NCBI RefSeq assembly: GCF_024204665.1
Contig: NZ_CP100355.1
Coordinates: forward strand, 1,903,451-1,967,450
Reading direction: 5' to 3'
DNA: 64,000 nucleotides
DNA from: Natronosalvus rutilus
GTDB taxonomy: Archaea; Halobacteriota; Halobacteria; Halobacteriales; Natrialbaceae
The first letter of the stretch is position 1, and every line of letters starts with the position of its first letter. Under the pieces are notes generated by a model that made no database searches, was not told the origin of the DNA, and was given only the letters and a program-made list of their open reading frames with translations. The position numbers were made by a program, and so were the translations under genes. Positions 1 through 64,000 of the stretch are shown piece by piece.

Positions 1-458
1 CAGAGCGGAACCTCGACGTGGGCGGCCACGCTGTCGGAGATGCGGTTACCGGCGATCAAGTACCCCATCAGCGCGAAGACGGCGCCGCTGGCCCCGAGGA
101 CGCCTGCCGTCGAGCCACCGACGAACGAGGCGACTGCCCCCGTCACGAGGATCTGTGAGATACCGGCGAGGGCGCCGGTCACCACGAAGAACGTGTGAAA
201 GCGAAGCCGGGTCGTCGCACGAGCGATCGGCCAACCGAAGACGATCAGCCCGATGCTATTCGAGACGAGGTGACCCACGCCGCCGTGAGCGTAGACACTC
301 GTGACAATCGTCCATGGGTTGGACTCGAGCGGTGGCGCGAGGACGAAGAGGCCGGCCATCAGGCCGAGGCTGAACATCGCTGCGATCCCCTGCAAGACGA
401 ACACGATCGCGAACAGGCCGAGCGTCTCGAGGATCGGGCTCGCGGAGTCAGACGCCAT
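1..458 (-). CDS. Rhomboid family intramembrane serine protease (C-terminus outside window)
   Basis: Rhomboids cleave transmembrane proteins inside the membrane with a Ser-His dyad. The 152 visible residues are strongly hydrophobic. They contain the rhomboid HGGVGHLVSN region (residues 58-67) and the nucleophile motif GASG with Ser124, inside a glycine-rich transmembrane helix. The catalytic His helix lies beyond the left edge, so the gene is cut by the window and not necessarily truncated in the genome. The ATG at 458 starts a short hydrophilic leader followed by a membrane helix. Whether it is an active protease cannot be judged without the missing helix. Substrate unknown. Confidence 0.85.
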   Translation of the reverse strand, partial: MASDSASPILETLGLFAIVFVLQGIAAMFSLGLMAGLFVLAPPLESNPWTIVTSVYAHGGVGHLVSNSIGLIVFGWPIARATTRLRFHTFFVVTGALAGISQILVTGAVASFVGGSTAGVLGASGAVFALMGYLIAGNRISDSVAAHVEVPL

Positions 459-650
459 ACTGTGTGTTCGTCGATCGGACACAAAAGTATGTACCGCGAA
501 TGTGCGCTGCGGGGTTGCGTGACAACTCGGGTTCGCTCCGAGTCTCGGTCATATACCCCAGTGCAGTCGCTCGAGCGTCGAATAAACGAGTGAAAAACGA
601 ATCTCGTGACTCGAGAAGCGAAACTCGAACCCGAGAACGAGAGAACCGCC

Positions 651-959
651 TCAGTCCTCGAGGACGATCTCGATCGAGACGTCGTTCGGCACCTGGATGC
701 GCATGAGCTGTCGGAGTGCGCGTTCGTCGGCGTCCAGATCGATCAGGCGCTTGTGGACGCGCATCTCCCAGTGCTCCCACGTAGCGGTGCCTTCGCCGTC
801 AGGCGACTTTCGCGTTGGCACCTCGAGCGTCTTCGTTGGCAGCGGGATCGGCCCGCTGAGGTTGACGCCGGTGTTGTTCGCAATCTCGCGGACGTCTGCA
901 CAGATGTTGTCCAGATCGTTCGGGTTGGTGCCCGCGAGTCGAACGCGTGCTTGCTGCAT
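651..959 (-). CDS. rps10: 30S ribosomal protein uS10
   Basis: A 102-residue small-subunit ribosomal protein, the usual length for archaeal S10. It shows the [10 protein letters not shown] start, the PIPLPTK loop and the [19 protein letters not shown] block that define the family. It lies directly behind tuf: the tuf stop codon is followed without a gap by this ATG. The two are almost certainly co-transcribed from the promoter upstream of tuf, the arrangement seen at the end of archaeal str-type operons. Confidence 0.97.
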
Positions 960-2225
960 TTATTTCTCGTCGACGCTCAGGACCTTGCCGGCGGCGATGG
1001 TCTGACCCATGTCGCGGATGGCGAAGCTCCCGAGTTCGGGGATCTCGCTTGCTGGCTCGATGCTGAGGGGCTTCTGCGGTCGGATCGTGACGACCGCGGC
1101 GTCGCCCGACTGGATGAAGTCGGGGTTCTCCTCGGACACCTCGCCGCTCGAGGGGTCCATCTTCTTGTCGATGGACTCGATCGTGCAGGCGACCTGGCTG
1201 GTGTGAGCGTGGAAGACCGGGGTGTATCCCGCGGTGATCACGCTGGGGTGCTGCATGACGATGATCTGGGCCTGGAAGGTCTCAGCGACCGTCGGCGGGT
1301 CGTCGGCGGGGCCACAGACGTCACCGCGGCGGATGTCGTCCTTGCCGATGCCGCGGACGTTGAATCCGACGTTGTCGCCGGGGCCGGCCTGAGGCACTTC
1401 TTCGTGGTGCATTTCGATCGTCTTCACTTCGCCGCCCACGTCGCTGGGCTGGAAGGAGACGTTGTCGCCGACGTTCATCGTCCCGGTCTCGAGGCGTCCA
1501 ACGGGGACGGTCCCGATACCGGAGATGGTGTAGACGTCCTGGATGGGGAGACGCAGCGGTGCGTCCGATGCCTCGTCAGCCTCGGGCAGGTCGTTGAGAG
1601 ACTCGAGGAGGGTACGGCCGTCGTACCAGGGCGTGTTGTCGGAGGACTCCGCGATGTTGTCGCCCTCGAAGGCCGAGATCGGGATGAACGAGTCGTCCGA
1701 GACCTGGAACTGGACCTGGTTGAGGAGCTTGTTGACCTCGTCGACGACTTCCTTGTAGGAGTCTTCGGAGTAGTCGACGACGTCCATCTTGTTGATGCCG
1801 ATGATGAGCTCGTTGATACCGAGCGTACGGGCCAGGAAGACGTGCTCCTGGGTCTGGGGCGCGACACCGTCGTCGGCGGCGACGACGAGGACGGCGTTGT
1901 CGGCCTGGGAGGCGCCCGTGATCATGTTCTTGACGAAGTCACGGTGACCAGGACAGTCGACGATGGTGAAGTAGTACTTCTCCGTGTCGAACTCCTGGTG
2001 GGCGATGTCGATGGTGACACCGCGCTCTCGCTCCTCGGCGAGGTTGTCCATGACGTAGGCGAACTCGAAGCCGCCCTTGCCCTTCTCTTCGGCTTCCTGT
2101 CGGTGCTGCTCGATGACGTGCTCGGGTACGCTTCCTGTCTCGAACAGGAGGCGTCCGACCAGCGTACTCTTTCCGTGGTCGACGTGGCCGATGATGGCCA
2201 GGTTCTGGTGCGGTTTGTCGCTCAT
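960..2225 (-). CDS. tuf: Translation elongation factor 1-alpha
   Basis: The GTPase that delivers aminoacyl-tRNA to the ribosome. At 421 residues it has the standard archaeal EF-1A length. The P-loop GHVDHGKS is near residues 13-20, DCPGH near 92 and NKMD near 146, followed by the two beta-barrel domains. It is the first gene of a tuf-rps10 transcription unit. A TATA-like GATATAA lies about 29 bases upstream of the ATG, so the message probably has little or no leader. Confidence 0.98.
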
Positions 2226-2248
2226 TGTTGTAGCTCACGCGCAAAGGC

Positions 2249-2258
2249 GCTTATATCG
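2249..2258 (-). promoter_or_regulatory. TATA box of tuf-rps10
   Basis: Read on the minus strand the sequence is ACCGATATAAG. Its centre is about 29 bases upstream of the tuf ATG, the spacing expected for a leaderless or near-leaderless haloarchaeal transcript. Confidence 0.6.
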
Positions 2259-2453
2259 GTCTCTTTTGGCCGATGCGGTTAAAACCATTTCGAAAGCGTA
2301 TTCGTGCCACCCCGTCGCTTGCTTGCGGTTTGTGAGTGGTGCGCACGCCCTGACGGTGTTCGTTGCTGACCGGACGGTCGCTCACTCGAGCCTGGCGTCA
2401 GTGTGACGAACCACGGGGTGATGGCACAGGACTCCTGGGGCACTCTCGAGTCC

Positions 2454-3398
2454 TCAGAGTCGGCCCACGTCCGAGAGCACCGCAGTCGCCGTCTCCGGGC
2501 CGCCTGCGCCGCGGCCGCTCGAGTAGAGGTCGCCCGCGTGGCGCGTCTGAATCTGGACGATGTTTCGCGTGCCGGAGACGGCCATCGCGCCGTTTTCTGG
2601 GACGAGTCGCGGGCCGACGCGCACCCCCTCCCGGGTCGCCTCCCCGACCAGGCGAATCGTTCGGCCGTCCTCGGCCGCAAGTTCGAGCGCGCTCGGCGGA
2701 ACGTCCTGGATGCCGGTCACGTCGGCGTCCTCGAGGGAGAACCCGCCGTCAGCGAGGACGTTGGCCAGGATGACGCACTTGAGCGCGGCGTCGGTGCCGT
2801 CGACGTCGAACGTCGGGTCTGCCTCCGCGACACCGAGGTCCTGGGCCTCAGCGAGGACGTGCTCGTACTCGAGGCCCTCCGCGGCCATTCGCGTCAGGAT
2901 GAAGTTCGCCGTCCCGTTGAGGACGCCGCGAACAGCGGTAACGGCCTGGGGCGTGCAGTCCTCGATGGTCGAGAGCACCGGAATCGCGCCGCCGACGGCG
3001 GCCTCGAACCGGACCGACCCCGCGCTCTCGCGCTCGAGCGCACGAACGTCCTCGTAGCGCTCGGCAACCGGGCCCTTGTTCGCGAGCACGACGTGTTTGT
3101 CGTCGGCCAGCGTGCGCTCGACGTGGGAGAAGCCGGGTTCGGCCTCGCCGAGGGTTGTCGGGGTCGCCTCGACCAGGACGTCGTAATCGGTCTCGAAGAC
3201 TCGATCCGGATCGCTCGAGCCGAGGGCCTCGTCGCTCGCCGCTCGTTCGAGCGCCGACTCGACGTCGATTTCCTCGTCCTCGTCGGCGACGGCGGCCTGA
3301 CTCGAGTTCGCCAGGGCGACGACTTCGTGTCCGTACTCGCCGGCGAGTTCCGCGACCGAACCGCCGACGGCCCCCGCGCCGAGAATCGCGAGGCGCAT
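2454..3398 (-). CDS. hom: Homoserine dehydrogenase
   Basis: Reduces aspartate semialdehyde to homoserine on the route to threonine and methionine. The 314-residue protein opens with the Rossmann motif GAGAVGG. It continues with the ANKGP segment of the NAD(P)/substrate domain, then the AAVGGAIPV catalytic block and the GTANFILTRM segment typical of the family. It lacks the C-terminal ACT domain found in longer bacterial enzymes. The preceding gene encodes separate ACT domains and its stop overlaps this start by one base (TGATG), so the two are probably translated in a coupled way and may work together. Confidence 0.95.
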   Translation of the reverse strand: MRLAILGAGAVGGSVAELAGEYGHEVVALANSSQAAVADEDEEIDVESALERAASDEALGSSDPDRVFETDYDVLVEATPTTLGEAEPGFSHVERTLADDKHVVLANKGPVAERYEDVRALERESAGSVRFEAAVGGAIPVLSTIEDCTPQAVTAVRGVLNGTANFILTRMAAEGLEYEHVLAEAQDLGVAEADPTFDVDGTDAALKCVILANVLADGGFSLEDADVTGIQDVPPSALELAAEDGRTIRLVGEATREGVRVGPRLVPENGAMAVSGTRNIVQIQTRHAGDLYSSGRGAGGPETATAVLSDVGRL

Positions 3399-4027
3399 CA
3401 GATCTCACCTCCCGACAGCGGCTCGATCAGGCTGAGCCCCTTCTCGTCGGCGAGTGACCGAAGAGCCTCCAGGACGGTCTCGCGTCGACCCGTGTCCACG
3501 GCAAGGCGAAGTCGCGCGCTCGAGATCGCGTCGGTCCCGTCGGGAGCGTTCAGCGAGAGGTCGAGGACGCCGGCGTGGGCTTCGCCTTCGATCCGCGAGA
3601 GCGAATCCGAGAGGTCGGTCTCGACGAGGTGGCCGACGAGCACCACGGTCAGTTCTTCACCGTAGCGCTCGGGTCCGGCCTGGATGACGTTGATGCCGGC
3701 CTCGCGCAACCCGTCGACGACGTCGTCAAACCGGGCCGGGACGCACTCGAGGTCGACCTCGACGGGGATGTGACCCCGCGGCGTGATGTTTCCGCGTTCG
3801 TGGTGGATGCTCAGGAGGTTGCCGCCGTGCTCGCTGATCGGCGCCAGTGCCCGGAGGAGTTCGCCTGGTTCGTCGACCAGCTCGAGGCGGACGGTGTAGG
3901 CCTGTCGGCCGCCGTCGGTCTCGGGCGAGTTGTCTTCACCGTCGGCCGCAGCGTCGGTGTCGCCGTCGGCCCCGGAGTCGGCCGCAGTCCCTGTTGTCGA
4001 CGACCCGGAAGCGTACTCGTCACTCAT
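3398..4027 (-). CDS. ACT domain-containing amino-acid-binding regulator
   Basis: About 209 residues. A low-complexity acidic N-terminus (rich in T, A, D, G) is followed by an ACT-type segment with the pattern RLELVDEPGELLRAL and GGNLLSIHHERG, then a more diverged second half. ACT domains bind amino acids and control enzymes of their synthesis. Co-transcription and overlap with hom suggest feedback control of homoserine dehydrogenase (inference). I place the start at 4027 because GGAGGG lies seven bases upstream. The open frame continues back to an ATG at 4054, which has no such site. Confidence 0.85.
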   Translation of the reverse strand: MSDEYASGSSTTGTAADSGADGDTDAAADGEDNSPETDGGRQAYTVRLELVDEPGELLRALAPISEHGGNLLSIHHERGNITPRGHIPVEVDLECVPARFDDVVDGLREAGINVIQAGPERYGEELTVVLVGHLVETDLSDSLSRIEGEAHAGVLDLSLNAPDGTDAISSARLRLAVDTGRRETVLEALRSLADEKGLSLIEPLSGGEI

Positions 4028-4034
4028 CGACGAT

Positions 4035-4040
4035 CCCTCC
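4035..4040 (-). promoter_or_regulatory. Ribosome binding site choosing the ACT gene start
   Basis: GGAGGG on the minus strand, seven bases before the ATG at 4027. It favours this start over the in-frame ATG nine codons upstream. Confidence 0.6.
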
Positions 4041-4149
4041 CGACGGTCGTCCACGCGTCGTCATGGCTCCATCTGCGTAACGGGCATAAAAAAGCGTATA
4101 GGCGCCGCCAAAACTGACCGGCGGTGTCAGCAGGTGCCACGGTCAGGCT

Positions 4150-4512
4150 TCAAAAGTGGTCCTTCCCCGGGTTCGAGGACCCCCAGTCGCCGCGTCCGCC
4201 CTCGGTTCGGTCGATGCCCATGATCGACTCGGCCTGGTCGGGTCCGCCGAGACTCTCGCGCGGGTCGGGAACCCGGACGGTGATGTCGGAGATTTCGGGC
4301 CAGGTCAACAATTCGGCCTCGATGTTGCTGGTCGTGATGTCCGCGACCTCACAGCCGGTACAGCCGCCGCCGAGTTCGATGATCACCTCGCCGGTCTCCG
4401 GATCGGCCTCGCGGACGGCGCTCGTCCCGCCGTGCATCTTGATGATCGGCATCTCGCGGGTGAGCCACTGCTCGACGCGCGCTTTCAGTGGCTCGTCGTC
4501 GGCGTCGGTCAT
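4150..4512 (-). CDS. NifU-like C-terminal domain Fe-S protein
   Basis: A 120-residue stand-alone Nfu-type domain. The core reads EVIIELGGGCTGCEVADITT, with the paired cysteines CxxC that hold a transferable 4Fe-4S cluster in this family. An N-terminal EPLKARVEQWL helix precedes it. The acidic, glycine-rich tail after about residue 95 is not part of the domain. It probably serves as a carrier or scaffold that hands clusters to apo-proteins. It is a single gene: its neighbours hom/ACT and the LVIVD protein are functionally unrelated. Confidence 0.88.
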   Translation of the reverse strand: MTDADDEPLKARVEQWLTREMPIIKMHGGTSAVREADPETGEVIIELGGGCTGCEVADITTSNIEAELLTWPEISDITVRVPDPRESLGGPDQAESIMGIDRTEGGRGDWGSSNPGKDHF

Positions 4513-4550
4513 TGGGCGTCCTAGGAAGCCGACCGCCGAAAGGGTTTGGT

Positions 4551-6104
4551 TTACCGGCGACGACGCCAGGCCTCGAGCGCGAGCGTCCCGCCGACGACCC
4601 CCGCTGCGCCCGTGGCGGTGAATCCGGGGGTCGAATCCGATTCGGATTCCTCGGCTCCGGCGTCTGCGTCGGCCGTCTCGTTGTCACCGGGATCGCTTTC
4701 GTTTTCGTCGTTGCCCGTGTCAGTTTCATTTCCGTCGTTGCCGGTGCCGGTTTCATTTCCGTCGGCATCTTCACTGGGATCTCCCGTGTCGCCCTCGAAC
4801 GACGGCGGATCGACCTGTTCGCCGGCCTCGCTCGCGAAGACGTACAGCGCGCCCTCGGTTCCGGCGTTAGGGAGAATCGACGTACTGCTGGCGACGAACG
4901 TCGCCGACGGCTCGAGCACCCGTGCCGTCCAGAAGGCGGCAACGGACGGGTCTCGCCAGGCGGCGATCTCCTCGGGGTCCTCGAGCGTCGAGAGGTCGTA
5001 GAGCTTCACGCCACCACGGTACCACGAGGAGTAGAGGTGGCCGTCGTGAAGTTCGAAGTTGTGCGAGGTCGTCCACTGGCCGGCCTCGTAGGCGCCGTTG
5101 GGCGTCTCCGGCGCGTCGATGGTCGCTGCGTGGACGGGATTTTCGCTGTCGCTGACGTCGTAGAGGTCGATGCCGCCGTGTCGGTCGGCCTCGGGTGCGT
5201 CGGTCACCCAGGCCTCTCGGCCCACCGCGAGGATCGACCCGGTGTCGTCGAGCGCGCCGTAGTGGTCGTTGCCGGGGAGTCCGGTGTAGTAGTCCATCAT
5301 CTCGGCGTCGCTGATCTCGAGTTGCTCCTCGAGCGACGTGTCCGATACGTGTGAAACGTACGTCGGGTCGCTCGGATCGCTCACGTCGACGAGGTAGGTA
5401 CCGGCGTTCCAGAAGGGGAGGACGGCAATATCGTCGTGGACGGTTACGTCGTGAAGGTACCAGAGGAAGTGGTTGGTGACGTCGTCCCATCGCGGCTCGT
5501 GATCGAGCAACGACCACTCACCGAGCAACTCGGGGTCGTCCTCGCTCAGGTCGTAGATTTCGACCGCGTTTGGCCGCCGATTCTGCCCTACCTCGTTGCG
5601 GGGAAGGTAGAGACGGTCTCCCTCGAAAAAGCAGTTGTGGAGGTGATACCCCGTCTCGACGGGATCGCCGATCAGCATCGGATTCGCGGGGTCGTTCACG
5701 TCGTACTGGAGAAAGCCGTGGAATACGTCGGTCCCGCCGGGATTTGCCGGCCCGGGGACGATCAGGCGGTCGCCGCTGACCTCGACGTCGAGGATTTCGG
5801 TGAACGAGCGGTCTTCGTTCTCGACGTCCTCGAGAAGGAATCGGCGGTCGGCCAGCACCTGCGGATCGGCCGGATCGCTCACGTCGACGGTCGCAAAGCC
5901 GTTGACGGTCGCGAGGTAGGCCGTGTCGCGGTCGTCTCCGACGACGACTTCGCACGCTCCGTCTACGGGGACCGATCCCAGGGGTTCGTAGGATTCCTGT
6001 GCTGTCGAGGCGGCGACGGCGGATCCGCTCGAGACGCCAGGGCCGAGGCCGATGCCGACACCACAGGCGCCAGCGACCGATCGAAGGAGGGCTCGTCGTT
6101 GCAT
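4551..6104 (-). CDS. Secreted LVIVD-repeat (beta-propeller) protein with PGF-CTERM tail
   Basis: 517 residues. The N-terminus has twin arginines (MQRRALLRS) followed by a hydrophobic stretch ending at AVA, a likely Tat export signal. Residues about 35-400 contain recurring LVIVD-type units of the form VDVSDPADPQVLAD, which form a predicted propeller. A low-complexity linker of N, E, T, G and D follows. The end carries TPGF, a hydrophobic helix and a run of arginines, which fits a PGF-CTERM archaeosortase signal for lipid anchoring at the cell surface. The ligand is unknown. The gene stands alone between NifU-like and sugar kinase genes. Confidence 0.85.
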   Translation of the reverse strand: MQRRALLRSVAGACGVGIGLGPGVSSGSAVAASTAQESYEPLGSVPVDGACEVVVGDDRDTAYLATVNGFATVDVSDPADPQVLADRRFLLEDVENEDRSFTEILDVEVSGDRLIVPGPANPGGTDVFHGFLQYDVNDPANPMLIGDPVETGYHLHNCFFEGDRLYLPRNEVGQNRRPNAVEIYDLSEDDPELLGEWSLLDHEPRWDDVTNHFLWYLHDVTVHDDIAVLPFWNAGTYLVDVSDPSDPTYVSHVSDTSLEEQLEISDAEMMDYYTGLPGNDHYGALDDTGSILAVGREAWVTDAPEADRHGGIDLYDVSDSENPVHAATIDAPETPNGAYEAGQWTTSHNFELHDGHLYSSWYRGGVKLYDLSTLEDPEEIAAWRDPSVAAFWTARVLEPSATFVASSTSILPNAGTEGALYVFASEAGEQVDPPSFEGDTGDPSEDADGNETGTGNDGNETDTGNDENESDPGDNETADADAGAEESESDSTPGFTATGAAGVVGGTLALEAWRRRR

Positions 6105-6185
6105 ATTCTCAACACGAACCTCGAGTATAAAACATTGTCCGATGCCGGTGGCCCACTGTCCTCGTAGTGGACGCCGCCGGCCCCG

Positions 6186-7163
6186 CTACCCGCGCAGTCG
6201 ACGCCGATCACCGGTCCCCTCGGTCATCGCGCTCGCCAACGCCCCCTCGAGGACGACGTCATCACCGTGTTCGGTGACAGTAATCTCGGGAACGTTCGAC
6301 ATCACCATTTCGGGGACTCGTTCGCGAATGGGGTCAACCACGAGGTCCTCGTTGTGCAAGACGACGGCGCCGCCGAGGGAGACGACCAGCGGCGCATAGG
6401 AGTGAACGATGTTCGTGATGCCGATGACGTTCCAGTGGGCGACCTGTTCGATCGTGTGGTCGGCCAATTCGTCCTGGCCCGCCAGGTCGAAGACGTCCTT
6501 GGCCGTGAAGTCGGGGTCCTCGAGGGGCAGGCTGGTGTCGATCGTCGGATCGTCCTCGGCCAGCAGACGGGCGTACTCGGGGATGTTGTTCCCGGAGCAG
6601 TAGCCCTCCCAGTGGCCCTCCTTGCCACAGCCACAGGTCAGTCGTCCGCGCGGGTCGACGACGCAGTGGCCGACCTCGCCGGCGTTGCCGTCCCAGCCGG
6701 CGATGATCTGCCCGTCACAGCACACCCCCGCGCCAATTCCCGAGGAGATGGTGACGTACACCATGTCGTCGGGGTTCCGGTCGGAGTGGAATCGTTCGCC
6801 GATGACGCCCGCGTTAGTGTCGTTGTGGAGGTAGACCTCTCCGGAGTCGACGAGCACCGAAATCGGGCCCGTTAGTGGGATTCGATCGACCGTGTCCGGA
6901 AAGTTCGCGGGGTCGATCACTGCCCCTTCGGCGAGGTCGAACGGGCCGATCGAGCCGATGCCGACGGCCTCGACCCGCGCTGGTTCGACCCCGGCGTCCG
7001 CGCAGGCTTCCCGCAACGTCGCGAGCACCTTCTCGGTCACGTCGATCCCGGTCGGGCCTCGAGGCGTTCCGTTCTTGCTCGAGCCGACGGTTCGGCCCTC
7101 ACCGTCGCCGACGACCGCACGAACGTTGGTCGCGCCGAGGTCGACGCCCGCGTAGTAGACCAT
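6186..7163 (-). CDS. ROK family sugar kinase (probable glucokinase)
   Basis: 325 residues with the ROK architecture: an N-terminal phosphate motif GVDLGATNVRA, a middle segment GAGVCCDGQIIAGWDGNAGEVGH (shown here in part), and the zinc-binding CGCGKEGHWEGYCSG. It phosphorylates a hexose with ATP; glucose is the likeliest substrate from family membership, but this is not proven by the sequence. The start is set at 7163 (MVYYAGVD), since the nine residues upstream do not fit the family. The promoter carries a TrmB-like palindrome, and two TrmB-family regulators lie upstream, which supports control by sugar availability. Confidence 0.88.
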   Translation of the reverse strand: MVYYAGVDLGATNVRAVVGDGEGRTVGSSKNGTPRGPTGIDVTEKVLATLREACADAGVEPARVEAVGIGSIGPFDLAEGAVIDPANFPDTVDRIPLTGPISVLVDSGEVYLHNDTNAGVIGERFHSDRNPDDMVYVTISSGIGAGVCCDGQIIAGWDGNAGEVGHCVVDPRGRLTCGCGKEGHWEGYCSGNNIPEYARLLAEDDPTIDTSLPLEDPDFTAKDVFDLAGQDELADHTIEQVAHWNVIGITNIVHSYAPLVVSLGGAVVLHNEDLVVDPIRERVPEMVMSNVPEITVTEHGDDVVLEGALASAMTEGTGDRRRLRG

Positions 7164-7190
7164 TCCTATCCGTGCAACCGACGCCCCCAC

Positions 7191-7199
7191 ACTTAACTA
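7191..7199 (-). promoter_or_regulatory. TATA box of the ROK kinase
   Basis: The minus-strand sequence TAGTTAAGT is centred about 32 bases upstream of the ATG at 7163. The TrmB-like palindrome ends about 11 bases further upstream. Confidence 0.5.
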
Positions 7200-7209
7200 C
7201 ATACATCCT

Positions 7210-7225
7210 TACTCGAGGGCGAGTA
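7210..7225. promoter_or_regulatory. Candidate TrmB operator (TACT-N7-GAGTA palindrome)
   Basis: TACTCGAGGGCGAGTA is a perfect inverted repeat with six-base arms (TACTCG / CGAGTA) around AGGG. It matches the TACT-N7/8-GAGTA site described for the TrmB regulator of Halobacterium. It sits just upstream of the TATA element of the sugar kinase gene and near two TrmB-family genes. Confidence 0.6.
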
Positions 7226-7684
7226 CACCACCCAATGCACGTGTCAACACGCGTCTCGAGTCGACCGGCCGAACTAACGAGAGGGTAAATTCGTCATCGT
7301 GTCGGGAGAAAGGTCGTACCCGAGTCACTTCTCGTGTCAATCCTGGATTAGACTTCGTTCGTCCCAGGTGGACGAAAAATCCGGCACCGTCGAATCACTC
7401 ACTGGTTGACGATTTCGATTGTCACAGATGCCACAAGTGGACAACGCGCTACTCAGCGCAAGGGTCGGTAGAAAGCGACATCGGCGTGCCCCATAGTGGT
7501 TGGGCCATAACGGGACACGCCAGTTGTCCATAGCGAGTGTGCCCTCAAGTAGTTTGTGTGATTATCTGAGTGAACAGTGTCTCCTCGCTCGATCCGCCGG
7601 AACGGTTCTAGTCCGAGCGCAGTCTACGACACGAATCCTTTTCCGTCACCGCCGCCAACCGCACACGTTCGGAAAACCGGACTC
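7226..7684. other. Non-coding stretch upstream of the ROK kinase and TrmB-like gene
   Basis: About 460 bases without a credible gene. It separates the divergent sugar kinase and TrmB-family genes. The only structure I see is the first copy (7496-7508) of GTGGTTGGGCCAT, which recurs at 7685-7697 across the TrmB-like start codon. A 64-codon minus-strand frame here has no recognisable features. Confidence 0.4.
7496..7508 (+). repeat. Direct repeat GTGGTTGGGCCAT, copy 1
   Basis: An exact 13-base match to 7685-7697, 189 bases downstream. Copy 2 covers the first bases of the TrmB-like coding region, so it could be an operator pair or a duplicated start region. Confidence 0.45.
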
Positions 7685-7697
7685 GTGGTTGGGCCAT
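7685..7697 (+). repeat. Direct repeat GTGGTTGGGCCAT, copy 2
   Basis: Second copy of the 13-base repeat. Its last two bases are the first two bases of the ATG at 7696. Confidence 0.45.
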
Positions 7698-8517
7698 GAC
7701 ACAGGAAGAACGCATCTCAGAGGCGATTAGTCTGCTGCAGGAACTCGGACTCAAGGAGTACGAAGCGCGCTGTTTTCTGGCGCTCACACAACTGTCCACC
7801 GGCACGGCGAAGGAGATCCACGAAATCTCCGAGGTGCCTCGGACGCGAGTGTACGATGCAATCGGTGTACTCGAGTCACAGGGACTGGTCGAAGTACAGC
7901 ACGCGAGCCCACAGCGGTTTCGAGCCGTGGGAATCGCCGAGGCGACGCGGACGCTCCGCCGGAAGTACGACGCCCGTATCGAATCGCTCGAAACGTCTCT
8001 CCAGACTATCGAACGCCGAAAACTCGAGGAGGACGACACCCAGCTCCAGGAAGTGTGGTCGCTGATGGGAAACGAAGCGATCGAGTCGCGGACGCTCGAC
8101 CTCATCGACGGTGCGGAATCAGAAATCGCGCTGCTCGTCGTCGACGAGGAACTGCTGTCGAAAACGCTGTTCGAGCGCATCGAGGCGGCCCGAGAACGAG
8201 ACCTCTCGATTCTTCTCGGCGGGCAAACGGAGTCGATCACCGCGCAACTCGGGACGGGACTCCCCAACGTCCGCACGTTCGAGACCGGCCTGGACTGGCT
8301 CACCGGACCGGCGGTCGCCCACGAGGTTGCGATCAGCCGGATCCTGCTCGTCGACCGCGAGACGTTGCTGATCGGATCGTACTATCCAGACGCCGACGAC
8401 GGGAAGACGAAAGAGCAGGCGGTGTTCGCGCGCGGTCTCGAGAACGGAATCGTGGTGCTGTTGCGTCGACTGGTGTCGGCGGGATTGCCCCCTTCGAACG
8501 ACCCGGGAAACGCGTAG
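7696..8517 (+). CDS. TrmB family transcriptional regulator
   Basis: 273 residues. The N-terminal TrmB winged helix is clear: LQELGLKEYEARCFLAL, then a recognition region with VPRTRVYDAIGVLE. A coiled segment around residues 95-115 follows, then a C-terminal PLD-like/effector domain with ESEIALLVVDEELL. TrmB proteins are sugar-responsive repressors or activators in archaea. It is paralogous to the gene at 8986-9792 and divergent from the sugar kinase with its TrmB-like palindrome, which makes sugar-metabolism control likely. Target and ligand are not visible in the sequence. Confidence 0.9.
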   Translation: MTQEERISEAISLLQELGLKEYEARCFLALTQLSTGTAKEIHEISEVPRTRVYDAIGVLESQGLVEVQHASPQRFRAVGIAEATRTLRRKYDARIESLETSLQTIERRKLEEDDTQLQEVWSLMGNEAIESRTLDLIDGAESEIALLVVDEELLSKTLFERIEAARERDLSILLGGQTESITAQLGTGLPNVRTFETGLDWLTGPAVAHEVAISRILLVDRETLLIGSYYPDADDGKTKEQAVFARGLENGIVVLLRRLVSAGLPPSNDPGNA

Positions 8518-8592
8518 GCGGATAGGTGAAGTGGTCGGCGATGCTTTCCGTTCGCGGATCGGGAGCAATTCTTGACCACTCGTCGTGCAGCG

Positions 8593-8946
8593 TTACGGTG
8601 ATGAGGGATCGTTCGGTTCTGAGACGATCAGTTCGTCACCGTCGAATCGGACCTGGTAGCGGTCGATCGAAATTGTGACGGCGATCGATTCCGATTTCCG
8701 CTCTCGGACGCGGATATCGAACGCTTCCAGGTCGGCGTGATCGTAGAGCGTCGTCTCGAACACGGTCAGCAACTCGGCTGGGTCGACGCTCTCGACGGTC
8801 GCGAGGGCGTCGATCACGGCGAAACTCGGTGCCGTTGCCGACCAGTCGTACGTCTTCCGGAGACAAACGGCAGCCGATTCTGACACCTGCGCATCCCCCT
8901 CTCGATCACTACTGACCATTTCTCGTCCAACGCGGCCAAACAGCAT
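8593..8946 (-). CDS. HalOD1 (halobacterial output domain) protein
   Basis: 117 residues. The middle and C-terminal part match the HalOD1 family: AVIDALATVESVDPAELLTVFETTLYDHADLEAFD in outline, followed by a beta segment ending in FDGDELIV. HalOD1 occurs alone or as the output domain of haloarchaeal signalling proteins; its molecular role is unknown. A second HalOD1 gene lies at 24804. It sits between two TrmB-family genes, but no functional link can be read from the sequence. Confidence 0.82.
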   Translation of the reverse strand: MLFGRVGREMVSSDREGDAQVSESAAVCLRKTYDWSATAPSFAVIDALATVESVDPAELLTVFETTLYDHADLEAFDIRVRERKSESIAVTISIDRYQVRFDGDELIVSEPNDPSSP

Positions 8947-8985
8947 TAAACTGGTGTGATGATGTGAGTGAATAATTGAACAGGG

Positions 8986-9777
8986 TCACGCGGATCGACT
9001 GTCGTCGAGTCGCCACGTGAAGATGGCTCGCAGGACGACGACGAGACTGTTGCGGTCGCCAGCGCCCCAGATCGCCGTCTCCTCGATCTCGTCGGCACCG
9101 CTAGCCCCGTTCACGAGCGCGCTGACGAGCGCCGTCTCTTCGTCGGTGATCAACAGGCTCCCGGCGGGTGTATCCTGCCACTCCCAGAGGGTTTCGAACA
9201 GCTCGATCGACGGCACCTCCTCCCGAACGCGATCTTCGACCGCCCCCGAGATGCCCGCCAGATAGATATCGACCCCCCGGTCGGCGGCGGCCTGCAGCGC
9301 GTCGATATGGGCGTCGGTGAGTAACTCGTCGACGGTCATGTAGACGATCTGCTCGTCTGCCTCAGTGATGAACTCGTCGATGCGGGAGGTCACTGCCTCT
9401 CGACCGGTGACCGTCCAGACGCCGAACTGCTCGCGCTGTGGCTGGGCGGGGCCGATCTCCTCCAGACACTCCCTGAGTTCGGTAATCGTGGTTTCGCGTT
9501 TGGTGTTGAGCATACGGACGATGGTCTCCTTCGAGATCACCGTAAATTTTCGCGGCGTCGTGTGCTGGATGTCGACGAACCCCAGTTCGTGGAGTCGATC
9601 CGCCGCTTCGTACACCCGTGTTCGGGGAACGTTGTTGACACGAGTGATGTCCTGCGCAGTACCCGTCCCGAGCCGCAAGAGGTTGATGAGCGTCTGGGCT
9701 TCGTACTGGGACAACCCAAGATCCTGTAACCGGTCGAGTGCCTCGGCTTCAGCCTGCTCTTCGTCGAACGCTACCAT
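8986..9777 (-). CDS. TrmB family transcriptional regulator (second copy)
   Basis: 263 residues from the ATG at 9777; an alternative ATG lies at 9792. The N-terminal winged helix LQDLGLSQYEAQTLINLLRLGTG (shortened) and VPRTRVYEAADRL parallel the regulator at 7696, and the C-terminal half (IVYMTVDELL, DIYLAG) has the same PLD-like layout. The two are clear paralogues about 470 bases apart with a HalOD1 gene between them. It may respond to a different effector or a different metabolic signal. No promoter motif can be assigned with confidence. Confidence 0.88.
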   Translation of the reverse strand: MVAFDEEQAEAEALDRLQDLGLSQYEAQTLINLLRLGTGTAQDITRVNNVPRTRVYEAADRLHELGFVDIQHTTPRKFTVISKETIVRMLNTKRETTITELRECLEEIGPAQPQREQFGVWTVTGREAVTSRIDEFITEADEQIVYMTVDELLTDAHIDALQAAADRGVDIYLAGISGAVEDRVREEVPSIELFETLWEWQDTPAGSLLITDEETALVSALVNGASGADEIEETAIWGAGDRNSLVVVLRAIFTWRLDDSRSA

Positions 9778-9859
9778 AGTTGATCCGTCCATGGAGAGCG
9801 CAAAAAGCCTACCTCACGGTGACACGCTCGAGTCGGCCTCGAGTCACGTTGTGAGAAGA

Positions 9860-10195
9860 CTACTCGAGTTCAGTGGTGACGAACTGGTGCAGTTTTTCGA
9901 CGTGGTCGTTCGGGTGATAGCGAACCGTTTCCGTTCGGTCGTCGTATTCGACGAGGCCGGCCTCTTCCAGTTTCGGGAGATGGTTGTGATACAAATCGAG
10001 AAGAAGTCGTTCGGAACTCATCGTTTCACCTGGGCCTGGGGGAGGGTTCTCCGGCGATAGGTGCTCGGCGAGTTCGTCCAGCGCCACATCGTTTCGCTCA
10101 CTCTCGATCAACTGCGTGAGAACCGATCGGCGTCGTTGGTTGGCGACGAGGTGTAGCGCCGTTTCGGTCGATATGTTGTAGGTGGTCTGACTCAT
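9860..10195 (-). CDS. DUF7344 winged-helix protein
   Basis: 111 residues, a haloarchaeal winged-helix family. Landmarks are the NQRRRSVLTQLIE helix, LDELAEHL, and the wing region YHNHLPKLEEAGLVEYDD followed by the short beta strand TVRYHPN. It is probably a small DNA-binding regulator. The same domain forms the N-terminal half of the membrane protein at 13872-14450. The neighbours are a TrmB-family gene and a thiolase. Targets unknown. Confidence 0.85.
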   Translation of the reverse strand: MSQTTYNISTETALHLVANQRRRSVLTQLIESERNDVALDELAEHLSPENPPPGPGETMSSERLLLDLYHNHLPKLEEAGLVEYDDRTETVRYHPNDHVEKLHQFVTTELE

Positions 10196-10497
10196 TGTAT
10201 TCCCAATTCAATCTTATGACGGTCGCTACGCGGATTAACCCCACAGTTCACTCGCATCCTCACACTCCAGGTGCTGACAGATCACGACTGGGCAGGGTGT
10301 TCTACACCTGCACTCTCGAAAAGAGAGGGTGGCTCCAGAGCTATTCCTCCCGACCGAACCTGACAATTAGTGCGCCCGTGGTCGAACTCGAGTTCGCTTG
10401 CCCCAGCCTGGCGTAGCCACTTTTGTCTCGCTCAGCTCGTTCCTCGCTCGCAAAATCTGGACCAAACGACCAGGCACTCCTCGAGACTCGAGTCTCG
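10196..10497. other. Intergenic stretch between thiolase and DUF7344 gene
   Basis: 302 bases. The right part is the 3' flank of the thiolase gene and the left part holds the promoter of the DUF7344 gene (CATAAGATT on the minus strand, about 20 bases upstream of its ATG). I see no gene or RNA here. Confidence 0.4.
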
Positions 10498-11634
10498 CTA
10501 CTCGACCTCGAGTTCGATCGCCGCTCCTTGACCAAATCCAACGCAGAGCGTCGCCAACCCGCGGCCGCCACCGTGCTCGAGCAACGCGTGAATCAGCGCG
10601 ACGGGCAGTCGGGCGCCCGAGGCGCCGAGCGGGTGGCCGATCGCGATGGCGCCGCCGTTGACGTTGAACTTCTCGTTGTCGATGCCGAGTTCGTCCCGGC
10701 TGTAGACGGTCTGGCTCGCGAACGCCTCGTTGAGTTCCACCAGGTCGTAGTCCTCGATGTCCCGACCGGTGCGCTCGAGCAGCCCCCGGGTAGCGGGGAC
10801 CGGGCCGATGCCCATTACGGTGGGGTCGACGCCGGCGACGTTGTTCGAACCGACCGTCGCCATGATCTCGAGGTCGTGTTCCTCGGCGAAGGCCTCGCTC
10901 GTGACCATCACACCCGCCGCTCCGTCGGAGATCTGGGAGGCGTTTCCGGGCGTCACGGTTCCGTTGCCCTTGAAGACCGTCGGGAGGCCCGCCAGGGTCT
11001 CGAGGTCGGTGTCGGGGCGGATGCCCTCGTCTTCGGTGACGGTGCCGTCCTCGGTTTCGATGGGGACGATCTGATCCTCGAAGCGCCCCTCCTCGGTCGC
11101 GGCATGGGCACGCTGGTGGCTCTGGAGCGCGTACTCGTCCTGGGTCTCGCGGTCGACGTCGTAGCGCTCGGCGACCTTCTCGGCGGTCATTCCCATCTGG
11201 AGTTCGCCGACGTTGTACTCGGTCGCGAGCTGGGGGTGGAGCGTCGCGTAGCTGTCGCCCATCGACACCTTCGACATGTTCTCGACGCCGCCGGCGATGA
11301 TGCACTCGCGCTGGCCGGCGCGGATGGCGTCGGAGGCGGAGATGATGGCCTGCATCGAGGAGGCACACCAACGGTTGATCGTCGTCGCCGGCACGGACTC
11401 GCCCAGATCCGAGAGCAACGCGATGACGCGGGCGATGTTGTTGTCCTGCTCCTCGCGCTGCTGGGCACAGCCCCACATCAGATCGTCGACGTCCTCGCCC
11501 GAGATGCCGGTCTCGGCGAGCATCTCGTCGATCAGCGGAATGGAGAGATCCTCGCTGCGAATGTCGGCGAACACGCCGCCGTCTTTCCCTTGGGGGGTCC
11601 GGACAGCCTGGACGATCACTGGCGTCTGTGTCAT
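10498..11634 (-). CDS. Acetyl-CoA C-acyltransferase (thiolase)
   Basis: 378 residues from the ATG at 11634. The active-site cysteine is Cys90 in NRWCASSM. The C-terminal part holds GHPLGASG (active-site His) and CVGFGQGAA (second Cys), so all catalytic residues are present. It condenses or cleaves acyl-CoA in beta-oxidation or acetoacetyl-CoA formation. The start at 11634 is preferred because the 20 residues upstream do not belong to the fold and a TATA-like TTTAAG sits 28 bases upstream. It is a stand-alone gene, divergent from the beta-propeller gene. Confidence 0.93.
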   Translation of the reverse strand: MTQTPVIVQAVRTPQGKDGGVFADIRSEDLSIPLIDEMLAETGISGEDVDDLMWGCAQQREEQDNNIARVIALLSDLGESVPATTINRWCASSMQAIISASDAIRAGQRECIIAGGVENMSKVSMGDSYATLHPQLATEYNVGELQMGMTAEKVAERYDVDRETQDEYALQSHQRAHAATEEGRFEDQIVPIETEDGTVTEDEGIRPDTDLETLAGLPTVFKGNGTVTPGNASQISDGAAGVMVTSEAFAEEHDLEIMATVGSNNVAGVDPTVMGIGPVPATRGLLERTGRDIEDYDLVELNEAFASQTVYSRDELGIDNEKFNVNGGAIAIGHPLGASGARLPVALIHALLEHGGGRGLATLCVGFGQGAAIELEVE

Positions 11635-11657
11635 ACCGACTCGCACGTTCCTCACGA

Positions 11658-11667
11658 ACTTAAATGG
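11658..11667 (-). promoter_or_regulatory. TATA box of the thiolase gene
   Basis: CCATTTAAGT on the minus strand, centred 28 bases upstream of the ATG at 11634, which implies a leaderless transcript. Confidence 0.6.
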
Positions 11668-11784
11668 CCGTAGAACTCGAGGAGACGCGCGCAAAGTTTA
11701 CGAACCAGAGCAGTAAACTATCGTCCGACTCGAGACGGGGCCACCACATCGTGTACGGTGAAAAATGGATTTTAGCTTACCGTA

Positions 11785-11791
11785 GTATATT
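11785..11791 (+). promoter_or_regulatory. TATA box of the beta-propeller gene
   Basis: GTATATT, centred about 30 bases upstream of the ATG at 11818. Confidence 0.5.
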
Positions 11792-11817
11792 GAGGTGTGC
11801 GAACGAGTCCCTAGTCG

Positions 11818-13785
11818 ATGGGATTCGATCGACAGGTGCTGGCAGTCGCCCTCGTCGCCCTGCTCGTAGGCTCGAGCGTGGGATTCGCCTTCGCTGGCGA
11901 ACTCGGTGGGACGAGGCCGGCGGCAGCCGACACCAACGGACTGGAGAATCGACAGCTATCGAACGACACTCCTCAGCCGAGTATCGAGCAGTTCGACACC
12001 GAGGCGGCGTTCGCCGACTACCTGCGAGCGTCGAACGAGGGCTCCGGGTCCTTCGGCTTCGGGATGGGCGGGCCGGTCGACACCGTCGAGGAAGAAGCTA
12101 CCGACGACGCTGCGGACGGAGACGGAGCGAGCGGTAACGGTGGGAACGGCAACGGGAACGACGCGGCCAGCGGTGACTCGTCCTCGGGTGCCGACGAACG
12201 CCGCTACGCCGAGACGAACGTCCAGGAGGCGATGCTGGACGAGCCCGACATCCTGAAGACCGACGGCCAGACCGTCTACTACGGCGACCGGCGCTTCCAC
12301 GGTGGGAGCGCGACCCACGTCATCGACGCCTCGACGCCGAACGACCCGACGGCGCTGAGCGAGATTCCGCGCTCGGGCGAGATGCTCCTGACCGACGACG
12401 ACGTCCTGGTGCAGTTCGACCGCAATCGCCTGCGCGGCTACGACGTCTCGAGCCCCGAAGATCCCGAAGCGGCCTGGTCGACGGACTTCGAGGGTCACCT
12501 CGAGGCGGCTCGCCTCTACGACGGCGACATCTACCTCGTCATGGCCGACCGCGTCTCGCCGGCCGAACCCTGTCCGGTCGAGCCGCTCGGCGACGACGGC
12601 CCCGCGGTCGACTGTACGGACGTCCACTACCCGAGCGATCAGAACGGCGCCGACACGGTGTACACGACGCTGCGCCTGGACCCCACAAGCGGCGAGGTCA
12701 CGGACTCGGTGAGTTTCCTCGGGTCGTCGTACACGACCGCAACCTACGTCTCCGAGAACGGCGTCTACCTGACGTACGTGGACTCGCCGTCCCACGCCGA
12801 CGTTCGCCTCGAGTTCCTCCTGACGATCGGTGAGGCGTACCTCGACGACCGGGCGCTCGAGCGACTCGAACGTTTGCAGGGCTACGACCTCTCTGAACAC
12901 GCGACGATGGTGGAAATCGAAGCCATCCTCGCTGACTGGCGGGCCGGACTCGACGACGACGAGCGCCGCACCAAAGAGCGCGAACTCCGCGAGGCCTGGG
13001 AGGAGTACGTCGAGGAGAACAAGCGAGCGTTCGACCGGACGGGGATCGTCAAGGTCGGATTCGGTGGCGACCTCTCCGTCGACGCCGGCGGCGCCGTCCC
13101 CGGTACGCCGCTCAACCAGTGGTCGATGGACGAACACGACGACCACCTGCGCATCGCGACGACGATCAACGCCCCGGGGGCCGAGTGGGAGAACGACCTC
13201 TACGTGCTCGATTCAGACCTCGAGGTGACCGGCTCGGTCACCGGTATGGGCGTCGACGAGCGGGTCTACTCCGTGCGCTACGAGGGCGACAAGGCCTACG
13301 TCGTCACGTTCCGCCAGATCGACCCGTTCCACGTCATCGACGTCTCCGACCACGAAAACCCGGTGCTCGAGGGTGAACTCAAGCTCCCGGGCTACTCCGA
13401 CTACCTCCACCCGCTCGGCGAGGAACGAATTCTGGGAATCGGACAGGAAGACGGGAAGGTCAAGGCCGTCATCTTCGATGCGAGCGATCCCGAGAACCCG
13501 GTGATCGAGGACGACGAGATCCTCGAGGACCGCTGGTCGGCCGTCAGCGAGAGTCACAACGCCTTCCTGCTCGACGAACGCCACGGCGTGTTCTTCCTGC
13601 CGGGCAGCGAGGGCGGCCACGTCTACGCCTACGAGGACGGCCTCGAGCACGTGATGACCGTCGACACCGATGGTCCGGCCTTCCGGGCGACCTACATCGA
13701 CGACTCGCTGTACGTCTTTGGCGAGGGCGAACTGGTCGTCGTCGACCAGACGACCTGGGAGGAGGTGAAGCGACTCGAGCTTTAG
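11818..13785 (+). CDS. Secreted protein with C-terminal beta-propeller domain
   Basis: 655 residues. A signal anchor or signal peptide (VLAVALVALLVGSSVGFAFA) is followed by a low-complexity D/G/N-rich linker to about residue 125. The rest matches the Beta_propel family of extracellular archaeal proteins. Landmarks are the conserved ETNVQEAMLDEPDILKTDG entry motif, repeated strands such as HVIDASTPNDPTALSEIP, and WSMDEHDDHLRIATT in the second half. The family's role at the cell surface is unknown. It is divergent from a thiolase gene and ends 86 bases before the converging regulator of the SipW cluster. Confidence 0.85.
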   Translation: MGFDRQVLAVALVALLVGSSVGFAFAGELGGTRPAAADTNGLENRQLSNDTPQPSIEQFDTEAAFADYLRASNEGSGSFGFGMGGPVDTVEEEATDDAADGDGASGNGGNGNGNDAASGDSSSGADERRYAETNVQEAMLDEPDILKTDGQTVYYGDRRFHGGSATHVIDASTPNDPTALSEIPRSGEMLLTDDDVLVQFDRNRLRGYDVSSPEDPEAAWSTDFEGHLEAARLYDGDIYLVMADRVSPAEPCPVEPLGDDGPAVDCTDVHYPSDQNGADTVYTTLRLDPTSGEVTDSVSFLGSSYTTATYVSENGVYLTYVDSPSHADVRLEFLLTIGEAYLDDRALERLERLQGYDLSEHATMVEIEAILADWRAGLDDDERRTKERELREAWEEYVEENKRAFDRTGIVKVGFGGDLSVDAGGAVPGTPLNQWSMDEHDDHLRIATTINAPGAEWENDLYVLDSDLEVTGSVTGMGVDERVYSVRYEGDKAYVVTFRQIDPFHVIDVSDHENPVLEGELKLPGYSDYLHPLGEERILGIGQEDGKVKAVIFDASDPENPVIEDDEILEDRWSAVSESHNAFLLDERHGVFFLPGSEGGHVYAYEDGLEHVMTVDTDGPAFRATYIDDSLYVFGEGELVVVDQTTWEEVKRLEL

Positions 13786-13871
13786 CGATCGAGCTACTCG
13801 AGATTTCTCGGAACAAATCGAATGGCGCCCGCGCTCTATGACGAATCCGAGTCGGTACCACTCGAGGTGGT

Positions 13872-14450
13872 TTACGACCTCCTGTTCCCGATCCCCGTTT
13901 TCTCCGGCGAGACGTTCGCGACTAGCGAGTGGAGGTAGAACCAGCGTCGAGTCCACAGTTGATAGGCCGTCGAGATCGCGAAGACGACGAGGAACGCGCT
14001 AGCCGTGAGGACGGTCGGCACCGTCGAGAGAAATGGAACCCCGGCGCTGGTAGCGACGACCGTCACGAGCGCGAGTACCCCGAGCGTTCGGTAGTAGCCG
14101 GCCCAGGAGATGCCGTGACGCATCACGACTTCCATGTACAGGTCGACCTGCCGAGCCGAGTCGCGAAGTTCGACCGTCTTTCGGTCGTCGTCGTACTCGA
14201 TGACCCCCAAGGCGTCTAACTTGGGCAGGTGCGTCTGGTGAAGCGAATTGTAGACGCTCTCGCGAACGTTGCGCGGCGCCGGCGATTCGCCGGTTTCAAG
14301 TTCAGCGATTCGCTCCGAAAGCTCTCGGAGTGTTACTGGCGTGAGCCGCGCCTCGAGGTGTCTGATGACGTGTCGGCGTCGACTGTTGCGAAGGATATCG
14401 TGGATTTCCTTCGGATCGATTCGGCTCTTCTTTTGGTTTGTCGCGAGCAT
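13872..14450 (-). CDS. Membrane-anchored DUF7344 winged-helix regulator
   Basis: 192 residues from the ATG at 14450. The N-terminal half is a DUF7344 winged helix (ILRNSRRRHVIRHLEAR, LHQTHLPKLDALGVIEYDD). It is followed by a linker and two predicted transmembrane helices (about residues 127-167, GVLALVTVVATSAGVPF and VLTASAFLVVFAISTAY). This suggests a one-component regulator tethered at the membrane. It is transcribed away from the SipW/TasA-like genes, whose first ATG lies about 390 bases away, so it is the natural candidate regulator of that cluster (inference). GGGGGA immediately precedes the chosen start. The open frame runs back to 14573 but without plausible domain content. Confidence 0.8.
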   Translation of the reverse strand: MLATNQKKSRIDPKEIHDILRNSRRRHVIRHLEARLTPVTLRELSERIAELETGESPAPRNVRESVYNSLHQTHLPKLDALGVIEYDDDRKTVELRDSARQVDLYMEVVMRHGISWAGYYRTLGVLALVTVVATSAGVPFLSTVPTVLTASAFLVVFAISTAYQLWTRRWFYLHSLVANVSPEKTGIGNRRS

Positions 14451-14843
14451 ATTCCCCCATCTGCTGCCGGATCGTGGTTCCGGTTGTCCTGCACGTTCCT
14501 CCCCCCAGAGGACCGGCTGTCGTACACCCGAAACTGATTTGATTGTCACATATAAATATACCAGTCTGTTCACAAGTCGGGACGAAAAACACCAGGGGGC
14601 AGCGCGTCAAACGACGTGTTCGAATGGTGGAATGACTGACCCTCTCCCTCGCAGGAGTGACCTACCCTGCATAGAGGGCGCTTACTCCGGTCGAATCGAT
14701 CGTTTCGGCCGTTTGAACGGGCCGTTCTGCTAGCGATCGTCTCATTAGCAGTGTTCGATCCAGTAATTAGCTAATGGCGGGGAGAATGCAGTGGTTCTCA
14801 CGTTCGGGCCGACCGATGACGGGCGGCTCGGACTCGTGCAACC
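14451..14843. other. Divergent promoter region of the SipW/TasA-like cluster
   Basis: About 390 bases without a gene. It contains an AT-rich near-palindrome CATATAAATATAC (14545-14558) that could serve as TATA in either direction. A perfect palindrome ATTAGCTAAT (14765-14774) lies upstream of the first cluster gene. These are the most likely regulatory sites of the cluster. Confidence 0.45.
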
Positions 14844-15785
14844 ATGACCGAAGGATACGATCTCTCACGACGGAAGGTGCTGACCGGCCTCGGAACGATC
14901 GGGGTCGCCGGTGCTGTCGCCGGAATGGGAACGACTGCGTACTTTAGCGACGAGGAATCGTTCGAAGACAACTCGATCAACGCAGGGACATTCTCGATGG
15001 ACGTCGAGCTCCTCGACCTCGAGGGGGCCGTCGATCAGGACGGAATGGGTCCCGACGAGGACGACTGGTACTCCGAATCGGAGGGGGACAACGCGATGGT
15101 CGGAGCCTCTCTCAACATTAGCGACCTGAAGCCCGGTGACTCCTACAAATTCTGCTGGTGTATCAGAGTTCACGACAACCCTGGCGTCGTTCGGGCGTTC
15201 ATCCCGTGGGAGTCCATCGATTCAAAGACGGGTTATGAGGCAGGTAACGTCCGCGCTGCGGATATTTACGACATCGACGAGGATGACGACTTCGAGAACC
15301 TGCTCGGCTCGGAAGACATCACGGTTTCAAAGAACCTCCACGTGTGCGAGGGAAGGGAACTGGGTGAGCCGTTCTTCGAGGAGGATATCACGTACGAACC
15401 AGACGACAGCGGCGAATACGATCACGACGGCGGTCTCGGAAACTGGGTTAGCAGCCTTTCGAACGGCGAGTACTCGAGCCAGGATGGTGTTCCCATCGGT
15501 TCACACAACGGTGTCGGTCACCGGACTGATGGGAACCTCGATGAGGGCGAAGCCGATTACGTTCTGATCGGCCCCACCGGTCAGGGTGCCGACTACGAGG
15601 CGGTGGCCTACTGCATCGAAATCACGGTAAGCGAGGAGGCTGGCAACGAACTCCAGGGAGCCGAGCTATCGTTCGACCTGCAGTTCCTCGCCGAGCAGGC
15701 CCGCCACAACGATCACCCGTTCTCCGACATGGCCACGAGGCCGACGGGAGATGGGATCGACGATTGGGACGACCTCCCGAGATAG
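14844..15785 (+). CDS. SipW-type signal peptide protein, TasA/CalY-like
   Basis: 313 residues. The N-terminus has LSRRKVLTGLG, a hydrophobic core and the SipW-type cleavage context TTAYFSDEESF, followed by NSINAGTFSMDVEL, the start pattern of TasA/CalY-like proteins. Near the C-terminus is the motif FLAEQARHND (residues 281-290), shared with the next gene. It is acidic and Cys-containing. TasA-like proteins form extracellular fibres by donor-strand exchange in bacteria and in Pyrobaculum bundling pili. The dedicated signal peptidase three genes downstream supports this as an exported structural subunit. Fibre formation is inferred, not seen. Confidence 0.8.
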   Translation: MTEGYDLSRRKVLTGLGTIGVAGAVAGMGTTAYFSDEESFEDNSINAGTFSMDVELLDLEGAVDQDGMGPDEDDWYSESEGDNAMVGASLNISDLKPGDSYKFCWCIRVHDNPGVVRAFIPWESIDSKTGYEAGNVRAADIYDIDEDDDFENLLGSEDITVSKNLHVCEGRELGEPFFEEDITYEPDDSGEYDHDGGLGNWVSSLSNGEYSSQDGVPIGSHNGVGHRTDGNLDEGEADYVLIGPTGQGADYEAVAYCIEITVSEEAGNELQGAELSFDLQFLAEQARHNDHPFSDMATRPTGDGIDDWDDLPR

Positions 15786-15863
15786 TCCCCACAGCGAATT
15801 ACCCACGCCGGTGTTTGACGGCGGTTCGACTCCGCCGGTGGGTTTCCCCAGGAGGGGATACAG

Positions 15864-17357
15864 ATGACAGACGACGGAATCGAACTAACGCGACGGAAGA
15901 TCCTCGGGAGCGTCGGCGCAGTTGGCCTCGCCGGCGCCGGTGCGGGATTAGGTACGAGCGCGTATTTCAGCGACGAGGAAACGTTCCGGAACAACACGAT
16001 CAACGCGGGCGAATTCGATCTTCTGCTCGACTATCGACTGACCTACCACGGGGGGTCAGGGCGTCTCGAGCATATCCGTGAAATGAAGGATGGACGATAC
16101 GCGGATGCGAAGGAACTCGACGAAGAGGAAGGTGTCTACCTCCTGGAACAAGTTCCAGACGCGATGGTGATCGTTGACGGCGAGTACCTCAAATGGGACG
16201 AGGCTGTCCGTGAGGTCGGCTGGTGCGACCACAAGCTACGGAAAGAGATGGTCAACGGCGACGAAATAGCGCCGATCGAACTCGGGGACGTCAAACCCGG
16301 GGATTCGGGCTGTCTTACGACGAGTCTCCACCTCTGTGACAATGCGGGATACATCTGGATGAACGGTGGACTGACGGCGAACGACGATAATGGATTTACC
16401 GACCCGGAGTCGGAAGTCGACGCGACGGTTGGAGCCGGAGATGGGGAGCTGGCAAATAATATTGAAACGCGCGTATGGTACGACGAGAACTGCGACTGCG
16501 AACTCGATCAAGAAGGGGAGGGCGGGGGAACGGTCGACATCGTGCTCGTCCTCGACCGGTCCGGTTCGATGTCGAGCTCGATGACGGCAATGAAGGATGC
16601 CGCGAAAGGACTCGTGGACGAACTCGATAACGCCGTTGCCAACGTTGGCGTCGTGAGCTACTCGAGTTCGGCGACGCTCGACCAAAAACTGACCAGCGAC
16701 CACGGCACCGTAAAAACAGCCATTGACGGATTGTCCTCGAGCGGCCAGACCCATATCGTCGACGGCGTGGAAACGGCACAGGAGGAACTCACTGACGGGA
16801 CAAACGCCCGCCCCGACGCGGAGAAGATCATGGTCGTCATGTCCGACGGGGAACACAATCAGGGCGGCGATCCGGTGGATGCGGCCGACGACGCCAAAGG
16901 TGAGGGTATCGAAATATACACCGTCGCGTTCGGCTCTGCGGACGAAAGTACTCTGCAGGATATGGCCAGCGATCCGTGGGATGCTCACTTCTTCCAGGCC
17001 GCCAACGAGAACGAGCTGATCGACGCCTTCAGCCAGATCGGTCGGATCATCGCCGGTGAACGCGTTATCTTCGAAGGAACGCTCGAGGAACTCACGTCGC
17101 TCCTTTCGACGGGCCACGGCATCCCGCTCGACGGGAATCGAGAGACCAGCTACGACGAGGTCGTCGACGGCGAGCCTGCCGACGGAGACGACGATCACCG
17201 CGAGCCGTTCGGCCCGAAGCGAACCCACTGTATCGGTCTCGAATGGGAGCTCCCACCCACCGTCGGAAACGAGGTGCAGTCGGACTCGGTCGTCTTCGAC
17301 GTCGGCTTCTACGCCGAACAGGCGCGGCACAACGACGGGAGGGGCGTCTCGTCGTAA
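15864..17357 (+). CDS. SipW-type protein with embedded von Willebrand A domain
   Basis: 497 residues. The signal region (TRRKILGSVG, hydrophobic core, TSAYFSDEETF) and NTINAGEFDL match the preceding gene. After a TasA-like first half, a von Willebrand A domain starts near residue 224 with an intact MIDAS motif DRSGSM (231-236), and continues to about 395 with VVMSDGEHN and a later TVAFGSAD segment. A second TasA-like part then resumes and ends with FYAEQARHND (482-491), the cluster's shared motif. The vWA domain therefore appears inserted within one TasA-type protein. The likely role is an adhesive or tip component that binds a ligand through a divalent metal. Confidence 0.8.
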   Translation: MTDDGIELTRRKILGSVGAVGLAGAGAGLGTSAYFSDEETFRNNTINAGEFDLLLDYRLTYHGGSGRLEHIREMKDGRYADAKELDEEEGVYLLEQVPDAMVIVDGEYLKWDEAVREVGWCDHKLRKEMVNGDEIAPIELGDVKPGDSGCLTTSLHLCDNAGYIWMNGGLTANDDNGFTDPESEVDATVGAGDGELANNIETRVWYDENCDCELDQEGEGGGTVDIVLVLDRSGSMSSSMTAMKDAAKGLVDELDNAVANVGVVSYSSSATLDQKLTSDHGTVKTAIDGLSSSGQTHIVDGVETAQEELTDGTNARPDAEKIMVVMSDGEHNQGGDPVDAADDAKGEGIEIYTVAFGSADESTLQDMASDPWDAHFFQAANENELIDAFSQIGRIIAGERVIFEGTLEELTSLLSTGHGIPLDGNRETSYDEVVDGEPADGDDDHREPFGPKRTHCIGLEWELPPTVGNEVQSDSVVFDVGFYAEQARHNDGRGVSS

Positions 17358-17522
17358 GCGGAAATTCGAAGATAGGGTTTAACGGCAGCTACCGATGCGA
17401 AGCCGGGGCCTGATGAATCGAACGGAGGTCATAACCAAAAGCGGAATTCGAGAACGAACGCGTGATAGATAGATGACACTCGTGAACCGGGGAACCACGG
17501 ACGAACAGGGGGTTTGGGAAGG

Positions 17523-18590
17523 ATGGATCAATCAGGATTGAGTCGACGACGAATACTTGCAGGGGTCGCCCTCGCTGGCAGTGCCGGAGCGCTCACCGGT
17601 GTCGGGACCGGCGCCGTCCTCGCCGATCGAGTACGGTTCGAGAACCGACTGTCAGCGGGTACACTCGACCTTCGCGTCGGGTGGAACGGCGGCTCGAGCG
17701 CGGGAACGGTACCGCTCGAGATTGAGTTCTCGGACGGCGCAACCGGCGGCGAGGAGATTCTTCGGGTGTCACTCCCCGACGACGGCTCGAACAACCAGGC
17801 ATACGCCTGGTTGGGGGCGACCTGCCCCACCGAATCGGCGCTCCTCGAGCATCTCTCACTCACGATCTCGTACGCCGATTGTACGGACGAAACCGCGCTT
17901 GACGGTAGCGAACTCGTCTCGGGTTCGTTGCTGGAGGTGGCCGAAACGCTCACGGGTGGGGTCGCGCTCGACGGAGGTCGAAGGGCGTCAGTAGGTGACG
18001 AGGATCGGGCCTGCCTCCAACCCGGCAACGAGTTGTGTCTCCTCCTCGAGTGGGTACTCGACCCCGAGTACGCTGGCGAGGAGACCACCGCATTCGAATT
18101 CCGGTTCGTGGGCCAGCAGTGTCGTCACGGGGACGCCACGGCGAATCCGTTCACTGCTCGGAAGTGTGACGCGGCGGAGGATTACCACGGAATAAGTCAC
18201 GTCGAGATCTACGTCTGCGACGACGAGGAAACGCCCGAATTGGCAGGCAAACTCGAACTCAGCGAGAGCGGCTACTGTAGCCAGGACGGAATTAGTGCGA
18301 ACTCGATTGAGGTCGGGCAGTATGTCCTCTATCCGGACGGTGACGCGTGTGACGAGCCAACCGGCTACTTCGTCGACGTGAGAGCAACCCGAACGAACGA
18401 GGACGGCGAAACGATCGGCCTCGCGTTCGAGCTCATGACCGACGACGGCGGAGTTGATCCGGAACTGTGTCGCGTTGACGTAAAGGGTGGACCGGGCGTC
18501 GAGACCTACGATGGGGACGACTTCGACGGAAATGCGACGAACGGCGTGCTCACAGCGTCAGCGAAGTCGTCGAACGGAGGACAGCCATGA
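17523..18590 (+). CDS. SipW-cluster secreted protein, two-part, cysteine-containing
   Basis: 355 residues from the ATG at 17523; a TTG at 17514 is an alternative. An export signal with SRRRILAGVALAGSAGALTG is followed by a shortened version of the cluster signature (FENRLSAGTLDLRV). The first half ends with FVGQQCRHGD (195-204), a diverged form of the FxAEQARHND motif. A second domain of about 150 residues follows, with several cysteines and the segment GYCSQDGISANSIEVGQY; its family is not recognised. Its stop overlaps the signal peptidase start as ATGA, so the two are translated together. Confidence 0.72.
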   Translation: MDQSGLSRRRILAGVALAGSAGALTGVGTGAVLADRVRFENRLSAGTLDLRVGWNGGSSAGTVPLEIEFSDGATGGEEILRVSLPDDGSNNQAYAWLGATCPTESALLEHLSLTISYADCTDETALDGSELVSGSLLEVAETLTGGVALDGGRRASVGDEDRACLQPGNELCLLLEWVLDPEYAGEETTAFEFRFVGQQCRHGDATANPFTARKCDAAEDYHGISHVEIYVCDDEETPELAGKLELSESGYCSQDGISANSIEVGQYVLYPDGDACDEPTGYFVDVRATRTNEDGETIGLAFELMTDDGGVDPELCRVDVKGGPGVETYDGDDFDGNATNGVLTASAKSSNGGQP

Positions 18591-19393
18591 CCGAGTCAAA
18601 GAGCGATCCGTCGACCGGAATCGCGCGACGACTCGAGACGTTTCGGAAGCGAATCCCCTGGTGGCGACTCGCGAATTTCGTCGGATTACTCGTCTTGCTG
18701 ACGGTCGTCCTCCCGTTCGTCGTCTACGCGGTGCCACAGGTCGTCGGCGCGAATCAGAGCTACGTGGTTCTCTCCGGCAGCATGGAACCCACGATCAGCC
18801 CCGGCGACGCGATCATCGTCGAGTCGGTCGAACCGTCGGCGATCGACGAGGGAGACGTCATCACGTTTACCCGGGATGGGAACGCCTACACCACGACCCA
18901 TCGCGTCACCGAGATACGCGACTCAGAGGCCGGTCTCGAGTTCCGGACGAAAGGCGATGCGAACGCTCAGGCCGATCAGGCGCCCGTGGCGGCCTCGCAG
19001 GTCGAGGGTCGCGTGGCATCGATCGGTGGCGTCGCTCTCGTGATCCCGCTCGTCGGTAACGTCGTCCAGTTCGCGGGTACGACGGTCGGATTCGGCGTGC
19101 TGGTCGTCGTTCCGCTCGGCGCGCTCGTGCTCACAGAGGCCTGGAACCGGCGTTCGGAAACCGGGGCGAGAGACGGGGCCGGGGACGCCCAGTCCGGATC
19201 GGAGCGTGGCTGGCTTACGCTCCAGCCCGCCGACCTCAAACTGACGCTCCTCGTGACCAGTGCGTTCGCCGCGTACAGCGTCTGGATTGCCTCGATCGTG
19301 CTCTCGTTCTGGACCATCGCCGTGGCGGCCAGCACCGTCACGGCCTTCCTGTTACTCGCGAGGCTGTACACCTCGAGCGGAGGTGTCCGATGA
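18587..19393 (+). CDS. sipW: Signal peptidase I (SipW/ER type)
   Basis: 268 residues. An N-terminal membrane helix (residues about 25-50) is followed by the catalytic motif SGSMEPTISPGD with Ser65 and by THRVTEI with His105. A Ser-His pair instead of Ser-Lys is typical of archaeal, eukaryotic and SipW-type enzymes. Two further transmembrane helices at 145-185 and 215-262 anchor the C-terminus. It overlaps the genes before and after it by ATGA, and lies among proteins with SipW-type signals, so it is very probably their dedicated processing enzyme. Confidence 0.9.
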   Translation: MTESKSDPSTGIARRLETFRKRIPWWRLANFVGLLVLLTVVLPFVVYAVPQVVGANQSYVVLSGSMEPTISPGDAIIVESVEPSAIDEGDVITFTRDGNAYTTTHRVTEIRDSEAGLEFRTKGDANAQADQAPVAASQVEGRVASIGGVALVIPLVGNVVQFAGTTVGFGVLVVVPLGALVLTEAWNRRSETGARDGAGDAQSGSERGWLTLQPADLKLTLLVTSAFAAYSVWIASIVLSFWTIAVAASTVTAFLLLARLYTSSGGVR

Positions 19394-19737
19394 ACCGTCA
19401 CGTCGTTCTCTCGCTCTGGCTTCTCGCGGCGCTGATCGCGGCAGTCGCGAGCGGCGGCGCCACTGTAGCCCTCTTCAGCGACGAGGCGAGCGTTCCAGTC
19501 GAGGTTTCGACCGACGTTCGCGAACCCGAACACGAAACGGCGAGCAACGACAGCGTGTCGTCGTCTGCCTCCTCGAACACGGCCGGCGAGAACGCGACGA
19601 GCGACATGGCGGAACCGGCGAACGATTCGAGCGGCCAAAGGGCGTCGAACGGTCTCGATAGTGTTGCCATCGATAGTAACAGTACTGCAGACGCCGACGA
19701 CACCAACGATACGGATGAGGACGTCTCGCAAACGTAA
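19390..19737 (+). CDS. Small secreted protein of the SipW cluster
   Basis: 115 residues. An N-terminal hydrophobic segment (LSLWLLAALIAAVASGGATVA) ends in LFSDEAS, the same cleavage-site signature as its neighbours. The rest is low-complexity and rich in S, N, D, E and A, with no recognisable domain. It overlaps the signal peptidase stop by ATGA and ends the operon. Possible roles are an anchor, assembly initiator or spacer, by analogy with small accessory proteins in SipW operons of Bacillus. The sequence alone does not decide this. Confidence 0.7.
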   Translation: MNRHVVLSLWLLAALIAAVASGGATVALFSDEASVPVEVSTDVREPEHETASNDSVSSSASSNTAGENATSDMAEPANDSSGQRASNGLDSVAIDSNSTADADDTNDTDEDVSQT

Positions 19738-19890
19738 CGCTCGCCTCGACTTGACGGCGACCTCGGATTGATCCAGCGGATCCTCGAGAACCCATCGGGG
19801 TGTGGCCAGAGCCGGGCGCTGGGAACCGCAGAAACCCTACGACACTCGGGCGACTCGAGGGACGAATTCGTCGATCGGCGACGAGGGAAC

Positions 19891-19904
19891 CCTTAAGCCT
19901 TATC
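19891..19904 (+). promoter_or_regulatory. TATA region of the DUF5806 gene
   Basis: CCTTAAGCCTTATC, centred about 31 bases upstream of the ATG at 19929. It supports that start against the longer open frame. Confidence 0.5.
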
Positions 19905-19928
19905 CCGTTCGTTTCGAAACGACAGACC

Positions 19929-20633
19929 ATGGACGAGGACACTGGACGGGACGACGATTTGGAACGGACCAAGCAGACGGGTGGGGAGGAACAGCCGTCG
20001 AACGTGGCCGAGGCATCCCTGGAGGGCGACTCGAGCGAACCGACGCCAGACGACGACCCGAGCCAATCGAGTCCAGACGACGACTCGGAGCAAACGCCAA
20101 TGCCCGGCGTCCCCGAACCCGACGCCGTCGACGAGGACGACGAGATCCCGGCCGACGTCCAGAAGTACGCCCGCTTCCAGAAGATGGACGGCGCCCAGTA
20201 CGACCGGGTCAACGAGTTCCTGCGCGACCGGACGTACGTCACCGCCCGCGAGTGGGCCATCGCCCGACTCTGTTCGGACTTTCGGACCGAGACGGGCGTC
20301 GAGATGACCAAAATCGGCGAGAACCTGCCCGAACTCGTGCCGTTCATGACCGACACCTACACGCCTCAGGCGGTCAACCAGGCCCGGTCGTCATTCGAGG
20401 AGAAGGTCCGAAAGTCGGGCGCGACCTTCCTCTACGGCGCGATGTGTGACTTCTTCACCGCGGAGGAACTCGACGACGTGATGTACGAGGCCACCGAGGT
20501 CGCGAAGTTCCTCCTGGAGGTCGAGGGCGTCGACCTCTCCGTCGAGGACGAACTGGAGGCCGAAGAGCGCATCTCGAGCGTGATGCGCGAGGTTCGCGAG
20601 GCGAGCAAGGAACTCCGGGAGGAGGAAACGTAG
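19929..20633 (+). CDS. DUF5806 family protein
   Basis: 234 residues from the ATG at 19929. The first 75 residues are low-complexity and acidic (T, D, E, S, P). The conserved haloarchaeal core begins at IPADVQKYARFQKMDGAQYDRV and continues through FLRDRTYVTAREWAIARLC and MTDTYTPQAVNQARSSFE (each shown in part). It is helix-rich and soluble, with no catalytic motif. Function unknown. An upstream ATG-free extension to 19800 is open but lies before the TATA element, so I exclude it. Confidence 0.8.
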   Translation: MDEDTGRDDDLERTKQTGGEEQPSNVAEASLEGDSSEPTPDDDPSQSSPDDDSEQTPMPGVPEPDAVDEDDEIPADVQKYARFQKMDGAQYDRVNEFLRDRTYVTAREWAIARLCSDFRTETGVEMTKIGENLPELVPFMTDTYTPQAVNQARSSFEEKVRKSGATFLYGAMCDFFTAEELDDVMYEATEVAKFLLEVEGVDLSVEDELEAEERISSVMREVREASKELREEET

Positions 20634-20713
20634 GCGACCTACAGGCCGGCTGTGAAACGACTTCTCGACGAATCTCCTCGACGCGCTGTGGTCGGAAATC
20701 GGCCGCTCAGCAA

Positions 20714-20950
20714 TTAGGCCAGGTGAAAGAGGTTGCGGAGCGTTCGGTCGTGGTCGCGTTCGGTACCGGGCGGAGGCCCAGCGGCTGTGCGATCCCCCTC
20801 GAGTACGGTGAACTCGCTCGAGCCACACGAGCAGCCGTTTCGCTGCCCGATCGGGCTGACGGTTCCATCGGGGTTCACGTGGGAGGCGTACACATTCCCG
20901 CAATTGGTGCACTGTGCGATGACCTCAGAGAGTTCGTTTGGGTCGGTCAT
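20714..20950 (-). CDS. Small zinc-ribbon protein
   Basis: 78 residues. Two metal-binding pairs, CTNC and CSC, frame a short domain with VYASHVNPDG and PIGQRNG between them. The C-terminal third is charged and probably disordered. It resembles the zinc-finger mini-proteins common in haloarchaea, which act in regulation or stress by unknown means. A shorter relative with the same spacing (C-x2-C, YA, PIG, C-x-CGS) lies at 27214. The ATG at 20950 fits the domain start; the frame stays open upstream but encodes nothing recognisable. Confidence 0.75.
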   Translation of the reverse strand: MTDPNELSEVIAQCTNCGNVYASHVNPDGTVSPIGQRNGCSCGSSEFTVLEGDRTAAGPPPGTERDHDRTLRNLFHLA

Positions 20951-21692
20951 GACACGCACACCTACCACGGCCGTAACACAGTGTCTTTTGACAAACTCAT
21001 CAAAACGTGCCACTCGGGCGCCTGGGGACAGGGAGACCGTAGGATCAACAGAGAACACGATGACGCCCCGTCGATGGCTTGAGGGACGGCATCGAAACGG
21101 GGCCTTCATTCGGAGCCGCCCTCGGCCCGCACTGATTGTTCCTTTTCCATTGTACGACGGACGCTTTCGCCGTTCGTGGCGTTCAGCGTTCGTGCCGACG
21201 AGAATATCGAGCGCTGTTCGTAACGGAAAACGGGGCCAGATCGCGTTCGCCCCCAATGGTCGCCGTACTGGACCGGGTGTTCACTTTCACGTAATCGAGC
21301 CGTTTCGGGGAGAAATTTGGTTCAATTGCCCCGCCAAAACCTGACTCCTTTTGCCGCATCGGATCGGTCCTGTGGCGCTGGACGTCGGCATGAGCGGTTT
21401 ACACTGCGATTTAACGGCGGATTGAGCACACTACCGAATACGCTCTGTGAGACCGTATCTACCAGGACACTTCGGGCGAGCTCCCGATTTCGAACGGAGG
21501 AATCATTACCCCTCTCTGTCCGTGCGTTTCAGGTGGAAATGCGTCCGTTACGGTGGCGGCCGTCTGCTCGGTGAAGAAATCAACAGTTACAGATCGAATT
21601 CGATAGACGAGAGAAGCGCCGATACAGCCATTTTTGAGTCCGCACGAGGTATTATTCACCGACTGTTTTCGAAAAGAAGTGAAACGAACGAA
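20951..21692. other. Long intergenic stretch without a recognisable gene
   Basis: About 740 bases between the zinc-ribbon gene (promoter at its left end, a CAAAAGAC element near 20989) and the next plus-strand gene. Several short open frames occur on both strands, but none shows a domain, a start context or haloarchaeal acidic composition. GC content falls towards the right end. It could hold a degraded gene or a regulatory RNA that I cannot see. Confidence 0.4.
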
Positions 21693-21703
21693 CTTACTTA
21701 TAC
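21693..21703 (+). promoter_or_regulatory. TATA box of the Tat-exported Gly/Asn-rich protein
   Basis: CTTACTTATAC lies 46 bases before the ATG at 21749, which leaves a short leader of about 25 bases. Confidence 0.5.
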
Positions 21704-21748
21704 GAAACCTTGGCCAAACAACCGACCGCCCAACCTGGGCTGAGAGAC

Positions 21749-22336
21749 ATGAGAGAAGAACGAGACCCAGACGACGGAAGACGGTCATTCATGAAGAAGA
21801 GCGCGTTAGCAACAACCGCCCTGGCTGTCGGTGCCGGTGCCAGCACGAACGTGGCGGCTCAAGATGACGAGGAGGACGGTGAAGGACTCCAGGAAGGAGA
21901 AGTCGTCATCCACGGCCGCGATTACTTCCCGGACGCCGATTTCACGGTCCTTGCGGAAATGGACTCGGGAACTCGAGACACCCTCGTCGAGGCACTCGGC
22001 GACGAGTTCGACAACGATTGGGACGTGTACATTATCCAGGTCGACATCGGTACGGGCGGCCCGTTAGGACACATCTTCGTCGACGAAGACGAGGCGCAAG
22101 TGAGCGAAGGTGATACGGCAACGATGTCGACTGACACCGTGTCGTTCCGCAATCCGGAGCTGGACCTGCTCGAACTCGATATCGGCGCCGCCAGTGGTGG
22201 AGGCGCTGCAGCAGACGAGGAGGAGGAAGAGGAGAACGGCGCCGGCGGCGGAAACGGCGGCGGCGCTGGGAACGAAACCGAAGATGGTGCCGGAAACGGC
22301 GGCGGCAACGGCGGCGGCAACGGCGGCGGCAACTGA
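21749..22336 (+). CDS. Tat-exported protein with acidic core and GGN-repeat tail
   Basis: 195 residues from the ATG at 21749. A twin-arginine signal (GRRSFMKKSALATTALAVG) ends at VAAQ. A compact domain of about 110 residues follows (VVIHGRDYFPDADF, DVYIIQVDIGTGG), which I do not assign to a family. The tail is low-complexity: an EEEEE run, then GNGGGNGGGN repeats. A T-rich stretch right after the stop looks like a terminator. It is secreted and probably surface-associated. The gene is isolated from its neighbours. Function unknown. Confidence 0.7.
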   Translation: MREERDPDDGRRSFMKKSALATTALAVGAGASTNVAAQDDEEDGEGLQEGEVVIHGRDYFPDADFTVLAEMDSGTRDTLVEALGDEFDNDWDVYIIQVDIGTGGPLGHIFVDEDEAQVSEGDTATMSTDTVSFRNPELDLLELDIGAASGGGAAADEEEEEENGAGGGNGGGAGNETEDGAGNGGGNGGGNGGGN

Positions 22337-22357
22337 CGCGATTACCCTCGTCTCAGA

Positions 22358-22367
22358 TTTTTTCTTT
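22358..22367 (+). terminator. T-rich terminator
   Basis: TTTTTTCTTT-type run about 20 bases after the stop of the preceding gene, the usual archaeal intrinsic termination signal. Confidence 0.45.
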
Positions 22368-22495
22368 CGAACCTCGAGGATCAGTCGATGCTGCGAGCGG
22401 CCCGAAACGGGAGCCGTGGACGGACCTGTGCGCGCTCGTACTCTTCACACTCGTAGAGCGACACGTCTTTCCCACCGTGGGCGACACTGTGGTGT

Positions 22496-24709
22496 ATGAG
22501 CACCGAGCCAAAGCAGGAACTCACCAGCGTCGACCTCGCGGCGCTCGTCGGTGAACTCGGATCCTACGAGGGGGCCAAAGTCGACAAGGCCTACCTCTAC
22601 GGCGACGACCTCGTTCGCCTCAAGATGCGTGACTTCGACCGCGGCCGGGTCGAACTCATGCTCGAGGTCGGCGACCGCAAACGCGTCCACACCGTCTCGC
22701 CCGAACGGGTGCCGGACGCGCCAGGGCGCCCGCCGCAGTTCGCGATGATGCTCCGAAACCGGCTCTCGGGGGCGGACTTCGTCGGCGTCGAGCAGTACGA
22801 ATTTGACCGCATCCTCGAGTTCGTCTTCGACCGCGAGGACGGGATGACGCGGATTATCGTCGAACTGTTCGGCCAGGGCAACGTCGCCGTCACCAATCGC
22901 GAGTACGAGGTGATCGACTCTCTCGAGACCGTTCGGTTGAAGTCCAGGACGGTCGTTCCAGGCTCGCGATACGAGTTCCCGGAGTCTCGCGTCAATCCGC
23001 TCACCGTCTCGCGGGAGGCGTTCGATCAGCAGATGGACGACTCCGACACGGACGTCGTCCGGACGCTCGCGACCCAGCTCAACTTTGGCGGCCTCTATGC
23101 CGAGGAACTGTGTACCCGCGCGGGCGTCGAGAAGACCCTCGACATCGAGGACGCGAGCGAGGACGAGTACGAGCGGATCTACCAGGCCATCGAGCGACTG
23201 GCGCTCGACCTTCGAAACGCCACTCTCGAGCCGCGGGTGTATTTGGAGGGCGAAGGGAACGACGGCAGCGGTGACTCCGAGAGTAACGACGAAAACGGCG
23301 ACAGCGGCGGCGACGGCAACAGCGACGACGTGGATGCGGAACGCGACGACGAGACGAACGCCCACGTCGTCGACGTCACCCCGTTCCCGCTCGAGGAGCA
23401 CGAAGGCCTCGCCAGCGAATCCCACGAGACGTTCAACGGCGCCCTCGAGGAGTACTTCTTCCGGCTGGACCTCGATGCCGACGAACCGGATCCGCGCGAT
23501 CAGCGTCCGGACTTCGAGGAACAGATCGCCAAGCACCAGCGGATCATCGACCAGCAAGAGGGCGCAATCCAGGGCTTCGACGAGCAAGCCGAAGCCGAGC
23601 GCGAGAAGGCCGAGTTGCTGTACGCCCACTACGGCACGGTCGACGACCTCCTGTCGACCGTTCGTTCGGCCCGCGACGACGGCGTTCCCTGGGGCGAGAT
23701 CGCCGGCCGACTCGACGAGGCCAAGGAGGAGGGAATGGACGCTGCCCAGCCATTCGTCGACGTCAACGGGAAGGAAGGGACGGTGACGATTCGCCTCGAG
23801 GGCGACCCCATCACGCTCCTGGTCGAGGACGGCGTCGAGAAGAACGCTGACCGGCTCTACACGGAGGCGAAACGCATCGCCGAGAAGAAGGAGGGCGCGC
23901 TGGCGGCGATCGAGGACACCCGCGAGGAACTCGCGGAGATCGAGCGTCGGCGCGACGAGTGGGAAACCGACGACAGCGACGAGGAGGCGGCTGACGAGGA
24001 GGGCGACGACGAACGCGACTGGCTCGCCGAACCCTCCGTCCCGATTCGCCAGAACGAGCAGTGGTACGAGCGGTTCCGGTGGTTCCGGACCAGCGACGAC
24101 TACCTCGTGATCGGGGGTCGAAACGCCGACCAGAACGAGGAACTCGTCAAGAAGTATCTCGAGCGCGGCGACCGCGTGTTACACACGCAGGCTCACGGGG
24201 GGCCGGTCACGGTCCTGAAGGCCACCGATCCCAGCGAAGCGTCCTCGGGCGACATCGAGATTCCCGACTCGAGCGTCGAGGAAGCGGCCCAGTTCGCGGT
24301 CTCGTACTCCTCGGTCTGGAAGGACGGGCGCTACGCGGGCGACGTCTACGTCGTCGACTCCGACCAGGTGTCGAAGACGCCCGAGAGCGGCGAGTACCTC
24401 GAAAAGGGCGGGTTCGCGATTCGCGGGGACCGGACCTACTTGGACGACACGCCGGTGGGCGTCGCGGTGGGTATCCAGTGTGAGCCGTACACGCGAGTCG
24501 TCGGCGGGCCGCCGTCGGCGATCGAGGGCCAGGCGGTGACGACGATCGAGGTCGAACCCGGACGGTTCGCCCAGGCCGACGCCGCGAAGCGCATCTATCG
24601 CGAACTCCGCGAACGCTTCGCGGACGAATCGTTCGTCCGAAAGATCGCGAGCCCCGATCAGATCGCACACTTCCTGCCCCCGGGCGGGAGCCGCTTGCTC
24701 GAGGAGTAG
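22496..24709 (+). CDS. rqcH: RqcH-type ribosome rescue protein (NFACT family)
   Basis: 737 residues, the archaeal homologue of Rqc2/NEMF and bacterial RqcH. These bind stalled 50S subunits and, in bacteria and eukaryotes, recruit tRNA to extend the stuck chain. The NFACT-N domain carries the conserved Asp-Arg pair at residues 104-105 (YEFDRILEF). A haloarchaea-specific acidic, glycine-rich insert spans about 255-300. A long coiled coil covers about 340-500, and the NFACT-R domain (RWFRTSDDYLVIGGRNADQN, shown in full) follows at about 525. All main domains are present and the family length fits. It is a single gene, with unrelated genes on both sides. Confidence 0.93.
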   Translation: MSTEPKQELTSVDLAALVGELGSYEGAKVDKAYLYGDDLVRLKMRDFDRGRVELMLEVGDRKRVHTVSPERVPDAPGRPPQFAMMLRNRLSGADFVGVEQYEFDRILEFVFDREDGMTRIIVELFGQGNVAVTNREYEVIDSLETVRLKSRTVVPGSRYEFPESRVNPLTVSREAFDQQMDDSDTDVVRTLATQLNFGGLYAEELCTRAGVEKTLDIEDASEDEYERIYQAIERLALDLRNATLEPRVYLEGEGNDGSGDSESNDENGDSGGDGNSDDVDAERDDETNAHVVDVTPFPLEEHEGLASESHETFNGALEEYFFRLDLDADEPDPRDQRPDFEEQIAKHQRIIDQQEGAIQGFDEQAEAEREKAELLYAHYGTVDDLLSTVRSARDDGVPWGEIAGRLDEAKEEGMDAAQPFVDVNGKEGTVTIRLEGDPITLLVEDGVEKNADRLYTEAKRIAEKKEGALAAIEDTREELAEIERRRDEWETDDSDEEAADEEGDDERDWLAEPSVPIRQNEQWYERFRWFRTSDDYLVIGGRNADQNEELVKKYLERGDRVLHTQAHGGPVTVLKATDPSEASSGDIEIPDSSVEEAAQFAVSYSSVWKDGRYAGDVYVVDSDQVSKTPESGEYLEKGGFAIRGDRTYLDDTPVGVAVGIQCEPYTRVVGGPPSAIEGQAVTTIEVEPGRFAQADAAKRIYRELRERFADESFVRKIASPDQIAHFLPPGGSRLLEE

Positions 24710-24803
24710 CGTTCGGCGCGCGGTCCCGTTCGTGGGATCAGGAGAAGTACCTCGACTTCGACCGAGACCTCGAAGGGTCGGGTCGTCGGTCGTCCGTACC
24801 CAG

Positions 24804-25082
24804 CTACGCCTCGCTGTGGTGTGACTGGCTGCCGCAAGCGGTGGAGGAGTCACATTCGGGGCGCGGGGTGAGTTGGACCGACTCGGGCCCGTCGAGGTGC
24901 ACCGTGTACCGGCCGTACTCGAACGAGATGGAGGTGGAATCGTTCGTCGATCGAAGAACGTCCTCGAGCGCACCGACGTCGACTGCGTCGTGGAGCGGTG
25001 GGTCGACGTCGAGCGGGTCGATACCCTCTCGCGTGGCGATGGCTTCGATGATCCGGTAGCCGATATCGTGGTCCTCCTGCAT
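24804..25082 (-). CDS. HalOD1 (halobacterial output domain) protein
   Basis: 92 residues from the ATG at 25082. The HalOD1 pattern is IIEAIATREGIDPLDVDPPL, followed by LHDAVDVGALEDVL and a short beta end FEYGRYTVHLDG. It is the second HalOD1 gene in the window, after the one at 8593. The tail is short and Ser/His-rich. Its role is unknown. The frame stays open to 25265, but the upstream part has no HalOD1 content. Confidence 0.8.
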   Translation of the reverse strand: MQEDHDIGYRIIEAIATREGIDPLDVDPPLHDAVDVGALEDVLRSTNDSTSISFEYGRYTVHLDGPESVQLTPRPECDSSTACGSQSHHSEA

Positions 25083-25285
25083 ATTTCTGGTGGCTACAAC
25101 CGACGATAAATATCCCATTGATTGTGTGGTGACAGGAGTCTGACGTTCGTCATGCTCCTGCCAGACGCCGCTGGATCGAGCGTGTGCCACAGCGGACGGA
25201 GCCGAACACGTACGATTCGCCCTCGAAATCCGGCACCACTTGACCGAGTGGGGTGACTTATGCACGCTCGAGCCAAGTGGCGACC

Positions 25286-27028
25286 ATGAGCAGCGACGAC
25301 GCGTTCGACCACGGAAAAGACGAGCGGTTGACCAGCCGCGACGTGACCGAGGGGGCCGACCGGGCGCCCCACCGGGCGATGTTTCGGGCGATGGGATTCG
25401 ACGACGAGGATTTCGGCTCGCCGATGATCGGGGTAGCGAACCCCGCCGCGGACATCACGCCCTGTAACGTCCACCTCGACGACGTGGCCGACTCGGCGCT
25501 CGACGGGATCGACGAGGCCGGCGGCATGCCAATCGAATTCGGCACGATTACCATCTCCGACGCCATTTCGATGGGAACCGAGGGGATGAAGGCCTCGCTC
25601 ATCTCGCGGGAACTCATCGCCGACAGCGTCGAACTGGTCAGTTTCGGCGAGCGGATGGACGGCCTCGTCACCGTCGCCGGTTGCGACAAGAACCTCCCGG
25701 GGATGATGATGGCTGCGATCCGCACCGATCTCCCCTCCGTCTTCCTCTACGGCGGGTCGATCATGCCCGGCCAGCACGAGGGCCGGGACGTGACCATCGT
25801 CCAGGTATTCGAGGGCGTCGGAGCGTACGGAACCGGGGAGATGGACGAGGAGGAACTCGACGACCTCGAGCGCCACGCCTGCCCCGGCGCCGGCTCCTGT
25901 GGCGGGATGTTCACGGCGAACACGATGGCCTCGATTTCGGAAGCGCTCGGGCTGGCTCCGCTGGGAAGCGCCTCGCCACCAGCCGAGGACGAAGAGCGAT
26001 ACGAGGTCGCCAGACGCGCGGGCGAACTCGCTCTCGAGTGCATCGAGGAAGAGCGGCGCCCCTCGGACATTGTCACGCGCGAGTCCTTCGAGAACGCCAT
26101 CGCCCTCCAGACCGCCATCGGGGGGTCGACCAACGGCGTCCTCCACCTCCTCGCGCTCGCCCGCGAGGCCGACGTCGACCTCGAGATCGGCGACTTCGAC
26201 GAAATCTCGCGGCGGACCCCAAAGATCGCCGACCTTCAGCCGGGTGGCACGCGCGTGATGAACGACCTCCACGAACTCGGGGGCGTCCCGGTCGTCCTCC
26301 GCCGACTGCTCGAGGCCGACCTGCTCCACGGCGACGCGATGACCGTCACCGGCCGAACGATCGCCGAGGAACTCGCTCACCTCGAGGAAACCGGCGACCT
26401 GCCGGCGAACGATGGCGACCTCGAGGCGGACTTCCTCTACACCGTCGAGAACCCGAAGGAGGAAGAGGGCGCGATCAAGATCCTCGATGGCAACCTCGCC
26501 CCCGACGGCGCCGTGTTGAAGGTGACCGGGGACGACGCCTTCCACCACGAGGGGCCAGCCCGGATCTTCGAGCACGAGGAAGACGCCATGGCCTACGTGC
26601 AGGAGGGCCACATCGAGAGCGGCGACGTGATCGTCATCCGCAACGAGGGCCCGCGCGGCGGTCCCGGCATGCGCGAGATGCTCGGCGTCACCGCGGCCGT
26701 CGTCGGCGCGGGTCACGAGGACGACGTCGCGCTCATCACCGACGGCCGGTTCTCCGGGGGCACCAGGGGCCCGATGATCGGCCACGTCGCCCCGGAAGCC
26801 TTCGTCGGCGGGCCCATCGGCCTGCTCGAGGACGGGGACGTCGTCACGGTCGACATCCCCGACCGAACCCTCGAGGTCGACCTCGACGACGCGGAACTCG
26901 AGGACCGACGCGAGGCGTGGGACCGTCCCGACCCGGTCTACGACGGGGGCGTCCTGGCGAAGTACTGTCGGGACTTCGACTCGGCGTCGAACGGCGCCGT
27001 GACGAATCCGCGGCTCACTCGAGACTGA
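25286..27028 (+). CDS. ilvD: Dihydroxy-acid dehydratase
   Basis: Third step of valine, leucine and isoleucine synthesis: it converts dihydroxy acids to 2-keto acids. The 580-residue protein has the Fe-S/Mg cysteines in TPCNVHL, in the signature GCDKNLPGM, and in [16 protein letters not shown]. The C-terminal domain contains [11 protein letters not shown] and ends with the usual substrate loop. The ATG at 25286 is chosen because the family starts near here and the 11 codons upstream are non-conserved. It stands alone: no other branched-chain amino acid genes are in the window. Confidence 0.95.
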
Positions 27029-27213
27029 GCGGGTGCGGGCGGCGTTCTCTCACCGACTGACGTCCGTTTCGCTGAACTATCTGTTCGCATAGACGCTATG
27101 TGACCATCGACCCTCGACCCCGCCATCGTATCAGGAAATCGTGGTGAATATTGAAATTCCCAGGCATCGTCTGCAGAACCGGGGTGATCGCCTTGCGCGA
27201 GCACAATCGCGTC

Positions 27214-27336
27214 ATGGCCGTGTGCGAACGCTGCGAGTCGGTATACGCAGCGAAACAGCTCCAGAGCGGTCGTATCCGCCCGATCGGAACGCACTCCTGT
27301 CGGTGTGGATCCGAACACTTCCGAGCGATCAGGTGA
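27214..27336 (+). CDS. 40-residue zinc-finger mini-protein
   Basis: A very short gene: MAVCERCESVYAAKQLQSGR and then IRPIGTHSCRCGSEHFRAIR. The pairs CERC and CRC with the shared YA, PIG and CGS elements match the mini-protein at 20714-20950 at the same spacing, so I read it as a paralogue reduced to the metal-binding core. A GTG at 27184 is an alternative start. It is isolated and has no visible promoter. Haloarchaeal zinc-finger mini-proteins of this size are known to be expressed, but their partners are mostly unknown. Confidence 0.6.
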   Translation: MAVCERCESVYAAKQLQSGRIRPIGTHSCRCGSEHFRAIR

Positions 27337-27717
27337 ACTGATTCGCCACAACAATCGCGAACGCCCCTTTCACTCCGTGACGACACACTCGACCAGCCGA
27401 CGGTCTGGCGTGTAACGTTATTGCCCGCACTCGAACATGCAACAGGTACTGTCCACCCTCGAGCATACAGCGTGTGGCCGATACCGACCCTTGTCTCGAC
27501 CATCGTAGGTGAATCGATAGCGTTGATACGTCGATACAACCGGCACGGACAGTTGTGTTGGGGAGTTGTTATTATATTGTTATTGACTCCAAATTAGTTC
27601 GAGTGTACTTTTATATACGATGGTGATCATCATTGCCTTACTTAATTTACTATTCACTTAACATATGGCTGTCTCGACCGAAACGTTCATCTTTGAGTGA
27701 GTGTCACGTGAAAACGG
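27337..27717. other. AT-rich promoter region of the subtilase gene
   Basis: 380 bases without a conventional gene. The left two thirds is unremarkable. The right part (27555-27665) is far more AT-rich than the surroundings and carries two TATA candidates, CTTTTATATAC at 27608-27618 and CTTACTTAATTTAC at 27637-27650. An 11-codon frame precedes the gene. Confidence 0.55.
27665..27700 (+). other. Upstream mini-frame (11 codons) before the subtilase
   Basis: ATG GCT GTC ... GAG TGA encodes MAVSTETFIFE and lies between the TATA candidates and the subtilase ATG at 27718. If transcription starts at the first TATA element, this frame lies in the leader and could act as an upstream open reading frame. 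It may equally be chance. Confidence 0.3.
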
Positions 27718-28866
27718 ATGTCACGGGACACGCACCCAGTTGACAGACGAACAGTGTTGAAAGCAGTGGGCGGCACGCTCGCGACCGCCGGGGTCTCCGG
27801 GCTGGCAGCGGCAGACCCGGACGACGTCGTCGAAGTCAACGTCGGCTTCTCGAACGGCCGCGGTCGAACCGCGGCGCTCGAGGCGGCCTCGGACACGGTT
27901 CGCGAGTTCGCGTTCGACGCGGTGACGATTCGAGTACCCAAACGCGCCGTCTCCGGGCTACAGAGAAACCCCAACGTACGATACGTCGAGGAGAACGGCG
28001 AGATGCACGCGCTCGCACAGTCCACTCCATGGGGGATCGACCGCGTCGACGCGGACGTCGCACACGACAACGGCGAGACCGGCGCCGGGGCCGACGTCGC
28101 GATTCTCGACACCGGAATCGACTCCGATCACCCCGATTTGCAGGCTAACCTGGGCGACGGCCGGGCGTTCGTGAGTTGCAAAGGCGGCCCGAATTCGTGT
28201 GGCCAGGACTGGGACGACGACAACGACCACGGCACCCATTGTGCGGGCACCGCCGACGCCGTCGACAACAACGAAGGGGTCGTCGGCGTCTCCACCGAGG
28301 CGACGCTACACGCGGTCAAGGTCCTCGATAAGCGCGGAAGCGGATCGTTCTCCGACATCGCGGCCGGTGTCGAGTACGTCGCCGACCAGGGCTGGGACGT
28401 CGCCAGCCTAAGCCTCGGCGCGAGTTCCGGATCTCAGGCCCTCAGAGACGCCGGTCAGTACGCGTACAACAACGGCGTGTTGCTCGTCGCTGCTGCGGGT
28501 AACGACGGGCCGTGTTCTGACTGTGTCGGCTACCCGGCCGCCTATCCGGAGTTCATCGCCGTCAGCGCGACCAGCGCGGACGACTCGCTGGCGAGTTTCT
28601 CCTCGACCGGTTCCGAGGTCGAAATCGCCGCGCCCGGCGAGGACGTCAACTCGACGGTCCCCGGCGGCGGGTACGACACGTTCTCCGGGACCTCGATGGC
28701 CTGCCCGCACGTTGCCGGCGCGGGCGGCCAACTGATGGCCAACGGCTACACGAACACCGAAGCCCGCCAGCAATTGAAAGACACGGCCGAGGACATCGGG
28801 CTCTCGGACAACGAGCAGGGAAGCGGCCTGCTCGACGTCGCCGCGGCGCTCGGTCTCTCGAGCTGA
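27718..28866 (+). CDS. Tat-exported subtilisin-like serine protease (halolysin type)
   Basis: 382 residues. A Tat signal (VDRRTVLKAVGG ... GLAA) is followed by an inhibitor-type propeptide of about 70 residues. The peptidase S8 domain has the full catalytic triad: Asp131 (DTGIDSDHPDL), His171 (DNDHGTHCAG) and Ser326 (FSGTSMACPHVAG), plus oxyanion Asn262 (AAGNDGP). The protein ends soon after the catalytic domain, whereas halolysins of Natrialba and relatives usually carry a C-terminal extension of more than 100 residues; that part is absent. The gene has a long AT-rich promoter region and is probably strongly regulated, for example by growth phase (inference). Confidence 0.93.
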   Translation: MSRDTHPVDRRTVLKAVGGTLATAGVSGLAAADPDDVVEVNVGFSNGRGRTAALEAASDTVREFAFDAVTIRVPKRAVSGLQRNPNVRYVEENGEMHALAQSTPWGIDRVDADVAHDNGETGAGADVAILDTGIDSDHPDLQANLGDGRAFVSCKGGPNSCGQDWDDDNDHGTHCAGTADAVDNNEGVVGVSTEATLHAVKVLDKRGSGSFSDIAAGVEYVADQGWDVASLSLGASSGSQALRDAGQYAYNNGVLLVAAAGNDGPCSDCVGYPAAYPEFIAVSATSADDSLASFSSTGSEVEIAAPGEDVNSTVPGGGYDTFSGTSMACPHVAGAGGQLMANGYTNTEARQQLKDTAEDIGLSDNEQGSGLLDVAAALGLSS

Positions 28867-28998
28867 ACGGATCGGTCCCCGTTTCGTCGTCGCTCGGTAC
28901 GCGACTCGTTTTCAGTGAGACGACGAGGACGTCGTGAACTCGAGGGCGTAAACGGGTGAACGAATCCGGAATGGAATCAGACGTGGTTCTTCTCGTGG
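28867..28998. other. Spacer between subtilase and gene remnants
   Basis: No coding signal; it lies between the subtilase stop and the end of the decayed norB remnant. Confidence 0.4.
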
Positions 28999-29230
28999 TC
29001 AGTCGTCGTCTTCGGCCATCACCCAATCGGGAATCGTCTCGCGTCCTGCCGTCGCGTGGCATCGAAACCGAGCGCAACGTGAACCGCTTCGCCACCATGT
29101 CGTAGAGGAAGACGAACGTCCCGAGGATGATCAACGTGTCGCCGGGGAGGCGAACCCAGAAGAGGAACTGGACGATGTCGCTGTTGTAGAACTCGAGGCT
29201 TTCAGCGTCGACAGGATCGTATCTATCCGG
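28999..29230 (-). pseudogene. norB: Remnant of nitric oxide reductase norB (C-terminal end)
   Basis: On the minus strand, residues reading PVDAESLEFYNSDIVQFLFW and then RLPGDTLIILGTFVFLYDMV match the last transmembrane helix of haloarchaeal nitric oxide reductase NorB. Next comes VAKRF, after which the frame is lost. In another frame the natural C-terminus RETIPDWVMAEDDD with its stop reappears. So a 3' fragment of about 75 codons survives with at least one frameshift, and the other 90% of the gene is gone. It no longer encodes a functional enzyme. It suggests that denitrification genes were once here or were brought in and lost. Confidence 0.75.
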
Positions 29231-29477
29231 AGGCGCTTCGGTTCGCCATCCTGGTCGAACTCGAGTTCGGCGCCGTGCTCGGCCAGCCACTTCTGGAAAG
29301 GCGAGCACTCGACGATGCGCTCCGCCAAGCCCATGATGTGTTGGATACGATCGGCGTAGCTCTCGATGCCGTACTCGATGTTCTCGACGAACGACGGATT
29401 TCCTCCCGGTGCTTCGGGACCCGGTAAGAGACCTTTGCATGTTCGATCACGGCTCGATGCATAGCCCTGCCGCTCAT
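29231..29477 (-). pseudogene. Frameshifted remnant of an unrecognised protein gene
   Basis: Minus-strand coding-like sequence that changes frame. One frame begins MSGRAMHRAVIEHAKVSYRV at 29477. After a shift near 29400 it continues as NPSFVENIEYGIESYADRIQ and HIMGLAERIVECSPFQKWLA up to DGEPKRLRID at about 29225, where it runs into the norB remnant. The acidic, helical composition looks like a real haloarchaeal protein, but I do not recognise the family. No single frame spans it, so it is decayed. Confidence 0.5.
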
Positions 29478-29581
29478 GGATTTGTTTGCGTCAGAATATG
29501 AGACCGCCGAGATTGAGCAAACTCGAAGAGTTTGCGATGTACGTCGGTCTCACGATTGAGTGAGCAGCGCGAATGAAAGAG

Positions 29582-29652
29582 TGGGACCGCCGAGAGTCGA
29601 ACTCGGGTCCTACGGACCCCATCCGCAGAGGATACCACTACCCCACGGTCCC
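29582..29652 (-). tRNA. tRNA-Pro (GGG)
   Basis: The minus-strand sequence folds as a full cloverleaf. The acceptor stem GGGACCG pairs with CGGTCCC and is followed by discriminator A. The D arm has GGGT with AGTGGT in its loop. The anticodon stem TGCGG/CCGTA encloses loop ATGGGGT, whose anticodon is GGG (29618-29620), and the T arm is CCGAG-TTCGACT-CTCGG. CCA is not encoded. No intron is seen. It lies next to gene remnants, consistent with an integration or deletion hot spot. Confidence 0.93.
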
Positions 29653-29811
29653 GCATCTCGAACGATGCGCGTGTGTCGTTTAAGGGTATCGCTTCGGGGG
29701 CAGGGTGTGACTCCTTCGCTCGCCCCCACCAACCCGTCGCCCCACCTGACACCCACCAGGAGCGCTACCGACGGGGGGAACGTTTTTCTCGTCGGGGTTC
29801 AACCTCCGCAC

Positions 29812-30102
29812 ATGAGTGATTTCGACCTCGACCTGCGAACCGTCGAGGAACACATCGACGACGAACTCGAGCTCGAGGGGAGCATCCTGCTGGACGTCCT
29901 CGACGGCTCGAAAGACCCCGAAGCGTGGCTCGAGGCCGTCAACGCGGGCAACGTCCTGGTACTGAACGTCAACGGCGACGTCAACGAACTGGCGGCGGGC
30001 TTCGCTCGAGACATCAAGGAAGCGGGCGGCACGTTAGTCCACTTTCGGGGCTTCTTGATCGTCGCGCCCCCGGGCGTCGACGTGGACACGAGCCGCCTCT
30101 AA
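29812..30102 (+). CDS. DUF5779-like conserved haloarchaeal protein
   Basis: 96 residues from the ATG at 29812. The acidic N-terminal helix (VEEHIDDELELEG) is followed by an alpha/beta core with NVLVLNVNGDVNELAAGFAR and AGGTLVHFRGFLIVAPPGVD. I place it in the DUF5779-type family from its pattern, with moderate certainty. It has no signal peptide and is a cytosolic protein of unknown function. Its stop lies 15 bases before the converging VOC gene stop, with a T-run between them. Confidence 0.7.
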   Translation: MSDFDLDLRTVEEHIDDELELEGSILLDVLDGSKDPEAWLEAVNAGNVLVLNVNGDVNELAAGFARDIKEAGGTLVHFRGFLIVAPPGVDVDTSRL

Positions 30103-30116
30103 GCGAGTTCCGTTTT

Positions 30117-30836
30117 TCAGTCCTCGAGCACGGTCAGGTGGTGGCCATCGGGGTCGCGCGCAATGAGCCGAGAGTTGGATCGCTCGAGCGAGCAAACCCA
30201 CTGCTCGAGCGCGGCTTCGACGGCGTCCAGGTCGTCCGTCTCGAATCCCAGGTCGACGTGGACACCGCCTCTGGCGTCGGCCAGCCCCAGTTGCGGTTCC
30301 CAGAGTTCGAGCGCGACGGGGCCGTTCATCCGAACGCGACGGCGATCCGAGCCGCGGTCGACGGTCTCGAACCCCAGACGCCCGTAGCGGTCCTCGGCGT
30401 CCTCGAGTGACGCGACCTCAAGGACGACCTCGAACACGCCGTCGATCCCCGGCCCTCGAACGTCGCCCTGGCCCAGTTCTACGCAGTTGCCGTCGGGGTC
30501 GTAGAGGTAGAGCGAGCGAGCGTCCCCGAAGGTGTGCTCCTGGAGGTCGTGTTCGTCCTCGAGTGCGTCCCACCAGTCGTCGTACTCGGCGACCGGGATC
30601 GAGCAGGCGAAGTGGGTATGAAGCCCGCCGCGCGGAAGTCCCGTCGGTCGCCGGAGGATCAGCTCCGTGCCGCCAGCGTCGAGCGTGACCGCTCGTTCGT
30701 CGTCGCTTCGCGCGTCGTTCACGTGCCGAGCGAGGGGTCGATTCGCGACCGACAGCTCGAGGGTCTCCTCGTAGAATCGGCGTGCGGGTGCGAGGAACTC
30801 GACTTCCAGCCCCAGCCAGGCCAGCCTGGTCAGCAT
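30117..30836 (-). CDS. VOC (glyoxalase/dioxygenase-like) family protein, two-domain
   Basis: 239 residues from the ATG at 30836. There are two VOC modules. The first spans about 1-125 with FYEETLELSVANRPLARH and the metal-region segment SLYLYDPDGNCVELGQ. The second spans about 130-239 with LGFETVDRG and LIARDPDGHHLTVLE. The layout resembles catechol-2,3-dioxygenase-type (CatE-like) proteins, but a substrate cannot be assigned. VOC enzymes bind a divalent metal through His/Glu; candidate ligands (HTHFACSIP, ELGQ) are present. Confidence 0.82.
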   Translation of the reverse strand: MLTRLAWLGLEVEFLAPARRFYEETLELSVANRPLARHVNDARSDDERAVTLDAGGTELILRRPTGLPRGGLHTHFACSIPVAEYDDWWDALEDEHDLQEHTFGDARSLYLYDPDGNCVELGQGDVRGPGIDGVFEVVLEVASLEDAEDRYGRLGFETVDRGSDRRRVRMNGPVALELWEPQLGLADARGGVHVDLGFETDDLDAVEAALEQWVCSLERSNSRLIARDPDGHHLTVLED

Positions 30837-30923
30837 ACGGCCGAGTACGCCGGATGGCCTCAAAGTCCCATCGCTGCCTCGAGCATCTGTCCTTCGGTCG
30901 ACCTGTTTGTTCGCCTGTATGAC

Positions 30924-30933
30924 GTTTATATTC
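30924..30933 (+). promoter_or_regulatory. TATA box of the gene at 30955
   Basis: GTTTATATTC is centred about 27 bases upstream of the ATG at 30955. This predicts a leaderless transcript and decides the start against an upstream ATG at 30919 that precedes the TATA element. Confidence 0.65.
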
Positions 30934-30954
30934 GTCGCGTTCGAAGGGCTACTC

Positions 30955-31638
30955 ATGAGCTTTCGTGTCGACGAGAGTGAGACGGCCCTCCAGGAGATCG
31001 ACCGATTCGACGGCGGCGTCGGCTGGATCGCTCATCCAGAGGAGGCGATGAAGCGGGCCAGCCACGCCCTCGAAATCGACGGCGAAGTCTGGGTTTTCGA
31101 CCCCGTCGACGCCGATGGGGTCGACGAACTGCTCGCGTCGCTCGGTGAGGTGGCCGGTGTCGTCGTCATGCTCGACCGACACAAGCGCGACGCGGGAGCG
31201 ATCGCCAAACGCCACGACGCCGCGGTCTACCTGCCCGAGTGGTTCGACGGCGTGAGCGAGGAGGTCGGCGCGCCGGTCGTCAGGTTCGGCGACGAACTCG
31301 CGGACACGGGCCTCGAGTCGTTCGTGGTGAAGGACGGGCGCTTCTGGCAGGAGGTCGGGCTATACGATCCAGCCCATGGAACCCTGATCGTCCCCGAATC
31401 GCTCGGGACCGTGGCGTACTTCCTGGCGGGCGACGAACCGCTCGGCGTCCATCCGATGCGCCGTCTGTCGCCCCCGCGCGGGACGCTCGGCGGCTACCGG
31501 CCCGAACGGATTCTAGTCGGCCACGGCGAGGGCATCCACGACGATGCGGCTCGGATCCTGTCGGAGACCCTCGATACGTCGCGGCGGCGGACCCCCAGAG
31601 TGTACGCCGGGGCGGTTCGGCAGTTCCTGCCGTTTTGA
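30955..31638 (+). CDS. Conserved haloarchaeal protein, possibly metallo-beta-lactamase-like fold
   Basis: 227 residues. The layout of a short N-terminal helix, then GEVWVFDPVDADGVDELLAS, GVVVMLDRHKRDAGAIAKRH, and later YDPAHGTLIVPESLG and ERILVGHGEGIHDD, recalls metallo-beta-lactamase-like folds. The HxHxDH metal motif is absent, so hydrolase activity is doubtful. The start at 30955 is fixed by a TATA box 27 bases upstream. It is followed 85 bases later by another small conserved gene on the same strand. Function unknown. Confidence 0.7.
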   Translation: MSFRVDESETALQEIDRFDGGVGWIAHPEEAMKRASHALEIDGEVWVFDPVDADGVDELLASLGEVAGVVVMLDRHKRDAGAIAKRHDAAVYLPEWFDGVSEEVGAPVVRFGDELADTGLESFVVKDGRFWQEVGLYDPAHGTLIVPESLGTVAYFLAGDEPLGVHPMRRLSPPRGTLGGYRPERILVGHGEGIHDDAARILSETLDTSRRRTPRVYAGAVRQFLPF

Positions 31639-31723
31639 CCCCTGTGAGCCAAACGAAGGCCGCGAGCCAACCCACGACGGGAACAGGTCTATGTAGCTTC
31701 CGGGCCGAACTCTGGTCGTAACA

Positions 31724-32149
31724 GTGGTCTACATCACCCGTGGGCTGGTCGACGTCTTGCTCGAGTTGGCGGCCGACGCCGAGCCGTCGCGAATGACGAC
31801 GGGCCTCTCCGTCTCGGAGTCATCGACGCTCGAGGGCGTCGATGCCGGTGGGATCCCCGCGGAGACGCCGGTGTTCACCGACTTCTTCCTGCCCGATCCC
31901 GGCAACGCGGTCAACGCCGTCTTCGGCGTCAATCTGTCGACGCCGGCCAGGGAGACCCAGGGTCGGTTCGTCTCCCACCCGACCGGCGAACTGCTGGTCA
32001 CGCGACGGGACGACCTCGCGGAGGTCGTCTTCGTCGCCGTTCCGCCGTGGGAGCCGACCCCCGAGTCGTTCGCCGCCTTCGACCGGGCCGGCGAGCGACT
32101 GCCGCTCGAGATCGTCGACGCGGAGCCGCCGGTGGAGTCACTCGAGTAA
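31724..32149 (+). CDS. Conserved haloarchaeal protein, possibly MPN/JAB-like
   Basis: 141 residues with a GTG start. The N-terminal helix ITRGLVDVLLELAADAEP, the strand TPVFTDFFLPDPGNAVNAVF, then RFVSHPTGELLVTRRDDLAEVV and VAVPPWEP resemble the outline of MPN/JAB domains. The JAMM metal motif (E, HxHP, D) is not complete, since only SHP is visible. I therefore call it conserved hypothetical with a possible MPN fold and no expected peptidase activity. It follows the gene at 30955 on the same strand. Confidence 0.6.
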   Translation: MVYITRGLVDVLLELAADAEPSRMTTGLSVSESSTLEGVDAGGIPAETPVFTDFFLPDPGNAVNAVFGVNLSTPARETQGRFVSHPTGELLVTRRDDLAEVVFVAVPPWEPTPESFAAFDRAGERLPLEIVDAEPPVESLE

Positions 32150-32159
32150 CCTGTCGTCT

Positions 32160-32264
32160 GACATCGCCGTTTTCGGACACGTGGTGCCGTTTTCAGGGCT
32201 TATGGCACCGTTCTCGGGACGCATGGCACCGTTCCCGAGGGCCGTGCCACCCTATTCGAGGCTC
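32160..32264 (+). repeat. Degenerate 21-base tandem repeat (five units)
   Basis: Units start at 32160, 32181, 32202, 32223 and 32244. The best preserved pair is ATGGCACCGTTCTCGGGACGC and ATGGCACCGTTCCCGAGGGCC, each 21 bases. The others diverge at about a third of positions. It lies between converging genes. Read in one frame it gives a heptad of the kind GxMAPFS, but no gene fits it. Confidence 0.6.
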
Positions 32265-32291
32265 GTCGACGAACCCACCCAGCCCAAAGGA

Positions 32292-33056
32292 TTACTCCGG
32301 AAACAGCTCTTCCCGCCGCTCGATCGCGTCGATCGCGTCGATGTCGACGGACTCGAGATCGATTCTGGCTGCTTCGAGGTTGGCCTCGAGGTGGTCGCGA
32401 CTGCTGGCTTTCGGAATCGCGTGGACGCCGTCGTGAGTGAGGACCCACGCGAGTGCCACCGCCTCGGGCGTCGTTTCGTGCTTCTCGGCGACCGCTACGA
32501 CGGGCTCGAGGTCGCGTACCCGACCACCGGCGAGCGGGGAGTAGGCGACGACGGGGTACTCGTAGCGTCGAGCGTGCTCAAGCAGGCCCGGAGACCGAAA
32601 GAGCGGGTGGAACTCGACCTGGTGGGCAGCGATCGGGGCCACGAGGATCGATCGGGCGGTCTCGAGTTCCTCGCGTGTGAAGTTGCTCAGGCCGACGTGT
32701 TCGATCCAGCCGCGCTCGCGGAGGCTGTCGAACGTGCGGAGCGTCGCCTCGGGGTCGTAGGTCTCGATCGGTCGGTGGACGTACAGCAGATCGATCGTCT
32801 CTACCCCCAGGCGCTCGCGGCTCGCGTCGGTGCTGTCGATCACGTCGTTGGGGGCGAGGCTGTCGGCCCAGACCTTGGTGGCGATGGTGAGCTCGTCTCG
32901 CGGGACGTCGCTCCGGGCGATTCCCTCACCGACGACGGCCTCGTTGCCGTAGATCTGTGCGGTGTCGAGGTGACGGTAGCCGACCTCGAGGGCGGTCGCG
33001 ATCACGTCAGGGTCCTCGATGCCCATCGTGCCGAGGCCGATCGGTGGCAGGTCCAT
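32292..33056 (-). CDS. Aldo/keto reductase
   Basis: 254 residues, a typical NADPH-dependent reductase of aldehydes and ketones. The catalytic residues are visible: Asp and Tyr in HLDTAQIYGNEA, Lys in IATKVW, and His in LYVHRP. The C-terminal cofactor segment reads AIPKASSRDHLEANL. It is short compared with bacterial members (270-330) but complete at both ends. Its substrate is unknown. It is divergent from the uridine kinase gene and not linked to a pathway here. Confidence 0.9.
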   Translation of the reverse strand: MDLPPIGLGTMGIEDPDVIATALEVGYRHLDTAQIYGNEAVVGEGIARSDVPRDELTIATKVWADSLAPNDVIDSTDASRERLGVETIDLLYVHRPIETYDPEATLRTFDSLRERGWIEHVGLSNFTREELETARSILVAPIAAHQVEFHPLFRSPGLLEHARRYEYPVVAYSPLAGGRVRDLEPVVAVAEKHETTPEAVALAWVLTHDGVHAIPKASSRDHLEANLEAARIDLESVDIDAIDAIERREELFPE

Positions 33057-33178
33057 GTGATGACTATCGGCCGGCAGTATTTCGGTGTCCCGGTCGGCTA
33101 TCCGGGCCTCGCCTTTCGCGCCGTCTTGGGCCGCCCGAGACCACCGTCTTCTTAACCGTGCGTTTCGATCCTCGAGTA

Positions 33179-33838
33179 ATGAGTATCCCCTCCTTCGTCA
33201 TCGGGATCGCCGGGGGAACGGGCGCCGGGAAGACGTCCGTCGCCCGCGACGTCGCCGAGGCGGTCGGCGAAGCCGTCACTCGAATCCCCGTCGACAACTA
33301 CTACGAGGACCTCTCGCATCTCGAGTACGAGGAACGGACCGAGGTCAACTACGACCACCCCTCGGCCTTCGAGTGGGAACTCCTGCGCGAGCAGCTCGAT
33401 ACGCTCTCGATGGGGCAACCGATCGAGATGCCCCAGTACGACTTCGAGCGCCATAACCGGATGGACGAGACGGTCACCGTCGAGCCCACGGACGTCATCG
33501 TCGTCGAGGGGATCCTCGCGCTGTACGACGACGTGATCCTCGAAATGCTCGACCTCTGCGTCTACGTCATGACCGACGCCGACGTCCGTATCCTCCGGCG
33601 GATCCAGCGGGACGTGATCGACCGCGGCCGGAACCTGGAGGGCGTCATCGACCAGTACCTCGAGACGGTCAAGCCGATGCACGAGCGCTTCGTCGCGCCG
33701 ACGAAGAAGCACGCGGACGTCATCATCCCCGAGGGGGTCAACCGGATGGCGATCGACCTGCTCACCGAGAAGATCGAGTCGGAGCTCTCCGAGGAGTTCG
33801 AACCGCGAGAGCCACTCGAGACGCTGGATCACGACTGA
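33179..33838 (+). CDS. udk: Uridine kinase
   Basis: 219 residues. The P-loop GGTGAGKTS lies near the N-terminus, followed by the uridine kinase segments DNYYEDLSHLEYEERTEVNY and DHPSAFEWELL. The remaining landmarks are PQYDFERHNR, VIVVEGILALYD (acid region) and RRIQRDVIDRGRNLEGVIDQ. It phosphorylates uridine and cytidine with nucleoside triphosphate to start pyrimidine salvage. The start at ATG 33179 is placed by the family N-terminus just before IGIAGG. Its neighbours (aldo/keto reductase and formate dehydrogenase) are unrelated. Confidence 0.94.
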   Translation: MSIPSFVIGIAGGTGAGKTSVARDVAEAVGEAVTRIPVDNYYEDLSHLEYEERTEVNYDHPSAFEWELLREQLDTLSMGQPIEMPQYDFERHNRMDETVTVEPTDVIVVEGILALYDDVILEMLDLCVYVMTDADVRILRRIQRDVIDRGRNLEGVIDQYLETVKPMHERFVAPTKKHADVIIPEGVNRMAIDLLTEKIESELSEEFEPREPLETLDHD

Positions 33839-33887
33839 GCCGCCGTCATCCTCATTTCTCGTTCCAGCCGCGACGACTCGACCGCGG

Positions 33888-35984
33888 TCAGTCGTCGGCC
33901 GGCGCTCCGCCCTCGCCGACCGGTTCGACCTCAGCCGCGGCCGCCTTGTACTCCGGAATCTTCGCCAGCGGGTCCAGCACGTCGTTCGTCAGCGTGTTCG
34001 CCCGCGCGTCGGAAAAGTGCGGGGTGGTCCACACGACGCCCTCCTTGATGTCCTCGGTGACGTTCGCCTCGAGGACGATCTCGCCGCGACGGGACCGGAG
34101 CACGACGTACTCCCCGTCCTCGATTCCCCGGTTCGCGGCGTCGGCGGGGTGGACGTCGACGAAGTTCTCGGGGGTCTTCCGGCGAAGCGTCGGCGACCGG
34201 GTGCTCATCGTCCCCGTGTTGTAGTGTTCCTCGAGGCGGGCGGTCGTGAGCACGAGCGGGAACTCGTCGTCCGGAACCTCGTCGGGCGCCTGGTGGCGAA
34301 CGCCGCGGACGACGCCGAGGCCGTCCTCGGTATCGAAGCTGTCGGCGTAGAGGTACTGGTCGCCCTCGTCGCCCGGTTCGTAACAGGGCCACTGGATGCC
34401 CTCGCGGCCGATGCGGTCGTAGGTCATGCCGTGATAGATCGGACACACCTCCCGGAGTTCCTCGAAGACGGCTTCGGGGCCGTCGAAGTCGAATCCCGAA
34501 CCGAAGAGTCGGGTACCGACGTCACAGAGGATGTCCAGGTCGTGGCGGGTGTTTCCGGGGACGTCGGTCACCTTTCGCATTCGCTGGACGCGCCGGTCGG
34601 TGTTGGTGACCGTGCCGCCGCGTTCGGCCCACGACGTGGCGGGCAGTATCACGTCCGCGAACTCCGCCGTGTCGGTCATGAAGATGTCCTGGACGACGAG
34701 GAACTCGAGGTCGGCTATGCGTTTTTCGACCTCGAGGGCGTCGGGTTCGCTCATCACCGGGTTCTCGCCCATGACGTAGAGTCCGTGGACTGAGTCGCCG
34801 ATGGCGTTCGAGACCTCGACGTTCGTCAACCCCGGTTCGGGCGGAATCTCGAAGCCCCAGACCGATTCGACCGCCTCCCGGGCTTCGTCGTCGTCGACGT
34901 TCTGGTACCCTGGCAGGACGTTCGGCATCGCGCCCACGTCGCAGGTGCCCTGGACGTTGTTCTGGCCGCGAAGCGGGTTGACGCCCGTGCCGGGCCGCCC
35001 GACGTTGCCGGTGATCAGTGCGAGGTTGACCTCGTTTTGCACGTTGTCGACGCCGCAGGCGTGCTGGCTCATCCCCATGCCGGTGAAGATGGCGCCGTTT
35101 TCGGCCTCGGCGTAGATCCGGGCGGCCTCCTGGATGTCCTCGAGCGGAACGCCACAAGTGTCGGCGGCCGCCGCCGCGTCGAAGTCCGCGAGGGTCGCCT
35201 CGAGGTGGTCGAACCCTCGCGTTCGTTCCTTCACGAAGTCCTCGTCGTACAGCCCCTCCTCGAGAATCGTGTGCAGGACGACGTTCAACAGTGGGATGTC
35301 GGTTCCAGGTTCGAGCTGGAGGTGAATGTCCGCGTCCCGACTCGTCTTGTTCGCGTGCGGGTCGACCTGGATCAGCGTCGCCCCGTCGCGGACGGCCCGC
35401 CGGAAGTAGTTGCTGTGGGCGATGACGTGTTGCTCGGCGGGGTTCGCCCCCTGGACCCAGTAGACGTCGCCGTGGCTCTCGAGGTCGGCCATGCTGTTGG
35501 TCATCGCGCCCGCCCCCAGGCTCTGCCGGAGCGTGTAGACGGTCGAGGCGTGACACATCCGGGTGCAGTTGTCGACGTTGTTCGTCCCGTAGCGGCGGGC
35601 GAGTTTCTGGAGCAGGTAGTTCTCCTCGTTCATCACCTTCGAGGAGCCGAAAAAGCCCACCGCGTCGGGGTCGTGTTCGTCGCGGATCCGCTCGAGTTCC
35701 GAGACGGTCAGTTCCAGAGCCTCGTCCCAGGTCGCTTCGCGGAACTCGCCGTCTTCGCGAATCAGCGGCGTTTTCAATCGGTCCTCGTGGTTTACCACCT
35801 GCGGCGAGGCCCCGCCCTTGATGCACAGCGCGCCCTCGTTCACGGGCGCGTCGAACCACGGCTTCAGGGACACCTCACCGGGCTCCTCACCCTCCTGTAA
35901 GGTGAGCCCGCAGCCGACGCCGCAGTACGGACAGATCGTCTCGACGCCCTCGTTCTCGGAGCTCATACTGTCGATTGCTACCAT
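33888..35984 (-). CDS. fdhA: Formate dehydrogenase alpha subunit (molybdopterin enzyme)
   Basis: 698 residues, oxidising formate with a Mo/W bis-pterin centre. An N-terminal 4Fe-4S site uses Cys18, Cys21, Cys25 and Cys54 (CPYCGVGCGL, ALCIKGG). Cys144 in TRMCHAST is the expected metal ligand, a Cys instead of the selenocysteine of some bacterial enzymes. GNVGRPGTGVNPLRGQNNVQ marks the active-site region, and the C-terminal pterin domain follows. The 4Fe-4S ferredoxin subunit and membrane partner are not adjacent. An in-frame ATG at 35966 is an alternative start. Two genes downstream on the other strand encode a protein of unknown function and a CBS protein; a YqeC-like gene is nearby. Confidence 0.93.
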   Translation of the reverse strand: MVAIDSMSSENEGVETICPYCGVGCGLTLQEGEEPGEVSLKPWFDAPVNEGALCIKGGASPQVVNHEDRLKTPLIREDGEFREATWDEALELTVSELERIRDEHDPDAVGFFGSSKVMNEENYLLQKLARRYGTNNVDNCTRMCHASTVYTLRQSLGAGAMTNSMADLESHGDVYWVQGANPAEQHVIAHSNYFRRAVRDGATLIQVDPHANKTSRDADIHLQLEPGTDIPLLNVVLHTILEEGLYDEDFVKERTRGFDHLEATLADFDAAAAADTCGVPLEDIQEAARIYAEAENGAIFTGMGMSQHACGVDNVQNEVNLALITGNVGRPGTGVNPLRGQNNVQGTCDVGAMPNVLPGYQNVDDDEAREAVESVWGFEIPPEPGLTNVEVSNAIGDSVHGLYVMGENPVMSEPDALEVEKRIADLEFLVVQDIFMTDTAEFADVILPATSWAERGGTVTNTDRRVQRMRKVTDVPGNTRHDLDILCDVGTRLFGSGFDFDGPEAVFEELREVCPIYHGMTYDRIGREGIQWPCYEPGDEGDQYLYADSFDTEDGLGVVRGVRHQAPDEVPDDEFPLVLTTARLEEHYNTGTMSTRSPTLRRKTPENFVDVHPADAANRGIEDGEYVVLRSRRGEIVLEANVTEDIKEGVVWTTPHFSDARANTLTNDVLDPLAKIPEYKAAAAEVEPVGEGGAPADD

Positions 35985-36123
35985 TACACGTATCAGTCTT
36001 TGGGAGTCTCGAGCGGACAGTCACCCGACGGGATGGATCGACGTGATGGATCGCCGGGAATCGCTAAAACCGTCCGTTCGCTCCGGCAACGGTTTTTGTC
36101 GGTTCGGACCGTCGGTCGACTCG

Positions 36124-36690
36124 ATGGACGGACCTGCAATCGGGGAACTCGAGCGAGCGGCCGTCGCCTACAAGGAGTACGAGCCGTTCGCGACCGTCGA
36201 GGACGAGCGTCTCGAGACGCTGCCCATGGCGTTCGCCGACGGCTCGTTCCTCTGGAAAGACGTCGAGTGGGTCGTTCGCTGGTACTCCCGACGCACCCGC
36301 TCGAGCGAGCCACACCCGGCGGAGTCGGCGTTTCGAGAGAACGGGTGGGACAACCTCCAGACGGCGATCGAGACGACCGTCGACGCCGCGAGAGTGGACA
36401 ACACGAGGGCGGCGCTCGAGGCGTTGACCGCGCTCGAGGGCGTCGACGTGCCCGTCGCCTCGGCGTTTCTGCACTACGTCGACCCCGAACGCTACATCGT
36501 CGTCGATCAGCAGTTGTGGACCGCGGTGGCCGAACGCGGCTCGCTCGAGGCGCCCCCACCCGACCCAATCGACGCCAACGCCTATCGGCGCTACCTCGAG
36601 TGCTGTCGAGCATTCGCTCGCGACCACGACCTCGGACTGGTGTCGCTGTACCGGGCACTCTGGCGACTCGGAAGCGATGGACTGGCGTAA
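36124..36690 (+). CDS. Conserved haloarchaeal protein of unknown function
   Basis: 188 residues. The body is helical, with RWYSRRTRSSEPHPAESAFR, then a segment ALTALEGVDVPVASAFLHYV followed by DPERYIVVDQQLW. This ASxxLxxxxPxxYxVxD pattern resembles the helix-hairpin-helix part of some DNA-glycosylase-like proteins, but no catalytic Asp/Lys pair is evident, so I do not call it one. It has no signal peptide. It lies between the formate dehydrogenase and the CBS gene. Confidence 0.65.
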   Translation: MDGPAIGELERAAVAYKEYEPFATVEDERLETLPMAFADGSFLWKDVEWVVRWYSRRTRSSEPHPAESAFRENGWDNLQTAIETTVDAARVDNTRAALEALTALEGVDVPVASAFLHYVDPERYIVVDQQLWTAVAERGSLEAPPPDPIDANAYRRYLECCRAFARDHDLGLVSLYRALWRLGSDGLA

Positions 36691-36764
36691 CGAGTGCACC
36701 GTTCGAGCGGGGAGCCCGAGGCCTCGAGGGAAAACACCATACGTTTCGTGCCCGTCGTACGGGT

Positions 36765-37148
36765 ATGTCGAACGACAGAACGACGGTCGGAGACGTCATG
36801 TCCAGTCCGCTGGAAACGATTTCGAAGGACGCGACGGTGATGGACGCCGCCCAGCGAATGCGCGACGGGGACATCAGCGCCCTGGTCGTCCCGACCACGC
36901 CGCGAGCGATCATTAGCAGTACGGACGTACTCGAGGCAGTCGCGCAGGGACGGAACGTTGCGGAACTGACAGTGGCCGACGTGATGACGACCGACGTCGA
37001 GACGGCCACCCCGGATCTCTACATGGAGGAAGTCGCCGCGATGATGACGACGTACGGAATCAAGCACCTCCCGGTCGTCGACGGCGACTACGTCGGCATG
37101 GTCTCCTCGACCGACGTGACCGCTCACCTCTCCGAGTCTCCACGTTGA
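36765..37148 (+). CDS. CBS-domain-pair protein
   Basis: 127 residues forming one Bateman module. The first CBS spans about 8-63 (GDVMSSPLETISKDATVMDA), and the second about 70-123 (ADVMTTDVETATPDLYMEEV, KHLPVVDGDYVGMVSSTDV). Such modules bind adenosine nucleotides and regulate partner proteins; which partner is unknown here. It is 74 bases downstream of the conserved protein at 36124 and could be co-transcribed with it. Confidence 0.9.
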   Translation: MSNDRTTVGDVMSSPLETISKDATVMDAAQRMRDGDISALVVPTTPRAIISSTDVLEAVAQGRNVAELTVADVMTTDVETATPDLYMEEVAAMMTTYGIKHLPVVDGDYVGMVSSTDVTAHLSESPR

Positions 37149-37207
37149 ACTGGACTCGAGACTCCTCACGCTAACACCGAGTCCCGGAATCCCGTTGAAA
37201 CCGGAAC

Positions 37208-38017
37208 TCACTCGAGGACGGCCACCAGCGGCTCATCGCGGATCATGCTCGTGAGAACGACCGTAGAGACCCGGCCCTCGCTCGCCCCGCCGTCCTCGAG
37301 AATCGCCTCCCCGATGGCTCGAGCGGTCTCGAGGTCGCCGTCGTCGTCGACCATGTTCACCACCGGAACGAAAGAGGTGTCCTCGGGAACCCGTTTCAGC
37401 CCGCCCCCGGGATGGGTGAGGACGGTCGCGACGTCCGTCGGCGTGATCGGCTCGCCAGCGCTACGGCCGGTGAGGTCGGCAACGCGCTCCGGTCGATGGA
37501 CGGTCTCGGCGTCGAGAGGTCGCCCGACGGCGTGACAGCTGGCGATAGCGAGAACGGTGTCGGCCCTAGCCGGGATCTGCGGCTCTCGTTCGTCCGGTGC
37601 CTTCAACAGTCGCGTCCGGGCACCGTCGGCCTTGACGAGTACGTGGTCGACGCCGTCGACGTCGGCCATCGCGTCGATTTCATCCGGTTCGTATCCTCGA
37701 TAGCGGTCGCCCCTGTCGCGTTCGGGAACCAGTCCGAGGGGCCAGGCTGACTGGTCGCTCTCGACACCGTCGACATCGTTCTCGAGCCTGCCGTCGGCGG
37801 CGCGCTCGAGACGAGCCTCGAGCTCGCCCACGGGGTCGGGCGTGAGCACCACGTCGGCCACCCGCTCGTCGAAGATCGGAATCCGAACCGTCGCCGTCAG
37901 TACGGCGCGCTCGAGGCGGTCGGCGAGCGTGTAGAGCGTCGACTTCTTTCCACCGGCGCCGACGACGGCCGTTACGCCGGTATCGGCCTGAAGTGCCTGG
38001 ACGAGCGCGTCTGTCAT
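37208..38017 (-). CDS. yqeC: YqeC-like protein (selenium/molybdenum cofactor associated)
   Basis: 269 residues from the ATG at 38017. The N-terminal P-loop GAGGKKSTL is characteristic of the YqeC family. It is followed by VDHVLVKADGARTRLLKAP and a C-terminal THPGGGLKRVP block. Bacterial YqeC members sit with selenium-dependent molybdenum hydroxylase genes. Here it lies about 1.2 kb from a formate dehydrogenase that uses Cys, and no selenium genes are seen. It therefore probably acts in cofactor maturation or nucleotide-dependent regulation (inference). The start is at the family's first Met. Confidence 0.82.
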   Translation of the reverse strand: MTDALVQALQADTGVTAVVGAGGKKSTLYTLADRLERAVLTATVRIPIFDERVADVVLTPDPVGELEARLERAADGRLENDVDGVESDQSAWPLGLVPERDRGDRYRGYEPDEIDAMADVDGVDHVLVKADGARTRLLKAPDEREPQIPARADTVLAIASCHAVGRPLDAETVHRPERVADLTGRSAGEPITPTDVATVLTHPGGGLKRVPEDTSFVPVVNMVDDDGDLETARAIGEAILEDGGASEGRVSTVVLTSMIRDEPLVAVLE

Positions 38018-38102
38018 GACTCGAGGGTGGGTAGGAGCAGGCAAAAATCTAGGCGAATGCCGACCCTCCGAGCTGTGCACCGATCACCGGCCCGTGTACC
38101 AG

Positions 38103-39125
38103 TCACTCGAGCCAGGTCAACGCCGTCGCCGCCCAGGTGTAGCCCGTGCCGGCGGCGAGGAAGCAGACCAGGTCACCTTCCTCGAGCAGCCCCTCCCGAC
38201 GACCGTCCTCGAGGGCGAGGATCTGGTCGACGCTCTGGACGTGTCCGTAGGTGTCGAGGTAGACGCCGTCGGTCGCCGGATCGAGCCCCAGTTCCTCGAA
38301 CAGTAGGTCGTGAAACGACCGCTTCATGTGGGTGACGGCGACGAAATCCAGGTCGTCGCGGGCGAACCCGGAACGCTCGAGGGCGGTGTCCGCTACCTCG
38401 AGATAGTTCGGGAGAGAGACGGGTGCCAGCCGTTCTTTCATCCCGTCGGGGTCGGGCACGTCGAGGGTGTGTCGCCCCGCGGCGACGCTATCCTCGCTGG
38501 CGGGCTTGAGCGAGCCGCCCGCGGGCATGATCACGTCCTTCGAGAAGGAGCCGTCCGTGAGGGCCGCGCTCTCGTGGACCAGTGCCCGTGCTCGGGAGCC
38601 GGGATCGGTCTCGAGGACCATCGCGCTGGCCCCGGAGCCGAAGTTGAACATGAACGAGGACTGCTCGTTCTCGTAGTCGACCAGGTCCTCCTCGCGACTG
38701 CCGGCGACGAGCAGGGCGGTTTCGAGGTGGTCGACCTGGAGCTGGGCTCGCGCCTGTCGGATCGCGATGGGCGCCCCGGCACAGAGGGTGTAGCTCTCGG
38801 TGGCGAAGGCGTTCTCCGCGCCCAGCCGTTCGGCGACGTTGGCCGCGGCCGACCAGACGACGTGATCCTTGAACTCGCTGCCGTGGTAGAGCACGAGGTC
38901 GACGTCCGCGGTGTCGCGGTTGGCCATCTCGAGGGCGTCCTCCGCGGCGGCCACGCACATGTCGGTGACGTGGTCGTCGTCGGGCGGACAGACGCGCTTC
39001 TCGCGGACGCCCATCTTCTCGACGATGACCGACTCGGGAATCCCGCTCTGGGCGGCAATCTCCTCGCCGGTGACGACTTCGTCGGGGAGGTAGCGGCCGT
39101 AGCCGGTCAGACCGACGGTCGTCAT
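38103..39125 (-). CDS. 3-oxoacyl-ACP synthase III-like protein
   Basis: 340 residues with a KAS III thiolase fold. The nucleophile Cys115 is in SYTLCAGAP and His266 in VTHMKRS. The third catalytic residue, normally Asn in a YGN motif, is a His (His295, DTYGHVQS), so the triad is Cys-His-His-like. Haloarchaea do not make fatty acids by the usual FAS II system, so a role on CoA esters is more likely. It is the last gene of the Liv transporter block on the same strand, 106 bases after livM, so it may act on the imported or activated acid (inference). Confidence 0.85.
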   Translation of the reverse strand: MTTVGLTGYGRYLPDEVVTGEEIAAQSGIPESVIVEKMGVREKRVCPPDDDHVTDMCVAAAEDALEMANRDTADVDLVLYHGSEFKDHVVWSAAANVAERLGAENAFATESYTLCAGAPIAIRQARAQLQVDHLETALLVAGSREEDLVDYENEQSSFMFNFGSGASAMVLETDPGSRARALVHESAALTDGSFSKDVIMPAGGSLKPASEDSVAAGRHTLDVPDPDGMKERLAPVSLPNYLEVADTALERSGFARDDLDFVAVTHMKRSFHDLLFEELGLDPATDGVYLDTYGHVQSVDQILALEDGRREGLLEEGDLVCFLAAGTGYTWAATALTWLE

Positions 39126-39231
39126 CGCGGATCACCTCGCGCGGGGGAAGGGTCGACTCGAGTCCAGTACCAGTGGCCGATCGGGCGGTCGTGATACCGT
39201 GACCGTAGTCGTGGTGTGGTAAAACGTGGAG

Positions 39232-40596
39232 TCATCGTCGGTAGCGCTCGAGGTGGGCCGGCAGTCGGTTCGCGACGGTCCCGCCGAGTCGGTCGCGGAT
39301 CGACCCGAGCAGGCCGTTGGGGACGAACAGGACGAACAGCACGAAGACGATTCCCAGGTACAGCGGGGCGCGTCCGTCGATCGCCGTGTTGATCACGTCG
39401 AGGAACGTCACGCCGGCGACGTCTGCATTCAGGACGCTCTCGGGGAGACCGCCCCGGAGGTACGGCGCAAGCCCGCCCTGCTGGGAGGAGAGGACGTCCT
39501 CGAGCCACTCGAAGGTAAACGCACCGAAGAGCGGTCCGGCGAGCGTCCCGATGCCGCCGATGATCGTCACGATGAGCGCGTCGGCCGTGACGAGGAAGTA
39601 GAACGTCGTGTCGGGGGAGGCGCTGCTCCGGTAGGCCGCGAACAGCGCGCCGGCGATGGCGGCGAAGAAGGCGCTCATGGCGAAGGCGGCCATCTTGTAC
39701 CAGAAGACGTTGTAACCGACGGCGCGGGCGCGTTCCTCGTTCTCCCGGATGGCGATCATCACGCGACCGAACGGCGAGTGGACGATTCGCTGCATCGCGA
39801 AGTACGAGAGAACGACGATGATCCCGATGGCGTAGTAGGAGGTCATCGTGGCCGAGACGTCGATGCCGGTTCCGAGGACGTTCTTGAAGTTGTCACCAGC
39901 GAGCCGTCCGAGCGCGATCGACAGGGAGTCGACGTAGGGGACACCCACCTCGGGGGTCGGCCCAGCGAGATTCGGTCCCTGCTGGGGGTTCGAGCCGACG
40001 TAGTCCCAGTTGCGCACGAGCTGGTAGAGCACCTGAGCGAAGCCGAGGGTGAGCATGGCGAAGTACACTCCCGACAGCCGGAAGGAAACCGCGCCGATCA
40101 GCAGCGCGAGGACGACGGCGAGCAGGGCGCCCAACAGCATCGTCAGCATGAACGGCGTGCTGTCGGGGAGACCCGGCACCTTCCCGTTGGCCACGAGGAC
40201 GATGAAGTACGCCCCGATGCCGTAGAACGCGGCGTGACCGAACGAGAGGTAGCCCGTGTAGCCGCTGACGAAATCGAAGCTCATCGCGAACAGCCCCAGG
40301 AACAGCATCGCGATCAGGAACGTCGTCGCCGGGAGGAACGCGTCGAAGAACGCGCCTGGATCGACGATTCCGACGCCGACGTCAAGCGCTGGAAACCCAG
40401 TCAACGGGCCGTAGACGATCGGGTACACCGCGAAGAACGCGATGACGGCAATGTGTGCCAGGTGATCGCGGAGGTACTGGCGAGGCCAGTCGCTTCCGGC
40501 GCGATTGCCACCTCGAGGTTGCGTATCGCGCTCTCTGCCTGCCCCCTCGTCGTGCTCCTCGACGGCCTCGGTCTCGAGGTCGGACGAGGAGCTAAT
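39232..40596 (-). CDS. livM: Branched-chain-type ABC transporter permease (LivM)
   Basis: Inner membrane permease with about ten helices. The C-terminal part carries the conserved GYTGYLSFGHAAFYGIGAY and RENEERARAVGYN motifs. I extend the gene to an ATT at 40596 that overlaps the livH stop (ATTAG). GGAGGTG lies seven bases upstream. The added N-terminus (acidic leader, then HIAVIAFFAVYPIVYGPL) completes a first membrane helix that the next usual start, a GTG at 40428, would cut in half. The predicted protein is 454 residues; without the extension it has 398. It is the last permease of the liv operon. See findings for the start. Confidence 0.85.
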   Translation of the reverse strand: MSSSSDLETEAVEEHDEGAGRERDTQPRGGNRAGSDWPRQYLRDHLAHIAVIAFFAVYPIVYGPLTGFPALDVGVGIVDPGAFFDAFLPATTFLIAMLFLGLFAMSFDFVSGYTGYLSFGHAAFYGIGAYFIVLVANGKVPGLPDSTPFMLTMLLGALLAVVLALLIGAVSFRLSGVYFAMLTLGFAQVLYQLVRNWDYVGSNPQQGPNLAGPTPEVGVPYVDSLSIALGRLAGDNFKNVLGTGIDVSATMTSYYAIGIIVVLSYFAMQRIVHSPFGRVMIAIRENEERARAVGYNVFWYKMAAFAMSAFFAAIAGALFAAYRSSASPDTTFYFLVTADALIVTIIGGIGTLAGPLFGAFTFEWLEDVLSSQQGGLAPYLRGGLPESVLNADVAGVTFLDVINTAIDGRAPLYLGIVFVLFVLFVPNGLLGSIRDRLGGTVANRLPAHLERYRR

Positions 40597-41773
40597 GGCC
40601 GCCCACCTCCTCGACGCCGTACAGTCCCTGCGGGCGGATCACGAGGGCGATCACGAGCAACAGGAATAGCGTCACCTCGGAGAGGCCCGGGAAGGGCACG
40701 GTTCCGGAGGTGAATAACCACGTCGTCAGCGAGTCCGCCAGCCCGACGATCAGCGCGGCGACGACCGTTCCCTTGAACGAGCCCAGTCCGCCGATAACGA
40801 CGACGACGAACGCGTACAGGAGGACCTCGAGGTTGAGCAGCACGCTCGGCCCGGCCGTCGGGTCCCACATGAGGAAGACGCCGCCGACGGCTGCGAGGCC
40901 GGTTCCGAGGCCAAAGACGATGGTGAACGCCCGACGGACGTCGATCCCGAGAGCCTCCACCATCTCCGAGTCCTCGCTGCCGGCCCGGATGTAGAGGCCG
41001 TACAGCGTCCGGGTCAGGAACGCCCAGACGACGACGGCCAGGATTGCGCCGGCGACGATGGCGAACAGGTAGAACCCGCGGATCCGGGCACCGAACAGCG
41101 TCAGTAGGATCTCCGACGGCGCGTCGAGTGCCGACGGAATCGTCGCCTGCGCCCCGGACCATTTCGGCTCGGGCTGGATACCGCGAGCGGTGGCGACGAT
41201 TCTGGCGACCTCTTCGAGGATCAGTCCCACGCCGAAGGTCAACAGGATCTGGTACATCGGCGTCCGGTCGTAGATCGGACGGACGAGGCCGACCTCGAGG
41301 GCGGCGCCGACGGCCGTCAGCAGAGCGAAGACGACGGCCACGACGATCACGAAGAAGACGATCCGGGTCGCCGCGCCCGCGCTCGAGGCGACGAGCAGGA
41401 CCATCAACACGCCGCCAACGTAGGAGCCGACCATGGCGAACGCACCGTGGGCGAAGTTCAGCACGCCCATCAGTCCGAACACGAGGGTGAGGCCGATGGC
41501 GATGATGAAGTAGATCGACGCCTTGCCGAGGCCCTCGATGAGGATGCGGGCGACCGTGTCGAGCCCCTCGAGCGGGGCGACAGCGGCGACAGAAGCAAAT
41601 GTTCCGATCCACTCGAGCGGGAACGAGGGATCGAGCAGTCCGACGACACCGGGACCGAACCCGATCTCGAGCATCGTCAGGAGCGAGACGAACAGTGCGT
41701 TCGTGCCGAGTGGGAGGGACGAGAACGAACTGATCGTGCCGAACGAACCGATCGTACCGAACGTACTGATCAT
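40592..41773 (-). CDS. livH: Branched-chain-type ABC transporter permease (LivH)
   Basis: 393 residues. The core has the LivH pattern ASIYFIIAIGLTLVFGLMGV, LNFAHGAFAMVGSY and, near the end, VVVIGGLGSFKGTVVAALIV. The start ATG at 41773 overlaps the livF stop as ATGA. The first 20 residues (ISTFGTIGSFGTISS) come from three tandem 18-base repeats that cross the start and are unlike the family N-terminus. With livM it forms the membrane channel of the Liv-type importer. Its stop overlaps the proposed livM ATT start. Confidence 0.93.
   Translation of the reverse strand: MISTFGTIGSFGTISSFSSLPLGTNALFVSLLTMLEIGFGPGVVGLLDPSFPLEWIGTFASVAAVAPLEGLDTVARILIEGLGKASIYFIIAIGLTLVFGLMGVLNFAHGAFAMVGSYVGGVLMVLLVASSAGAATRIVFFVIVVAVVFALLTAVGAALEVGLVRPIYDRTPMYQILLTFGVGLILEEVARIVATARGIQPEPKWSGAQATIPSALDAPSEILLTLFGARIRGFYLFAIVAGAILAVVVWAFLTRTLYGLYIRAGSEDSEMVEALGIDVRRAFTIVFGLGTGLAAVGGVFLMWDPTAGPSVLLNLEVLLYAFVVVVIGGLGSFKGTVVAALIVGLADSLTTWLFTSGTVPFPGLSEVTLFLLLVIALVIRPQGLYGVEEVGGH
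40604..40610 (-). promoter_or_regulatory. Ribosome binding site deciding the livM start
   Basis: GGAGGTG lies seven bases before ATT 40596, the same spacing as at the ACT gene. No comparable site precedes GTG 40428. Confidence 0.55.
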
Positions 41774-41776
41774 GCC
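41723..41776. repeat. Three 18-base tandem repeats at the livF-livH junction
   Basis: Units are 41723-41740, 41741-41758 and 41759-41776: GAACGAACTGATCGTGCC, GAACGAACCGATCGTACC and GAACGTACTGATCATGCC. They encode the repetitive LivH N-terminus, and the livH start codon arises within the third unit. Multiples of 18 keep the frame. Confidence 0.7.
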
Positions 41777-42468
41777 GAGAGATACCTCCGTATCTGTTCG
41801 TCGTCGGCGGTGACGCCCTCCGTCGAACCCGACTCGACGACCGTGCCGTGATCGAGCAGGTAGAATCGGTCGGCGAGGTCCATCGCCAGCGGGAAGTTCT
41901 GCTCGACCAGCACCATCGTGGTGTCCGCGGAGACGTCGCGCAACGCCTCGACGACCTGGTCGACGATCAGCGGGGCTAACCCCTCACTCGGCTCGTCGAC
42001 CAGGAGAAGATCGTTCCCGCCGACGATCCCGCGGGCGATGGCCAGCATCTGCTGTTGCCCGCCGCTCAGGTTCCGGGCTTCCTTCTCGCGGAAGCGCTCG
42101 AGGTCCGGGAACAGGTCGAACATCTCGTCTCGCAGCACGTCGAAGTCGCCTTCCGGGCCGACAGCGACCCGCAGGTTCTCCTCGACGCTGAGGTAACCGA
42201 ACATCCGTCGTTCCTCGGGCACCCAGCCGATGCCGCGGGTGGCGACCTCGTGGGTCGGGAGGCCGGTGACGTCCTCGCCCGCGTAGCGAACCGTGCCCTC
42301 CCGCGGCGGCGTCAACTGGAGGATCGTTCGCAGGGTCGTCGTCTTCCCGACGCCATTGCGTCCGATCAGGGCGACGACTTCGCCCTCCTCGACGTGCAGA
42401 TTGACGCCCTGGAGGATGTGGCTCTCGCCGTAGTACGTGTGGACACCCTCGAGTTCGAGCAGGCTCAC
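41770..42468 (-). CDS. livF: Branched-chain-type ABC transporter ATPase (LivF)
   Basis: 232 residues, with a GTG start that overlaps the livG stop as GTGA. The ABC motifs are present: Walker A GRNGVGKTT, signature LSGGQQQM and Walker B LLLVDEPSEGLAP. Like other LivF proteins it lacks a long C-terminal extension. It powers import together with LivG. Confidence 0.96.
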   Translation of the reverse strand: MSLLELEGVHTYYGESHILQGVNLHVEEGEVVALIGRNGVGKTTTLRTILQLTPPREGTVRYAGEDVTGLPTHEVATRGIGWVPEERRMFGYLSVEENLRVAVGPEGDFDVLRDEMFDLFPDLERFREKEARNLSGGQQQMLAIARGIVGGNDLLLVDEPSEGLAPLIVDQVVEALRDVSADTTMVLVEQNFPLAMDLADRFYLLDHGTVVESGSTEGVTADDEQIRRYLSA

Positions 42469-43394
42469 GACGCCACCCCCGTCGAGGAATCGTTCTCGTC
42501 GTCAGTTCGGGACGCTCCGCCGCCGCTGCCTTCTTTGCTGTCGCCGTCGCCGTCACCGTCGTAGCCCCCCAGATACGCCTGCTGGACGGCCTCGCTCTCG
42601 CGAACCGTCTCGGGCTCGCCATCGGCGATCAACTCGCCGCGGTTGAGCACTGCGATGCGGTCGCTGATTCCCATGACGACGTCCATGTTGTGCTCAATCA
42701 GCATGACCGCGTGATCGGCGGCGACGTCCTCGATGATCGCCGTCACCTGGTCGACATCCTCGCTCGAGACGCCCGCGGTCGGTTCGTCGAGCAACAGCAC
42801 GTCCGGGTCGCCGGCCAGTGCGATGCCAATCTCGAGGTTGCGCTTCTCGCCGTGGCTCAGGTTCTGGGCGGTCCGGTCGCCTTCCGCGGCGAGGCCGACC
42901 CTCTCGAGGATGGACTCGGCCTCGGCGTAGTGATCGTCGAACGCGCCGACGTTGCGCCAGAACTGCCAGGAGTCGTTGCCGCGGTGGGCCTGGACGGCCA
43001 CGCGGACGTTCTCGAGGACCGAGACGGTCGGGAAGACGTTCGTAATCTGGTAGGACCGGTGCAGGCCGAGTAGCGCCGTCTCGTGGGGCGGGGCGTCGGT
43101 GATGTCGACCCACTGCTTAGACTCGTCACTGGTTGTTGCGGTCGGTCCGCCGTCGGTTGCGGTCGGTCCGCCGACGTCGCCGTTACTTGTCCCATCACCG
43201 CCACTCGGCGCGAACTCGACTGTCCCCTGCGTCGGCTCGAGCACGCCCGTCAGCAGGTTGAAAAACGTCGTCTTCCCGGCCCCGTTCGGCCCGATCACCG
43301 AGCAGAGTTCGCCGGCCTCGAGGCTGAAGTCGACGCCGTCGACGGCGGTGATGCCGCCGAACTCCTTCGTCAAATTGGTCGTCCGGAGCACCAT
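42465..43394 (-). CDS. livG: Branched-chain-type ABC transporter ATPase (LivG)
   Basis: 309 residues. Walker A (GPNGAGKTT), signature (LSHGEKRNLEIG) and Walker B (VLLLDEPTAGVSS) are intact. Two features are unusual for LivG: an insert of about 45 residues rich in G, T, D and P after TQGTVEF, and a C-terminal tail of Gly, Asp and Ser from about residue 280. Both are low-complexity acidic additions, common in halophiles, and lie away from the nucleotide site. The gene starts five bases after the livK stop. Confidence 0.94.
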   Translation of the reverse strand: MVLRTTNLTKEFGGITAVDGVDFSLEAGELCSVIGPNGAGKTTFFNLLTGVLEPTQGTVEFAPSGGDGTSNGDVGGPTATDGGPTATTSDESKQWVDITDAPPHETALLGLHRSYQITNVFPTVSVLENVRVAVQAHRGNDSWQFWRNVGAFDDHYAEAESILERVGLAAEGDRTAQNLSHGEKRNLEIGIALAGDPDVLLLDEPTAGVSSEDVDQVTAIIEDVAADHAVMLIEHNMDVVMGISDRIAVLNRGELIADGEPETVRESEAVQQAYLGGYDGDGDGDSKEGSGGGASRTDDENDSSTGVAS

Positions 43395-43399
43395 GACGA

Positions 43400-44857
43400 T
43401 CAGTTCAGCGAACAGCTGGCGTCCTCGGCCGGTATCATGACCTCCTCGGCCGGGATGGTCTCGACCGGCTCGCCCGGCATCACGGCGGCGTCCCAGTACT
43501 CGGAGACGTCGTCGCTGGTCGGGACCGGCCAGGCGACGGTCATCGCCGAGGCGGCCTGGTTGTTGTGCTCCTGGAAGGTGTACGCGCCCTCGCCCTTCGG
43601 CGTGTCCGTCACCGTCATGCCGCGCATCGCGTCGGCGATGTCGCCGCTGTCGACCGACCCGGTCTCGTCGATGGCCTGGACGAGAGCCGAGCCGCCGACG
43701 AACGTGCCCGCGCTGAACAGGTCGGGCATCAGGCCGTAGGCCTCGGTGTGCAGCTCGATGAAGGCGTCGTTGATCTCGTTGTCGTACTGGTTCCAGTGGT
43801 AGCGCGTCGTGAACGGCCCGAGCCCGGACTCCTGGATGTCCTCGGCCGTGAAGTCCTCGCCGAGGGTCGCCTCGACGGCTTGACCCGTGATCTGGGTCGT
43901 CACGAGTTCCGCGAACCCGCCGAAGGCCTGGATCTCGTCGTACGCCATCGCCGTTGGGAGAAACTCCGGCAGCGTGATGAAGGTGAAGCCGCCGACGACG
44001 CCGTCTGCGCCCTGGTCGAGGGCCTCGTCGAACAGCCCCTCGAATTCGCTGTAGCCCGGCTCGACGAACCGCGGCTCAAGCACCTCGACGCCCTCGTTCT
44101 CGAGCACTTCGGTGTAGTTGTTCGCGACGCCCTCGCCGAACGCGCCCTCCGCGGCGAAGATGGCGACCGTCGAGACGTCCCCCTGCTGGGCGACGTATCG
44201 ACCGCCCGCGCGGGCGTCCATCCCCGTGTGCTCGCTCGCACGGAAGAGCAGGTCGTGGCAGTACTCACTCGAGGCCGTGATGTCCGCGTCAGCCGATGGC
44301 CCGGCGATGTACGGAACCCCTGCCTCGTCGAGGATGTTTGTCGAGATCCGCCGCGCGGAGTCGGAACTCGAGGCGCCAAAGAGGAGGTCGACCTCCTCGT
44401 CCAGCACTAGGCTTTCGGCGACCGACTGGGCGATGTCCGGAGTGAACTCGGTGTCCTCGACGATGAACTCGAAGGTTGGGCCGTTGTCGGGGTCGATGGT
44501 GTGGGTTCCCGTCGTCATTTCGGTGACGGGATCGACGTCGTACTTGTAGGCAATCCCCGAGTAAAAGCCCATGAGGCTGATCTGTCCGTAGTACTCGAGG
44601 TCGCCGGAGACGGGTTGTAAGGCGCCGATGCGGATGGTTTCGTCGGAGACCTGCTGGCTTCCGTTCCCGTCGCCGTTGCCATTGCCGTTCCCGTCGCCGT
44701 CGCTATCACCGTTCCCGCCATTGCCACCGTTACCACCGTTCCCGCCGTTGCCGTTCCCGTTCTCGTCCGCGATACACCCTGCCAGTCCGGCCGATCCGAG
44801 CGCGGCGAGCGCACCCGTTCGCCGGAGCACGTCCCGCCGGTTGGTACCTTGTGCCAT
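43400..44857 (-). CDS. livK: Branched-chain-type ABC transporter substrate-binding lipoprotein (LivK)
   Basis: 485 residues. The export signal NRRDVLRRTGALAALGSAGLAG (shortened) has twin arginines, and the lipobox ends at Cys28 (LAGC), so it is a Tat-exported lipoprotein. A low-complexity N/G/D linker of about 40 residues lifts a Leu/Ile/Val-binding-type (Peripla_BP_6) domain from the membrane. Landmarks are IRIGALQPVSGDLEYYGQ and VDLLFGASSSDSARRI. It probably binds a carboxylic acid: family members transport branched-chain amino acids, but also aromatic acids, amides and urea. The ligand is undetermined. It is the first gene of livKGFHM. Confidence 0.93.
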   Translation of the reverse strand: MAQGTNRRDVLRRTGALAALGSAGLAGCIADENGNGNGGNGGNGGNGGNGDSDGDGNGNGNGDGNGSQQVSDETIRIGALQPVSGDLEYYGQISLMGFYSGIAYKYDVDPVTEMTTGTHTIDPDNGPTFEFIVEDTEFTPDIAQSVAESLVLDEEVDLLFGASSSDSARRISTNILDEAGVPYIAGPSADADITASSEYCHDLLFRASEHTGMDARAGGRYVAQQGDVSTVAIFAAEGAFGEGVANNYTEVLENEGVEVLEPRFVEPGYSEFEGLFDEALDQGADGVVGGFTFITLPEFLPTAMAYDEIQAFGGFAELVTTQITGQAVEATLGEDFTAEDIQESGLGPFTTRYHWNQYDNEINDAFIELHTEAYGLMPDLFSAGTFVGGSALVQAIDETGSVDSGDIADAMRGMTVTDTPKGEGAYTFQEHNNQAASAMTVAWPVPTSDDVSEYWDAAVMPGEPVETIPAEEVMIPAEDASCSLN

Positions 44858-44998
44858 ACTAGGTTTCTAGATGGATTCCCCCTCCTAAGCAGGGACGGTT
44901 GATATACGAACCTCGAGGCGTCGACGGCCGTCTCGGGTCTCTACGCTGGCTATAAAATGTATAGTTAGTCGTTGGCCCCTGGACTGGTGCCCGGCCAC

Positions 44999-45841
44999 TC
45001 ATTCGTAGGTGAGCGTCATCCCGTCGTCGAACAGCAAGTCGCCGCCGTTGAGGTGACTCGCGAGGCCCGAAAAGCCGAACAGGAACAGGTTCGCCACCTC
45101 GAGCGGCGTCATCATCTCGCCAGTCCTGGCCTGGCCGAGCATCACGTCCTCGATCACTTCGTCGACCTCGAGGCCGCGCTGGGCGGCCGTCTCGGGAATC
45201 TGCTCCGTGACGAGCGGCGTCTTCACGTATCCCGTGCTCACGGAGAACGCGCGCACGTCGCCGTCGCCCTCGGCGGCGATGGACTGGGTGAGCCCACGGA
45301 TCCCGAACTTGACCGTGTTGTAGGCCACCTTGTCGCTCGTCACGTAGTGGCCGTGGACCGAGGCCATGTTCCCGACACACCCGTCGTTCGCCTCGAGGTC
45401 CTCCCAGAGGTGGCGAGTCAGGACGAACGGCGCCCGGAGCATCACCCGCTGGATCCGATCGTAGGCTGACAGCGGGAACGACTCGAGGGGCGCAACGTGC
45501 TGGAGGCCGGCGACGTTTGCGAGGTAGGAAACGTTCCCGCGTTCGCGGGCCGCGTCGGTAATTGCCTCGAGGGCCGCGTCGTCCTCGAGGTCCGCGGCGA
45601 CCGTCTCCACGCGATCGGCGACCGCGAGGCGCTCGGCGTGCTCGATGGTCTCGGCGAGTCCCGCCTCGTCGACGTCGGTCGCGAGCACGGTGAGCCCGTT
45701 GACGGCGGCGGCGAGGACGACGGCCCGGCCGATTCCGGACGCGCCGCCGGTCACTACGCACACGCGGCCGGGGTGAAAGCGGTCGTCGTCGAACTCGTGG
45801 ACGTCCTCTCGCTCAATCGGTGGAACCGACAGGGCTGTCAT
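44999..45841 (-). CDS. SDR family dehydrogenase (3-hydroxybutyrate dehydrogenase-like)
   Basis: 280 residues. It has the short-chain dehydrogenase cofactor motif TGGASGIG (31-38), NVAG near 109-112, and catalytic Ser161, Tyr174 and Lys178 (NMASVHGHYV, AYNTVK). The pattern around Tyr174 resembles 3-hydroxybutyrate dehydrogenases, which would fit acyl-CoA-type breakdown of hydroxy acids, but substrate specificity is not certain. It sits between livK and the DUF35/thiolase pair, all on the minus strand, so it is probably part of the same catabolic unit. Confidence 0.87.
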   Translation of the reverse strand: MTALSVPPIEREDVHEFDDDRFHPGRVCVVTGGASGIGRAVVLAAAVNGLTVLATDVDEAGLAETIEHAERLAVADRVETVAADLEDDAALEAITDAARERGNVSYLANVAGLQHVAPLESFPLSAYDRIQRVMLRAPFVLTRHLWEDLEANDGCVGNMASVHGHYVTSDKVAYNTVKFGIRGLTQSIAAEGDGDVRAFSVSTGYVKTPLVTEQIPETAAQRGLEVDEVIEDVMLGQARTGEMMTPLEVANLFLFGFSGLASHLNGGDLLFDDGMTLTYE

Positions 45842-45942
45842 AGACAGGTAGAGGTGAGCCGTGAGGCAATAACCAGGGGTTGACAACCGAACCCTCGTCG
45901 CTCGAGCCGTCTCGCTGGTGAACGAACGTCGGCGTCGGAAAA

Positions 45943-46317
45943 TTAGCGGAAGACCGGTACGGCCTCCTCGACCTCGAGCACGTCCGAGAACGCGACGGCA
46001 TCGCCAATCTCGGCGTCGGCCTCGAGGCGGGCGGTCACGCGGGCGTTGCCCTCGGTGCCGAGGTCGACCACCGCGACGCGGTAGCCGCCCTCGAAGGCTG
46101 CCGGGGCGACGGCGATGGTCGTTACGGTGTAGACCGTTCCCTCCGTCGGCAGTTCGACCGTCTCGATCTCGCGGGAACCACACTCGTTGCAGGCGGCCTT
46201 CGGCGCTGCCGTCTCGTTGCCGCAGGCGACACAGCGCTGGCCCAAGAGCCGACCGTCGCGGAGCCCTGCGGTCCACTCGGCGTGGGTCAGGGGGTCGGGG
46301 AGACCCGCGTCACTCAT
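45943..46317 (-). CDS. DUF35 OB-fold protein with zinc ribbon
   Basis: 124 residues. The N-terminal rubredoxin-like zinc ribbon has four cysteines (RCVACGNET, ACNECGSRE), and the OB-fold follows (GTVYTVTTIAVAPAAF). DUF35 proteins form a complex with a partner thiolase or HMG-CoA synthase and help couple them. The thiolase at 46314 overlaps it by ATGA, so this is very probably its partner. A KAS III-like protein is encoded about 7 kb downstream in the same block. Confidence 0.9.
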   Translation of the reverse strand: MSDAGLPDPLTHAEWTAGLRDGRLLGQRCVACGNETAAPKAACNECGSREIETVELPTEGTVYTVTTIAVAPAAFEGGYRVAVVDLGTEGNARVTARLEADAEIGDAVAFSDVLEVEEAVPVFR

Positions 46318-47483
46318 GCGTCCACCTCCAGAATGGAGACGATGGTAGTTCCGGCGTCGCCGCCCAGGTTGTGTGCGAGCCCGCGACGCGCGCCCTCGAC
46401 CTGGCGCTCGCCAGCCTCCCCACGGAGGTGTTCGGTGAGTTCGACCAGCTGTGCGACCCCGGTGGCGCCGATGGGGTGGCCCTTTGCCTTCAGGCCGCCG
46501 CTTGGGTTGACCGGGATGCGGCCGTCGAGGGCGGTTTCCCCGTTCGCGGCGGCCGGGCCGCCCTCGCCGTCCTCGAAGAAGCCGAGCGCCTCGATGGCCA
46601 GCACCTCAGCGCCGGTGAAGCAGTCGTGGAGCTCGACCACGTCGATGTCGTCGGGGCCGACACCGGCCTGCTCGTAGGCCTGGTTCGCGGCGTCTCGAGC
46701 CGACTGCGTCGCCGTGAAGTCGGCCTTGTCCGCGAGCGGAATCGTGTCAGTGGCGTGGCCGACACCGGAGACGGCGACGGACTCGCCCGAGAAGTCGGCT
46801 GCGGCCTCTTCGTTTGCGACGACGACGGCCGCCGCGCCGTCGGAGAACGGACAGCAGTCGAACAGGTGGAACGGCGAGGCGACGATCGGGCTCTCGAGGA
46901 CCTCCTCGACCGTCGTCTCCGAGCCGAATTGGGCGCGCGGGTTGTAGGTTCCGTGGTGGTGGTTCTTGACCGCGACGGCGGCGAGGTCCTCCTCGGTCGT
47001 CCCGTACTCGTGCATGTGGCGGGTCGTCAACAGGCCGAAGACGCCGGGGAAGGAGAGCCCGGTCGGCTGTTCGTACTGGCGGTGGGAGGCGGAGGCGAAG
47101 ACGGACGTCATCTCGGGCGTGTCGAGGCCCGTCGTCGGGGTACAACGTTCGACGCCGCCGACGAGGATGACGTCGTGCTGGCCGGCCTCGACCGCGCGGA
47201 CGGCGTGTTTGAACGCGTTCGAGGAGGTCGCACAGGCGTCCTCGTAGCGTTGGCAGGGGATGCCCGCCAGGCCGATGTGACTCGCCAGCGTCGGCGCGAG
47301 GTGGGTGTCCCGCTCGGTTTGTCCGCCCATGGCGTTCCCGAGGTAGAACGACTCGATGGCGGGCGCGTCGACACCCGCGTCGTCCATCGCGTCGAACGCC
47401 GCGCTCGAGAAGAGTTCCGGAAGCGGCTGGTCGTGGACGCCGAAGTTGGTCATGCCAACCCCGACGATACGTGCCTGGTGCAT
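46314..47483 (-). CDS. SCP-x-type thiolase
   Basis: 389 residues of the lipid-transfer/SCP-x thiolase type. The active-site Cys is in DACATSSNAFKHAV. The later part has DDIDVVELHDCFTGAEVLAI and VNPSGGLKAKGHPIGATGV, where the His is catalytic. SCP-x thiolases typically cut branched or side-chain 3-ketoacyl-CoA and work with a DUF35 protein, which is the overlapping next gene. The HTH-10 regulator just upstream may control it. The substrate is unknown. Confidence 0.93.
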   Translation of the reverse strand: MHQARIVGVGMTNFGVHDQPLPELFSSAAFDAMDDAGVDAPAIESFYLGNAMGGQTERDTHLAPTLASHIGLAGIPCQRYEDACATSSNAFKHAVRAVEAGQHDVILVGGVERCTPTTGLDTPEMTSVFASASHRQYEQPTGLSFPGVFGLLTTRHMHEYGTTEEDLAAVAVKNHHHGTYNPRAQFGSETTVEEVLESPIVASPFHLFDCCPFSDGAAAVVVANEEAAADFSGESVAVSGVGHATDTIPLADKADFTATQSARDAANQAYEQAGVGPDDIDVVELHDCFTGAEVLAIEALGFFEDGEGGPAAANGETALDGRIPVNPSGGLKAKGHPIGATGVAQLVELTEHLRGEAGERQVEGARRGLAHNLGGDAGTTIVSILEVDA

Positions 47484-47577
47484 ACGCGTACTGAAGCGGT
47501 CCGTGCTAAAAAACGATGTGAAATTCCCGTCCTCTCGCCGAATCCGCGAGCGGCGCTACTCGAAATCTGCACCGCTA

Positions 47578-48279
47578 TTACTCGAGGTCCTCGAGGGCGT
47601 CGACGACCCGCCGGAGGACCTTTCGCTCCGCGCGGCGGACGTTCTTCGAGACGGCCGTGTCGGAGACGTCGAACTCGTTGGCGAGCATCTGCAGGGTCGC
47701 TCCCCGGGGCTGGTCGAAGTAGCCCTTCTCCGCCGCGACCGTGAGCGTCTGGCGTTCGACCTCCGAGAGCGACCGACAGCCCTCGATCAGGTTACTCGCC
47801 GCGTCGGCGTTGTCGAGCACGTCGAAGAGGTCGGGCAGGTCGAGGGCGTCCTCGGCGAGGACGTCGAACTCGTTGTTGCGCTCGAGGTCGGCGAGGGCGT
47901 CGTCGGCCGTCCGGGTCTCGTCGAAGCCGACCTCCCAGCGCTCGCTGCCGTCCTCGATGTGAAACGGGCCGGTGATGTAGCCGCCGTTGTCCCGGATCAC
48001 GCGCATCGCGTTCGTCTCGTCGATGACGGTCCGCAGGAGCGCCGTCCCCTCGTGTTTCTTGAAGAGCGTGCACTCGTACATGTTGTCGTGGGCCTGCAGG
48101 GTCGACAGGCCGGACTCGAGCGTCGACCGGTCCTCACCCTCGACCATCATCCGCGTCTCGAGTTCGCGACGCTGGCCGTCGAACTCCCACTGAACGGCGG
48201 TGAACGACACGTCGTGATCGTCGGTCGTGTCGATGAACGGGCAGTCGTACTGCTCCATGTCCAGGGTGAGATCGATCAT
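47578..48279 (-). CDS. HTH-10 (bacterio-opsin activator) family regulator
   Basis: 233 residues. The N-terminal half is a GAF/PAS-like sensor region with YECTLFKKHEGTALLRTVID. The C-terminus carries the HTH-10 domain with SLSEVERQTLTVAAEKGYFD, QPRGATLQMLANEFDVSDTA and VSKNVRRAERKVLRRVV. Members activate haloarchaeal operons in response to metabolic or redox signals. It lies between the acyl-CoA ligase and the thiolase within the catabolic block, so it is the likely local regulator. ATG 48279 is preferred over a GTG at 48285. Confidence 0.9.
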   Translation of the reverse strand: MIDLTLDMEQYDCPFIDTTDDHDVSFTAVQWEFDGQRRELETRMMVEGEDRSTLESGLSTLQAHDNMYECTLFKKHEGTALLRTVIDETNAMRVIRDNGGYITGPFHIEDGSERWEVGFDETRTADDALADLERNNEFDVLAEDALDLPDLFDVLDNADAASNLIEGCRSLSEVERQTLTVAAEKGYFDQPRGATLQMLANEFDVSDTAVSKNVRRAERKVLRRVVDALEDLE

Positions 48280-48355
48280 TGACACGTATTGTTAGGTGAA
48301 CGCCATAACCTTACCCGTCGATTTCGGGACGGAGAGCGGGTGAACAAAGCGCGAG

Positions 48356-50029
48356 TCACGGTTCGACCTCCGCTCCGTCGTCGGTGTCGTTGCGATTCTC
48401 GCCGCCCTCGCCGCTCTCGTTCTGACTCCCCTCGTCCTCGTCGTCCCCGAACCGATCCTCGAGCGCCGTCCGATCGATCTTCGACGGGCCGCTCATCGGC
48501 ATCTCGTCGACGAACGCGAGGTACTTGGGAATCTTGAACCGCGCGAGTTTCCCGGAGAGGAACACCTCGAGGTCTTCCAGTGCCAGGGCGTCCTCGGGGG
48601 TTGCCGCGTTCGTCCGGGCTTCGTCGGTCAGTTCGACGACGGCCTTCCCGACCGTCCCCCACTGGTCGTCGGGGACGCCGACGACAATCGCTTCCGCCAC
48701 CGCGTCGTTATCCGCGATCACGTCCTCGACCTCGGGCGGGTACACGTTCTCGCCCCCGCTGATGAACATGTTCTTCTTTCGGCCCTCGATGTGGTAGAAT
48801 CCATCTTCGTCGACTCGGGCGAGGTCGCCGGTGGACACCCACCGTTCGGCGTCAGCCTCGTTCCCGAACGTCTCCCTGGTCGCCTCGGGGTTGCGCCAGT
48901 AGCCCGCCGAACCGTGGGGACCGCGCAACTCGAGTTCGCCGATCTCCCCGGCCTCGACCTCACGTCCGTTTTCGTCAATGATCCGGGCGTCAGCGTGGAG
49001 AACCGGTTTGCCGACGCTCGCGACCTTCCCGGGGTCGTACTCGTCGGGCATCGCGAAGTTGTTCGGACCGATTTCGGTGAGGCCGTACCCCTGAGACATG
49101 TCGACGCCGCGGTCGCGCCAGGCCTGCACGATCGAGTCCCGGCAGGGACCGCCGCCGCTCTTGACGAACCGCAGGCTCGAGAGGTCCGTCCGATCCCAGT
49201 CGTCGTGGGTCGCCATCGACCGCAACACGGCGGGGACGGCCACGAGAACAGTCGCCTCGTGGGTCTCGACCTGGTCGAGGACTCGTCGGGGGTCGACCTC
49301 GCGGTCGATGACCAGCGTGCCGCCCATGTGGATCAGCGGGAGGGTGATGACGTTCCAGCCGCCGGTGTGGAAGTTGGGGAACACCATCGGCGTCACGTCG
49401 TCCGGCCGGAGACCCCACGCGGTGATCGTGTTCGTGGAGTTCCAGTACAGCGAGCCGTGAGTGACCGTCGTCTCTTTTGGCGTCCCCGTCGAGCCGCCGG
49501 TGTGGAGCAGGAGGTGCGGATCCGAGAGAGCTCGGTCGCGGCTCTCGACGGGGCCGTCGTTCACCGGAAGCCGGTCTCGATAGACGTCCCACCCGCCCGC
49601 GGGTTCGTTGGTCTCGATCTCGAGCACCGATGGATCGACGCTCGAGCGAGCCATCGCGTGCTCGAGGCGCTCGACGAACGGCGACTCGATGACGAGCAGG
49701 TTCGGGTCGACGAGTTCCAGCAGTTCGGCCAGTTCCGGCGGCGCGAGTCGGTAGGACAGCGGCGCGAGCACGCTGCCAGTCTTGCCAGTCCCGAAGAACA
49801 GGTCGAAGACCTCGAGGCGATTTCGCGAGACGAGGGCGACCCGGGATCCCTCGCACACGTCGTAGTCCTCGAGCAATCGAGCCGTGCGATTCGCCCGCGA
49901 CTCGAGGTCCGCGTACGTTGCTCGCGTGCCGTCGGTGGCGTCGACGATCGCCGTCCGGTCGGGCGAGAGCGACGCCCGCCTGGCGGTCCAGTCGCCGACC
50001 CAGCCGTAGTCGTCGTCGCTCCAGCTCAC
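48356..50029 (-). CDS. Acyl-CoA ligase (AMP-forming)
   Basis: 557 residues, with a GTG start that overlaps the preceding hydrolase stop (GTGA). The AMP-binding signature HTGGSTGTPK is at about 176-185. GYGLTEIGPN and STGDLARVDEDGFYHIEGR follow, and the C-terminal Lys motif region is PMSGPSKIDR. It activates a carboxylic acid to its CoA ester with ATP, the likely entry step of the pathway in this block. It could be a medium- or long-chain or aryl-substituted acid, which the sequence does not decide. Confidence 0.9.
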   Translation of the reverse strand: MSWSDDDYGWVGDWTARRASLSPDRTAIVDATDGTRATYADLESRANRTARLLEDYDVCEGSRVALVSRNRLEVFDLFFGTGKTGSVLAPLSYRLAPPELAELLELVDPNLLVIESPFVERLEHAMARSSVDPSVLEIETNEPAGGWDVYRDRLPVNDGPVESRDRALSDPHLLLHTGGSTGTPKETTVTHGSLYWNSTNTITAWGLRPDDVTPMVFPNFHTGGWNVITLPLIHMGGTLVIDREVDPRRVLDQVETHEATVLVAVPAVLRSMATHDDWDRTDLSSLRFVKSGGGPCRDSIVQAWRDRGVDMSQGYGLTEIGPNNFAMPDEYDPGKVASVGKPVLHADARIIDENGREVEAGEIGELELRGPHGSAGYWRNPEATRETFGNEADAERWVSTGDLARVDEDGFYHIEGRKKNMFISGGENVYPPEVEDVIADNDAVAEAIVVGVPDDQWGTVGKAVVELTDEARTNAATPEDALALEDLEVFLSGKLARFKIPKYLAFVDEMPMSGPSKIDRTALEDRFGDDEDEGSQNESGEGGENRNDTDDGAEVEP

Positions 50030-50901
50030 TCGCGATCACCGGCCTCGAGCGAGGTCTCGCTCCCGGATTCGTCGCCGACGTCGAGGCCGCCCTCGACCGG
50101 GTTCGCCTCGAGAAAGTCGATCACCCGCTCGTTCACCCAGTCGGACCGCTCGACGAAGAAGAGGTGATGACCGCCGTCACAGACCTCGAGTCGGCCCTGC
50201 GGGATCAGGTTCTCGAGTAGGCGACCGTTCTCGACGGGGACGACCTGGTCGTCACTCCCGTGGAGGATCACTACTGGGACCTCGAGCGCCGACACCTCGT
50301 CCGCCGCGTCGAACTCGGCCACGCCCGCCGCCTGGGCCTTCCTGGCCGCGTCGCTCGCGTCGCTCTCGAGGCGCCAGTCGATAATGTCCTCGGTCACGTC
50401 GGGGTTCTCCTCGAAAAAGGTCGGCGAGACAGCGGGGGCCATTCGATGACGAATTCGCTCGCGCTCGTCGGCGTCCTCTGGAACCGCGAACATCGCCGCC
50501 TGCGTCTCTTCGGGCACCGGAACCGCCTCCGGGCCGCCGGGGGTGGTACAGAGCAAAGAGAGGGTCGCCGCACGGCCGTACTCGAGGGCGTAGCGCTGGG
50601 CGATCATCCCGCCCATGCTCGCCCCGACCAGGTGGGCACGGTCGACGCCCGCGTCCGCGAGTACGGTCTCGAGGTCGTCAGCCATCTCCTCGATCGAATA
50701 CGGTCCCTCCGGGGCGTCGGAGTCGCCCGTGCCGCGGTTGTCCCACAGGATCGTCCGATACTCGTCGGCCAGCGCTTCGCGCTGCCAGCGCCACATCCAC
50801 CGGCTGTAGCCGAGTCCCTCGACGAAGACGACGGGCTCCCCGTCCGGGTCGCCGCCGACCTCGTAGGCGAGTTCCACGTCGCCGTTGGTCGCTCGAGTCA
50901 T
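50026..50901 (-). CDS. Alpha/beta hydrolase
   Basis: 291 residues. The fold landmarks are oxyanion VEGLGYSRWMW, nucleophile Ser in GASMGGMI, acid Asp in HGSDDQVVP and His in DGGHHLFF, so the full triad is present. Family members hydrolyse esters, lactones or C-C bonds of ring-cleavage products. Here it leads the operon and overlaps the acyl-CoA ligase start, so it may release a carboxylic acid that is then activated. Substrate not identifiable. The tail after about 270 is acidic and low-complexity. Confidence 0.9.
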   Translation of the reverse strand: MTRATNGDVELAYEVGGDPDGEPVVFVEGLGYSRWMWRWQREALADEYRTILWDNRGTGDSDAPEGPYSIEEMADDLETVLADAGVDRAHLVGASMGGMIAQRYALEYGRAATLSLLCTTPGGPEAVPVPEETQAAMFAVPEDADERERIRHRMAPAVSPTFFEENPDVTEDIIDWRLESDASDAARKAQAAGVAEFDAADEVSALEVPVVILHGSDDQVVPVENGRLLENLIPQGRLEVCDGGHHLFFVERSDWVNERVIDFLEANPVEGGLDVGDESGSETSLEAGDRE

Positions 50902-50988
50902 ACTAGCCTAGTTTCCGTCCGCGCTCAAGTACTCCGACGTTCGAGTATCAACCCGCGACTACACGCGGGTCGTGACGAAAGAAGACGT

Positions 50989-51387
50989 ATGTCGACTGCC
51001 AGCCCCGGCGACCGGAGCGAGATCAGCCAGCGAATCACGACCGACCACATCGAGCGCTTCGCCGACCTCACCGGCGACGAGAACCCGCTCCACCTCGATC
51101 CCGAGTACGCCGCGGAGGGCCTCTTCGACGGCCCCGTCGCCCACGGCATGCTCGCGGCGGGCCTCATCTCGAGCGCCCTCGCTTCCCTCCCCGGCGACGT
51201 CGTCTACCTCTCCCAGGACCTCTCGTTCGAGGCGCCCGTGTATCCCGGTCAGACCGTCACCGCGACGGCCGAGGTGCTCGAGGACCTGGGCGACGACCGC
51301 TACCGCGTCCAGACGATCGCCCGCGTCGAGGACGACGTGGTCGTCTCGGGGGAAGCCACGGTACTCTCGCTCGCTCACGAGGGCTGA
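50989..51387 (+). CDS. MaoC-like (R)-enoyl-CoA hydratase
   Basis: 132 residues, a hotdog-fold MaoC domain. The hydratase motif DLTGDENPLHLDPEYA and the conserved HGMLAAGLISS are present, with Asp and His as the catalytic pair. It hydrates trans-enoyl-CoA to (R)-3-hydroxyacyl-CoA. It stands divergent from the alpha/beta hydrolase and acyl-CoA ligase, and complements the SDR and thiolase in the same block. A polyhydroxyalkanoate role is an alternative, but no PHA synthase is in the window. Confidence 0.9.
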   Translation: MSTASPGDRSEISQRITTDHIERFADLTGDENPLHLDPEYAAEGLFDGPVAHGMLAAGLISSALASLPGDVVYLSQDLSFEAPVYPGQTVTATAEVLEDLGDDRYRVQTIARVEDDVVVSGEATVLSLAHEG

Positions 51388-51521
51388 CCTCGACTACGGC
51401 CTGACACCGAGCCACGCCCCGTCCGAGCGGAATCGCCGGGCCTTGAGACCGACCGTTCGAAAACGGAAGCCCTCCTCACGAAACTCCTCTAGCGACCCGT
51501 GAATGCCACAAACTTTTGACA

Positions 51522-51531
51522 TAGTTATTTA
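51522..51531 (+). promoter_or_regulatory. TATA box of the small membrane protein
   Basis: TAGTTATTTA, centred about 29 bases upstream of the ATG at 51556. It predicts a leaderless transcript and this start rather than a GTG at 51541. Confidence 0.55.
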
Positions 51532-51555
51532 GGCTCGACTGTGGTGATTCCGGAT

Positions 51556-51744
51556 ATGGAGCCGACGGCTCAACGCCGCTGTCACGCGCTGTTTGGCATC
51601 TCGTTATTGCTTCTGACGATTGGGATTGGCTACTGCGTCGTTGTCGGCACCTGCCTGGCGGACTTCACGGTCGTCGTCGCGGGCCTCTTCGTCGGTTGGA
51701 TCGCGTTATTTTACTGCCTCGGACACGCGTCGGGCTGGGGATGA
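51556..51744 (+). CDS. Small two-helix membrane protein
   Basis: 62 residues from the ATG at 51556. A positively charged start (TAQRRCHALF) is followed by two transmembrane helices (about 14-33 and 38-57) and a short GHASGWG end. I do not recognise the family. It sits between the MaoC gene and the converging cbf5 gene, with its own TATA element. Function unknown. Confidence 0.6.
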   Translation: MEPTAQRRCHALFGISLLLLTIGIGYCVVVGTCLADFTVVVAGLFVGWIALFYCLGHASGWG

Positions 51745-51805
51745 CTGGCTGATACCCGACCGAGGCTTGCGGACTCCTACGAGGCTTGCAGACTCCCACG
51801 GACTC

Positions 51806-52729
51806 CTACACTAATACGCGTTCGAGCGCCACGACGGTCCCCGAGTCGGCCTCGTGGTCGCCGACGAACCGACCGAGACAGACTGCCGCGCCATCAGGCG
51901 TGTAGCAGGCCACGAGCGGGTCGTTGCCTCGGTTCATGGCGTCCACGGCGACATCGTCGACCTCGAGTACTCCCGGCGCGTACACCGGCGCCCCGGTAGC
52001 GACCGACTCGGCGGCACTGGGGGCGATGGTGACTCGAGGGACGTCCGCGAGAATACGCTCGGCCGGTTCGACCACGTCCAGGAGCGGGTCGGGGTCGTCG
52101 TCCTCGAACCAGAACGCGAGCGCGTCGAGGAAGTCCCGGGCCGAGTGAAGCGTTCGGTCGTCGAACGGTGTCGTCGCCGTCCGGCGAAGGTGGCCCATGT
52201 GCCCGCCCGTCCCCAGCGCGAGGCCGAGGTCGTGACAGAGTTTGCGGACGTAGGTGCCGCTCTCACAGCGGATTCGCAGGAGGACCTGCCGGTCGCTCGT
52301 TTCGAGCACCTCGAGGTCGTAAATCTCGCGCACGCGAACCCGTCGCGAGACGGCACTCTTTCGCGGCGGCTTCTGGTAGATCGGTCCCTGAAACTCTTCG
52401 ATGACGGACTCGGCGTCGTGGGGGACTGGGGCGTGACACTCGAGGACGGCCACGTACTCCTTGTGACCCTCGAGGAACACCGGCGCCAGCCGGGTCGCGT
52501 GGCCGAGCATGATCGGCAGACAGCCCGTGACCTTCGGATCGAGCGTCCCCGCGTGGGAAGCCCGATCGATCGGTTCCAACCCGGCCGCTTCGAGGGTCTC
52601 GGCGACGGCGTCGCGCAGCCAGCCGCTTACCTGGTGAGAGGACGGCCCCGGCGGCTTGTCGAGATTGACGACGCCGAACTGAAGGAGCGCCGCGGGCGAC
52701 CGTTCCTCGGGGGGACCGCGACGGATCAT
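51806..52729 (-). CDS. cbf5: tRNA/rRNA pseudouridine synthase Cbf5 (TruB family)
   Basis: 307 residues. The catalytic Asp64 lies in HAGTLDPKVTGCLP, the N-terminal domain starts with VNLDKPPGPSSHQVS, and the C-terminal PUA domain spans about 235-307. It acts with H/ACA guide RNAs on rRNA, and as a stand-alone enzyme on tRNA. The cmk stop overlaps this start by one base (TAATG), so the two are coupled. Confidence 0.95.
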   Translation of the reverse strand: MIRRGPPEERSPAALLQFGVVNLDKPPGPSSHQVSGWLRDAVAETLEAAGLEPIDRASHAGTLDPKVTGCLPIMLGHATRLAPVFLEGHKEYVAVLECHAPVPHDAESVIEEFQGPIYQKPPRKSAVSRRVRVREIYDLEVLETSDRQVLLRIRCESGTYVRKLCHDLGLALGTGGHMGHLRRTATTPFDDRTLHSARDFLDALAFWFEDDDPDPLLDVVEPAERILADVPRVTIAPSAAESVATGAPVYAPGVLEVDDVAVDAMNRGNDPLVACYTPDGAAVCLGRFVGDHEADSGTVVALERVLV

Positions 52730-53304
52730 TAGAATTCGTAGTCGACGTCGACGGGCGTTTTCCCCTCGTCGGCGGCCGGATCGTACGCCTCGACGGCCGT
52801 CACGAGCGTGTCGGCGACGGCCTCGGGGCTCCAGCGGGACGTGTTCATCGAGAGGTCGTAGATGCTCAGGTCGCTGAACTCGATTCCGTAGTACTCGCGA
52901 TATCGTCCGACCTCGCTGGCTTCCCGTGCGCGCGTCTCCTCCGTCGCCCGTTCCGGGGATTTGTCCTCGCGGTCGGCGATCCGCTCTCCCCTGACCGACA
53001 GCGGCGCGTCGAGCCAGAACTTGAGGTCGGCCTGCTCGGCCGCCAGCCAGCCGGCCAGTCGGGACTCGAGGACGACGTCGTCGCGTTCGACGGCAATCTC
53101 GCGCAGTCGTCGGTCGAGGTCGCGATCGATTTCGTCGTTCTCCTCGGCGAGTTTGTTGAACTCGAGGGGGGTGTAGCCGCGTTCGTCGGCCAGTTGGCGG
53201 AAGATGTCGCCGCCGCTGACGTGGTCGAGACCGAACTCCTCGGCCAGCAACGCCGCGTTCGTCGTCTTTCCTCCGCCCGGCGGTCCGGAGACGGTCAGTA
53301 ACAT
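52729..53304 (-). CDS. cmk: Cytidylate kinase
   Basis: 191 residues, phosphorylating CMP/dCMP. The P-loop is [10 protein letters not shown] and the recognition part [19 protein letters not shown], followed by [12 protein letters not shown]. Start ATG 53304 is used since the seven residues upstream (from 53325) are not family-like. It lies in the conserved haloarchaeal order with DUF106 upstream and cbf5 downstream. Confidence 0.93.
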
Positions 53305-53409
53305 ACTCGATGTGCGCGGGGCCACCTCAAAGGGGTTTTGAATCGCTCGAGGTAGGTCGAGGCAAACCGGGAGCCTGTGACCGGCGTCGAACCGTGAAAA
53401 CTGACTCGT

Positions 53410-54366
53410 TCAACTCGTGTCGGGAGACATGTCGATGTTGAGCGCCTTGCGCAACAGCTGGACGAACCCCATCGAGCACAGGAAGTACCAGACGATCCAC
53501 GCGCGCATGGGGCCGAGGACGCCCTCCTGCCACTCGACCTCGCCGACCATCGGCATGACGACCGTCTGTTCGATGGTCTGGGGGCCGGTGCCGTGGATCC
53601 GGTAGTACATCCACAGGAACAGCGGAATCGTAAAGAGCATGATCCAGACCATCGGCCGGAACTGCTCTTTGAACATCCCGAGGTTGTCGGCCATCGCCTC
53701 CATCTGCTCTTCTTGTACCTGCTGGAGTTCGTTGTCGAGTTTCTCGATTTCGGCTTCGCTCGCGCCTCGCTCCTCGGCTTCTTTCTTGCGGTCCTGTACG
53801 TCAGAGCGCTTGTCCTGCATGGCTTTCATGCGCTCCTGGTACTTCCCCATCCGCTCCATGTTCATCAGGTTCGCCTGCAGGAGCGTCGAGTACAGGCCCG
53901 TCATGATTGCGATGGCGAGGATCACGGTGTAGAAGGGCATCGTCGTCGCCAGCGGTCCGAGGGCAATGTCGAGCACCTCGCCGACGGCATCCCTGACGGA
54001 GGTGATCCAGTAGCCGAACATGAACAGTAGCGCGGTCACTCCCGCAATCTTGTCCCACTGCGACCACTTCGATTCTTCCGCGTCTATCTCGGGCAGGTCG
54101 TCGGAGAGGCCGCCGTCCTCGCCGTCGCCGTCGAGGGCGTCGTCGAACGCCGACCGATCGGCGATTTCGAACCCGTCCTGGCCGTCGACGAGGATCCCCT
54201 TTTCGATGAGTCGACCCCACTGGCCACTCGACAGGTCGTCGCGGACGTCCGCCCACTCGACCTCGCCGCCGTTCTCGTCGGCCTTCCGGCGGATCGCCTC
54301 GAGGGCCTCCTCGAACGACGAGTCCTCGCGGACGAGGGCGCCTATTTTCTCCGCTGTGCGCGTCAT
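53410..54366 (-). CDS. DUF106 membrane protein (EMC3/TMCO1-type insertase)
   Basis: 318 residues. An N-terminal cytoplasmic helical region of about 100 residues is followed by about three transmembrane helices (110-135, 145-168, 235-253) and a further one near 290. A long coiled coil (MKAMQDKRSDVQDRKKEAEE and on) lies between helices 2 and 3. This is the layout of the archaeal Oxa1-superfamily protein (EMC3/TMCO1 relative) that works with SecY in membrane insertion. In haloarchaea the usual order is secY-adk-DUF106-cmk-cbf5. Here it is followed by cmk and cbf5, but its 5' side is separated from adk by a vWA gene. Confidence 0.92.
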   Translation of the reverse strand: MTRTAEKIGALVREDSSFEEALEAIRRKADENGGEVEWADVRDDLSSGQWGRLIEKGILVDGQDGFEIADRSAFDDALDGDGEDGGLSDDLPEIDAEESKWSQWDKIAGVTALLFMFGYWITSVRDAVGEVLDIALGPLATTMPFYTVILAIAIMTGLYSTLLQANLMNMERMGKYQERMKAMQDKRSDVQDRKKEAEERGASEAEIEKLDNELQQVQEEQMEAMADNLGMFKEQFRPMVWIMLFTIPLFLWMYYRIHGTGPQTIEQTVVMPMVGEVEWQEGVLGPMRAWIVWYFLCSMGFVQLLRKALNIDMSPDTS

Positions 54367-54767
54367 CTGTTTTGGGCTAGGTCACCTTCGGTATACAAGT
54401 GTTTATCTTCGGTGGCGAGGCGGTGGTGGTGACGGAGTGCAGGCGGAGTGGTGGCAGCGGTAGTGGTAGGGTAGTGACGGAGCGGTAGTGACGTTGCATT
54501 GATGACCGAACGGTAGTGACGGTGACGCTCGTTCTCGCTCGACTCGAGGCCCAGCGATCGCGTGATCCACGAGCAGCTACGCACAGGAGAGTTGTTCGAA
54601 GCCGCTCGTGACGGGGCCCACCACTGTTTCAATGCCGCCTATCCGTTCCAGCGCCCGATTCAATCCGTCCTATCTCTCCGGAAAGGGGTGACTGAGACGC
54701 CGAGACGTACGGCGGTTTCACGACTCCGGTGCTGTGAACGTCGGTTTCGAACGCCCACATCTGGTGG
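54367..54767. other. Repeat-rich stretch between DUF106 and the vWA gene
   Basis: About 400 bases. It holds the DUF106 promoter (AT-rich GATAAACACTTGTATAC near 54390-54408 on the minus strand) and four copies of GGTRGTGACGK at 54425-54435, 54470-54480, 54484-54494 and 54512-54522. A plus-strand frame at 54562-54777 has no clear domain and I do not call it a gene. Confidence 0.45.
54425..54522. repeat. Four copies of an 11-base GGTRGTGACG-type element
   Basis: Copies at 54425-54435, 54470-54480, 54484-54494 and 54512-54522 upstream of DUF106 and the vWA gene. They may be simple sequence drift or binding sites. Confidence 0.5.
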
Positions 54768-54778
54768 TTTTTTATAAC
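54768..54778 (+). promoter_or_regulatory. TATA box of the vWA gene
   Basis: TTTTTTATAAC, centred about 30 bases upstream of the ATG at 54802, indicating a leaderless transcript. Confidence 0.65.
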
Positions 54779-54801
54779 CTAACTATCTTGAATACAGTGA
54801 T

Positions 54802-57222
54802 ATGTTTGGTGCATCTATGGGGTGTCGGACTGGGGACCGGGGGGCCGCCCCCCTGGTCGGCATCGTCCTGCTGTTCGGAATGGTGTTCGTCGGTGCTACG
54901 CTGGTCGGGATAACCGGGATGATCGCGCTGGACGCGCTCGAGGGAGACCTCGGCGACGAACGAACCGAACAGACGTTCTCCACGTTCGATCACGAACTGA
55001 CGACGTTGCTGCACTCGAGTTCGGATTCGGCGGCTGTCACGATTCCAGACGCAGAAGACGGGACCTACGAACTGACCGACTCGGGATCCGCGTCGCTGAC
55101 CGTGGCCAACCGATTCGGACAGTCATGCACGGTGCTCGACGACGCTACGCTCGGGACGCTCGAGTACGAATCCGACGGGCAACGGCTGGCCAAGCAGGCC
55201 GGGGGGACCTGGAGGCACAGCGACGGCGGAACCGTCATTCAGTCGAAACCGGACCTTCGCTACGTCGCGGACGAACGCGGGACGCAGTACCTCGAGTTCT
55301 CTGTCTCGGATCTCCAGGGGGACGTCGGAGTCGGCGAGCACTCGATGACGGCGACGCGTTCCGAGACCGGGACGGCCGACTGCGTGTCTGATCTCGGATT
55401 CGTCCGGTACGTCCACCTGGAGATCACCGACGAGACCTACCACGACGGCTGGTACGACTTCCTGAGCGAGGAGTTCGAGGCGACCGACGTGGAGGATGCC
55501 GCAGCCGAGGACTGTTCACTCGAGAACGCGGGCGACGAGAACACCGTCTGCCACGACGAATCGACGGGGACGGTGTCAGTTCTCGCCACGGTCGACGTCG
55601 ATCGTTCCATCGACGACTATCTCGGCGTCGACCCCACGATTTACGGCGGCCTCTACGTGTCGGACGAGACGGTCCAGTTCGGAACCCACGAATCTCTCAT
55701 CGTTGACTCCTACGATGGACGCGTGGGATCGTACGCCGATTCGGGTAACGTAACCGACGACCTGTTCGTTGCGGACGTCGATACGCTCTGGATTCAACAG
55801 GCCGAGATCACCGGGTTTCCCGTGGTGAACGGCGACATCCAGATTCAGCCCGAGGCGGACGTCTCACCGGCCGCATTGTACGTCAGGGATGATCGCTCGC
55901 CGGCGAGCGTCGACGTTCCGGCCGCGAAGTTGGCGAACGCGTTCGATTCCATCGAACCGATCGACGACGAGATTGCGCGCACGACGACGCTCCTCGAAAA
56001 CGAGACGAAACTCGAGGCGAACGCAGACGGCGACATCGAAGCCGGAGCGTACACCGTCGACGGCGATTTCACTCGCGAAGGCATCGAATTCGACACGACC
56101 AGCGGCGACGTCTACGTCGCTGTAGACGGCGACGTCTCCCTCGAGGACGTCACCATCGTCGGCCCGGGACAGGTCAGTATCTATGCCGGCGGCTCCGCAA
56201 TCGACCTTGAGTCCGTGACGGTCCCGGACGACCGGGCGTCACAGCTCTGGGTATACGGGACGAGCGAAACCAATGTCGCCGTCGCGGGCACGGTCCAGGG
56301 CGTCGTCTACGCGCCAGGTGCCGGTTCCCTCGAGGTCGAGGACGGGACCGAAATCTACGGCGCCATCGTGAGCGGGGCACTCGAGGGAATCGGCGAATTG
56401 GGGAACGCCGACGGTGGCTCCGACCTCGAGGTGCACTTCGATCGATCACTTCGAACCGACGTCCCGATTCCGGAAGAGAACCGGACGCTCGAGTTCGAAA
56501 ACGTGACAACCAGGAATCCGATCGACGTTGGATTCGTCCTGGATCGGTCTGGCTCGATGGGGCCGCACGGGTTCCCTGGAACGGGTTGGTATCACCCGGG
56601 ATACGACCCCAATGGCCTTCGCGTCGATGCAACTCGGTCGTTCATTGGACAGTTGAACGCCACGGGGTCGCTCGAAGAGAGTGATCGTGCGGCGGTCATC
56701 GAATTCAATACGGAGGGGATCCTTCGCCATCACCTTTCGACTGACTTCGAGTCGGTCAACGCGAGCGTCGAAAACAACCACGAAGACGGTACGAACATGG
56801 CTGCCGGCCTCGAGACCGGGCTGAACGAACTCGAGACTAACGACAGAGACGCGGACCGTATTATGGTACTCCTGAGTGACGGGTACAACGACGTAGGAAA
56901 CGGCAATTCAGCCGCTGTAGACCGTCAGACGGTAGCAACTGCTGAAGATGCCGCCGATGCAGGGGTTACGATATACACGATCGGTCTCGGAGACGGGGCA
57001 GACGAGGATCTCCTCGAGGAAATCGCTACGACGACTGGCGGGGAATACAGACACGCAGACAACGCGGACGATCTCATGGATATCTTCGACGGAATCGCAG
57101 AGGACGTCGTCCAGGCTGACACGCGGTTCGAGGTCCACGCCGACTACTCCGCCGTCGGCGGATCGAACGACTACGCCATCGCCGTCGATCACTGGAACGT
57201 CGAGATTGCAGAAGAAAGCTAA
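54802..57222 (+). CDS. Surface protein with pilin-like N-terminus and von Willebrand A domain
   Basis: 806 residues. The N-terminus GDRGAAPLVGIVLLFGMVFV and the hydrophobic helix resemble class III (archaeal type IV pilin-like, DUF7289) signal segments. A long beta-rich part (70-560) holds no recognisable enzyme motifs. The vWA domain starts near 576, with the intact MIDAS DRSGSM at 581-586, then VLLSDGYNDV and TIGLGDGADE. It is a metal-dependent adhesion or sensing module on the surface. It lies between adk and DUF106 on the opposite strand, where haloarchaea normally have none, so it was probably inserted there. Confidence 0.85.
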   Translation: MFGASMGCRTGDRGAAPLVGIVLLFGMVFVGATLVGITGMIALDALEGDLGDERTEQTFSTFDHELTTLLHSSSDSAAVTIPDAEDGTYELTDSGSASLTVANRFGQSCTVLDDATLGTLEYESDGQRLAKQAGGTWRHSDGGTVIQSKPDLRYVADERGTQYLEFSVSDLQGDVGVGEHSMTATRSETGTADCVSDLGFVRYVHLEITDETYHDGWYDFLSEEFEATDVEDAAAEDCSLENAGDENTVCHDESTGTVSVLATVDVDRSIDDYLGVDPTIYGGLYVSDETVQFGTHESLIVDSYDGRVGSYADSGNVTDDLFVADVDTLWIQQAEITGFPVVNGDIQIQPEADVSPAALYVRDDRSPASVDVPAAKLANAFDSIEPIDDEIARTTTLLENETKLEANADGDIEAGAYTVDGDFTREGIEFDTTSGDVYVAVDGDVSLEDVTIVGPGQVSIYAGGSAIDLESVTVPDDRASQLWVYGTSETNVAVAGTVQGVVYAPGAGSLEVEDGTEIYGAIVSGALEGIGELGNADGGSDLEVHFDRSLRTDVPIPEENRTLEFENVTTRNPIDVGFVLDRSGSMGPHGFPGTGWYHPGYDPNGLRVDATRSFIGQLNATGSLEESDRAAVIEFNTEGILRHHLSTDFESVNASVENNHEDGTNMAAGLETGLNELETNDRDADRIMVLLSDGYNDVGNGNSAAVDRQTVATAEDAADAGVTIYTIGLGDGADEDLLEEIATTTGGEYRHADNADDLMDIFDGIAEDVVQADTRFEVHADYSAVGGSNDYAIAVDHWNVEIAEES

Positions 57223-57243
57223 TTGCTGCTCAATCGACTGCCG

Positions 57244-57879
57244 TTACGCGTTTTCTTCAATCGTCGCCTTCACGTCATCCCACACTTCGTCGGGCGCTTG
57301 CTCGCCGTCGACGCGCTCGAGGGACCCCTCGTCCTCGTAGTACTCGATTACTGGCGCTGTGTTCTTCTGGTACACGCGCAGGCGCTCGCGGACGGTTTCC
57401 TCGGTGTCGTCTTCGCGCTCCTCGAGCCGTTCTTCCACCTCGGGGTCCTCCGGCGGGTTGTACTCCACGTGGTAGATGTCGCCCGTCTCGGGGTCCATCC
57501 GGCGGCCCGTCAGGCGGTGAACGAGTTCCTCCTCGCTCACGTCGAGCGTCAGGACGACGTCCAGGTCGGTCATGTCCTCGAGCGCCTCGACCTGCTCAAG
57601 GTTTCGCGGATAGCCGTCGAGGATGAATCCGTCGGCCGACGAGAGCGCCTCGTCGACGATGGCGTTGACGACCTCGTCGGGGACGAGTTCGCCCTGGTCC
57701 ATGTACTCGGCCGGAGTGTCGTACTCGAGGTCGAGGTGAGAGATGTCCATCTGCTTGTTCGACCGAAGGGCGTCGCCCGTGGTGATGTGTTCGACGTCGA
57801 AATGCTCCACGATCTTTGCGCTCTGGGTCCCTTTCCCCGCCCCGGGGGCACCGAGGATGAGAATCCGTGGCTGTGCCAT
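57244..57879 (-). CDS. adk: Adenylate kinase
   Basis: 211 residues, balancing ATP, ADP and AMP. P-loop GAPGAGKGT, the AMP-binding [10 protein letters not shown] region, [10 protein letters not shown], and the lid [15 protein letters not shown] are all present. Start ATG 57879 is used because the 29 codons upstream are not part of the fold. The gene starts from a promoter shared with the divergent gene at 57939. In most haloarchaea it directly precedes DUF106; here 2.9 kb separates them. Confidence 0.95.
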
Positions 57880-57901
57880 ACTCCGTCCTTCTGCCCCAGC
57901 G

Positions 57902-57916
57902 CATAAAGGCTTAAAG
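57902..57916. promoter_or_regulatory. Divergent promoter of adk and the gene at 57939
   Basis: CATAAAGGCTTAAAG serves as TATA in both directions. The adk ATG lies 23-37 bases to the left, and the ATG at 57939 lies 23 bases to the right. An ATG at 57918 is too close to be the start. Confidence 0.55.
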
Positions 57917-57938
57917 AATGGCGCACAATCGTCCGGGT

Positions 57939-58349
57939 ATGACGCGATTCTCGGCTGCCGACCCACAGGAGCGGCGACGCCTGATCGTCGACGCCATCGT
58001 CGCCCACCGCGAGCGAGCGAGCCCGTTTCTGACCATCGAGGTCGACGAAGCGGTCCTCGAGCGCGAGGACGCCCCAGATCCCGACCTGGGCGTGCCCTGG
58101 ATCCAGTTCGCCGATGGGGTCGTGAGCCTCGACTGCACGGACGACGAACTTGAGCGATTGAAAACGCTGCTGAACGAGTACCCCGCGTTCAAAATCGACG
58201 AGTTGACGCGGCCGGAAGACGCCGACGGAACGAATGTACGCGTGAGCGCGAAGGCCGACCCCAACCGGATCGCCCAGTTCTGCGAGCACGTTTTGCGTGC
58301 AGTGTTCGAGTGTCCAGAGGATGCGACGATCTGGATCGCCGCCGTGTGA
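57939..58349 (+). CDS. Conserved haloarchaeal protein of unknown function
   Basis: 136 residues from the ATG at 57939. It begins with [20 protein letters not shown] and has an alpha/beta layout with [15 protein letters not shown] and [14 protein letters not shown]. The frame extends to an earlier ATG at 57918, but the TATA element overlaps it. I do not recognise the family. It shares its promoter region with adk. Confidence 0.65.
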
Positions 58350-58408
58350 CGAACGCGGCGCTCAAGGGCGAGTGATCGGGTGCTGAGGCAACTCCGAACG
58401 TCCTGGAA

Positions 58409-58699
58409 TTAGGAAATCGTCAGGGAGCCGTCACCGTCTCCGTTCTCGTCGTCTCCTTCCTCCCACTCGAGTTCGAACTCGACGCTGAACTCGGCTGGAC
58501 CGCCCGACCGCGAGGTTTCCCGTTCGGCCTTGACTTCGAACGTCGGCCGCCCCGGTGGCTGCATCGTGACCGAGTCGCCCCCACTCTCGAGGACGAGGTC
58601 GTCGCCACTCTCGAGTCGATCGGCGACGGTCCGGAGGTAATCGCCGATTTCGGCTCGCGTCAGTGACTGCTCGAACGTAAAGAGTACCTCTTCTGGCAT
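58409..58699 (-). CDS. Amphi-Trp domain protein
   Basis: 96 residues from the ATG at 58699. The amphi-Trp domain covers about 1-90: MPEEVLFTFEQSLTRAEIGD, YLRTVADRLESGD, ETSRSGGPAEFSVEFELEWE. The tail is acidic. Function unknown, though related proteins are often linked to stress. A TATA element (GTATTATTTAC, 58722-58732) about 27 bases upstream supports the start. Confidence 0.88.
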   Translation of the reverse strand: MPEEVLFTFEQSLTRAEIGDYLRTVADRLESGDDLVLESGGDSVTMQPPGRPTFEVKAERETSRSGGPAEFSVEFELEWEEGDDENGDGDGSLTIS

Positions 58700-58721
58700 A
58701 CCCTTCCTTGGGTGTCCAGGT

Positions 58722-58732
58722 GTAAATAATAC
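58722..58732 (-). promoter_or_regulatory. TATA box of the amphi-Trp gene
   Basis: GTATTATTTAC on the minus strand, about 27 bases upstream of the ATG at 58699. Confidence 0.6.
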
Positions 58733-59026
58733 GCGGAGAGACCGGGATCCAGGGTTTCGTCCAGGGTAGTCGACGTCCGATAATCGGGCATTGCCCGAGC
58801 ACGCCCGAACATGTTTCCGCCAACGATCATCTGCGACGACAGTGTCCGTCCGCGATAACGATAGACAGAAGGTACCCGAGTCAATCGGTCTACCCAAGGG
58901 CACATGGGGGTTCCCAGGAGACTCCGAAGGCGGCCACAACGTGTCCCGCCGTCGTCGGACTACGGTCGCCATCGGGCGTTTCCAAATAGATAAGTGCACG
59001 CGGCAATGAGCCCCCACTAAGAGACC
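58733..59026. other. Intergenic stretch between amphi-Trp and coxB
   Basis: About 290 bases with no credible gene; the coxB promoter is at its right end. The divergent arrangement separates the amphi-Trp and oxidase units. No repeat or RNA motif is apparent. Confidence 0.4.
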
Positions 59027-59035
59027 CGTATAATT
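59027..59035 (+). promoter_or_regulatory. TATA box of coxB
   Basis: CGTATAATT, about 41 bases upstream of ATG 59072. It argues that the GTG at 59039 is upstream of the transcription start. Confidence 0.5.
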
Positions 59036-59071
59036 GAGGTGAACACAATCTCCACTCCACTTCAGACGCAG

Positions 59072-60049
59072 ATGACGCGTGTCGACATCTTCCAGGAACT
59101 CTTCCTCGTGTTCCTGGGATTAGGGACGATCGTCGGCATCATCGTCGTAGCGTACATCCTGTACAATGCGTACAAATACCGTGACGACGGAGAGCGCCAC
59201 CCGGACGAGGACCTGCCGACGCTCGGAGAGCTTCCGACTGGCGGAACCGGTGGGAAGAAACTCTTCGTGTCGTTCTTCCTGAGCGCGCTCATCGTCATCT
59301 CGCTCACGCTCTGGTCGTACGGCATGCTGATCGACGTCGAGAACGGGCCCGAGAGCCCCGGCGAAGACGCCCTCGAGGTCGACGTGGAAGGCCAGACCTT
59401 TAGCTGGTCGTTCTACTACGAGAACGGCGTCGAAACGAACGGCGAACTCGTCGTTCCCGCGGGAACACCAGTCTGGGTCGATGTGACGTCAGTAGACGTG
59501 TGGCACTCGTTCGGCATCTCTTCACAACGGGTGAAAGCCGACGCAATTCCGGGCGAGTCCGACCAGACGTGGTTCCAGGCCGACGAAGAAGGTGAGTACC
59601 TGATCGAGTGCTTCGAACTCTGTGGCCCCGGCCACTCCAGCATGGAGGGCACGCTCAACGTCACGAGCCAGGAAACCTACGACCAGTGGGTTCAGGATCA
59701 GCTCACGCTCACGCTGACCCTCGAGGACGGTGACGGTAATCAAATCAACGACACCGAAAACGTCGAGGTCACGGTGCAGGACCCCGACGGCGAAACGGTC
59801 GGAACCTACACTGGCGACGACTTCGACGACGAGGGCGCCCTCGAAATCGGTGTCGAGCAGGGCGACACCTACACCGTGATCGTCGAGTCGACCGACGGCT
59901 CTTTCGAGACCACGGAGGATGACTTCGAGATCGTCGATGGTCCCGAAGAATCGCTCCAGCTCGGCGGAAACGGCGGTAACGAATCCAGCAGTGACGGAAA
60001 TGAAAATGGAAACGGAAACGAAACTGACGACAGCGGAGGTGAGAACTGA
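59072..60049 (+). CDS. coxB: Terminal oxidase subunit II (CuA), with extra C-terminal domain
   Basis: 325 residues from the ATG at 59072; a GTG at 59039 would add 11 residues, but the TATA element lies just before it. Two transmembrane helices (about 15-35 and 65-90) precede the CuA domain. Its ligands are His145 (VWHSFG), Cys180, Glu182, Cys184, His188 and Met191 (CFELCGPGHSSM). Unlike a standard subunit II it continues with about 95 residues of beta-rich, Ig-like sequence (LTLTLEDGDGNQINDTENVE and YTVIVESTDG), then a low-complexity N/E/S/G tail. Its stop overlaps the next gene (TGATG). Confidence 0.92.
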   Translation: MTRVDIFQELFLVFLGLGTIVGIIVVAYILYNAYKYRDDGERHPDEDLPTLGELPTGGTGGKKLFVSFFLSALIVISLTLWSYGMLIDVENGPESPGEDALEVDVEGQTFSWSFYYENGVETNGELVVPAGTPVWVDVTSVDVWHSFGISSQRVKADAIPGESDQTWFQADEEGEYLIECFELCGPGHSSMEGTLNVTSQETYDQWVQDQLTLTLTLEDGDGNQINDTENVEVTVQDPDGETVGTYTGDDFDDEGALEIGVEQGDTYTVIVESTDGSFETTEDDFEIVDGPEESLQLGGNGGNESSSDGNENGNGNETDDSGGEN

Positions 60050-62538
60050 TGTCCGATGACTTCCCACCGATGACGTCCGTCAAGCGGTGGCTGGTCACGA
60101 CGAACCACAAAGACGTCGGGATCCTCTACATGGCGACGGCCCTGTTCTTCTTGCTCTTCGGAGGGTTGATGGCGCTCCTGTTCCGAGCCCACCTCTGGCA
60201 GAGCGGCGGTGCCGGTCTCCTCTCCGACAGTTCCTACAACCAGGCGGTGACCGCCCACGGACTGTTGATGGTGTTCTGGTTCCTCTCGCCCATCGCCTCG
60301 GGCTTTGCGAACTACTTCGTCCCGCTCCAGATCGGGGCAAAAGACCTCGCGTTCCCCCGTTTGAACGCCCTGAGTTACTGGTTCTACCTGTTCTCGGGCG
60401 CCATGTTCATGATCTCGTTCTTCCAGGGCGGGACGTTCGAGGGTGGCTGGACGATGTACGCCCCGCTGAACGTGCCGACGTACACCCCCGCCGTGGAGGC
60501 GACCACCGGCGGAACCGCAACCATCCTCGCGTTGATGCTGTTCGTGATGTCGATCACGCTGGGGACGGTCAACTTCCTCACGACGATCCACCGCTCGCGC
60601 GCGGAAGGCCTCGGTCTGTGGAACATGCCGATGTTCACCTGGTCGTGGCTCATGACCATCTGGATGATGCTGTTCGCGTTCGCAGCCCTGCTCGCCGCGT
60701 TGCTGTTGCTCGGGATCGATCGCATCTTCTTGACCCAGTACTTCGCGACAGACCAGGGCTCGAGTCTGCTCTGGGCGCACGTCTTCTGGTTCTTCGGCCA
60801 CCCCGAGGTGTACATCGTCTTCTTCCCCGCGCTGGGGATCATGTTCGAGACGTTCCAGACCTTCTGTGGTCGGCGTCTCGTCGGTCGGAAGTGGGTCATC
60901 ATCGCGATGGTCCTCGTCGCGGTGCAGTCCTTCCTGGTCTGGATGCACCACATGTTCCTGACGACGATCAACCTCGAGATCAAGACGCTGTTCATGGCCA
61001 CGACCATCGGGATCTCGCTGCCGTTCGACCTGATGGTCTTCTCGCTCATCTACACGATGGTCAAGGGCCGGGTGCGGTTCACCACACCGTTCCTGTTTAG
61101 CCTGGGTGCACTCTTGCTGTTCATCCTCGGGGGCATCACCGGGGTGTTCCTCGGCGCCGTCGTGCTCGACTACGAGTTCCGTGGCACCTACTGGGTCGTC
61201 GCTCACTTCCACTACGTGATGGTCTCGGGCGTGACCGCGCTCGTCGCCGGTATCTACTATTGGTGGCCGAAGATCAGCGGGAAGATGTACGACGAAACCC
61301 TCGGAAAGATCCACTTCGCGATCTACTTCTTCGGGTTCAACCTGCTCTACTTCCCGATGTTCCTCGCCTGGGAGACCCCACGGCGCGTCTTCCACTTCGG
61401 TGAGGGACTGGAAATCTACCACCAGCTCGCGACGATCGGCGCGTTCATCTTCGGCGCGTCGTTCCTGCTCATGTTCTACATCCTAGGCAAGAGCCTGATC
61501 TCCGGCCCGGACGCGCCGGACAACCCGTGGGAGTTCTCCCGGACGGCCGAGTGGGCGATTCCGTCCCCACCCCCGCTCGAGAACTGGTCTGGTCGCCCGA
61601 GTTACGCGAGCGGTCGCCTCGAGTTCGTCGACGACGACTCGAGTGCCGCGACCGACGGCGGGACCGTCGCCGTTCCTGAGACGGGCCATGGTCACGCGAC
61701 GCCGGCAACGACTCAGCACGCCCACGAGGAAGAACACGCCGACCACGCCAGCATCTGGCCGTTCGGTATCGGACTCTCGCTGGCCGTCTTTTTCCTCGGG
61801 CTGTCTGGCCTGACGCCGTACGTCGCGGAGTTCGCCGCGGCGAACGGGGCCGACGTCTCCGCTCAAGAGCCGAGCATGCTCTCTCCGGCGCTGATCGTAC
61901 TCGGCGTGGGGATGCTCGGCTACACCCTCTGGAACTTCGGTATGGAACAGTTCAACGCCCCGGTGATGGACGTCGCCGAGCGCTGGCCGTTCGAGGGGGT
62001 CAACAACACGAAACTCGGCGTCTGGTTCTTCCTGGCGTCGGACGTGGTCGTCTTCGGAGCGGCCATCGGCGCGTTCGTGTTCATGCGCATCCACATGGGG
62101 TGGTCTGCCTGGGAGTTCGACGCGATCCCCATGGCCGGACTCGTCAACACCTACATCCTGTTGACCTCGAGTTTCACGGTCATCCTGGCGCTGGTGATGG
62201 CCGAACGCGGGAACAAGAAGGGCCTGCTCACGACGATGAGCGTGACGGTCCTGCTCGGCCTGACGTTCATGGGCGTCAAGGGCTGGGAGTGGAGCCAGAA
62301 GTTCTCTCACGGCGACTACTGGTTCAGCGGCCTCGAGTACTCGATCTATTACGTCACGACGGGCCTGCACGCCCTGCACGTGATCCTGGGGCTGCTCGTC
62401 GCCGGCTTCATGATCTACCGCGTGGCCACGGTCGACGCCTACCTCGAGGATCACCGGCCGGTCGAGTACTTCGGGCTCTACTGGCACTTCGTCGACATCG
62501 TTTGGGTGTTCCTGTTCCCGCTGTTCTACCTGATGTAG
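60049..62538 (+). CDS. coxA: Terminal oxidase subunit I + III fusion
   Basis: 829 residues joining two subunits of the haem-copper oxidase. Subunit I has the low-spin haem ligand His70 (TAHGLLMVFW), CuB ligands His251 with Tyr255 (GHPEVYIVFFP), His300 and His301 (MHHMF), and the haem ligands His386 and His388 (VVAHFHYVM). A His-rich linker (GHGHATP ... HAHEEEHADHA) leads to the subunit III part (about 570-829: WPFEGVNNTKLGVWFFLASD, LEDHRPVEYFGLYWHFVDIV). Fusion of I and III is known in haloarchaeal and some bacterial oxidases. It reduces oxygen and pumps protons; coxB overlaps it. Confidence 0.95.
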   Translation: MSDDFPPMTSVKRWLVTTNHKDVGILYMATALFFLLFGGLMALLFRAHLWQSGGAGLLSDSSYNQAVTAHGLLMVFWFLSPIASGFANYFVPLQIGAKDLAFPRLNALSYWFYLFSGAMFMISFFQGGTFEGGWTMYAPLNVPTYTPAVEATTGGTATILALMLFVMSITLGTVNFLTTIHRSRAEGLGLWNMPMFTWSWLMTIWMMLFAFAALLAALLLLGIDRIFLTQYFATDQGSSLLWAHVFWFFGHPEVYIVFFPALGIMFETFQTFCGRRLVGRKWVIIAMVLVAVQSFLVWMHHMFLTTINLEIKTLFMATTIGISLPFDLMVFSLIYTMVKGRVRFTTPFLFSLGALLLFILGGITGVFLGAVVLDYEFRGTYWVVAHFHYVMVSGVTALVAGIYYWWPKISGKMYDETLGKIHFAIYFFGFNLLYFPMFLAWETPRRVFHFGEGLEIYHQLATIGAFIFGASFLLMFYILGKSLISGPDAPDNPWEFSRTAEWAIPSPPPLENWSGRPSYASGRLEFVDDDSSAATDGGTVAVPETGHGHATPATTQHAHEEEHADHASIWPFGIGLSLAVFFLGLSGLTPYVAEFAAANGADVSAQEPSMLSPALIVLGVGMLGYTLWNFGMEQFNAPVMDVAERWPFEGVNNTKLGVWFFLASDVVVFGAAIGAFVFMRIHMGWSAWEFDAIPMAGLVNTYILLTSSFTVILALVMAERGNKKGLLTTMSVTVLLGLTFMGVKGWEWSQKFSHGDYWFSGLEYSIYYVTTGLHALHVILGLLVAGFMIYRVATVDAYLEDHRPVEYFGLYWHFVDIVWVFLFPLFYLM

Positions 62539-62741
62539 GCGGCGGGCGGGAGCCCCGACTGTTCTGTTTTCGCGTTCGAGGTGTTTTCAAGGTCCGTCCT
62601 GTTTCGTCTTCAGATACCCTCGAGCGGTGCATTTCGCGGTCAATTCACGGAGAACTGCCTCGAGAAGCTACTCTCGACCGCGTACTCGAGGACCTGGCTC
62701 GAGAATTCAGACTCGTCTGTCTTCGGTACTGCCGTCCAGCC

Positions 62742-64000
62742 CTACTTGGGCCGCGGCGTTGGCAACGACCGGTGCCGTCGCGGCGGAACCAGATAGTTCG
62801 CCCGGCGTCGAACGGTCATGTACTGGAGGATTCCGTTGTTCGTCCGCGCGCCGATTGCCGACTGTTCGGCGACGTCGGTCCCGTTCATCGCCTCGCGCGT
62901 TTTCACGAAGTCCTCGATGCGACGCTGGTGGGAGAGAAAGTGCAGGCCCGCCTCGTCGTCGTCCGTCGAGTTGAAGTCCCGACGAAGGATGATCGGTTCG
63001 TCGTTCTCGCGGGCACGCGCTGACTTCTGGGAGTGGCCCACGGTCCCGTACTCGCGGGCGTCCTCGAGCGTGTGCGCCGGGCAGTCGCCTAGCTGACTCG
63101 AGTCGCCGAGGTTGTCGCCCGCACCCTCGATTTTCCCCTCCTCAGCGTGGGCCGGGCAGAACATCTTTCGTTCGCGGATCGTTCGGCTGTCCTGTTCGTA
63201 CCACTGGTCGAGCGAGAGGCGAATGCGAGAAAGGTGCGTCGTGGTGCCCTCGGCGAACGGCCCCTCCTGGATTGTCACACGGTCCTCGGAGGCCTGGTTC
63301 TTTTTGAACCCGGATTTGAAGCCCATGAACATCGGAGCGTCCTCGGAGACGGGTTCGCTGTTGGGAATCCCGCGAACGCCGTCCTGATTTTCGGCGGGTA
63401 ATCCGGCCCCCGTGAACCCGGTTCTGCGTTCCTCGGCCTCGAGGACGCCCTCGAGCGTGGCCTCGACGTCGACGCCGTTGATCGACTCGAGTTCGCCGGT
63501 GAGCGCTTCTTCGGCGCTCAACACGACCGATCCGCGGTCACTGGCGAGGTGGAACATGGCGTCGTAGCTATCGAACTCGGGCGTCTCGATGGGTGCGAGC
63601 GCCGTCGGCTCGGGTAGGTCGACGTGCTCTGGCAGGGACTCGTCGAACCGGTCGAAGTAGGTGGGACCGTAGCCGACGGTGAACAGCAAGCCCTCGTTGC
63701 TCCGGGCGTAGGCTCGCTCGAGGGTTTCGAACGCCGTCTCGACCTGCGTGCGCTCTTCGTCGGTCGGACTGCCGCCGATGTACGAGAAGTGGAGGGTGAC
63801 GTGGTGTTCGGGGACGAGCGGGTTGCCGTGCTCGTCGGTCCGCTGGGCGGCCGTCCAGGCGTGCTGGCGCTCGGGGAGTTCCTCGAGGCCGCCGGCGTCG
63901 ACGCCTCGAGGCGGAGCGTCCGCATCTCCGCTCTCTCGATCCAGGCAGGCGGAGAGGGCGCTCGCACCGCCGATGGCGACGGCGCTACGGACGAAGGATC
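62742..64000 (-). CDS. Dyp-peroxidase-like Tat lipoprotein (N-terminus outside window)
   Basis: About 420 residues are visible and the start is beyond the right edge. The first visible residues (SFVRSAVAIGGASALSACLD) are the end of an export signal with a lipobox-like SAC, so a lipoprotein is likely. The rest has the layout of Dyp-type peroxidases (ferredoxin-like repeats, FMGFKSGFKKNQASEDRVTI, then GTTTHLSRIRLSLDQWYEQD), and is probably of the DUF7405 type. The classical GxxDG haem motif is not obvious, so peroxidase activity is uncertain. It is preceded by coxA on the other strand. Confidence 0.7.
   Translation of the reverse strand, partial: SFVRSAVAIGGASALSACLDRESGDADAPPRGVDAGGLEELPERQHAWTAAQRTDEHGNPLVPEHHVTLHFSYIGGSPTDEERTQVETAFETLERAYARSNEGLLFTVGYGPTYFDRFDESLPEHVDLPEPTALAPIETPEFDSYDAMFHLASDRGSVVLSAEEALTGELESINGVDVEATLEGVLEAEERRTGFTGAGLPAENQDGVRGIPNSEPVSEDAPMFMGFKSGFKKNQASEDRVTIQEGPFAEGTTTHLSRIRLSLDQWYEQDSRTIRERKMFCPAHAEEGKIEGAGDNLGDSSQLGDCPAHTLEDAREYGTVGHSQKSARARENDEPIILRRDFNSTDDDEAGLHFLSHQRRIEDFVKTREAMNGTDVAEQSAIGARTNNGILQYMTVRRRANYLVPPRRHRSLPTPRPK

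Follow-up and report, generated by a model that had tools for sequence, protein, structure and literature searches.

Which surface structure, if any, is built by a haloarchaeal cluster that sets genes with SipW-type signals beside a signal peptidase of its own? Such a cluster occupies positions 13872-19737 of a 64,000-nt stretch of Natronosalvus rutilus (NZ_CP100355.1; the whole stretch is referred to as the window), which belongs to a 4.3-Mb haloarchaeal genome. In Bacillus subtilis, SipW is the peptidase that processes TasA and TapA, and TasA assembles into fibres by donor-strand exchange, with its own N-terminal segment as the donor strand (PMC9674648, PMC10151520). A first-pass annotation, made from the DNA sequence, had related the cluster to this system. 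Its gene positions were all correct, the ATGA overlaps that it described for the last three genes (S3, SP and S6) are present at 18587-18590 and 19390-19393, and the kinship with TasA and SipW is supported by sequence profiles, structure comparison and a gene order kept across haloarchaea. We propose, with a probability of about two in three, that the cluster is a haloarchaeal TasA/SipW-type surface-fibre operon, assembled by donor strands and equipped with a vWA adhesive subunit. The features are collected in Table 1.

Table 1. Features of the cluster, in window coordinates, with the evidence for each.
Feature	Position	Strand	Evidence
DUF7344 winged-helix gene	13872..14450	-	PF24035 E 5e-30; divergent neighbour in syntenic loci reaching that far
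Divergent intergenic region, likely promoters	14451..14843		Position only
S1, TasA-like subunit	14844..15785	+	TIGR04088 35.6 bits; PF12389 23.7 bits (signal region); TasA kinship
S2, TasA-like core split by vWA domain	15864..17357	+	TIGR04088 31.5 bits; core residues 34-213 and 399-492; predicted model
S2 vWA domain, residues 225-389, motif DRSGSM	16536..17030	+	PF00092 120.7 bits; fold match Z 25.7
S3, TasA-like core and C-terminal domain without family assignment	17523..18590	+	hhalign to S1 family E 9e-25
SP, SipW-class signal peptidase, Ser65-His105-Asp124/130	18587..19393	+	TIGR02228 101 bits; invariant residues
S6, short Sec-type secreted protein	19390..19737	+	Relatives follow SP directly; TIGR04088 16.5 bits, under the cut-off

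The TasA ancestry of the core of S1, S2 and S3 is supported by profile comparisons. A direct search of the PDB with the S1-family profile retrieved TasA with an E-value of 0.033, ranked after a short match to sialoadhesin that spans only 42 residues and was set aside; neither AbpA nor AbpX was among the matches listed. The kinship of S1 with TasA is made firm by a small haloarchaeal family that bridges the two, as hhalign aligned the S1 family to this family with an E-value of 3.3e-18, and this family to TasA 5OF1/8AUR with E-values of 3.6e-11/7.8e-11 over most of its length. The S3 family aligned to the S1 family over 172 columns, with a core at residues about 32-211 of S3, and the core of S2 was matched by the core profile in two halves; TasA was absent from the matches of the S3 profile in the PDB. 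Over the whole host genome, the S1-family profile matched S1, S2 and S3 only. In the alignment, the cores have in common F-S-D-E where the mature protein starts, then KPGD, and VGNE-QGDSV-FDL-F-AEQ-RHND at the end, and the same landmarks are found in TasA (SNLKPGD; VQNKYQGNSIKLQFSFEATQ). The FxAEQARHND-type motif, previously described as an end motif common to three genes, is indeed present in S1, S2 and S3 (FVGQQCRHGD in S3); it is near-terminal in S1 and S2, but in S3 ~145 residues follow it. It represents the final strand of the TasA core.

Structural comparison pointed in the same direction. The AlphaFold model of mature S1 is weak, with a pLDDT of 56 and a pTM of 0.61; among 988 chains compared to it by VIA-align, the fibre and the monomer of TasA were the two best, with Z-scores of 7.5 and 6.7 against 5.4 for the next chain, all below 8. 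Such scores alone would not decide the matter, and it is the agreement of the fold comparison with the sequence search that counts. Foldseek with the same weak model gave no significant match, whereas VIA-align on the same candidates placed TasA first. In addition, S1 passes the gathering score of Pfam PF12389 (22.5), the name of which would suggest a camelysin-type secreted metallopeptidase system; S2 and S3 stay below this score at 14.4 and 13.7 bits, respectively. However, the match of S1 is limited to the signal and the start of the core (residues 10-55), and the HExxH motif is absent from S1-S3, for which reason we set this reading aside as extremely improbable.

S2 carries the vWA domain that had been attributed to a subunit of the cluster, including a metal-site motif of the MIDAS type (DxSxS). 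The core profile matches S2 on either side of this domain, and the predicted structure (pLDDT 75.5) has a confident vWA domain between the two halves of the core. Profiles and predicted models support the view that, in S2, one loop of the TasA core has taken up a vWA domain. The best structural match of the modelled vWA domain is that of Mfa5, the tip protein of the type V pilus of Porphyromonas gingivalis, over 172 residues at 1.6 Å, tied within 1-2 Z units with many other vWA domains; TasA does not appear in the list for the S2 model, because vWA chains fill it. The likeness to Mfa5 is confined to the vWA domain; in its remaining parts and in its pilus system Mfa5 is different, and we claim no kinship beyond this domain.

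Inserts recur in this loop of the TasA-like core. At least twenty paralogs bear inserts of ~40-380 residues in about the same core region as S2, consisting of vWA domains, propeller-like repeats or unassigned sequence (loci L003-L010 and L041-L060). Some paralogs also have C-terminal additions, among them a weak β-helix match and, in one S3 relative, DUF7467. Large and varied inserts and additions of this kind would suit separate adhesins, and it is conceivable, if unlikely, that the products, after secretion and trimming by SP, do not polymerise and serve as TasA-fold surface or matrix proteins, either adhesins or decorations. Against this, several paralogs in each cluster retain the same core together with the N-terminal segment that is the donor strand in TasA, and the combination of one dedicated peptidase with a conserved three-gene end (S3-SP-S6) suggests joint assembly.

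The signals are less uniform than the first-pass annotation had it, which assigned a SipW-type signal with a common AxFSDE context to five genes. Four genes (S1, S2, S6 and S3) carry such a signal, whereas the fifth encodes the peptidase itself and is no substrate. TIGR04088 of NCBIfam, a model that spans just the 34-residue signal and has a cut-off of 19 bits, is exceeded by S1 and S2; these are its only matches in the whole genome, which argues that their clustering is not due to chance. S6 has the same motif despite a score below the cut-off, whereas S3 gave no match to the model and reads GTGA↓VLADRVRF at the corresponding position (the arrow marks the cleavage site). As relatives of S3 have AYLSDEE or AVFSDEE in the cleavage region, we regard its signal as a degenerate copy. 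Cleavage is expected at TTA↓YFSDEE in S1, at TSA↓YFSDEE in S2 and at ATVA↓LFSDE in S6, and the mature proteins would begin at 14940, at 15963 and at about 19471, respectively. The common register A↓x-[FL]-x-D, which was read off the alignment and not taken from a prediction program, is that of TasA. LepB, the ordinary peptidase of bacteria, deals poorly with the phenylalanine at P2' of TasA (PMC10269814), which would give a reason for a dedicated peptidase to accompany these genes.

A point absent from the earlier annotation is that S1-S3 have twin-arginine (Tat) motifs (SRRKVL in S1), and S6 has none. An RR pair near the N-terminus was found in 91 of 95 substrate-like ORFs, a few of the 91 being long ORFs with uncertain starts. 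By contrast, 10 of the 11 S6 proteins compared, including that of the window, have no RR pair before the hydrophobic stretch, the exception being that of locus L055. A similar Tat-type start (MNRRNVLVGLG...GAFSSVEA) is seen in PDB 9P0A chain C, a solved structure named 'Pilin', which resembles the signal region of the cluster proteins and possibly represents another haloarchaeal fibre family. Its match to the S3 profile lies mainly in the signal region (E 0.06), the matching fragment has no Pfam family, and the entry was set aside.

The Ser-His signal peptidase noted previously is borne out by SP, whose assignment to the archaeal, ER-type family TIGR02228 (cut-off 51.85 bits) is supported by its score and by residues S65, H105, D124 and D130, invariant across 26 relatives. 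It is the only member above the cut-off in the genome, which has two weaker matches elsewhere. Against NF046067, the equivalog model of Bacillus SipW, SP scored 95 bits with a cut-off of 190; judged by this model, SP is a relative of SipW and not its orthologue. Two other loci, L037 and L039, contain SP-like genes with in-frame stops within the match (2 and 1 TGA, respectively), which are possibly decayed copies.

Compared to tapA-sipW-tasA of B. subtilis, the haloarchaeal cluster has a related core, the cleavage register A↓x-F-x-D, a dedicated signal peptidase of the Ser-His-Asp type, a peptidase gene that overlaps the gene of an accessory protein, as tapA and sipW do (PMC10151520), and a short secreted protein whose start resembles a donor strand. 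They differ in that the haloarchaeal subunits have Tat instead of Sec signals, that several genes bear the core and one has a vWA domain within it, that no TapA Ig domain is recognisable, and that a probable DUF7344 regulator takes the place of SinR. S6 has LFSDE at the mature N-terminus and a low-complexity tail with five N-glycosylation sequons, and no folded domain was recognised in it by Pfam. As residues 44-57 at the mature N-terminus of TapA alone suffice for biofilm formation (PMC10151520), S6 is a candidate starter.

The conserved order of these genes is supported by many further loci, as the earlier annotation had suggested checking. The recurrent arrangement is a divergent winged-helix gene, one to six genes of the S1/S2 type, S3, SP and S6, and it was found in Halorubrum, Halobellus, Halobacterium and others (L003-L010) as well as in members of the family (L041-L056). 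In the compared loci, some of which are cut at one end, S3 is kept directly upstream of SP, and relatives of S6, recognised in part of the loci, directly downstream. Of the 125 family genomes compared, 37 have TasA-like genes, 44 have SP and 34 have both; in all 34 of the latter the two lie within 12 kb of each other, and the three genomes with TasA-like genes and no SP are incomplete and fragmented. The co-occurrence has a Fisher value of 3e-18, which is inflated by shared ancestry; the linkage is independent of it. SipW-type signals were found in 137 of 292 sampled genomes of Halobacteria (50 of 77 genera), and also in the control genome, Haloferax volcanii. With the S1 profile, matches outside Halobacteria were confined to six of the sampled genomes, one match apiece. 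No relative was found in viral contigs, giving no sign of a virus-borne cluster. A second, compact type of cluster (L054 and L057-L060) has a shorter SP, in most cases with a DUF7344 gene next to it or overlapping it, and small TasA-like genes nearby that match Bacillus TasA clearly.

Within the genus of the window, SP is present in only four of eight genomes, one of the four SP-less genomes being just 66% complete, so that the cluster looks like an accessory trait. Such patchiness, together with the variation of the inserted domains, might also be expected of secreted antagonism or a halocin-like system, in which the processed proteins would act on neighbouring cells. We consider this very improbable, as Pfam and NCBIfam recognised neither a toxin-like domain nor an obvious immunity gene in the cluster, and the TasA core is structural wherever it has been studied.

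Archaeal relatives of TasA have already been recognised, in the Pyrobaculum work as cited in PMC10151520 and in Pyrodictium (PMC11952670), and the bundling pili AbpA (Pyrobaculum) and AbpX (Pyrodictium) are TasA-related donor-strand fibres (PMC9674648, PMC11952670). For AbpA of Pyrobaculum, which the earlier annotation had named as TasA-related, no specific link was recovered; of the two, only AbpX of Pyrodictium was reached from the small bridging family of haloarchaea, and weakly (E 0.015). Compared to these pilins, which are likewise archaeal and TasA-related, those of haloarchaea are larger and acidic, have a predicted Tat route and in part contain inserted domains, and no match of S1-S3 themselves to the two was listed. 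The signals have also been named already by NCBI: S1 and S2 are members of the 'SipW-dependent-type signal peptide-containing protein' family of Halobacteria (TIGR04088). However, this family describes the signal only, and the cores, the gene order and the partner genes are added by the present analysis.

In the fibre operon that we propose, S1, S2 and S3 would be exported by Tat, presumably folded, with their TasA-like β-sandwich cores. SP, perhaps as the sole processing peptidase, would then cut them in the TasA register, and the N-terminal strand set free in this way would insert into the groove of the following subunit. The bulk of the fibre would consist of S1 as its main subunit; S2 would be adhesive through the vWA domain that it displays in one loop, and S3, with its additional C-terminal domain, would have an accessory role. 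S6 would be exported by Sec. With a donor-strand-like mature N-terminus and a disordered tail behind it, S6 might, like TapA, serve as the starter or anchor of the fibre. The set may be complete. The fibre operon is favoured by the presence of over-cut-off SipW-type signals and TasA-like genes in the host genome only beside SP. Weighing against it are the expected Tat export, unlike that of the Sec-exported TasA, the degenerate signal of S3, the patchy distribution in the genus (4/8), the weak S1 model, the null result of Foldseek and the rank of TasA after sialoadhesin in the direct profile search. More tentatively, the cluster may stand for a distinct haloarchaeal lineage of TasA systems, with subunits folded before Tat export, polymerisation triggered by the donor strand that cleavage sets free, a loop that exchanges binding domains and a Sec-exported starter, S6; this takes the vWA domains, the propeller-like repeats and the unassigned inserts alike as binding domains.

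If the fibre operon is real, biofilm fibres of Bacillus and of haloarchaea have their subunits and a dedicated peptidase in common; Tat export and an exchangeable adhesive domain would then be haloarchaeal additions, by which the order of export, cleavage and assembly becomes directly testable. H. volcanii, a carrier of SipW-type signals, is open to genetic manipulation. Archaeal relatives of TasA are known from hyperthermophiles; no study of a haloarchaeal TasA/SipW-type system was found in the literature searched, which took in only the smaller part of subscription journals and preprints.

The membrane-tethered winged-helix protein that had been noted on the minus strand corresponds to the DUF7344 gene, in which the PF24035 domain is followed by two C-terminal hydrophobic segments. 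This gene is kept beside the cluster and is a likely regulator; the divergent membrane protein probably controls the operon. A search for a shared operator motif in 15 intergenic regions gave just CG-rich words, little above shuffled sequences. On its other side, the DUF7344 gene is adjoined by a gene for a secreted β-propeller protein of PF09826 (window 11818-13785), and a relative occupies the corresponding position in L041, a close relative.
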